Shown piece by piece: positions 1-34,695 of a stretch of DNA of 34,695 nt. Position numbers and translations under genes: made by a program. Position 1 is the stretch's first letter. Each line of letters begins with the position of its first letter. The notes under the pieces are model-generated. The model saw only the letters and a program-made list of their open reading frames with translations, was not told where the DNA came from and ran no database searches. Origin of the DNA: a virus; IMG/VR virus record IMGVR_UViG_3300028025_000381, positions 1 through 34,695 of that record. One strand, 5' to 3'.

Positions 1-1
1 A

Positions 2-133
2 CTTAAAGAGTGTGATGGTCTTAGAACTTTAATGCTTGAACAAGAACAAGAATTAATTAATAAATACGGACCTGACTCTGTAATTAACATGCAGACAGGC
101 GAGGTAACACAAAAAACAAATGAAAGCACCTAA
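2..133 (+). CDS. 3' end of an unidentified gene (truncated by the window edge)
   Basis: An open frame enters from the left edge and runs 43 codons to a TAA at 131-133. The visible end is hydrophilic and Glu/Gln-rich (LMLEQEQELINKYGPDS), suggesting a helix followed by a short polar tail. It overlaps the start of the next gene by 14 bases, typical of the tight packing in this operon. The family cannot be recognised from this fragment. Since the following genes are structural, it is probably a virion or assembly gene, but that rests on position alone. Confidence 0.55.
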   Translation, partial: LKECDGLRTLMLEQEQELINKYGPDSVINMQTGEVTQKTNEST

Positions 134-464
134 TGAATTAATAGGATTGTTGTTTCATTCAAGAGATGCAATGCATCTTGCTCACTTGAATACAACTTCT
201 TTTGCAGAGCACAAGGCTCTTGGAGGATATTATGATGATATTCTTGATTTAACAGACAAGTTTACTGAAGTTTACTTTGGTCGTTATAAAAGATTAGCTA
301 TTATTATCCCTGAAGCAAAAGTTGAAGGAGCAGTAGAGCACTTAAAAGGTCTACAACAGATTATTGATGCAGAGCGTGGTCAATATAGTTCTGAATTACA
401 GAACATTTTAGATGAAATGCTTGCAGTAATCAACAGAACTTTATACCTTTTAACTTTAGTTTAA
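120..464 (+). CDS. Dps/ferritin-like small phage protein (DUF5856-like)
   Basis: A 114-aa, largely helical protein. The N-terminal part holds His13, His19, His22 and the segment TSFAEHKALGGYYDDILDL (Glu30, His31, Asp39, Asp40). This spacing resembles the His/Glu/Asp-bearing helices of Dps/ferritin-like proteins and, from memory, the phage family DUF5856 found in T4-like cyanophages and other marine phages. Two further helices follow. Whether it binds iron or is only a fold relative cannot be seen from sequence. It starts inside the end of the previous gene and ends six bases before the fibre gene, so all three are probably co-transcribed. A virion or DNA-protection role is possible. Confidence is good for a gene and moderate for the family. 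Confidence 0.6.
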   Translation: MKAPNELIGLLFHSRDAMHLAHLNTTSFAEHKALGGYYDDILDLTDKFTEVYFGRYKRLAIIIPEAKVEGAVEHLKGLQQIIDAERGQYSSELQNILDEMLAVINRTLYLLTLV

Positions 465-470
465 AAACTA

Positions 471-3185
471 ATGGCTAGAATTAGTACATATCCTATAGAT
501 GCTACCCCAAGCATCGAAGATAAGGTTATTGGTACTGAGGTCAATAACGAAAATGAGACTAAGAATTACACAATAGGTGATATTCTCAGTCTCATTGTTA
601 TACCTACACCAACCTTAGACGAAGTCCTACAAGCAGGTGGAACATTAGAGGGTGATAGGGTTATTAATACCAATGGATATGACTTATCTTTTATTGGCAA
701 TGTAGATATGGAGCAACTTGTTGTTTCAAATAGCATCTTTGCCAATGCATTCGTAAAAATAAACGGTCTAGCCACAGAAATATTAGCAGCAGATGGTTCT
801 GTAATTGTTGCAGGTTCTAATATATCAATAGCAGGTGGAACAATATCTGCTATTGGTCAAGATGGTACGTCAGGTACGTCAGGAACAAGTGGACTTAATG
901 GAACTAGTGGGACCTCAGGAGTTAATGGTACATCAGGGTTTTCGGGTTCTTCAGGCTCTTCGGGGTCTTCAGGTGTAAATGGTACTAGTGGGGTAAGTGG
1001 AACTAATGGTACGTCAGGAATTAACGGTACAAACGGTACTTCGGGAATTAATGGCACATCAGGTGTTAACGGGACTAGTGGTTCTAGTGGAACAAACGGT
1101 ACTAGTGGTACTGATGGGGCAAGTGGGACTAGTGGAGTTAATGGGACAAGTGGTACTTCAGGTGTTGATGGTACTTCAGGGACTAGTGGATTGGATGGTA
1201 CATCAGGAATAAGTGGTACTAGTGGAACAAACGGTACTAGTGGTACTGATGGAACTAGTGGTACGCATGGTACTAGTGGTTCTAGTGGCATAGACGGTAC
1301 TAGTGGTACATCAGGTATCAATGGAACATCGGGTTCTTCAGGTGAGTCAGGTAGTTCAGGCTCATCAGGTACTAGTGGTACTGATGGTAGTAGTGGTACT
1401 ACAGGGACTTCAGGTACATCAGGAAGTTCGGGTACATCAGGTACTAGTGGAACAGACGGAGTAGCTTCAGGAAGGTTATATTATTTTAATAACTCTCAAA
1501 ACTCAGATATATCTCCATATAAAGTTTTAGCAGAGCAACCAACTACAGCATCACTTCAAACTATTACAAAAACTTTAACAAGCAATCAGCAGAATGTTTT
1601 AGTTCAGGAATTTTTAACACCTGAATTTGGATTTACTTTAATCCCTTCAGGTATACAAAGATTTACTTTGCATTCTTTAAAGCCTGCGTCTAATGATAAC
1701 ATTGGAATCTATGTAACTCTTCAATTGGCTGATGCTTCAGGTGTTGGTTACAGTTCAATATTTACAACAAATACAGTTATAATTGGTTGGGATGGTAGTG
1801 GAGTTCCAACCGAAAATGCAGTTGATATTGTATTCCCTAATACTACAGTTGCAGCAACAGATAGAATGATTGTTAAGATTTACTTTAACAATAATGATTC
1901 AACAACCCACAGTGTTAATTGGTACACTGAAGATGGAGAATATTCATACGTTGTTACATCTTTGTCTGCACCTGCAGGTACAAGTGGGACATCGGGTACA
2001 AGTGGAATAAATGGTACTAGTGGAAGCAGTGGTAACTCAGGTTCATCAGGAACATCAGGTTCTTCGGGCGAGTCAGGAAGCAGTGGAGTGTCGGGTACTA
2101 GTGGTACAAGTGGATTAGATGGTACTAGTGGATTATCAGGTTCGTCAGGAACAAGTGGAGTTGATGGGACTTCAGGTTCTAGTGGAACTTCAGGATTATC
2201 AGGAACAAGTGGATTAGATGGTACTAGTGGAACAAGTGGATTAAACGGTACATCGGGGTCGAGTGGCGTGAATGGTACTTCAGGAACAGATGGCACTTCG
2301 GGAGTTAGTGGAACTAGTGGAGTTAATGGTACATCGGGAGTTAATGGAACATCAGGAACGGATGGCACTTCGGGAACATCAGGTGTTAATGGCACTAGTG
2401 GAACATCGGGTGCAAATGGAACATCAGGCACATCAGGCATAAGTGGGACATCAGGTGTAAATGGCACATCAGGAACATCAGGTGTTAATGGCACTAGTGG
2501 CGTAAACGGAACATCGGGAGTATCAGGTACAAGTGGTGTTAATGGGACATCGGGTACTAGTGGTACATCTGTTACAGTATCAGGTACCAATAACTATGTA
2601 ACTAAATTTACAAGTGCTAGTACAATTGGTAATAGTATTATACAAGATGATGGTACGTATGTTGCTATTGGGGCAACACCAAACTCAAGTACAAAATTAT
2701 TGGTTAATGGTAGTCTATCTATAGCGACATCTAGTTTCTTTTATTTAGATTATAATACAAAGAATGCTGCTATAAGAGCAAGTACTACAGGAAGTGCAGA
2801 GATGGAGTTTTATACTGCAGGCACTTCGGGTTCAAATATACGTATGAAGATTGCATACGATGGTGCGGTTGCTATATACAATCAGTTTAATCGTCAGACT
2901 GCATCTTATACATTAGCTTTATCTGATGCAGGAAAGATTGTTGAAATGAATGGGGCGAGTACAAATAATTTAACTGTACCACCAAATGGAACAATAGCAT
3001 TCCCTATCGGAACTGAGATTCAGGTTCTTCAATACAGTGCAGTACAAACAACTATTGTTGCAGGTTCAGGTGTAACATTAAGAAGTAAATCAGGTCAATT
3101 AAAAATAGCAAATCAATATACAGGAGTAACACTTGTAAAAGTTGGTACTAACGAATGGTATGTGATTGGTAACTTAAGTGCATAA
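471..3185 (+). CDS. Tail fibre/receptor-binding-type protein with two proline-free collagen-like blocks
   Basis: A 904-aa protein. Residues 1-128 are an N-terminal domain, probably the virion-attachment part. Residues 129-330 and 503-700 are two unbroken blocks of Gly-X-Y triplets, about 66 each. X is mostly Thr, Ser, Val, Leu or Ile, and Y is almost always Ser, Asn or Asp, so GTS dominates. Pro, Lys and Arg are absent from the blocks. Residues 331-502 form a non-repetitive, probably beta-rich domain between them. Residues 701-904 form a C-terminal domain starting TVSGTNNYVTKFTSAS and containing SYTLALSDAGKIVEMNG, a layout common at fibre tips. Collagen-like blocks in phage fibres form trimeric shafts. 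The very high Ser/Thr content makes it a candidate substrate for the glycosyltransferase at 3819-5936. It overlaps the next gene by one base (TAATG). Confidence 0.85.
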   Translation: MARISTYPIDATPSIEDKVIGTEVNNENETKNYTIGDILSLIVIPTPTLDEVLQAGGTLEGDRVINTNGYDLSFIGNVDMEQLVVSNSIFANAFVKINGLATEILAADGSVIVAGSNISIAGGTISAIGQDGTSGTSGTSGLNGTSGTSGVNGTSGFSGSSGSSGSSGVNGTSGVSGTNGTSGINGTNGTSGINGTSGVNGTSGSSGTNGTSGTDGASGTSGVNGTSGTSGVDGTSGTSGLDGTSGISGTSGTNGTSGTDGTSGTHGTSGSSGIDGTSGTSGINGTSGSSGESGSSGSSGTSGTDGSSGTTGTSGTSGSSGTSGTSGTDGVASGRLYYFNNSQNSDISPYKVLAEQPTTASLQTITKTLTSNQQNVLVQEFLTPEFGFTLIPSGIQRFTLHSLKPASNDNIGIYVTLQLADASGVGYSSIFTTNTVIIGWDGSGVPTENAVDIVFPNTTVAATDRMIVKIYFNNNDSTTHSVNWYTEDGEYSYVVTSLSAPAGTSGTSGTSGINGTSGSSGNSGSSGTSGSSGESGSSGVSGTSGTSGLDGTSGLSGSSGTSGVDGTSGSSGTSGLSGTSGLDGTSGTSGLNGTSGSSGVNGTSGTDGTSGVSGTSGVNGTSGVNGTSGTDGTSGTSGVNGTSGTSGANGTSGTSGISGTSGVNGTSGTSGVNGTSGVNGTSGVSGTSGVNGTSGTSGTSVTVSGTNNYVTKFTSASTIGNSIIQDDGTYVAIGATPNSSTKLLVNGSLSIATSSFFYLDYNTKNAAIRASTTGSAEMEFYTAGTSGSNIRMKIAYDGAVAIYNQFNRQTASYTLALSDAGKIVEMNGASTNNLTVPPNGTIAFPIGTEIQVLQYSAVQTTIVAGSGVTLRSKSGQLKIANQYTGVTLVKVGTNEWYVIGNLSA
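855..1460 (+). repeat. Gly-X-Y coding repeat, block 1
   Basis: Nine-base units coding Gly-X-Ser/Asn/Asp run without interruption. The phrase ggtactagtgg recurs many times, but Gly, Thr and Ser codons vary from unit to unit (ggt/gga/ggg; act/aca/acg/acc; agt/tca/tcg/tct). The repeat is therefore kept at the protein level and is not a fresh DNA expansion. It encodes fibre residues 129-330. Confidence 0.9.
1977..2570 (+). repeat. Gly-X-Y coding repeat, block 2
   Basis: This is a second uninterrupted block of the same triplets, fibre residues 503-700, separated from block 1 by about 515 bases of non-repetitive coding sequence. Codon variation is as in block 1. Units of the type GTSGVN and GTSGTSG dominate. 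Such blocks are prone to recombination and length change. Confidence 0.9.
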
Positions 3186-3511
3186 TGGGACATTTATTAT
3201 CAAGTGCTATAAAAATGCAGGGTGGTGCTGCTGCTCCTACATTACAAATAAATAATCTTGGCGGTTTGACTAATTGTAGTTGGTTAAAAAATGGTGTTAG
3301 TCAAGGTTCTGTTACAGGAACTTTAAATGTAACATTGACAGCAGGTGATACTTTTTTAGTGTCTGCATCTAATTTTGGTGGTGCAACTATTGATTATTTT
3401 CTAAATGCTGCTTATGTGACAACATATTTTGATGACCCTATTGCACAAACACCAACTATTACATCTGCTGCCGGTAACGCATATAAATTTGATTGTTATG
3501 GTGGTGCTTAA
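3185..3511 (+). CDS. Small hypothetical protein downstream of the fibre
   Basis: A 108-aa protein starting on the last base of the fibre stop codon (TAATG), so translation is probably coupled to the fibre. The sequence alternates hydrophobic and polar residues (GTLNVTLTAGDTFLVSASNF), suggesting a small beta-sandwich. There are only two Cys and no signal peptide or membrane segment. The family is not recognised. Position suggests a fibre-associated, capping or folding protein, but nothing in the sequence proves it. Confidence 0.65.
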   Translation: MGHLLSSAIKMQGGAAAPTLQINNLGGLTNCSWLKNGVSQGSVTGTLNVTLTAGDTFLVSASNFGGATIDYFLNAAYVTTYFDDPIAQTPTITSAAGNAYKFDCYGGA

Positions 3512-3520
3512 TAAATAATT

Positions 3521-3847
3521 ATGGAAATTATATACACTTGGGAAATCACTGCAATGGAAGTTATCTTAAATCAAGATGGTCTTCCTAACGTAGTTAACAA
3601 TATTGATTGGAGATTAATAGCTACAATTGATGGTGAGAAGTATCGTGCTGAGCAATGGGCTAAGCAATATGTTAGTGCACCTGATGCAAATACATTTACT
3701 AACTATGAAGACTTAACTAAAGAACAAGTTATTGGATGGCTAGAAAATATATTAGATGTTTCACAATTAAAAGAAAACTTAGCATATCAAATAGACTTAC
3801 AAGCTAATCCTATTACTGCTATTCTTGCTCCACCATTTGAGAATTAA
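3521..3847 (+). CDS. Small hypothetical phage protein (possibly DUF7936-like)
   Basis: A 108-aa protein opening MEIIYTWEITAMEVILNQDG. From memory this resembles a short phage family beginning with a Tyr-Thr-Trp strand (DUF7936-like), found near tail genes of marine phages; the match is tentative. A beta-rich N-terminal half is followed by a helical segment (NYEDLTKEQVIGWLENIL) and a hydrophobic end. It follows the previous gene after nine bases. Its last 29 bases overlap, tail to tail, the end of the minus-strand glycosyltransferase gene. It is the last plus-strand gene of the left block. Confidence 0.6.
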   Translation: MEIIYTWEITAMEVILNQDGLPNVVNNIDWRLIATIDGEKYRAEQWAKQYVSAPDANTFTNYEDLTKEQVIGWLENILDVSQLKENLAYQIDLQANPITAILAPPFEN

Positions 3848-5936
3848 TAATATCAATTATATCTTGTGGCTTGATACCTGATTGACATTCAAATTGTCTA
3901 TCAGTATCTTTATGTATTGGACACCAACCCCAATCTCCTTTATCAAATCTAAACTCAGGGTTGTTCCAACATCCATGACAAACATTTTTGTTTATAGGTC
4001 TATGGCATTTAAACTCATGGTCAGCTTCTGTGAAGTTGCTAATCATTATCACTTCTTTGTTTAGTGTCCAAGCTAACCAACTCAATCCACTTGATAAACC
4101 TATAAAGAAATCACTGTGTAGTATAAAGTTTATAGTTGAATTAATTGATTTATCTACAGGTACGGAACAATTATCAAATGGATTATCTTCTAATGAAACA
4201 TTAATTACCTTATACCCTTTTGAGACTAAGTAGTTAATTACCTCTTGCCAATTTTCTTTTGACCAAAACTTACAACCTGCTGTAGAGTTTGTAGCTATAG
4301 TTACATACTTATCTATTGGTGGTTCCATTAATTCAAATCCTATTACAGGTTTAATCTCTTTATATTCTAATCCAAGAATATTAGATGCTGTTTTTTGTAA
4401 AGGTATTGTGTTAGGTAACTCAGGTTCTTTATTGCTATTATAAAACCAACCGAGAGAGTACATTGCATATAAGTTCTTAACTGTTGAACCGGGTTCAACA
4501 AACTCAATATCAGGATATGTATCTACAAATAGTTTATTCCAAAATGTACTTACAACTAAATCACAGCCATGCTTCTTTCTGTACTCTTCGCAATATGGAA
4601 TCCAAGCTAATGTATCTCCAAGAGACTTGCTGTCAAAAGCAATATATACTCTTTTATCTTTATCATTATAAATATGGTCATAGATGATATTAGCATTATT
4701 ATCTAATACCATTACTCTCCAATTGGCATAATACTCTTTGTTAAGTTTTGTCCATTGATTGCATCCTATTTGAGTACGATACACCAAGCCTTCACCACCA
4801 TACCATTCTACTGTGAATATTTCATCAGACTCTCCTAGTATTTCTAGGAATGGTTGTCCAACAAAATGTGTGTTTATAGTTAACGTATTTTTCTGAGGTT
4901 CCTTTTCCATAATACTTTTGTATAAATTAATATGACCTAATGCAAATTCTTCTGATTGTCCTACAGGAATATCGTATCCTCTATATCCTTTTAATACTTG
5001 TTTTAATTGTTCCTCTAGATAATCAGAATCTAATGGAGTTATATAATCATCAAACATACCTTCATACTGAGGAAGATTTCTTGCAATGATTTTATTACCA
5101 TAACTTATTGCTTCACGTATAACAAGTGGGTTGCACTCCCATGTACTGTTAAACATAAATACATCTGCTGCTAATAGAAATCTCCATATATCTTCTCTTT
5201 CGCCCCATACCTTACAATTACTAGGAAGGTCTTTCATTAGTGGTTCCCAATAGTTCTGAAAGTTTACAGCTTGATTTCCTACAAAATGAAACTGAACATT
5301 AGGCATTTTTCTAGCTAATTCTATAGCCTCCTTTTGATTCTTTCCTTCAGTCCATAATCCAATACTAACTACATGGTCTTTTTCAAAATCAAATTCTAAA
5401 TCCCTCATTGCATCATCCCACTGATAATTTCCTGTTAAATCATCAATAGGGAATTGTAATACAGTTTTAGGAGATGGCATATCAGCAAACGTCTTTAAAT
5501 GATATGGAGTGCAGAATGCATATGCGTCAGGATGAAATCTTTTAGTTGTATTTGGATTAAACCAAACATTATGACAGGTTTCTACTATACGCCAAGTTCT
5601 ATCCTTAGCATATAAAGCTTTCATTAATTCTTCAGGTACTTGATTATGTGAATCAAACCCTTCAATCATTTCATCTATATGTATAATGTCAATCTTTAAA
5701 TTTTTAATTATATCAATTAACATCATCTTGTCTTCACCAAGAGTTATTATTGGTGTTAACTCATCAATTTTATTTTTATGTACAACATAATCATTGCTAT
5801 AGTTTTTATACTCTACTACATATATATAAGCATCTGTGTACTTCTGTAGTAGTTCAATTCTTTTTAATAAGAATGCAGGCATTCCACCTGTAGATAAATG
5901 TGGTGCTAGGAAGAGTATACTGATTTTATTATTCAT
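3819..5936 (-). CDS. Two-domain glycosyltransferase: GT4-like domain fused to a TibC/Aah-like protein O-heptosyltransferase
   Basis: A 705-aa protein. Residues 1 to about 345 form a GT-B glycosyltransferase. They contain the Gly-rich LSTGGMPAFLL (14-24) and the retaining-enzyme EX7E motif (Glu267, CNPLVIR, Glu275) followed by AISYG. After a beta-rich linker, residues 428-700 resemble the bacterial autotransporter O-heptosyltransferases (TibC, Aah): FDSKSLGDTLAWIPYCEEYR (434-453, with Asp441), ATNSTAGCKFWSKENWQEVI (548-567), GLSSGLSWLAW (613-623) and a cysteine finger. The finger is Cys653-x2-Cys656-x15-Cys672-x11-Cys684, with VCHGCW and WCP. In TibC a comparable four-Cys finger binds iron, and the enzyme moves heptose from ADP-heptose to Ser of beta-helical repeats. 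There is no signal peptide, so it is cytoplasmic. It is the only long minus-strand gene here. The natural substrate is not visible; the nearby fibre or a host surface protein are both possible. Confidence 0.8.
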   Translation of the reverse strand: MNNKISILFLAPHLSTGGMPAFLLKRIELLQKYTDAYIYVVEYKNYSNDYVVHKNKIDELTPIITLGEDKMMLIDIIKNLKIDIIHIDEMIEGFDSHNQVPEELMKALYAKDRTWRIVETCHNVWFNPNTTKRFHPDAYAFCTPYHLKTFADMPSPKTVLQFPIDDLTGNYQWDDAMRDLEFDFEKDHVVSIGLWTEGKNQKEAIELARKMPNVQFHFVGNQAVNFQNYWEPLMKDLPSNCKVWGEREDIWRFLLAADVFMFNSTWECNPLVIREAISYGNKIIARNLPQYEGMFDDYITPLDSDYLEEQLKQVLKGYRGYDIPVGQSEEFALGHINLYKSIMEKEPQKNTLTINTHFVGQPFLEILGESDEIFTVEWYGGEGLVYRTQIGCNQWTKLNKEYYANWRVMVLDNNANIIYDHIYNDKDKRVYIAFDSKSLGDTLAWIPYCEEYRKKHGCDLVVSTFWNKLFVDTYPDIEFVEPGSTVKNLYAMYSLGWFYNSNKEPELPNTIPLQKTASNILGLEYKEIKPVIGFELMEPPIDKYVTIATNSTAGCKFWSKENWQEVINYLVSKGYKVINVSLEDNPFDNCSVPVDKSINSTINFILHSDFFIGLSSGLSWLAWTLNKEVIMISNFTEADHEFKCHRPINKNVCHGCWNNPEFRFDKGDWGWCPIHKDTDRQFECQSGIKPQDIIDIINSQMVEQE

Positions 5937-5951
5937 TAATTCAATTATTAG

Positions 5952-5959
5952 TATATTTG
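5952..5959 (+). promoter_or_regulatory. -7 box for the packaging genes
   Basis: TATATTTG followed by C matches TAnnTTTG(Y) on the plus strand, 36 bases before the ATG at 5996. No clear TTG lies at the -33 distance. The expected start, near 5963-5965, lies within a few bases of that of the minus-strand promoter. The palindrome TATTTGCAAATA (5954-5965) lies between the two -7 boxes and could serve as an operator. Confidence 0.45.
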
Positions 5960-5965
5960 CAAATA

Positions 5966-5996
5966 CAAATTTAAGTATAATAAGAATAGAATCAAA
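5966..5996 (-). promoter_or_regulatory. Bacteroidetes-type promoter for the glycosyltransferase gene
   Basis: Read on the minus strand, TTTG (5996-5993) is followed after exactly 19 bases by TAAATTTG (5973-5966). This matches the Bacteroidetes -33/-7 pattern TTTG-N19-TAnnTTTG. Transcription would start near 5962, about 26 bases before the ATG at 5936. It is the best two-box promoter seen in the window. Confidence 0.65.
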
Positions 5997-6223
5997 TGAT
6001 AATAAGGAAAATATCTATAGGACCTGATTATAAATCAGGGGCTATGCATTACATAACAGGGCAAAAAGTTCTAGGCGATAGCCATGTAATCCATTTAATT
6101 AAGTATGAAGAAAACTTTGGCTCATTCCAAATATGGATTGAAGCAGATAATGAAGTTGTTCTTTGGAAAGAGTTCACATCAAACGTACCTGTATCAGTAG
6201 AATATAATATAGATTTTAAATGA
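5996..6223 (+). CDS. Small hypothetical protein, first of the packaging operon
   Basis: A 75-aa protein starting MIIRKISIGPDYKSGAMHYI, with a later aromatic and acidic beta-strand-like end (VVLWKEFTSNVPVSVEYNID). No membrane segment, cysteine or known catalytic motif is visible. I recall similar short proteins near the terminase genes of other Bacteroidetes phages, without a known function. Its ATG overlaps the -33 box of the opposing glycosyltransferase promoter. Its TGA overlaps the next gene's ATG (ATGA), so the two are probably translationally coupled. Confidence 0.65.
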   Translation: MIIRKISIGPDYKSGAMHYITGQKVLGDSHVIHLIKYEENFGSFQIWIEADNEVVLWKEFTSNVPVSVEYNIDFK

Positions 6224-6783
6224 AATCACCTTTCTTCTTTATAGCCAAACCCATTAAAGGGAAGAGGTATGATAATACAAAGTCCATTGGTGGTATTGAA
6301 TTTATAACTAGTACATCTGAAGAAGACCACAGGTATTCAAATAGGATGGCAGAAGTTATATCTGTTCCACTAGGGTATGAAGGACCAATTAAAGAGGGCG
6401 ATACTCTATTAGTTCATCATAATGTTTTTAAATATTATAATGATATGAAGGGTAGGCAAAAGAGTGGTAAGAGTTTTTTTAAAGATGATTTATTCTTTAT
6501 AGAGTTCGACCAATTCTTTTTATATAAATCTGATGGTGATTGGTTCTCACACGATAGATATTGTTTTGTTAAACCTATTCCACCAACTGAATCTTATATA
6601 ATGAAACCATTTAAGGAGGAACCATTGATGGGCATAATGAAATACACTAACGAAGAGTTATCTAGACTTGGTGTAAATAATGGAGATAAGGTTTGTTTCC
6701 ATCCTGAGAGTGAATATGAATTTAATGTTGATGGAGAAAAGCTTTATAGAATGTTCACACATCAAATAGCAATTGTACTATAA
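6220..6783 (+). CDS. Tandem GroES-like (Cpn10-fold) protein, putative phage co-chaperonin
   Basis: A 187-aa protein that reads as two GroES-like units. Unit 1 (about 6-102) has IAKPIKGKRYDNTKSIGGIE, like the KSAGGI stretch of GroES. It continues with AEVISVP..IKEGDTLLVHH and closes with FFIEFDQFFLY, like GroES GEVLAVG..VKVGDIVIF and SESDILAIV. Unit 2 (about 115-187) repeats the pattern: CFVKPI, GIMKYTNEELSRLGVNNGDKVCFH, then DGEKLYRMFTHQIAIVL. GroES caps GroEL, and T4 gp31 is a phage version needed to fold the capsid protein, so a capsid-folding role would fit this position. The mobile-loop IVL-type tripeptide could be SIGGI in unit 1; it is less clear in unit 2. The fold could also serve a non-chaperone role. 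Confidence 0.5.
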   Translation: MKSPFFFIAKPIKGKRYDNTKSIGGIEFITSTSEEDHRYSNRMAEVISVPLGYEGPIKEGDTLLVHHNVFKYYNDMKGRQKSGKSFFKDDLFFIEFDQFFLYKSDGDWFSHDRYCFVKPIPPTESYIMKPFKEEPLMGIMKYTNEELSRLGVNNGDKVCFHPESEYEFNVDGEKLYRMFTHQIAIVL

Positions 6784-6784
6784 T

Positions 6785-7084
6785 ATGGAACAGCAGAAAG
6801 ATGTAAAAGATATTAAGCTAAGAATTATAAAGGCAGGTCATCGTGCTGTAGAGGAACTTATTCGTGTTGCAGAAGAAAGCATCATAAAGAATGGAGAATC
6901 TTTAGATGGTGATTTGGCTGCAGATAAATTAAAGAATGCAGCAGCTACAAAGAAGCTAGCCATATTCGATGCGTTCGAGATTCTTACTAGAATAGAATCT
7001 GAAAAAGAAAGCATTGAGATGTCAGGGCGTGGTGTTAAACAAATAGATACGAAACAAGGTTTTGCTGAACGAAGAAGTAAATAG
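6785..7084 (+). CDS. Probable small terminase subunit
   Basis: A 99-aa charged helical protein from the ATG at 6785, one base after the previous stop. An upstream in-frame TTG at 6773 would add only four residues and lies inside the preceding gene. A central Ala/Lys-rich helix (DLAADKLKNAAATKKLAIFD) and a basic end (KQIDTKQGFAERRSK) are visible. Small terminase subunits lie directly upstream of the large subunit, are short and helical, and bind packaging-site DNA. No helix-turn-helix is obvious, so the call rests mainly on position and size. It overlaps the large terminase frame by 23 bases. Confidence 0.5.
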   Translation: MEQQKDVKDIKLRIIKAGHRAVEELIRVAEESIIKNGESLDGDLAADKLKNAAATKKLAIFDAFEILTRIESEKESIEMSGRGVKQIDTKQGFAERRSK

Positions 7085-9320
7085 TTTATATAGGGTACTA
7101 GATAATTATGTTCCATCAAATGTAATCTCCAAAAAGAATGGAGCACGTACGTGGTTGTATGGTTATGATGAAAAGTATGATATGGTTATTATCTCCAAGA
7201 CAGGTCAGATTGGAGAGATAATAAGTATAGAGGGTCTTGTTATTGCATTACCTTTAGTAACAAAAGATATTATAAAGAGGAGCGATAAACGCTCTGAGCA
7301 ATATTGGGAAAGAAAATTACTACCTAATCAACTAGATAAAATACAATCTATATTTCAGTGGAATGATATGTCTTCTGATTTTAAAAATCAATGGGTTGAT
7401 TATATAGAGAGTGAGTTTGATAGACGTGAATATGGGGCGTGGTTCATGAACAATGGAGACCCTACATATATCACAGGTTCTCACTATATGTACTTGCAGT
7501 GGACAAGTATTGATGTTGGTTATCCCGACTATCGAGAAGCGAATAGAATATTTTTTATCTTTTGGGAAGCCTGTAAAGCAGACCCTAGATGTTTTGGTAT
7601 GACATATCTAAAGATACGTCGTTCAGGATTTTCCTTTATGGCTTCATCTGAGACTGTAAACTTGGGAACAATATCTAAGAATAGAAGATTAGGTATTTTA
7701 TCTAAGACAGGTGCTGATGCTAAGAAGATGTTTACCGATAAGGTTGTACCAATCGCAAACAGATTACCATTCTTCTTTAAACCTATTCAGGATGGTATGG
7801 ATAAACCAAAGACTGAATTAGCATTTAGGATTCCTGCATCTAAGATTACAAAAAAGAATATGCATGAGTCTGATGACAATGAGATGGAAGGATTGGATAC
7901 CACCATTGATTGGAAGAATACAGAAGACAACTCTTATGATGGTGAAAAGCTTTTACATCTTGTACATGACGAGAGTGGTAAATGGACTAAGCCAAATAAT
8001 ATATTAAACAATTGGCGTGTTACAAAGACGTGTCTTCGTTTGGGTAGCAAGATTATTGGTAAGTGTATGATGGGTTCAACATCTAATGCACTTTCAAAGG
8101 GTGGTGATAACTATAAGAGTTTATATGAAGACTCTAATGTTATAAGAAGAAACTCAAACGGTCAAACTAAATCAGGACTATATGCATTATTCATTCCAAT
8201 GGAATGGAACATGGAGGGATTTATAGATAGACATGGTATGCCTGTATTCAGGAAACCTAACAATCCTGTAATGGGAGTTGATGGGGCGTGGATTAGAAAT
8301 GGTGCTATAGATTATTGGGAGAATGAGGTGGACTCATTAAAGAGTGATGCAGATGCACTTAATGAATTTTATCGTCAGTTTCCAAGAACTACATCTCATG
8401 CGTTTCGTGATGAGAGCAAGTCATCTATATTTAACCTAACAAAGATATACCAACAGATAGACCATAATGATGGACAGATAACTGCACATCATTTAACTAG
8501 AGGTAATTTTAGTTGGGAAAATGGAATAAAGGATTCTAAAGTTGTATTTAATCCTGATACTAGGGGTAGATTTAATATTAGTTGGATTCCTGCAAAAGGT
8601 TTGCAGAATAGGGTGGTAGTAAAGAATGGTATCAAGTATCCTGCTAATGAACACATAGGTTCATTTGGTTGTGACTCTTACGATATATCAGGAACAGTTG
8701 GGGGTGGTGGCTCTAATGGTGCATTGCATGGACTAACAAAGTTTAATATGGATGATGCACCTAGCAATGAGTTCTTTTTAGAGTATGTGGCTAGACCACA
8801 GACAGCAGAAATTTTTTTTGAGGAAGTATTGATGGCTTGTGTATTCTATGGTATGCCAATACTTGCAGAGAATAACAAACCTAGATTGCTTTACCATTTT
8901 AAGAATAGAGGGTATAGAGGGTTCTGTATGAACAGACCCGATAAGCACTTCAATAAACTCTCTCAGACAGAGCGAGAACTCGGAGGGATACCTAACTCAT
9001 CTGAGGATGTGAAACAGTCTCATGCGTCAGCTATTGAGTCCTACATCGAAAAGTATGTAGGGTATGATATGGATGGTACATATAGAAGTCCCGATGAAAT
9101 AGGAACTATGCCATTCACTAGAACACTAGAAGATTGGGCTAAGTTTGATATTAGTGATAGAACAAGATTTGATGCTTCGATTAGTTCGGGATTAGCTATT
9201 ATGGCTAACCAAAAACATCTGTATTTACCCGAACAAAAACAATCAAAAATAAGCGTTAACTTTGCAAGGTATAATAACAGAGGTAATACAAGCGAATTAA
9301 TTACAATAGATGGAAGATAA
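7062..9320 (+). CDS. terL: Terminase large subunit (ATPase/nuclease packaging motor)
   Basis: A 752-aa protein. The N-terminal ATPase has a degenerate Walker A, KIRRSGFS (184-191), then LLHLVHDE (297-304) with Asp303-Glu304 as Walker B and catalytic Glu. The C-terminal RNase H-like nuclease is marked by SFGCDSYD (Asp538, Asp541) and later acidic residues such as those in FFEEVLMAC. The protein translocates DNA into the capsid through the portal and cuts concatemers. Length and motif style fit terminases of crAss-like and related Bacteroidetes phages. No ATG occurs in frame before residue 41, and conserved-looking sequence precedes it, so I accept TTG at 7062, inside the end of the preceding gene. 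The end overlaps the portal start by 11 bases. Confidence 0.88.
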   Translation: MLNEEVNSLYRVLDNYVPSNVISKKNGARTWLYGYDEKYDMVIISKTGQIGEIISIEGLVIALPLVTKDIIKRSDKRSEQYWERKLLPNQLDKIQSIFQWNDMSSDFKNQWVDYIESEFDRREYGAWFMNNGDPTYITGSHYMYLQWTSIDVGYPDYREANRIFFIFWEACKADPRCFGMTYLKIRRSGFSFMASSETVNLGTISKNRRLGILSKTGADAKKMFTDKVVPIANRLPFFFKPIQDGMDKPKTELAFRIPASKITKKNMHESDDNEMEGLDTTIDWKNTEDNSYDGEKLLHLVHDESGKWTKPNNILNNWRVTKTCLRLGSKIIGKCMMGSTSNALSKGGDNYKSLYEDSNVIRRNSNGQTKSGLYALFIPMEWNMEGFIDRHGMPVFRKPNNPVMGVDGAWIRNGAIDYWENEVDSLKSDADALNEFYRQFPRTTSHAFRDESKSSIFNLTKIYQQIDHNDGQITAHHLTRGNFSWENGIKDSKVVFNPDTRGRFNISWIPAKGLQNRVVVKNGIKYPANEHIGSFGCDSYDISGTVGGGGSNGALHGLTKFNMDDAPSNEFFLEYVARPQTAEIFFEEVLMACVFYGMPILAENNKPRLLYHFKNRGYRGFCMNRPDKHFNKLSQTERELGGIPNSSEDVKQSHASAIESYIEKYVGYDMDGTYRSPDEIGTMPFTRTLEDWAKFDISDRTRFDASISSGLAIMANQKHLYLPEQKQSKISVNFARYNNRGNTSELITIDGR

Positions 9321-11748
9321 TATTAAGGTAAATATAAACGCCACAGGTTTCCCTTCACAGTTTGCTCCTGATTCCGTAAAGGATTCTAAAGAGTTTGGGT
9401 TACAGGTTGGTCAAGCTATTCAATACGAATGGTTTAGAAAAGACGGAACTCAATGTAGGTATTACAATCAGTGGCGAGATATGAATCGTCTTCGATTGTA
9501 TGCTCGTGGTGAACAGCCAATAGCTAAATATAAAAACGAATTAGCTATTGATGGTGACTTATCATATCTTAATTTAGATTGGACACCTGTTCCTATCTTA
9601 CCAAAGTTTGTTGACATTGTTGTTAACGGAATGTCTGATAGATTATTTAAAGTGAAAGCATACGCACAAGATGCTATGTCTCAAGCTAAAAGAAATAAAT
9701 ATCAAGATATGGTTGAAGGGCAAATGGTTGCTAAAGACCTATTGCTTACTATAAAAGAAAATACAGGGGTGGACCCATTCACTGTAAACCCTGAAGAACT
9801 TCCTTCTACTGATGATGAGTTATCATTATATATGAACCTCAACTACAAGCCTGCTATTGAAATTGCAGAAGAGGAGGCTATCAATACTTTATTTGATATT
9901 AATAAGTATGAGGATTTACGTAAAAGATATGATTATGATATAACTACTATTGGTATTGCAATAGCTAAGCATGAGTTCTTGCCGGGTGCAGGAGTTAAAA
10001 TATCTTATGTTGACCCTGCTAACGTAGTATATAGTTATACTGAAGACCCTAACTTTAAGGATTGTTTTTATTGGGGAGAGATTAAAGCTGTACCAATTAA
10101 TGAGATAAGAAAGATTAAGCCTGATATTACTGATGCAGAATTAGAAGAGATTGCAAAGTATGGTCAGAGTTGGTACAACTATTTTAACGTAGCACAATTC
10201 TATAATAATAGTTTATTCTATAGAGATACTTGTACATTATTATATTTCAATTATAAGAGTACCAAAACATTTACATACAAGAAGAAAGTAAATGAAAATG
10301 GTAATACTAAAGTAATAGAGAAAGACGATACATTTAACCCACCACAAGAAATGATGGAAGAAGGAGGTTTTGAAAAAATCTCTAAGACCATTGATGTTTG
10401 GTATAGTGGTGTTATGGTTATGGGTACAAACTTCTTATTAAAATGGGAAGTTGAAAAGAATATGGTTAGACCTAAGTCTGCTAGTCAGCATGCTATTCCA
10501 CAATTCGTGGCTGTTGCTCCTCGTATGTACAAAGGTGTTATTGAATCATTGGTAAGACGTATGGTTCCTTTTGCTGATTTAATTCAGCTAACACACTTAA
10601 AACTACAACAAGTTATTTCTCGTGTAGTACCTGATGGTGTATTCATTGATGCTGATGGTCTTAATGAAGTAGACTTAGGTACAGGTAATGCATATAATCC
10701 TGAAGATGCTTTACGTTTATACTTCCAAACAGGTAGTGTAATTGGTAGAAGCTATACTCAGGATGGAGAATTTAATAATGCTAGAGTACCAATTCAAGAG
10801 TTAAACTCTAACTCAGGTGCTAGCAAAACACAAATGCTTATTGCTAATATGAACCACTACCTAGATATGATTCGCTCTGTAACAGGATTGAATGAAGCTA
10901 GAGATGGTTCTACTCTTGACCCTAACTCTTTAGTTGGTGTTCAGAAGTTAGCAGCATTGAACTCTAATACAGCAACAAGACATATTCTTGATGGTAGTCT
11001 ATATATTTATAGAACACTTGCAGAAGCATTGTCTTATCGTGTAGCAGATATATTACAATATGCAGATTTTAGAGATGAGTTTGCAAATCAGATTGGAAAA
11101 TATAATACATCTATTCTTGAGCAAATCAAGGATTTATATATTTACGATTTTGGTATCTTCATAGAGGTAGCACCTGATGAGGAACAGAAAGCCCAACTCG
11201 AAGGAAACATACAAATGGCTTTGTCGAAGGGTGATATTAATCTTGAAGATGCCATTGACATACGTGAGATTAAAAATCTCAAACTTGCTAATCAGTTACT
11301 TAAACTTAAGCGTCAAAGAAAGCAAGAGCGTGAAGACATGCAAGCTATGCGTAAAGACGCAATGATGGCTCAGCAACAAATGCAAATTCAGCAGATTGCT
11401 GCACAATCAGCAATGCAACAGATTGAAGCAGAGACTCAATCTAAGATTCAAGTTAAGCAAGCAGAGATTTCATTTGAAATTGAAAAGCTTAATAAGGAAG
11501 CTGAATTGAAATCTTACTTGATGCGTGAAGAGTTTGACTATAGTATGCAAGTTAAGGGTCTTCAAGAGATGGCTATTAATCAAAGAGATACTGAGAAGGA
11601 GAAAGCTAAGGACAAAAGAATTAGCATTCAGAATACTCAGCAGTCTAAGTTGATTAATCAACGTAAGAATAATTTACCACCTATGGATTTTGAATCTAAC
11701 GAGGATAGCCTAGATGGTTTTGATATGGCAGAATTTGAGCCTAGATAG
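9310..11748 (+). CDS. Portal protein
   Basis: An 812-aa protein directly after the large terminase and before scaffold and capsid, the standard portal position. The core up to about residue 640 includes a long mixed region and RSVTGLNEARDGSTLDPN (about 520-540), a helical stretch typical of portals. From about 640 on it becomes a Gln/Lys/Glu-rich coiled coil (QQQMQIQQIAAQSAMQQIEA) ending in an acidic, Phe-containing tail (MDFESNEDSLDGFDMAEFEP). Portals form a dodecameric ring at one capsid vertex, bind terminase and later the tail connectors. The size matches the long portals of crAss-like phages. Membrane segments are absent. Confidence 0.8.
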   Translation: MEDNIKVNINATGFPSQFAPDSVKDSKEFGLQVGQAIQYEWFRKDGTQCRYYNQWRDMNRLRLYARGEQPIAKYKNELAIDGDLSYLNLDWTPVPILPKFVDIVVNGMSDRLFKVKAYAQDAMSQAKRNKYQDMVEGQMVAKDLLLTIKENTGVDPFTVNPEELPSTDDELSLYMNLNYKPAIEIAEEEAINTLFDINKYEDLRKRYDYDITTIGIAIAKHEFLPGAGVKISYVDPANVVYSYTEDPNFKDCFYWGEIKAVPINEIRKIKPDITDAELEEIAKYGQSWYNYFNVAQFYNNSLFYRDTCTLLYFNYKSTKTFTYKKKVNENGNTKVIEKDDTFNPPQEMMEEGGFEKISKTIDVWYSGVMVMGTNFLLKWEVEKNMVRPKSASQHAIPQFVAVAPRMYKGVIESLVRRMVPFADLIQLTHLKLQQVISRVVPDGVFIDADGLNEVDLGTGNAYNPEDALRLYFQTGSVIGRSYTQDGEFNNARVPIQELNSNSGASKTQMLIANMNHYLDMIRSVTGLNEARDGSTLDPNSLVGVQKLAALNSNTATRHILDGSLYIYRTLAEALSYRVADILQYADFRDEFANQIGKYNTSILEQIKDLYIYDFGIFIEVAPDEEQKAQLEGNIQMALSKGDINLEDAIDIREIKNLKLANQLLKLKRQRKQEREDMQAMRKDAMMAQQQMQIQQIAAQSAMQQIEAETQSKIQVKQAEISFEIEKLNKEAELKSYLMREEFDYSMQVKGLQEMAINQRDTEKEKAKDKRISIQNTQQSKLINQRKNNLPPMDFESNEDSLDGFDMAEFEPR

Positions 11749-11774
11749 GTTTAAATGCATATCTATATTTTGTA

Positions 11775-11782
11775 TAACTTTG
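11775..11782 (+). promoter_or_regulatory. -7 box for the scaffold/capsid unit
   Basis: TAACTTTG matches the Bacteroidetes TAnnTTTG box and lies in the 49-base gap after the portal, exactly 15 bases before the ATG at 11798. No good TTG is seen at the -33 distance. It would give scaffold and capsid their own transcript with a very short leader. Confidence 0.45.
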
Positions 11783-11797
11783 TAAAAATTAAATCAA

Positions 11798-12916
11798 ATG
11801 GAAATTAAAGTAAAAGCTATTGATGGCATTGAAGCCAAATCAATACAGGAAGTAGAAAAAGAATTACTTCAGAAACATGATGAACAATTTAATGATGGTA
11901 ATGATGAGATTACAATCATTGAAGGTTCACAACAACAGGAAGAGGTTGAAGTAAATACAGATGCTGCGATAGTATCTGAGGCTAAGGCAGAGATGAGTGA
12001 TGCTGACATCTTATCATATATTGGTAACAAGTATGGTAGACAAGTAGCATCGGTAGATGAATTACTTTCTAGCAAAGAAAGAGATGAGTTGCCATCTGAT
12101 GTTGAAGCGTTTTTGAAATACAAAAAAGAAACAGGACGTGGGATTAATGACTTTGTTAAGTTAAACAAAGATTTTGATTCGATGAACCCTGACACTTTGC
12201 TAAGAGAATATCTATCTGTAACTGAAGAAGGTTTAGATTCAGATGATATTGATGCTATGCTTGAGGAGTATTCATACGATGAAGATTTGGATGATGACTC
12301 AACAATCAAGAAAGCTAAGTTAGCAAAGAAGAAAGCGATTGCCCAAGCTAAAAAGTTTTTTACTGAGCAGAAGGAAGCATACAAACAACCACTTGAGTCA
12401 AGTACGGTTGGGGTTTCTCAAGAAGCAAAAGAACAACTTGAAGCTTATCAGCAATATATGCAGGAGGCTAAGACGTATCAAGAAGAGAGTGAACGTAAGG
12501 TACAATGGTTCCAACAGAAAACTGATGAAGTTTTCTCTAATGAGTTCAAAGGTTTTGAGTTCGATTTAGATGGGAACAGAGTGACTTATACTCCCGGAGA
12601 TGCAGCAGAATTAAAGAAGCTACAATCAACACCAATGAACTTTATTAATAAGTATTTGGATGAGAGTGGATTAATGAAGGATGCAGCAGGATACCACAAA
12701 GCACTTTCTGTAGCAATGAATCCTGACAGATTTGCCAAGTTCTTTTATGAACAAGGTAGAGCAACAGCAATTGATGAGGATATGCGTAAAGCCAAAAACA
12801 TTGACATGGATATACGTAGAGCACCTGAGGTCATCAATAATGGAGGAATGCAAATTAAAGCAGTTGATTCAGGCTCAGGTAGGAATCTAAAAATTAAAAG
12901 TAAAAGAAATAATTAA
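11798..12916 (+). CDS. Probable capsid scaffold protein
   Basis: A 372-aa, strongly acidic, helical protein lying between portal and major capsid genes. It has an acidic N-terminal half (LDSDDIDAMLEEYSYDEDLD), a long Lys/Gln/Glu-rich coiled coil in the middle (KKAIAQAKKFFTEQKEAYKQ and EQLEAYQQYMQEAKTYQEES) and a basic C-terminus (SGRNLKIKSKRNN). Scaffolds of HK97-type phages have this composition and a short basic end that touches the capsid protein, so both place and make-up agree. No protease motif is visible, so removal would need to be by exit or by another enzyme. Sequence identity to a named scaffold is not claimed. Confidence 0.65.
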   Translation: MEIKVKAIDGIEAKSIQEVEKELLQKHDEQFNDGNDEITIIEGSQQQEEVEVNTDAAIVSEAKAEMSDADILSYIGNKYGRQVASVDELLSSKERDELPSDVEAFLKYKKETGRGINDFVKLNKDFDSMNPDTLLREYLSVTEEGLDSDDIDAMLEEYSYDEDLDDDSTIKKAKLAKKKAIAQAKKFFTEQKEAYKQPLESSTVGVSQEAKEQLEAYQQYMQEAKTYQEESERKVQWFQQKTDEVFSNEFKGFEFDLDGNRVTYTPGDAAELKKLQSTPMNFINKYLDESGLMKDAAGYHKALSVAMNPDRFAKFFYEQGRATAIDEDMRKAKNIDMDIRRAPEVINNGGMQIKAVDSGSGRNLKIKSKRNN

Positions 12917-12935
12917 CAATTAAACAATTTAAAAA

Positions 12936-14369
12936 ATGGCAGGTTCAGTATTAAGTACGCCCGGTTATCAGTTACAACCGTCGGCAGAACAGGTGCCTTT
13001 AAGCACCAATTACATTACCAACTTCGACTTCATGAATCAGTATCTTCCTGATACTTATGAAAAAGAATTCGAGCGTTATGGTAATCGTACAATCGCATCT
13101 TTCTTACGTTTAGTAGGAGCAGAGATGCCTTCAAACTCTGACTTAATTAAGTGGGCAGAGCAAGGACGTTTACACACTAAATACACAGATTGTGAAACTA
13201 GTGGAGCAGTAGGCGATGACACAGCTACTATTACAGTTAACGATACTCTTATCCCTTCAGGTGCAGGTGGTATTGCTATCCGTAAAGGTCAGACTGTTTA
13301 CATTACTTCTAACACAGGTACAGGTGGTAACAAAGGTATCGTATTAGATGTTGATGTTGCAGCAGGTACTTTTGATGTAGCTTACTATGAAGCAGCAGGT
13401 CAAGTATTTGGCGATGTAGCTTTAACAGTATTCATTTACGGTTCTGAGTTTAAGAAAGGTGTTAACGGAATGCAAGGTTCTTTGGAATCTGATGACATCT
13501 TCTTCGAAAACTCTCCAATCATCATCAAAGATAAGTATGCAGTATCAGGTTCTGATATGGCTCAAATCGGATGGGTTGAAGTAACTACCGAAAATGGTGC
13601 AACAGGATACTTATGGTATCTTAAATCAGAGCACGAAACTCGTTTACGTTTCGAGGATTACTTAGAAACCTCAATGATTGAAGCAGTTCCTGCTGAAACA
13701 GGTTCAGGTGTTGCTACTCAAGTTGTTAACGACCAAGTAGGTAACAAAGGTTCTGAGGGTATCTTCTACGTAGTAGAGAATCGTGGTAACGTATGGGGTG
13801 GTGGAAACCCAACTACATTAGTTGATTTCGACTCAATCATCTCTCGTTTAGATAAGCAAGGTTCTATCGAAGAAAACGTAATATTCGTTAATCGTGACTT
13901 CGGTTTCGACATCGACGATATGTTAGCTTCATTGAACGGTTATGTATCAGGTGGTTCTTCTAACTCTGCATCTTTCGGTTTATTCGATAACGATGTTGAG
14001 ATGGCTTTGAACTTAGGTTTCTCAGGATTCCGTCGTGGTTATGACTTCTACAAGTCAGATTGGAAATACCTTAACGACCCAACCATGCGTGGTGGTCTAG
14101 TAGGTGCAGGCGTTGTTAAAAGTGGTTTGTTAGTTCCTGCAGGTTCTACAACCGTTTATGACCAAATTCTTGGTAAAAACGCTAAGCGTCCATTCTTACA
14201 CGTACGTTATCGTGCAACTGAAGTTGAGGACAGACGTTACAAAACTTGGATTACAGGTTCAGCAGGTGGTGCACAGACTAGCGATTTAGATGCTATGGAA
14301 GTGAACTTCTTGTCAGAAAGAGCAGTATGTACCTTAGGTGCAAACAACTTCTTCTTGTTCCAAGCGTAA
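12936..14369 (+). CDS. Major capsid protein (HK97-fold type)
   Basis: A 477-aa protein after the scaffold gene. It starts MAGSVLSTPGYQ and soon reaches a helical segment (PDTYEKEFERYGNRTIASFL) like the N-arm of such capsid proteins. An inserted beta-rich domain lies at about 70-165, followed by the shell domain and an end of LGANNFFLFQA. Codon use differs sharply from neighbours: TTC, AAC, ATC, GAC and CGT are frequent while most other genes favour AT-ending codons, as expected for the most abundant protein. The leader is A-rich (caatttaaaaaATG), and a strong hairpin terminator follows 11 bases after the stop. No cleavage site is obvious, so use of a prohead protease is uncertain. Confidence 0.85.
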   Translation: MAGSVLSTPGYQLQPSAEQVPLSTNYITNFDFMNQYLPDTYEKEFERYGNRTIASFLRLVGAEMPSNSDLIKWAEQGRLHTKYTDCETSGAVGDDTATITVNDTLIPSGAGGIAIRKGQTVYITSNTGTGGNKGIVLDVDVAAGTFDVAYYEAAGQVFGDVALTVFIYGSEFKKGVNGMQGSLESDDIFFENSPIIIKDKYAVSGSDMAQIGWVEVTTENGATGYLWYLKSEHETRLRFEDYLETSMIEAVPAETGSGVATQVVNDQVGNKGSEGIFYVVENRGNVWGGGNPTTLVDFDSIISRLDKQGSIEENVIFVNRDFGFDIDDMLASLNGYVSGGSSNSASFGLFDNDVEMALNLGFSGFRRGYDFYKSDWKYLNDPTMRGGLVGAGVVKSGLLVPAGSTTVYDQILGKNAKRPFLHVRYRATEVEDRRYKTWITGSAGGAQTSDLDAMEVNFLSERAVCTLGANNFFLFQA

Positions 14370-14380
14370 GTTTATAATTA

Positions 14381-14415
14381 GGGGAGTGGAGCATTCTGCT
14401 CCCCTTATTTTTTTA
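14381..14415 (+). terminator. Rho-independent terminator after the capsid gene
   Basis: A hairpin at 14381-14404 starts GGGGAG and ends CTCCCC, with about ten pairs including two wobbles and a GCAT loop. It is followed by TTATTTTTTTAT. It would end most capsid transcripts and let only read-through reach the next gene. Confidence 0.8.
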
Positions 14416-14434
14416 TCAAATTAAATTATATCAA

Positions 14435-15184
14435 ATGTCAGTAAAAACAACTCCTGTAGACAAGGTCTACCGATTAACTAGAAACGCAGCACCATTATCT
14501 TTTATGCTGCCTTCAAAAAACAACAAGCGTTTCCCTTTATTATATTTTGATGAGACTACTAATAGTAACCGTCCATTAAGATATGCTGTAAATCAAAAGT
14601 CACCTTTTGAAGACGAGCAAGATGGTAATGCAATTTTAGAACCAATCATCTTTGAAGATGGTTTCTTGAGAGTTCCAAAAAACAATCCTGTGCTTCAGCA
14701 ATTCCTATATTACCATCCCGGTAATGGTATTGTATTTACAGAAGTAAATGAGGAGAAAGACGCAGCTAAACAGGTTGAAGAATTAACTGCAGAGGTTGAT
14801 GCTTTAATTGAAGCACGTCAATTATCTGTCGAACAATTAGAGACTCTTGGTCGTGTATTGTTTGGTAAGGATACATCTAAGATTAGTACAGCAGAATTAA
14901 AACGTGATATGCTTATCTATGCTAAGAGACATCCAAAGCAATTCCTAAATGCGTTGCAAGACCCAATGGTTAAGTTACAATCAAACGTACACTTATTCTT
15001 TGATGCCAAGCTATTAGCGTTTAGAAATAATAAAAAAGAAGTATTCTTTAATACGAGTTCTAACAAAAAGAAAATGTTATCAGTTCCATACGGAGAAGAC
15101 CCGATGTACTTTGTTACATCGTACTTACAAAGTGATGATGGTATAGATGCACTTCGTATGTTGGAAGGCGAATTAGGTCTATAA
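14435..15184 (+). CDS. Capsid-associated hypothetical protein
   Basis: A 249-aa protein between two terminators. The N-terminal 110 residues look beta-rich (LEPIIFEDGFLRVPKNNPVL, then LQQFLYYHPGNGIVF). Next comes an acidic helix (AAKQVEELTAEVDALIEARQ) and a compact helical part (about 130-185, with GKDTSKISTAELKRDMLIYA) that resembles a helix-extension-helix (LEM-like) unit. I recall similar proteins directly after the capsid gene in Bacteroidetes phages, usually without a function. A head decoration or head-completion role is plausible by position only. No promoter box precedes it, so it probably depends on read-through past the capsid terminator, giving fewer copies than capsid protein. Confidence 0.6.
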   Translation: MSVKTTPVDKVYRLTRNAAPLSFMLPSKNNKRFPLLYFDETTNSNRPLRYAVNQKSPFEDEQDGNAILEPIIFEDGFLRVPKNNPVLQQFLYYHPGNGIVFTEVNEEKDAAKQVEELTAEVDALIEARQLSVEQLETLGRVLFGKDTSKISTAELKRDMLIYAKRHPKQFLNALQDPMVKLQSNVHLFFDAKLLAFRNNKKEVFFNTSSNKKKMLSVPYGEDPMYFVTSYLQSDDGIDALRMLEGELGL

Positions 15185-15212
15185 TAAGTACAATTAAGTT
15201 TGTTTAAAGATG

Positions 15213-15245
15213 AGGGGGTTCACAAGACCCCCTTTCTTTTTTTTC
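15213..15245 (+). terminator. Rho-independent terminator before the tail operon
   Basis: The stem AGGGGGTT (15213-15220) pairs with AGACCCCCT-side bases (15226-15233) around a CACAA loop, followed by TTCTTTTTTTTC. It closes the single-gene unit that starts at 14435. Confidence 0.8.
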
Positions 15246-15246
15246 T

Positions 15247-15254
15247 TATCTTTG
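15247..15254 (+). promoter_or_regulatory. -7 box for the connector/tail operon
   Basis: TATCTTTG matches TAnnTTTG, directly after the terminator's T-run and exactly 15 bases before the ATG at 15270. This is the same spacing as at 11775-11798. A terminator followed at once by a -7 box marks a transcription-unit boundary. The -33 TTG is not evident. Confidence 0.55.
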
Positions 15255-15269
15255 TGAAAACATTATATA

Positions 15270-16028
15270 ATGATTAACTCAGTAAGAAATACAGTATTGT
15301 CTGTTCTGAATAAGAACAACTACGGATATATATCTCCGTCTGATTTTAACCTGTACGCTAAGCAGGCTCAGATGGAGTTGTTTGAAGAATATTTTAGCAG
15401 CTATAACAAAGTTATAAATGCTGAGAATGCACGCCAATCAGGTGTTGATTATGGAAATATTAAAAGACCAATCTCAGAAACATTAGAATCATTTTCTGAA
15501 ACTAAACCATTGGTACAAGTAGCAGTAGATACAAATAAATTTTATGTACCAACCTTAACAACTACAGGTGATACATATTATATGATTAATAAAGTGCTAT
15601 GCTATAAACTTGTAGGAGAAGATTTAAGCTATCTAGGAGAAGCTGAAAAAGTAACACTGAGTAGAATCACTATGCTGAATGCATCGTTGCTTACAGCCCC
15701 TAGTGAGATGTTTCCTGCATGGGTTCAGGAAGGTGAAGTCATAACCGTTTATCCATCTACAATAAATTCAGAAGATTCTTTGGTTGCACAATACTTTAGA
15801 CATCCTAAAGACCCTAAGTGGACTTATATATCTCTATCAAATGGTGAGCCTGTGTTTGACCAATCTCAATTAGACTACCAAGATTTTGAATTACCACTAG
15901 AAGATGAGTATAAATTAGCTATGAAGATTCTTCAATACTGTGGTGTATCTATTAGAGAGCAAGAAGTTGTTCAGTTTGGTATGGCTCAAGAACAACACGA
16001 ACAACCAACATTTAGTCAACAACAATAA
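15270..16028 (+). CDS. Probable head-tail connector (adaptor) protein 1
   Basis: A 252-aa protein opening MINSVRNTVLSVLNKNNYGY, then SPSDFNLYAKQAQMELFEEY, a helical start followed by a beta-rich middle and a Gln-rich tail (QEQHEQPTFSQQQ). I recall related proteins in the same position in many uncultured Bacteroidetes phages. Adaptors that join the portal to the tail have this size, sit after the capsid genes and have helical N-termini. A specific adaptor family cannot be named. It is the first gene of the unit that begins at the -7 box at 15247. Confidence 0.6.
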   Translation: MINSVRNTVLSVLNKNNYGYISPSDFNLYAKQAQMELFEEYFSSYNKVINAENARQSGVDYGNIKRPISETLESFSETKPLVQVAVDTNKFYVPTLTTTGDTYYMINKVLCYKLVGEDLSYLGEAEKVTLSRITMLNASLLTAPSEMFPAWVQEGEVITVYPSTINSEDSLVAQYFRHPKDPKWTYISLSNGEPVFDQSQLDYQDFELPLEDEYKLAMKILQYCGVSIREQEVVQFGMAQEQHEQPTFSQQQ

Positions 16029-16039
16029 AAGAATAGAAC

Positions 16040-16963
16040 ATGGCATATATATCTCAATATAAATATTACGAGAATGCAGGAGTACCTCCTGAGAATCAAA
16101 ATTGGGGGTCTTACCAATATGTAAGTCTTTTCGATATTGTAAATAACTTCTCATTAATGTATAGTGGTAATCACTCATTGGTTAACAATGAGGAGCGTTA
16201 TAAGATTTTGTTTCATGCAAAACGTGCTATACAAGAATTAAACTACGATGCGTTCAAGGAAATTAAAGCTTTGCAGTTGGATGTAGATGACAAGTTAAGA
16301 TTCATCTTACCATCTGATTATGTGAATTGGGTTCGTATATCTTACTATAAAGATGGTTGGATTAGACCACTCACAGAAAACATTCAATTAAATAGTTCTC
16401 AGGAATATCTTCAGGACCAAACAGGAAAGATTTTGTTTGATGAGGAAGGCAATATATTGAGACCTGAGTATTCTGAATTAGATTATGATAGAATTGTAGG
16501 TCAACAAAAAAGTATATACTTAAATTCAGGAAATCAATTTGATGGTTCTGAAGGTTATAACTATGATGGTAGATGGTACTTTGAACATTCTATTGGAGAT
16601 AGATTTGGTTTAAATACAGAGACTGCTAACTTTAACCCTACATTTAGGATTGACAACAAAGCAGGAGTAATAAACTTTAGTTCAGACATGCAACACCAAT
16701 CTGTTATCGTTGAATACATATCAGATGGTATGGAGCAGGGAGACAACTCAAAGATTAGTGTTAACAAACTATTCGAGAATTATATCTACGCATATATTCA
16801 ATATGAAATACTAAGAAGTAAATTAGGTGTACAAGAATACATAGTAGCTAGAGCAAGAAAAGATAAATCTGCATTGCTTAGAAATGCAAAAATCAGAATG
16901 AGCAATATCCATCCGGGTAGATTGCTTATGAATTTGAGAGGTCAAGCTAAGTGGATTAAATAA
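16040..16963 (+). CDS. Probable head-tail connector or tail-gatekeeper protein 2
   Basis: A 307-aa protein with a helical segment (YKILFHAKRAIQELNYDAFK) followed by PSDYVNWVRISYYKDGWIRP. It contains several predicted strands and a helical end (LFENYIYAYIQYEILRSKLG; then KSALLRNAKIRMSNIHPGRL). The pattern 'helix, then DYVNWVRI, then a beta-rich middle, then long helices' is shared by a family found next to the adaptor gene in crAss-like and related phages, comparable in place to T7 gp11 or P22 gp4. It lies 11 bases after the previous gene and one base before the next, so all are co-transcribed. Confidence 0.6.
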   Translation: MAYISQYKYYENAGVPPENQNWGSYQYVSLFDIVNNFSLMYSGNHSLVNNEERYKILFHAKRAIQELNYDAFKEIKALQLDVDDKLRFILPSDYVNWVRISYYKDGWIRPLTENIQLNSSQEYLQDQTGKILFDEEGNILRPEYSELDYDRIVGQQKSIYLNSGNQFDGSEGYNYDGRWYFEHSIGDRFGLNTETANFNPTFRIDNKAGVINFSSDMQHQSVIVEYISDGMEQGDNSKISVNKLFENYIYAYIQYEILRSKLGVQEYIVARARKDKSALLRNAKIRMSNIHPGRLLMNLRGQAKWIK

Positions 16964-16964
16964 T

Positions 16965-19900
16965 ATGGCGAACATTAATAGAAATTTTACAGCAGGACGA
17001 ATGAATAAAGTCGTTGATGAACGACTTGTGCCTAATGGAGAATATATTGATGCACTTAATATTCGTATGGGTTCTACTGAACTTTCGGAAGTTGGTGTTA
17101 TTGAGAACTCTAAAGGTAATACTGTTTTAACTGCGTTACAATATGATGGTGTTTCTCTTAGTGGTGATGCTAGATGTATCGGTGCTTTAGAGGATGGTTC
17201 AAATGAAACTATATATTGGTTTATACACGATAGTAATTTTGAAACTAGTCCAACAGGTAAACTAGATTTAATATGTTCGTATGATACCAAGAGTAGTATT
17301 CTTACATACCATATCATAAGTATTAATGATGGGAGTGGTATAAATACTACACTTAATTTTAATCCTACATATTTAATTACAGGAGTAGATTTAGTTGAGA
17401 ACTTATTGTTCTTTACAGATGATTACAATGCACCTAGAAGAATAAACATAGTTAAGAACTATGCTAATCCTTCAGGTGGTGTAGATGGATTTAGCAATGA
17501 ATCTATTTTGGTTATTAAGAAACCACCTATTGAATCTCCATCTATTGCACTTCTTGCAACTAATGGTCAAGAAAATTTCTTAACAGATAATTTTATATGT
17601 TTTGCATATAGATATAGATATGAGGATGGAGAATATTCTGCAACATCCCAATGGTCAGGACCTGCATTTATACCTAAACAATTTGAGTTTAGTACAGAGA
17701 GTTACTTAAATGAGGGTATGACCAATCTTGCTAATTCAGTTAATGTAACAATTAACACAGGAGATTCTCTTGTTGTTGGTATTGATTTACTATTTAAAGA
17801 AGCAGGTGGTAACATAATTAAGGTTATAGAAAAATTAGATAAAGCTAATTTAGGTTTACTAGATAATGCTGAATACACATATCAATTTACAAATAGTAAA
17901 ATATTTACAGTATTACCTGAGTCTGAAATTTTAAGACTTTATGATAATGTACCAAGATTTGCTAAGGCTCAAACTATAATGGGCAATAGATTAATGTATG
18001 GTAACTATGTAGAAGGATATGACCTTATTGATTCTAATGGTAATCCTATTAAATTAGAATACACAGTAGATTTAATAACCGAAGATATAGGTCTTACAGA
18101 TATTACTACTGAAAACCAAGATGGTAACTATACAATAGATTTACCACAAACAATTACAGATTCAGTATTATCAATAGATTTAGATGGTGTTGAATTAATT
18201 CAAGGTTCATCAATAGTTATTGATGTTACACTTACACATGAATCATTCTCAGGAGATACACCATTCCCTACAGAAACAACAGACAATGTATCAGAAGGAT
18301 TTACATTCTTCTTGCCAAGAAATTATACATCTGTTTATGATTTAGCAACAAGCGATGAGTTTCAATTAGCTATGGGTACATCAGCAAATATTGAACCTGT
18401 TGCTACAGCGTGTGATGGAGTTACATTTACAGATAGAATAAATTGTGTGTTACCAAATAACTTAGATGCATTAGAAAAATTAGCAAGTGGTGTATCTGCT
18501 ACAGGTCAAGGTATAGAGATTATAACAACACCTGCAAGCAATAGTATTGGATTACAGTTTATTGCAATGGAATATGTAGATGATGTCGTAACACCAACAC
18601 AAAGAGTTTATGAGTATTACTCAATAGTATTTGCAGATGTTACATTTCAAAAAGATGGCAACACACAAAGTTTACATAGCAATAGAGATTACGAAATAGG
18701 TATAGTTTATATGGATGATTACAATCGTGCAACTACTGCATTGGTTAGTCCAAACAATACTGTACACGTTCCATGTGGAAACTCAAGTACAAAGAATTAT
18801 ATAAAGGTTACAATACCTCCTACGCAAAAGCCACCATATTGGGCAACTAGATATAAATTTGTAATCAAAGCTAACGCTGAAAATTACGATACTATATATA
18901 CAAATCTTTTCTTTAATAATCCTGAAACAAATGAAGTTTGGTTTTATCTTGAAGGAGAGAATGCTCGTAAAGTCCAAGTTGGAGATAGATATATTGTTAA
19001 AGCTGATACTGATGGACCTTTACTAACCTGTGCTAATGCAACAGTTTTAGCAAAGGAATCACAGGGAGAAAATTTTATAACACCAATAGAGGATGTAGCA
19101 GTCCCTGCAGGTGTTTACATGAAGATTAACCCTAATAGTTTTTCTGCTGTAACAAATCCTGATGCTGTAGTAGCACCGGGTTCTCAAACTGCTACAGCAC
19201 CTAAGGGTGGTAACTATGCTAAATTAAACTATCCGATGAATTTATATAGAGGTGCTAATTATGACCCTCTAAATCCTTTATGGGAGTATGAGGATTATAC
19301 TGTACCTGCAGGAAGTTTAATTAGATTTAATATAGTTTGGAAAAGAGATGGTGTTGGTAATCGCTGTGAAGAAAGAGGATTTATATTTGAAAAAGACCTT
19401 ACATCTTTATCTAGTTACGATAATATGGTAGATTGGTTTAATGGAGAAAATGTAGCAGCATTACTACCAACAGGATTTTCAATAGATGGTGATACATCAA
19501 TAGAATATATTTCTACCGATGGTATATTAAATACATATAATTTCAGTATAAATTATATGCAATTTTATAGAGACCCAACTACAAATCAACTTATACTTCA
19601 AACGACTACAGGCAAGAGTTGTACAGGTGAAAATTACTCCAATAGTAGAGCATATAGAGTTACTGCAGATATAGAAGTATTCAGGGCACTAAATACAATT
19701 ATATTTGAAACTAAAGCTACTGAGACTTTACCTGACGTATTTTTTGAAAACAATTTATCATTAGCAATTACTAATGGTAATCATCAGGGTAATATTCAAA
19801 ACCAAAATACATCTACAGGAGTATCAGCAATTATAGAACCCGAGTTTTTTAACTGCTTTGCATTTGGTAATGGAGCAGAGAGTTACAAGATATTAGATTC

Positions 19901-21560
19901 AATAATAGGTAAAACATTTAACTTAGGCAACAGAGTAACTACTACCTCTGCATTTGATTATAAAGAGTCAGATAGATTTGCTGACATCACTTATAGTGGT
20001 GTATATAATAGTGAATCAAACACGAACAAGCTAAACGAATTTAACGCAGGTCTACTGAACTATAAAAACTTAGAGGTATCATTTGGTCCAATACAAATTT
20101 TGTTCGCTCGTGAGACAGATATACTAGCCCTACAGGAAGATAAAATATCTTATGTATTATCAGGTAAGAATTTACTATCTGATGCAGCAGCAGGTGGTGC
20201 AATCACATCAGTTCCTGAAGTATTAGGTACACAGATTGCACGTATAGAAAACTACGGTATAAGTAATAATCCTGAAAGCTTTGCTTCTTATGGTTATGAT
20301 AAATACTTTACCGATGCTAAGCGTGGAGCGGTGCTTCAACTTCGTGGTAGTGCATATAGTAACGACCAACTAAAGGTTGTGTCTGAAGCTAATATGCGTA
20401 CTTGGTTCAGAGATTTATTTAATGAATCATTTGGTACTCAGAAGCTTGGTGCTTATGACCCTTATATGAATGAATATGTTCTTTCATCTAATGATATTAG
20501 TTTGCCAACTCAAGATGATTGTATAGATTGTGGTATTACACAAACAAGAATACTATTATCTACATTAAGCCCTGTTACATATTGTGTAAACTTAGGTCAA
20601 TTAGTTGGTGATGTAGATATAAACTATTCATTCCCTAATGAGGTTGATGCTGTCACAATATCTGTTACATACGGAGAGGATACATACACAACAGGACCTG
20701 TTACTGTAGGTGGTGTTCTTACATTTAATAAATCAAGTAACTCAATAAACCAAGCAGTAATAACTATAACTACAGCATCTGTAGACTTTATTGATATAAC
20801 AGTTAATTGTCCACAAGTACAGACTCTTAATGTATTCAATATATGTTTAACAACTGATAATGATGCAGGACAATTCATACATAATGAATATAGATATGTA
20901 GATGGAGAATTTATATCTCCACTTTCATCTGAGTTAGTTGAGTTTATTTCAGGTACAGCAAGTCCTTTGGTATCTCAATATAGTGAGTTTTCGGGTGCTC
21001 AGGGATTTGGAAGTATACCTACTAATGGTTCTGATGTTACTGTGATTTGTAATAAGTTCGGGTTTGATGATTTTACATTTGACCCTGCTCAGAACAAGTT
21101 TAGATATTTGAGAAGCGATACATTATATGAGAATAATACTGCAGATATAAATACATTGCTATCTTTATCTACAAATATAACACCAATAAATACTGCAAGT
21201 GCACCAAGTGCATATTCTGCAAGCTTTACAATGCCATCAACTACTGATGAATACTTATATTTGATTTGGGATTATAGACAATCTACACCAATTGAATTAT
21301 GCTATTCAGCAGAAGATACTTTAGATGCGTGCTGTGGTTGTAGTGGTGGATGCACTGAAGGATGTTGGAATTGGATGTATGTAGATTCAGGCTCAGGTTC
21401 AACACTTTCTTATGATTTATGTGGAAGTGGAACACCTACTGAAGTTGAAGTACCTGCATCACAAGTAGTGTTTATGTGTGCTGTGATAGATACAGTACCA
21501 ACCATTGTATCAGGAACAGGAGAGTTAACACTAGACCAAGAGTGTGGATGCCCTGTATAA
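16965..21560 (+). CDS. Large tail hub/nozzle (stabilisation-type) protein
   Basis: A 1531-aa, overwhelmingly beta-rich protein. It starts MANINRNFTAGRMNKVVDER, then LVPNGEYIDALNIRMGSTE, a start shared by tail hub or nozzle proteins of Bacteroidetes short-tailed phages and recalling P22 gp10 and T7 gp12 in place and size class. The first 330 residues include DLVENLLFFTDDYNAPRRIN. The remainder holds several likely Ig-like or jelly-roll domains. The end (about 1450-1531) is Cys-rich, with CCGCSGGCTEGCW and a final ECGCPV. In the virion it would close the tail channel and carry fibres. The Cys-rich end is unusual for a cytoplasmically assembled protein and may bind metal or be oxidised in free virions. 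Confidence 0.65.
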   Translation: MANINRNFTAGRMNKVVDERLVPNGEYIDALNIRMGSTELSEVGVIENSKGNTVLTALQYDGVSLSGDARCIGALEDGSNETIYWFIHDSNFETSPTGKLDLICSYDTKSSILTYHIISINDGSGINTTLNFNPTYLITGVDLVENLLFFTDDYNAPRRINIVKNYANPSGGVDGFSNESILVIKKPPIESPSIALLATNGQENFLTDNFICFAYRYRYEDGEYSATSQWSGPAFIPKQFEFSTESYLNEGMTNLANSVNVTINTGDSLVVGIDLLFKEAGGNIIKVIEKLDKANLGLLDNAEYTYQFTNSKIFTVLPESEILRLYDNVPRFAKAQTIMGNRLMYGNYVEGYDLIDSNGNPIKLEYTVDLITEDIGLTDITTENQDGNYTIDLPQTITDSVLSIDLDGVELIQGSSIVIDVTLTHESFSGDTPFPTETTDNVSEGFTFFLPRNYTSVYDLATSDEFQLAMGTSANIEPVATACDGVTFTDRINCVLPNNLDALEKLASGVSATGQGIEIITTPASNSIGLQFIAMEYVDDVVTPTQRVYEYYSIVFADVTFQKDGNTQSLHSNRDYEIGIVYMDDYNRATTALVSPNNTVHVPCGNSSTKNYIKVTIPPTQKPPYWATRYKFVIKANAENYDTIYTNLFFNNPETNEVWFYLEGENARKVQVGDRYIVKADTDGPLLTCANATVLAKESQGENFITPIEDVAVPAGVYMKINPNSFSAVTNPDAVVAPGSQTATAPKGGNYAKLNYPMNLYRGANYDPLNPLWEYEDYTVPAGSLIRFNIVWKRDGVGNRCEERGFIFEKDLTSLSSYDNMVDWFNGENVAALLPTGFSIDGDTSIEYISTDGILNTYNFSINYMQFYRDPTTNQLILQTTTGKSCTGENYSNSRAYRVTADIEVFRALNTIIFETKATETLPDVFFENNLSLAITNGNHQGNIQNQNTSTGVSAIIEPEFFNCFAFGNGAESYKILDSIIGKTFNLGNRVTTTSAFDYKESDRFADITYSGVYNSESNTNKLNEFNAGLLNYKNLEVSFGPIQILFARETDILALQEDKISYVLSGKNLLSDAAAGGAITSVPEVLGTQIARIENYGISNNPESFASYGYDKYFTDAKRGAVLQLRGSAYSNDQLKVVSEANMRTWFRDLFNESFGTQKLGAYDPYMNEYVLSSNDISLPTQDDCIDCGITQTRILLSTLSPVTYCVNLGQLVGDVDINYSFPNEVDAVTISVTYGEDTYTTGPVTVGGVLTFNKSSNSINQAVITITTASVDFIDITVNCPQVQTLNVFNICLTTDNDAGQFIHNEYRYVDGEFISPLSSELVEFISGTASPLVSQYSEFSGAQGFGSIPTNGSDVTVICNKFGFDDFTFDPAQNKFRYLRSDTLYENNTADINTLLSLSTNITPINTASAPSAYSASFTMPSTTDEYLYLIWDYRQSTPIELCYSAEDTLDACCGCSGGCTEGCWNWMYVDSGSGSTLSYDLCGSGTPTEVEVPASQVVFMCAVIDTVPTIVSGTGELTLDQECGCPV

Positions 21561-21579
21561 TTAAATTAATAAAATAAAA

Positions 21580-22209
21580 ATGGCAACAAGTGCAACATAT
21601 TATTTAAACGGACCTTCACTAGGAAGTTCAACAGCTATATTTTCAGATGCTGCTTTAACTACATTAGCAACTGATGGATTTTATTCAGATGGTACTATTG
21701 TTAGAGAACAGGTAGGTGGAGTTTTATTACCACAGCAAACTTGTGAAGGATGTGTACCCGAATCATATAATTGTGTGGAAGGTTCATGTGTTAATCCCGG
21801 GGATGGGACAGGTATTTACGCTACACTAGGTGAATGTCAAGCAGATTGTTCTGCCGAAACAGTTATACTATCTTGGCAATTAAATAACCAAGTTGGTGGT
21901 AGATTAATTGTTTACAATAACTCAATGGTAGAATTACTAAACGTAACAACAACTACTAGTCTTCAAAGTGGTACTATATATCCACTCATAACAGAATTGC
22001 CATATACAATTAGAGGGCAATGGGATTCAGGTTCAGGTAATATTGTTCAATATAGAATATGCGATATATCTGCAGGTGGAGAAATATATTACAGTGGTCC
22101 TATAGATAACATGACAGCATATATTGATTATACTGTCACGCCTACACCTAATCATGCCTCAGTTTTCTTAACTTCAGGAAATGTTACACCAATAAGTTGT
22201 CCTATATAA
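21580..22209 (+). CDS. Tail protein with a cysteine mini-domain
   Basis: A 209-aa protein following the hub gene. Residues 1-50 are beta-rich. A small cysteine unit follows: Cys55-x2-Cys58, then Cys65-x4-Cys70-x15-Cys86-x3-Cys90, with the pattern NPGDGTGIYATLGECQADC. The C-terminal 115 residues look like one beta-sandwich domain (SWQLNNQVGGRLIVYNNSM). From memory, the Cys unit is a recurrent motif in tail proteins of uncultured Bacteroidetes phages; its function is unknown and it recalls small disulfide-rich or metal-binding domains. The gene has an A-rich leader (taaaataaaaATG) and overlaps the next gene by one base. Confidence 0.6.
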   Translation: MATSATYYLNGPSLGSSTAIFSDAALTTLATDGFYSDGTIVREQVGGVLLPQQTCEGCVPESYNCVEGSCVNPGDGTGIYATLGECQADCSAETVILSWQLNNQVGGRLIVYNNSMVELLNVTTTTSLQSGTIYPLITELPYTIRGQWDSGSGNIVQYRICDISAGGEIYYSGPIDNMTAYIDYTVTPTPNHASVFLTSGNVTPISCPI

Positions 22210-23009
22210 TGAGTGAATATACTTTAACGTACGCAGAAAATGTAGAGGGATGGGTGTCCTTCTACTCATTCATACCTGATTATATGATTGGTATGAACAA
22301 TAAATTATACAGCTTTAAAGGTGGTAATTTGTATTTGCATAATTCAAATAGTAATAGAAACTATTTTTATGGCACTACATATCCGTCAATAATAAAGACT
22401 GTATTGAATGATGCCCCATTAGAAAATAAATTATACAAGACACTAAGTCTTCAGGGAGATGATAAGTGGAGTGCAGAAGTTATTACAGATTTACAAATAT
22501 CAGGATATGTTGAATACAATTGGTTTGAGAAGAAAGAACAGGTATACTTTGCATATATAAGAAATGATGGCTCAGTACCTGCAATACCTGATGAATACGC
22601 ATTCCGTTCTACGAGTGGTATAGGAAGAACAGAATCAGTTGATGGTGTCATATCTGCTATTGAATTAAACTTCTCAGTAGACCCACCGATATACATAGGT
22701 AGTCTTATTAGCGTTGGGGATATGGTGTATTTCCTAGAAGGTTCATCTACTATACCATTGCTAGCAGGTGAAGTAACTGAGATAAATGTAGATTTACCTA
22801 ACGATTTAAACCAATTAGTAATAGATGGTACTATATTAAACGCACAACCTATTACTACACAGACACCATTTATAATGTTTATCAAGAACTCTGTTGCTGA
22901 ATCGCATGGACTATTAGGTCACTACGCTGTGGTAACGCTTGAAAACTCATCTTCGAGTAAGATAGAGTTATTCCAACTAGGTTCTGATGTAATGAAAAGT
23001 TATCCTTGA
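22209..23009 (+). CDS. Tail structural protein of unknown type
   Basis: A 266-aa beta-rich protein. I choose the ATG at 22209, overlapping the preceding stop by one base (TAATG), rather than the TTG 12 bases upstream. It starts MSEYTLTYAENVEGWVSFYS, then MIGMNNKLYSFKGGNLYLHN, a segment I recall from tail proteins of crAss-like phages, where it lies near the hub. No catalytic motif, signal or membrane segment is seen. It probably forms part of the tail hub or fibre-attachment collar. The assignment rests on position and composition. Confidence 0.6.
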   Translation: MSEYTLTYAENVEGWVSFYSFIPDYMIGMNNKLYSFKGGNLYLHNSNSNRNYFYGTTYPSIIKTVLNDAPLENKLYKTLSLQGDDKWSAEVITDLQISGYVEYNWFEKKEQVYFAYIRNDGSVPAIPDEYAFRSTSGIGRTESVDGVISAIELNFSVDPPIYIGSLISVGDMVYFLEGSSTIPLLAGEVTEINVDLPNDLNQLVIDGTILNAQPITTQTPFIMFIKNSVAESHGLLGHYAVVTLENSSSSKIELFQLGSDVMKSYP

Positions 23010-23015
23010 TTTTAG

Positions 23016-23023
23016 TATCTTTG
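23016..23023 (+). promoter_or_regulatory. Possible -7 box before the acetyltransferase gene
   Basis: TATCTTTG matches TAnnTTTG in the 21-base gap between genes, only seven bases before the ATG at 23031. If used, the transcript would have almost no leader. No -33 TTG is visible. Chance occurrence in AT-rich DNA is possible. Confidence 0.3.
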
Positions 23024-23030
23024 TAACTGA

Positions 23031-23438
23031 ATGGAATTTAATATAAAGAAATTAGAAGAAACTGATTTTGATACTTTGTTAGGGTGGTGGAATGATTGGG
23101 GGTGGACAGCACCTCAGAAAGATTTCCTTCCCGAAAATGGTACAGGTGGTATACTTATTTTAGATGGCGATGTTCCTGTATGTGCAGGATTTGTTTACAT
23201 AACAAACTCAGCTATTGGTTGGGTTGACTTTATTGTATCAAGTAAGACATATAGAGAAAAGCCAAATAGAAAGCAAGCACTAGAACTATTAGTGGATACG
23301 CTAACAAATATTGCAAAAGATTCAGGATGTAAATACTCCTATTCATTATTAAAGAATAGCAGTCTTATAGATATATATAAAAATGTTGGGTACATTAAAG
23401 GTGATGCCCATATTAGTGAAATGATAAAAATATTATAA
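23031..23438 (+). CDS. GNAT-family N-acetyltransferase
   Basis: A 135-aa protein with the GNAT layout: an N-terminal strand-helix (FNIKKLEETDFDTLLGWWND), a central strand pair (VPVCAGFVYITNSAIGWVDF), an altered acetyl-CoA pyrophosphate loop with helix (EKPNRKQALELLVDTLTNIA, in place of the usual Q/RxxGxG/A) and a last strand-helix (SSLIDIYKNVGYIKGDAHIS). I recall similar small acetyltransferases within the tail genes of Bacteroidetes and marine phages. The substrate is unknown; it may modify a virion or host protein, or a sugar. A possible -7 box just upstream hints at separate expression. It ends one base before the next gene. Confidence 0.75.
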   Translation: MEFNIKKLEETDFDTLLGWWNDWGWTAPQKDFLPENGTGGILILDGDVPVCAGFVYITNSAIGWVDFIVSSKTYREKPNRKQALELLVDTLTNIAKDSGCKYSYSLLKNSSLIDIYKNVGYIKGDAHISEMIKIL

Positions 23439-23439
23439 T

Positions 23440-24318
23440 ATGCCGGCATTTACAACAATAGCAACAGCAGTAGGATTAGCAGGTACTGCAGCAACTACAG
23501 GGATGTCTTTCTCTCAAGCAAGTAAGCAAAGACAATTGCAGACAAAAGCAGAAGCAGAGGCAGCTAAAGCATTAGCTGATGCTAAGAAAGAGTTGAATGT
23601 AAATTATTCAGCAGCATTAGGTATTCAAAAAGAACCATATCAATTAGAGCGTGAGGCTTTAATATCTGCAGGTGCACAAGCAATTGAGGCAGGTAGAGAA
23701 AGTGAAAGAGGTGCAGCAGAAACAGCAGGTCGTGTATTTGCCTTACAGCAACAAGGTCAACAGCAAATTGCTAGCGAGATGGGTCAAGAACTTACAGCAT
23801 TAGATAAAGCTACTGCAGTGGAAGATGCACAACTCAGAGATGCTCGTGCTAAATTAAGTCTAGCAGAAGCAGAGGGTGCAGGAGTTGCAGCTAGTAGAGC
23901 AGCTAATGCAGCTACACAAGCTACGATGCAAGGTGTTGCAGGTGTAGCAAGTATGGCACAGCAAGCTGCAGACTTTGTTCCACTATATAGCAAATCGCAA
24001 TCAGCAAGAGCATACGGTCAAGCAGGACCATCATTCCAACAAGGGTTAACTAATCCGGGAATAGTAGCGTCTGTAAATAAACAATATGGTATAGACTTAT
24101 CTAAAGCCCCAACAGACCCTATTAAGTTTCAAGATTTTGTTACAACTAATTTTAGTAAAGACCAAATAAAAAGTTTGAACCAAATGGTTTTAGGTCTTAC
24201 CCCACAAACTACTACTGTAGTACCACAAGCACCTGCTGTAACAGCACCACTTGCTCCTGTAGATTTCAGTTGGTTAAATGGTGGACTTGGTTATGGTGTT
24301 AAACCTTATATGAAATAA
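23440..24318 (+). CDS. Probable internal virion (DNA-ejection) protein, T7 gp14-like in layout
   Basis: A 292-aa protein. A hydrophobic, Ala/Gly-rich N-terminus (FTTIATAVGLAGTAATTGMS) is followed by a long Ala/Gln/Glu-rich helical region (about 25-175, including RVFALQQQGQQQIASEMGQE) and a Pro-rich end. T7 gp14 and P22 gp7 and similar ejection proteins share this order: membrane-active N-terminus, then Ala/Gln-rich helices, in a gene just before those for large internal proteins. It would sit inside the capsid and enter the cell envelope during DNA delivery. No sequence identity to T7 gp14 is claimed; the call rests on composition and order. Confidence 0.6.
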   Translation: MPAFTTIATAVGLAGTAATTGMSFSQASKQRQLQTKAEAEAAKALADAKKELNVNYSAALGIQKEPYQLEREALISAGAQAIEAGRESERGAAETAGRVFALQQQGQQQIASEMGQELTALDKATAVEDAQLRDARAKLSLAEAEGAGVAASRAANAATQATMQGVAGVASMAQQAADFVPLYSKSQSARAYGQAGPSFQQGLTNPGIVASVNKQYGIDLSKAPTDPIKFQDFVTTNFSKDQIKSLNQMVLGLTPQTTTVVPQAPAVTAPLAPVDFSWLNGGLGYGVKPYMK

Positions 24319-24320
24319 AT

Positions 24321-26096
24321 ATGCCAACATCATATTATAAATATGCCGAAAGGGCAGTAGAGAACCAAATAGATTGGTCTAAAGTAGGTAGCGAGTTTTC
24401 GGGAATGCTTAAAGAGACAGCTGAATTGCGTGAGCAAAAAAGGGCTGATATTGAAAAAGCAACCCAAGAAAACCTAAAAGCTATTGCTGATGCTCCTACA
24501 GGATTGGATGAGCGTGTAACCAATAAGATGATTGACCTATCATCTCAATCTCAAGATTATTTATTGATGATGAATAGGATGTTAAAATCAGGTCAGTTAA
24601 GTCCTAAAGATTATTCTATTGCATCTCAAAATTTAAAGACTGATGTAAGTGGATTATTTGATTTATCTAAGAAGTACCAAGCTGAATATGCTGAATATAT
24701 TAATAGAGTTGGTATAGCAAATCCATTTGAAACTTGGAATAAAGAAAAGATTGAATCATTTACTAACTTTAGTAAAATGGATTTTGTTATTAATACTCCA
24801 ACAGGAACTTTATCTACAGGTATAAAAACAAAAGACCCTGTTACAGGTCAAGAAATTATAAAGTATAATCAAACACTTCCTCAATTAAAGTGGGCACAAA
24901 GTGTTAAGATGGATAAGTTTGATACTCAAGGTTCAGTTGACAAAATTATAGCTAGTCTTGGTGAGGAAGCTAAAGTTGTAATGCAAGGAAGAACATTGAT
25001 GAAGATTAGTGATATAACTAAGCGACCATCATTGAATAACCCTGCAGTAAATGCATATAGAATAGCAGAGCAAAATTTTGTAAATAGTATTGTAGATACA
25101 AATCCATTTAATGCACAAAGTATATTAATGATGGATAAGGGTGTTAACTCAGAAACAGGTAATGCGTATTATCTTACTGATGACCCTAATGATAAAGGTT
25201 TAGCAACACATGATGCTATATTAGTTATACCTGACCCTGCAAGTCCGGGTTCAGGACGAACTATTGTTAAGTTAGATGATGTTCAAAAGCAAACTGCTAG
25301 AGACTTATTGACTCAGCGTATTCGTATTGGTATTGACAAATCTATGGAAGGTCAATACTATGAGCCGAGAGCACAAACTCAAGGAGAGATAGATGAGCAG
25401 AATAAACAAGATGAAGCTAAAAACTTAGGTATACAATTAGCACGTATATTAACAGGTAGTGGAACAGCTTCATCAGCAGGTGGTAACTATGTTACTAACA
25501 TACCGGGATTTGGAAGTATTAAAAAACAAGGAAGTATAATAACCATAACGAGAAAAGATGAGAATGGTAATCCTGAAATATTAACTAATGATATTAAAGG
25601 TAAAAGTCCTGACCAAGCTATCAGACAAGTTGTTTCTGTATTCTCTAAACCACTTAGAGTTAATGAACAAGATGTAATAAAAGCTGCTTTGGGAGCAGCA
25701 GGTAAAACTGTAAATACAACTTCAACATTTGATTATGCAGTGAGTACACCACCAAGTGCAGCACCGAAAGACCCTCTAGGTCAGTTCAACCAATACATTG
25801 ATGCTAATATTGGTAATGATGTTACTACAAATGAAAAACAAACAGTAGTAAATTTGAAGAAAAAATATGGTAAATTTGGATACTTAATTAAGGGTACAGG
25901 TATAGTTAATGAGGTTATTGAAATTACAGCACCTGATGGTAAAACAATAGTAGAGTTTAAATTAAATGACCCTGATGTACAAACACAAATAGCTGAATTT
26001 ATGAAAGGTAATGCTGATATGAAAAAAATTGGTACAGCTAGTGCAATGGGTGCAATGGGTGAAACAGGTCAAAAAGTTGATACAAGTCAATACTAG
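24321..26096 (+). CDS. Probable internal virion or ejection-associated protein
   Basis: A 591-aa protein two bases after the previous gene. The first 140 residues are helical (YYKYAERAVENQIDWSKVGS, then EFSGMLKETAELREQKRADI). The middle is mixed. The C-terminal half contains a compact, possibly beta-rich unit (KKQGSIITITRKDENGNPEI). No membrane segment, catalytic motif or cysteine cluster is visible. Because it lies between the gp14-like protein and the giant polyvalent protein, it probably belongs to the set of proteins packaged in the head and ejected, like T7 gp15. The family is not recognised. Confidence 0.55.
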   Translation: MPTSYYKYAERAVENQIDWSKVGSEFSGMLKETAELREQKRADIEKATQENLKAIADAPTGLDERVTNKMIDLSSQSQDYLLMMNRMLKSGQLSPKDYSIASQNLKTDVSGLFDLSKKYQAEYAEYINRVGIANPFETWNKEKIESFTNFSKMDFVINTPTGTLSTGIKTKDPVTGQEIIKYNQTLPQLKWAQSVKMDKFDTQGSVDKIIASLGEEAKVVMQGRTLMKISDITKRPSLNNPAVNAYRIAEQNFVNSIVDTNPFNAQSILMMDKGVNSETGNAYYLTDDPNDKGLATHDAILVIPDPASPGSGRTIVKLDDVQKQTARDLLTQRIRIGIDKSMEGQYYEPRAQTQGEIDEQNKQDEAKNLGIQLARILTGSGTASSAGGNYVTNIPGFGSIKKQGSIITITRKDENGNPEILTNDIKGKSPDQAIRQVVSVFSKPLRVNEQDVIKAALGAAGKTVNTTSTFDYAVSTPPSAAPKDPLGQFNQYIDANIGNDVTTNEKQTVVNLKKKYGKFGYLIKGTGIVNEVIEITAPDGKTIVEFKLNDPDVQTQIAEFMKGNADMKKIGTASAMGAMGETGQKVDTSQY

Positions 26097-26105
26097 TATA
26101 TAAAT

Positions 26106-29100
26106 ATGAATGAACAAGCCATACAGGATGCTTATAATTTATTTGTAAGTAATGGGTATAAAAAATCTATTGATGATTTCAAAGCATTAATAGCTAGTAA
26201 CCCTAAAGCATTAAGTGATTCTTATACTCTATTCACAGGCAGTGGATATAAAAAGTCTATTGATGATTATAAGATTTTAATGGGTATTACTAGTGCACAG
26301 CCTCAGCCACAAGCACAGCCACAGGTAAAAAAAAAAGAACCGACTATGGCATCCAACTTGGGTGTTACTTCATCGGTATCTCAAAAACCTGCTGACCAAT
26401 ACAGTCAAAGATTTACTCAATCTGTTACTGAGTTCCAACAAGAACCGACTGCACCTCCTGTTGTATTAACAGAAGAGGGTAAGAAGACCTATGTCTCTCC
26501 TAAACCTAAACCATTTGATATAGATTTAGCTATAAAAACTCTCAAAAAAATAAATGAAGAGAGGGCTAATGAATACAGAAAAGACCCTAGTGTAGTAGCT
26601 AGAGAAGAAAAAGAAAAAGCTATTCAGGAAGCTAATGATGGTATCCTAACTAACGCAGAAAGTCTGCGTAATATGACTAGCAATGCTGTGAATACCATTA
26701 AGATGGTTGTTCCTAAAATGAACCTAGTAGCCGACCAAGCATTAGAAAAATTATTCGGTAGAGAATTAGCTAGTAAACTTGTTGGTAAAAATATATATAC
26801 AGGTGCTACTATGGATGAAGAGAGAGCAAAGGCTCTTGGTGAAATAGGCGACTTGATGTCTCAAATGAAAGAGACCACAGGCATTACTGAATCTGTTAAA
26901 AAATTAAGCAGAGGTGAAAATGGTAGTGCATCTGATTTAATTGTAGCAGCAGCAAATTCATTATCTCAAATAGGTACTACTGCAATTAGTGCTCTTGGGA
27001 CAGGTGGTGTATCTTTATTTACTGATGCTGTTGGTGGTTCTTTATATGATTATAACGCAGAAAAAGCAAAACAAAAGGGCAAAACCATAGAACAATTATT
27101 TGAAGATGGAGAAGCTGATACTGCAGTTCCAACTTTATTTGGTGGTATATCTTTTTACTTAGAAAAAATAGGTTTAAAAGGTGCTACCGATATGATAAAG
27201 AAAAAACTCACAGGAGACTTCATGAAGAAAGCTGCTTTATTTGGATGGGAAACCAACAAAGAAGGTATGACTGAGTGGTTTCAAGAGGGTGTAGATGCTT
27301 CTAATACCGTAATAGGTGCAGGAGGTTCAATCAAAGATGCTACTCAGGCTGCAGTAGATGCAATGTTTTCTGAAAGAGGACTAGAAACATATCTTCAAGG
27401 TAGCGTAGGTTCTGCAGCATTAGCAGGTGGAGCAAGACTTATTAGTAAGGACAATCATAATGATTACTCAAAGCTAACTGAAGATAATGTAAAGCTATTA
27501 CAAGATTTACAAAGTGGTAATATAAGTTCTGATACCAAGAAGATGGTATTAGATGTATTGGCTGATAATAAATCTAAACTAGATGACATATTAAGCTTAG
27601 ATAGAAAAGTTATTGATGCTTTACCTGAAGAGGATAAGGCTAAAGTTGCAGACTTATATGTTGAGTTAAACTCAAAAAGAAAATTAAAGAATAACGGTAA
27701 TATATCTGAGGTACTTAGAACAAAAGTAATTGAGGATGTGGACCGATTGGAAAAGGAAATATCTGATATTGTAAATAAATCTCCTATTAAAGGAAAAGTT
27801 GAAGTGCCTGTTGTAGATATTACACCTGCATTAACACCTGAAGAAACTACTAGAAGAGATGAACTACAGGCTGCAATTGATGCAGAAAAAAATACAACAG
27901 GTATTATAGTTATTGGCGATGAGTCAATGACAAAAGAAGAAGCAGTTAACGAATTACAATTACTAAATAAAAAACAACAAGATGCCATTCAAAAGCAAAC
28001 AACAGGTGAAGGCGTGCTTCGCACAGAACAACCCCAAGTGGGACTGCAAGAAGTGGGCGAAGGAGACCAAGTCACTGAAGTCGTTACCGAAGAAGCTAAG
28101 CCAAAAGAAGAAGTAGTAGTAGCATTAAGTGATGTAAAAAATACATCAGAGTTTATTGCTGCAAATAATCTATCTTCAGAAATCATTGAGAGGAGTGGAG
28201 AGTTTTTTCCTGCTAATACTGAAAAGAAAATTGAGGATATATTATCTGAGCGTTACCATGAGGTGAAGTTAGATGGTAGTAATCCTGACTTAGTAAAAGC
28301 AGTAGAGGATGCTGTTGGCAGAACTGTACAGGAACAACAAGCAGTTACTCCTACAGAAGAAGTAGTATTTTTACGAACAGATGGCAAGGAGATAAATGTA
28401 GATTTAAACAATATAAAACTTGAAAGAGATAAAGAATTAAATTTTACTAATGATGAACCACAAACTTTAGACATTAATAGCAATGGTGAAAGAATTGGAA
28501 TTATACAAGTTGCTAAAAGTGGTGATAATGTAAAGGTTAATTTAGTTAATTTATTTACAGATACAGATACAGGTAAAGGTATTGGTACAAAAGTATATAA
28601 TACATTAGCAAAAATATTAGAAGAAAAGTATAATAAAAAATTAGTATCAGATAAAATACGTTCTGATGATGCTGAAAGATTATGGAGTTCTCTTGAGAAA
28701 AAAGGATTAGCTAAAATCATAGGAGATAAAAATGGACAGAGATATGATTATTATTATGAATATATAATACCTGAAACTACAACTAAAAATCAAACAAATG
28801 AACAAGCAACAACAGAACAACCCAAAAAACCTAGTGCAGGAAACAGACTCTTCAATCAGCCAATCGAGGCAATTAAGGAAATTGCGAATAGATATTATGA
28901 AGGAGCGTTCGGAACTAAGAGACCTGATTTTAAAGGAACAAGAGAACTCGACAAAGTAAGGGCTAAAAGAATAAGCGATGCTTTCAAAGCTATGAAGCAT
29001 TCTCCTAACGACCCTAAAGTTCGTGAGGCTTACAATGCTTTAGCTAAAGAAACAATAGACCAATACAAAGCATTCTTAGATGCAGGTTATGTAGTTGAAA

Positions 29101-32100
29101 TTAACAACGAAGAACCTTATGCTAATTCTCAAGAGATGATTGATGACTTGAGAAACAATAAGCGTATTAAAATATTCTCAACTGAGTCAGGGTTTGGAGA
29201 TAATCCAATTACCGATAAGCAAAGAAGAGAGAATCCTTTATTGGCAACTTCTGAATTTAAAGACACGAACGGAAATACTTTATTAGTAAATGATTTGTTT
29301 CGTGCTGTACATGATTTCTTTGGACACGCTGAGTTAGGTAATTCATTTGGTCCATTGGGTGAGGAGAATGCGTGGAATGTACACGCACGTATGTTCTCTC
29401 CATTGGCTAGACGTGCAATGACCACAGAAACAAGAGGTCAAAACTCTTATGTAAATTTCTCAGGAGTAAATGAAGAGGTTGATAACCTAAGAGAAGAAGC
29501 AAGAAAGTTACGTGAAGAAGGTAAGTATCAGGAAGCATTAGAAAAAACTGATGAGATTTATAATAAGATTTCATTTGCTGACCAAAAGGTTGGGTTACTT
29601 CCTGAAGAGTTTTCTCAAATAGATGAAGAAGTAACTACTGCTAGAACAGCAGAACAAGAAGTAGCAGACCTTGAAAATTTACTTAGGGAAAATAGATTCT
29701 CTAGTGGATATAATGAAAAGTATAAAAAGAATGCTGCTCAGATAGAGAACCAAAGAAGACTAGCAGACTTGGCAAGAAAAGCGTTAGCTAAGATTGCACC
29801 TAATGTAAAAATTATTTTACATGAAACAACAGATAGCTATGACAATGCTGTACCAAAACGTAGTCAAGGGGCGTTCATTAGTAAAACAAATACCATACAT
29901 ATTAATCTACAGTATGCAGATGTAGAAACTATACCTCACGAGGTATTCCATGCTATACTTTTTATTAAAATTAAAACAGACCCAAGAGCAACTAAGGTTA
30001 CTAAAGAGATGTTTGAATCTGTTAAAAAAGTATTAGATAAGGATAGCCCTGTATATAAACAGATAGAAGAAGTTGCTAGCAACTATGATGAAACACTTCA
30101 GGATGAAGAAAGATTAGCAGAACTATTTGGTATTCTTTCTGTAAACTATGAGAAACTTCCTGTACCTGCTAAGAGTGCTATTGTTAGATTCATTGAGAAG
30201 ATAGCTAAGCTATTTGGTTTAGATGCAACAAAGCTTATTGGAAGAACTGATAATAGTGTTATCAATTTATTAAACACTTTGTCAGAGAAGGTAGCTAAAG
30301 GTGAAGAGATTCAAGAGAGTGAGATAACTATTCTTGGAGTAGGAGGAGATGGTAAAAGAGCAACTTTATTTAGACAGGCAGATGCAAATAATATAAATAA
30401 TATTATTAAACTAGCTAGAGCAAATGGATTCTCTGAGTCAGCTATTTCTACTGTATTAAAAAACAGAGGTTTTTCTGAGCAGGAAATAACAAATGCATTA
30501 GCTACAGAGTTAGGTGCTAAGACTACAGTTGAAGTTACAGAAGAATTACTTCCGGGTAAAGATGAATTACTAAATAAGGTTGATGCTATGATTAAGCGTC
30601 AGCAATCTAAGAATGTACCCAAAGGAAAGATAGCAGAGAATGTAAAAAAACTTATGGAGAAATCTGATGCGTACAATAATGCAACAGACGTTCAAAAAGA
30701 AAAGTTAATACGTGATGCCAATAAGAAGATAGGCATAAGAGAAAAGAATGCACCAAGTATTAAAGCTTTAAAGCAGGGCGTAGAAACTGTAATAGAAAGA
30801 GGAGTAAGTGCATTCAATAGATACTTCGGGGCAATAGAACCTGAAAAGAAAATAACAATGACTGAGAAGCAGGCTTTAGTCGAGCAGATTAAGAATGAGG
30901 CTAGGGGTGCTAAAGATGCTAAGAAAGCTTGGATGGATATTAGCAAAGAGTTGACTAAGTCTATTAAAGAGTTACGGACTAAAGGAAAGATAACAGTTAA
31001 TCAGGCTACATCTGCACTTCGTAAATTTAGCAGTGTCAATGTATTTGACGAAGCATCAATAGATAGATTCGTTCAGTATATGTCTAAGGTATTTGAGAAT
31101 GCAGAGTATGCTGAAAAGATTAGCAATGCATTTGCAAAATTACCTACTGCTAAAAAGAATGCTAAAACAAAATTAGGTATTGCAGATAGCTTAATGCCTT
31201 CGTTAAATAGAATGCTTAGCATTAAACCAACACTAATACCTGATGCTTTACTAGATTCATATCTTGATATTATAGATATGATTGGTATTAAGTCTGAGGT
31301 GTTAACCCTTGAGGAAATAAACTCATTGACTAAAAGAGTTAATGATATTTTAGATGCAGTAGATACTGAGGTATCTAAGGCAGATGAGTTAGCTGAAAGA
31401 TTCAATGACTATGAAGACAAGGTATTTGATGAGGATGGTAAATTAGATTATGCTGCTACAATCAAAGCGATGCTTAAAGATAATACAATATCTGAAGATG
31501 AAGCTGAGATTATGCGTAAGTATAAATCATCTATTGTTGAGCCTGTTGAAAGAGTAAAAAAGACAGAAGCAGAATTAGCTTTAGAAAAAGAACAACTCAT
31601 CAAAGCAGTTCAATCTTTAGATGTAGATGCAAATACTCTACCTACTAGAGAAGAGCGTGGTTTAGCAACAGAGTTATCTAAACTTATTAAGACTGATGCA
31701 ATAAAAGAGTTAACAAATAATCAATTAAAAAATCTATTTAAGACAATAGATAATATTAATAATGGTTACTTGCCACACTATGCACAGCTAATTGTTGAAA
31801 GACTCAATGCTATTAATAATGCCAAGCAATTGGCTAGTGGTGTACAAAAAGCAGCACTACTTCCATTCAGTAAACTGTATGCTAATTTAAAAGCAGCTAT
31901 ATTAAACATAGGTAAGAAGAGAACTAGTGGTGTTCTAGAAATGATTAGAAGAAACCCATTGTCTGCAATAGACCAATTACTTGGTAACTATAAAGATAAC
32001 ACTGTATTCAAGGCTATGTTTGAAAAGTCTGCAGAGGCAGAACAAAAATATAAATCAGCAGTAAGTAAAGTTTTACAAAAGCTTACAGAGGCACAAGAGA

Positions 32101-34442
32101 AAGTAGCTAAATCATTTGGCAATGATGGTAATAAAACATTACTATCTAGTTTTAAAATGATGACATACATGGTTCAACTTGAACACGATTCTAATATTGG
32201 AAGCAAACAAGTTAATCAAGCATCAGATTATTTAAAAGCTACAATAAAGCATATTGATGAAGGTAAGTCAGAGTTTGGTGAAAGAGATGCTACTATGCTT
32301 CAAAGTATTTTAGATGATTATACTAATGAAGAAGGTCAGATTGATACAGATAAATTGTATAATTCATTTAATAATGCAGAGAAGAATGCTATTAAAACTG
32401 TCAGAGAGATAAATGAATCTCTTACAGATAAAGCTGTATACACTGCATCTATTATTCGTGGAGATAAAATAAATCCACTAAATAACTATGTGCATTTGAA
32501 TGTACTTACTGAAGTGTCTCCTACTGATAACATAGCAGGAGCAAGTTCAATGGAACAGTACAACCAATCAATCATGCCATCAAGCAAAGCTAAGTCTTTG
32601 ATTGAACGTACCGGGAAAGTATCTCCATTAAACTTTGATGTGTTTACTTCTGCAATGCGTGGTGCTAATTTTATATTAATGGATTACAATCTTACAGAGC
32701 CTATAAGAACAGCACGTAAAACAATCAATGAAGCTAAAGCATTGATGGAGAAGGATGGAAGAATGCCAAAGAATGATAGGGATTTGTTGAACGCTATTAG
32801 TAATGCATACGAAGAAGTAGTATCTAATGTTCTTACAAATAATTTCATTGATTCATCTGTTGCAGAAGAAGTTTTAAACTTTATAACTAAGCAGGGTTAT
32901 CGTGCAATATTAGCTAGTGCTCCTAGATTTGTAGCAGAGTTAACATCTAACGTATCTTATGCATTAATTGCAGAACCTAAAGCATTTTCAGTTGGCGTTG
33001 GATTGAGAAATTTTATTCTATCTCCTAGTTCAGTTGATGTAATGAATAATGTAGGTAGTAAAGAAACAACAAGGGTATATCCTGAAGGTACACTATCAGG
33101 CAGATTAGTTGATACATCTTTAATTAATCAAGTAAGTGGTATCAAAGGTGGTAAATCTAAATCTGATGTTGCAAATAAAACACAACAGATATATAACAAC
33201 TCATTAAAGAAATATACAAACTTTGTTGAGTTAACTGCAGATGCTTTAATATCTACTCCCGATAAGATGGTGATGAGACCTATATGGTTTGGGTCATTCG
33301 TTAATGAATTTGAAAATATCACAGGGAAGAAACCTGACCTTGATAAGATAGCAGCGAACGATGAGGCTTACATGAATGAGAACAAGGAGGCTTTAGATAA
33401 TGCTAGAAATGTAGCAGATGAGAAAGCTGTTCGTGCAGGTGCTACAGATAACGCATTCATGGGAATATTAAAAGGGACTGTGAAGCCAAACCAAAATGGA
33501 TGGGTTCGTGGATTTAATACCTTCAATAGTTTCATGACTAAATTCATGATGTATGAATATGTTACAGCACGCACAGGAATTAGTGCTGCTATGGGTAATG
33601 GTTCTATATCAAGGAAACAAGGAGTAGCTTTAATAGCAGGTGTTACAACTAGAATGTTAGTATATGGTATTTTGGTTCAAACATTAGGTTCTTTGATGAC
33701 AGGTTTAATTTTAGGAGATGATGATGAGGAAGATGACAAAACATTCTTACAGAAGGTTGGTCAATCTATTGTATCAACAGTAACAGGTTTAATCTTTGGT
33801 CGTGACTTTGGTAACGCCACAAGAACTGTAGTTAACTTCGGTCTAGAAAAAATGAATGAGAAATATTTGGATGCATTAAGGGAAGGAGAGTATGACCCAT
33901 ATCAGGATGCAATACAATATAGTATCATACCGAATGACTCTAAAAAAACCAATACAGATTTAGGTGATGTAGTAACAAATGTTGTTGGCTCAACAGGTCC
34001 TGCTTTAAAAACTGCAAACCTTATTATAAAGAAAGCTACAGAAGAACCTAAGAAAGAAGCTGAAGCTATTGAAAGAAGTGATAGAGAAATATATCAGAGA
34101 ATACCATTAGAGGTATTGGGTATTGCAGGATTCATTCCTTTATATAAAGATGTCCGTAAAGTTTTATTAGCTGATATGTATAAAGGATTAAAGCAATCTA
34201 AAGGTCCTACCAAGAAAGATGCAGAACAGGAACTACTACAGGGTTATGATAATCGTACAGATATGAAACGATACGACCCTGAGTTATACGAGCAGACGTT
34301 TGGTAAGGGTTCTCCCACTTATGAAATAGATAAGATGATGAAGGATATGGAGAAGCAAGAGAAGGAGATGGAACAGCAGATGGAGGATATGATGTACGGT
34401 TATACAGGAGAAACTAAAAAGAAGACTAAAAAGAAAAAGTAG
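26106..34442 (+). CDS. Giant polyvalent virion/ejection protein with acetyltransferase-like, HDFFGH and metallopeptidase-like domains
   Basis: A 2778-aa protein. Residues 1-60 are two copies of a roughly 30-residue unit (SNGYKKSIDDFKALI / GSGYKKSIDDYKILM). A hydrophobic Gly/Ala segment lies near 285-315. About 750-888 is GNAT-like, with the GKGIG loop at 823-827. About 915-1120 is a domain with HDFFGH (1069-1074) and NAWNVHARMFSPLARRAM. About 1200-1390 is zincin-like, with IPHEVFHAI (HEVFH 1278-1282) and Glu1339 in ERLAELF as a possible third ligand. The rest is long and helical. A hydrophobic stretch (about 2505-2537: GVALIAGVTTRMLVYGILVQ) followed by DDDEEDD resembles the C-terminal LPD38-type domain of phage polyvalent proteins. 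The end is Lys/Glu-rich. Such proteins are thought to be packaged and injected, delivering several enzyme domains early in infection. Placement after ejection-type genes fits. Which domains are active is unknown. Confidence 0.75.
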   Translation: MNEQAIQDAYNLFVSNGYKKSIDDFKALIASNPKALSDSYTLFTGSGYKKSIDDYKILMGITSAQPQPQAQPQVKKKEPTMASNLGVTSSVSQKPADQYSQRFTQSVTEFQQEPTAPPVVLTEEGKKTYVSPKPKPFDIDLAIKTLKKINEERANEYRKDPSVVAREEKEKAIQEANDGILTNAESLRNMTSNAVNTIKMVVPKMNLVADQALEKLFGRELASKLVGKNIYTGATMDEERAKALGEIGDLMSQMKETTGITESVKKLSRGENGSASDLIVAAANSLSQIGTTAISALGTGGVSLFTDAVGGSLYDYNAEKAKQKGKTIEQLFEDGEADTAVPTLFGGISFYLEKIGLKGATDMIKKKLTGDFMKKAALFGWETNKEGMTEWFQEGVDASNTVIGAGGSIKDATQAAVDAMFSERGLETYLQGSVGSAALAGGARLISKDNHNDYSKLTEDNVKLLQDLQSGNISSDTKKMVLDVLADNKSKLDDILSLDRKVIDALPEEDKAKVADLYVELNSKRKLKNNGNISEVLRTKVIEDVDRLEKEISDIVNKSPIKGKVEVPVVDITPALTPEETTRRDELQAAIDAEKNTTGIIVIGDESMTKEEAVNELQLLNKKQQDAIQKQTTGEGVLRTEQPQVGLQEVGEGDQVTEVVTEEAKPKEEVVVALSDVKNTSEFIAANNLSSEIIERSGEFFPANTEKKIEDILSERYHEVKLDGSNPDLVKAVEDAVGRTVQEQQAVTPTEEVVFLRTDGKEINVDLNNIKLERDKELNFTNDEPQTLDINSNGERIGIIQVAKSGDNVKVNLVNLFTDTDTGKGIGTKVYNTLAKILEEKYNKKLVSDKIRSDDAERLWSSLEKKGLAKIIGDKNGQRYDYYYEYIIPETTTKNQTNEQATTEQPKKPSAGNRLFNQPIEAIKEIANRYYEGAFGTKRPDFKGTRELDKVRAKRISDAFKAMKHSPNDPKVREAYNALAKETIDQYKAFLDAGYVVEINNEEPYANSQEMIDDLRNNKRIKIFSTESGFGDNPITDKQRRENPLLATSEFKDTNGNTLLVNDLFRAVHDFFGHAELGNSFGPLGEENAWNVHARMFSPLARRAMTTETRGQNSYVNFSGVNEEVDNLREEARKLREEGKYQEALEKTDEIYNKISFADQKVGLLPEEFSQIDEEVTTARTAEQEVADLENLLRENRFSSGYNEKYKKNAAQIENQRRLADLARKALAKIAPNVKIILHETTDSYDNAVPKRSQGAFISKTNTIHINLQYADVETIPHEVFHAILFIKIKTDPRATKVTKEMFESVKKVLDKDSPVYKQIEEVASNYDETLQDEERLAELFGILSVNYEKLPVPAKSAIVRFIEKIAKLFGLDATKLIGRTDNSVINLLNTLSEKVAKGEEIQESEITILGVGGDGKRATLFRQADANNINNIIKLARANGFSESAISTVLKNRGFSEQEITNALATELGAKTTVEVTEELLPGKDELLNKVDAMIKRQQSKNVPKGKIAENVKKLMEKSDAYNNATDVQKEKLIRDANKKIGIREKNAPSIKALKQGVETVIERGVSAFNRYFGAIEPEKKITMTEKQALVEQIKNEARGAKDAKKAWMDISKELTKSIKELRTKGKITVNQATSALRKFSSVNVFDEASIDRFVQYMSKVFENAEYAEKISNAFAKLPTAKKNAKTKLGIADSLMPSLNRMLSIKPTLIPDALLDSYLDIIDMIGIKSEVLTLEEINSLTKRVNDILDAVDTEVSKADELAERFNDYEDKVFDEDGKLDYAATIKAMLKDNTISEDEAEIMRKYKSSIVEPVERVKKTEAELALEKEQLIKAVQSLDVDANTLPTREERGLATELSKLIKTDAIKELTNNQLKNLFKTIDNINNGYLPHYAQLIVERLNAINNAKQLASGVQKAALLPFSKLYANLKAAILNIGKKRTSGVLEMIRRNPLSAIDQLLGNYKDNTVFKAMFEKSAEAEQKYKSAVSKVLQKLTEAQEKVAKSFGNDGNKTLLSSFKMMTYMVQLEHDSNIGSKQVNQASDYLKATIKHIDEGKSEFGERDATMLQSILDDYTNEEGQIDTDKLYNSFNNAEKNAIKTVREINESLTDKAVYTASIIRGDKINPLNNYVHLNVLTEVSPTDNIAGASSMEQYNQSIMPSSKAKSLIERTGKVSPLNFDVFTSAMRGANFILMDYNLTEPIRTARKTINEAKALMEKDGRMPKNDRDLLNAISNAYEEVVSNVLTNNFIDSSVAEEVLNFITKQGYRAILASAPRFVAELTSNVSYALIAEPKAFSVGVGLRNFILSPSSVDVMNNVGSKETTRVYPEGTLSGRLVDTSLINQVSGIKGGKSKSDVANKTQQIYNNSLKKYTNFVELTADALISTPDKMVMRPIWFGSFVNEFENITGKKPDLDKIAANDEAYMNENKEALDNARNVADEKAVRAGATDNAFMGILKGTVKPNQNGWVRGFNTFNSFMTKFMMYEYVTARTGISAAMGNGSISRKQGVALIAGVTTRMLVYGILVQTLGSLMTGLILGDDDEEDDKTFLQKVGQSIVSTVTGLIFGRDFGNATRTVVNFGLEKMNEKYLDALREGEYDPYQDAIQYSIIPNDSKKTNTDLGDVVTNVVGSTGPALKTANLIIKKATEEPKKEAEAIERSDREIYQRIPLEVLGIAGFIPLYKDVRKVLLADMYKGLKQSKGPTKKDAEQELLQGYDNRTDMKRYDPELYEQTFGKGSPTYEIDKMMKDMEKQEKEMEQQMEDMMYGYTGETKKKTKKKK

Positions 34443-34461
34443 TGTCTTTAAAGACACTACT
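34438..34461 (-). terminator. Perfect 24-base palindrome, likely terminator for the minus-strand gene
   Basis: AGTAGTGTCTTT is followed at once by its exact reverse complement. The palindrome contains the TAG stop of the giant gene. On the minus strand it is followed by a T-rich run (CTTTTTCTTTTTAG), as in an intrinsic terminator. On the plus strand no T-run follows. It therefore suits leftward transcription best, though the stem could also halt or protect the 3' end of the plus-strand message. Confidence 0.55.
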
Positions 34462-34494
34462 AGTTCTAGTCTACTACATGAAAGATTTAATTGT

Positions 34495-34632
34495 TTATCG
34501 TTTTTGAATTGTTAATCTTAGTGCTAGCCTAATTTCTTTTAACTCGGCTTCCTTCTGTTGTTTTAATTTCATCAAGGCATCAATCTTCTTTTGCCTTGAT
34601 ATTTCATTAGCTAATGCTTCCAATACTTTCAT
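34495..34632 (-). CDS. Small coiled-coil protein of unknown function
   Basis: A 45-aa frame on the minus strand, from ATG at 34632 to TAA at 34495. It reads as one amphipathic charged helix (LANEISRQKKIDALMKLKQQ, then KEAELKEIRLALRL), with heptad-like Leu/Ile spacing and no other motif. The leader is A/T-rich (TTAAATTAAAACA), as for other genes here, and a palindrome suited to act as its terminator lies about 34 bases beyond the stop. Composition and leader favour a real gene, but it is short. It may mark the start of a minus-strand block to the right, or a convergence point of the phage genome. Confidence 0.5.
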   Translation of the reverse strand: MKVLEALANEISRQKKIDALMKLKQQKEAELKEIRLALRLTIQKR

Positions 34633-34695
34633 TGTTTTAATTTAAAAAGTGTGTGTTATCCTCGCAACCTGACCATGTATTTTATGGTGGATGAA
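34633..34695. other. Unresolved right edge
   Basis: The last 63 bases hold the leader of the 45-aa minus-strand gene. They may also hold the end of another minus-strand gene: two of the three frames stay open from the edge to stops near 34642 and 34657. A plus-strand ATG at 34675 is also open to the edge. No codon pattern or motif lets me choose among these. Confidence 0.3.

Follow-up and report, generated by a model that had tools for sequence, protein, structure and literature searches.

A phage-encoded GT4-TibC fusion protein as a candidate O-glycosyltransferase of a collagen-like tail fibre

The fusion gene and its surroundings

The window (the whole stretch of DNA analysed, a 34.7-kb virus record) carries, antisense to its structural operon, an intact ORF with no internal stop that encodes a GT4 glycosyltransferase fused to a TibC-type module (Table 1). 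The gene lies tail-to-tail with a collagen-like fibre gene, from which it is separated by the DUF7936 ORF and one small ORF. Its neighbours are this fibre and phage head genes; an adjacent autotransporter with 19-residue repeats is absent. The two collagen-like tracts together hold 134 Gly-X-Y triplets, with Ser or Thr at 190/268 X/Y positions (71%), and both are proline-free. A GroES-like co-chaperonin gene (6220-6783), kept in sister phages, is located 5' of the terminase gene. The terminase itself has its nearest match in an uncultured phage record (78%), followed by the terminases of Flavobacterium and Cellulophaga phages, so that the host of the window virus is, on this gene's affinities, likely a member of the Bacteroidota.

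Table 1. Positions of the fusion gene, its parts and the proposed substrate in the window
Feature	Position	Strand	Basis
Collagen-like tail-fibre gene, 904 aa, proposed substrate	471..3185	+	PF01391 collagen 3e-58; PHROG tail fiber 6e-61
First collagen-like tract, proposed modification sites	855..1466	+	68 Gly-X-Y triplets, 96/136 X/Y Ser or Thr, no Pro
Second collagen-like tract, proposed modification sites	1977..2570	+	66 triplets, 94/132 X/Y Ser or Thr, no Pro
DUF7936 ORF	3521..3847	+	3' end overlaps 3' end of fusion gene by 29 bp
GT4-TibC fusion glycosyltransferase gene	3819..5936	-	705 aa, ATG start, convergent to fibre operon; ORF list, Pfam, NCBIfam, PDB match, model m026519666e31
GT4 half (retaining, GT-B fold), residues about 1-342	4911..5936	-	Pfam Glycos_transf_1; EX7E conservation; Foldseek GT4 matches
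TibC-type N-terminal beta-barrel, residues about 353-425	4662..4880	-	Predicted strands in model; full-length structural match to 4RAP over about 374 columns
TibC-type catalytic domain, residues about 426-698	3843..4661	-	Asp441 (base), Thr552, Lys556 and Trp620 kept; Thr601 at Arg286 position
Four-cysteine iron finger (Cys653, Cys656, Cys672, Cys684)	3885..3980	-	Alignment to TibC Cys339/342/358/370

Fold, conserved residues and spread of the fusion

The original prediction, made from the letters alone, had described this ORF as a phage-encoded fusion of a GT4 enzyme with a TibC-like protein heptosyltransferase, and profile searches placed both halves above the cut-offs of their families. Pfam Glycos_transf_1 matched residues 179-314 (1.2e-10; 41.7 bits against a gathering score of 26.4), Glyco_transf_9 matched residues 542-654 (1.1e-6, over the gathering score), and NCBIfam TIGR04414 (hepto_Aah_TibC) matched residues 393-698 with 267.7 bits against a curated cut-off of 200. 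TibC (4RAP) was matched in a PDB sequence comparison at an E-value of 4e-50. An AlphaFold2 model was computed from an input alignment of 57 relatives (mean pLDDT 88.4) and compared by Foldseek, which matched 4RAP (E 6e-29; TM 0.85, normalised to TibC) and, for the N-terminal half, GT4 enzymes including 7MI0, PimB' and BshA. The fusion is thereby confirmed: of the two outcomes named in advance as refuting it, a missing structural match to TibC and homologues lacking the cysteines, neither occurred. Since Foldseek superposed the protein from about residue 350 onward on TibC, the module begins near residue 350, and not at residue 420 as had been proposed; it includes the N-terminal barrel (beta strands predicted at residues 353-434), on which TibC activity depends (PMC4358343).

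Functional TibC residues were taken from the structure paper (PMC4358343), and their conservation was counted in the 57 sequences. The hallmarks named in the original prediction all hold functional positions: Asp441 in GDTLAW corresponds to the catalytic base Asp110, Thr552 and Lys556 in ATNSTAGCKFWS correspond to the phosphate-binding Thr226 and Lys230, and each of the four cysteines has its own counterpart among the iron ligands of TibC, all four being kept in 57/57. Asp441, Thr552, Lys556, the sugar-binding Trp620 (TibC Trp305) and the equivalent of TibC Phe368 were likewise invariant (57/57). In the EX7E motif of the GT4 half, Glu267 is kept in 57/57 and Glu275 in 55/57, with Gln in the other two. 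Given these conserved catalytic and iron-binding residues, the chemistry of the TibC half should be like that of TibC.

Other positions have changed. The adenine-contact Arg286 of TibC is replaced by Thr in 56/57 close relatives and by Val in one; across all sampled modules, Thr occupies this position in 83/93 fused phage modules, and stand-alone bacterial modules most often have Arg. The Pro300 position holds Ser, as in AAH, which takes both ADP-heptose epimers (PMC4358343). In the alignment, the beta-hairpin of the dodecamer thumb lacks about 10 residues relative to that of TibC; Phe265 is kept as Phe587, and Val266 is mostly Asp, Glu, Lys or Asn. Because V266D abolishes both the ring and the activity of TibC (PMC4358343), the assembly of these proteins must differ from TibC's.

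An IMG/VR scan with an alignment of the TibC half returned at least 569 confirmed relatives, which ruled out a fusion unique to the window phage. Predicted TibC modules are present in hundreds of aquatic phages and are nearly always fused: the intact TibC ORFs in the fetched IMG/VR contigs were all fusions, of about 700 aa (GT4-TibC) or about 990, 1150, 1230 and 1450 aa, the longer ones having a methyltransferase domain, of the FkbM or another type, and one of them Gly_transf_sug before GT4. Stand-alone phage modules also occur (e.g. L007, L430, L431, L432 and L440). A named isolate, Microcystis phage Mel-JY01, carries the gene as well. Each of the 20 large phage records used for the neighbourhood comparison below held a single TibC gene. 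Three GT4 types, which align with one another barely or not at all, precede the TibC modules in the same order; in the closest pair, the window and L086, the TibC modules share 55% identity and the GT4 parts give no significant alignment. As the module tree also requires at least six changes between the fused and the stand-alone state, GT4 and TibC have been joined or exchanged more than once. In this tree the window protein falls outside the true-TibC clade.

Comparison of the window gene with L001 5943-8075 showed both gene ends to be 92-100% identical and the middle 61-81%, indicating that the fusion gene of the window lineage is a probable mosaic formed by recombination inside the gene. 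Several unusual arrangements were seen in other records. In L006, from a 735-kb phage, a 1140-aa ORF (1335-4757) starts with a window-type GT4 (43% identical) and has no TibC module, and the adjoining gene is a different GT4 fused to TibC. In L429, three successive ORFs with partial TibC similarity (2360-5202) lie ~10 kb ahead of a complete GT4-TibC fusion (15212-17314). The TibC frame of L436 (G034:C1:76001-96000), beside Gly-Thr/Ser-Ser fibres, contains seven in-frame TGA codons, and TGA is probably reassigned there. In L105 (674-3140) and L106 (398-2867) the TibC gene stands in tandem with a degenerate copy, a possible pseudoenzyme partner, in which the catalytic Asp/Thr/Lys have become Asn/Gly/Gly.

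Neighbourhood of TibC modules and Gly-Thr/Ser-Ser repeats

To compare neighbourhoods, the TibC loci of 20 large phage records were set against 37 stretches of 18-20 kb taken from other parts of those records. Gly-Thr/Ser-Ser tracts (18 loci) or Thr-Pro tracts (3 loci, one locus having both) were found within about 8 kb in 20/20 TibC loci and in 1/37 of the other stretches (Fisher p 2e-14). The single positive among these other stretches lies in G020, at the far end of the contig, which cuts off a fibre that starts there and has the window's anchor; should the record be circular, this fibre and the one in L002 may be one gene. Of 38 non-redundant loci, 28 have a Gly-Thr/Ser-Ser gene on the downstream side within 6 kb, convergent in every case, and 5 have one upstream. 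In L031, L043, L060, L062, L076, L080 and L083, mucin-like structural proteins rich in Thr-Pro lie near TibC, in place of Gly-Thr-Ser fibres or alongside them.

The reverse test started from phage contigs chosen by a Gly-Thr-Ser DNA pattern, blind to TibC; such collagen-like fibres are present in many aquatic phage contigs, and 30 contigs were searched whole. TibC was detected in 16/30 (one of the 16 already in our set), in 14/18 among contigs of at least 80 kb, and in 0/30 sister-phage records. The repeat lay inside the retrieved 19-20 kb TibC neighbourhood in 10/15 reverse-test contigs. Since the remaining 14/30 repeat contigs, some of them fragments, gave no TibC match, the repeat does not require this enzyme. 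Within the window lineage, both Gly-Thr/Ser-Ser tracts and TibC were absent from all 31 terminase relatives whose upstream sequence was long enough, and from 31 complete fibres with the window's N-terminal anchor; the fibre-anchor scan gave one complete positive. Because the terminase positives belong to the window lineage alone, the terminase comparison amounts to one evolutionary event, and the fibre-anchor scan likewise; with one gain or loss behind them, these lineage comparisons carry less weight than the comparison across lineages.

A scan of bacterial genomes yielded 23 TibC relatives, mostly stand-alone proteins of 370-430 aa with few fusions. Many of the stand-alone relatives, from outside the TibC/BAHT clade, adjoin proteins with long (Gly-Thr-Ser)n or (Gly-Ser-Ser)n runs, several of which have lipoprotein- or signal-like N-termini; such secreted-looking proteins flank TibC relatives in L096 (6503-6883 and 9246-9872), L097 (9229-9930), L101 (6850-7800) and L089 (5790-6997). 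A whole-genome pattern search found repeats in 12/23 genomes, and all listed repeats shared a contig with TibC, at distances of up to about 18 kb and usually as the next gene, the listed coordinates being compared by hand with the locus ranges. L096 has one repeat on each side of TibC and none elsewhere in its 3.8-Mb genome. The five genomes of the true TibC/BAHT clade among the 23 had no Gly-Thr/Ser-Ser repeats.

We also drew 321 genomes of one class, in which a strong TibC match was present in two, both with repeats, against a Ser/Thr repeat in 2/319 others (p 1e-4, in a draw whose centre was chosen for its TibC and whose other TibC genome had been found previously too). The repeat pattern occurred in 12 genomes of the draw; four were kept and eight were dropped by eye from the bases as not coding Ser/Thr repeats, because the W/S code in the pattern can equally stand for Arg, Cys, Trp or stop codons. 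Weak matches (20-38 bits) in 53/321 genomes looked like remote GT9 relatives and were not counted as TibC. As the repeats stand beside TibC relatives in bacteria as well as in phages, the pairing, judged from gene neighbourhoods, belongs to this clade outside true TibC, in cellular and viral genomes alike, and is more than a feature of a phage insertion site.

Proposed function, alternatives and known systems

We propose, with a probability of about 0.64, that the protein is a cytoplasmic O-glycosyltransferase with two activities whose substrate is the collagen-like tail fibre of the phage itself, the TibC half starting the glycan and the GT4 half extending it. During virion assembly in the cytoplasm, the TibC half would recognise the Gly-Thr/Ser-Ser repeats and, with Asp441 as base, place the first sugar, supplied by a nucleotide sugar of the host, on Ser/Thr hydroxyls, and the fused N-terminal GT4 half would attach a second sugar onto the first. 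In larger relatives, the extra N-terminal methyltransferase or third transferase domains may cap or lengthen the glycan. The tract lacks proline and so would need stabilising in another way; the expected benefit would be a hydrated, stable and shielded fibre. Computation shows the fold, the conservation of active-site residues and iron ligands, the repeated occurrence of the fusion, and the strict proximity to Gly-Thr/Ser-Ser repeats in both phage and bacterial genomes; from these we infer activity, sugar identity, donor, step order and benefit. Counting against the fibre as substrate, the known substrates of TibC/Aah are beta-helical autotransporters, unlike collagen-like tracts, and tail-fibre regions are general insertion hot-spots.

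Whether the first sugar is heptose bears on the name of the enzyme. A true protein heptosyltransferase, in which the TibC half moves heptose from ADP-heptose to the fibre and GT4 extends it, is compatible with fibre glycosylation and would name the sugar; we regard it as possible yet doubtful. The equivalog cut-off of TIGR04414 is passed, Trp305, Lys230, Thr226 and Asp110 are kept, and Ser replaces Pro300 as in AAH; against this, Arg286 is lost, which leaves heptose unproven, and 0/35 TibC-bearing phage records had a domain scoring as ADP-heptose synthase above the curated threshold, so that the donor would come from the host. The "heptosyl" part of the original label is therefore unsupported. 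The proposed fibre glycosylation also suggests that TIGR04414 merges two clades with different substrates, and the label "autotransporter heptosyltransferase" is accordingly probably wrong for the phage members and many bacterial ones.

The target and the order of steps admit other readings. Glycosyltransferases encoded next to the tail fibres of aquatic phages are most often credited with superinfection exclusion or host-surface modification (PMC7029224, PMC10202952); here this would mean glycosylation of a host surface protein or LPS against competing phages, the fibre adjacency reflecting an insertion hot-spot, and the antisense, moron-like position of the fusion gene fits this reading. We consider it unlikely, since it leaves unexplained why one repeat type accompanies TibC across unrelated phages and bacterial chromosomes, and why sister phages whose fibre, at the same place, lacks Gly-Thr/Ser-Ser tracts also lack the gene. 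The evidence thus points to the phage's own fibre instead of a bacterial surface protein, the target implied by the original comparison with TibC/Aah. A reversed order, the GT4 half placing the first sugar on the fibre and the TibC half the second, is improbable: protein O-glycosyltransferases exist among GT4 enzymes and the SdgA model matched weakly, but bacteria and phages both have stand-alone TibC relatives, lacking GT4, next to these repeats, and the GT4 part has been swapped between unrelated types. Least credible of all is a TibC module that serves for targeting only, binding the repeats while the GT4 half catalyses; the iron finger and barrel do contribute to substrate binding in TibC (PMC4358343), but the TibC catalytic residues are all invariant in the relatives counted. 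The two-step scheme of the original prediction, in which the TibC half starts on protein and the GT4 half extends, appears plausible because three unrelated GT4 types are fused in the same order and because the tree requires repeated changes between fused and stand-alone modules. What stands overall is a fused TibC-type protein glycosyltransferase with the tested catalytic and iron-binding residues kept; heptose as its sugar is unproven, and the target is probably the phage's own fibre.

Fibre glycosylation by the fusion protein would link proline-free Gly-Thr-Ser stalks to a candidate enzyme, predict a heavily O-glycosylated tail fibre, and supply a substrate signature for hundreds of proteins labelled merely TibC-like or glycosyl transferase family 1. 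More broadly, and at even odds, there may be a TibC-type clade apart from the autotransporter heptosyltransferases, common to bacteria and phages and dedicated to O-glycosylating Gly-Thr/Ser-Ser repeats, from which phages have repeatedly built one-protein lines (methyltransferase, GT, GT4, TibC) that coat fibres with a short modified glycan and stabilise the proline-free stalk. In the open-licence PMC literature, no published description of phage TibC, of Gly-Thr-Ser fibres or of fibre glycosylation was found. The top structural matches in a viral library were "Glycosyltransferase Aah/TibC" A0A6J5SVC1 and NIOZ-UU157 A0A7S9XE01, the latter 56% identical to the window protein over 707 columns; both are known by their database names, and the same literature gave no account of their architecture or neighbourhood.

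The GT4-TibC fusion is common in aquatic phages and is a variant of known TibC-type enzymes. With TibC and AAH (BAHT; TIGR04414; 4RAP, 4RB4) it shares the module fold, the Asp/Thr/Lys/Trp set, the Cys4 finger and the N-terminal beta-barrel, and with AAH in particular the Ser at the Pro300 position; unlike them, it is fused to GT4, has lost Arg286, has a shortened thumb, falls outside the TibC clade and adjoins a Gly-Thr/Ser-Ser repeat fibre instead of an autotransporter. Mycobacteriophages offer a parallel by description, enzyme families aside, in that phage-encoded enzymes glycosylate the phage's own structural proteins (Freeman et al. 2023, as cited in PMC12619734), although there the sites described are the capsid and tail-tube C-termini. 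For the proposed substrate, the closest likeness is to BclA of Bacillus spores, a Thr-rich collagen-like exosporium filament with short O-glycans attached to its collagen region (PMC11952670, PMC8968730). BclA-type filaments decorate a spore and not a virion, and the passages on BclA do not mention a TibC-type enzyme; like the fibre considered here, they place a Thr/Ser-rich collagen-like stalk on a particle surface, with short O-glycans of which some are methylated (PMC11952670, PMC8968730, PMC6222408).
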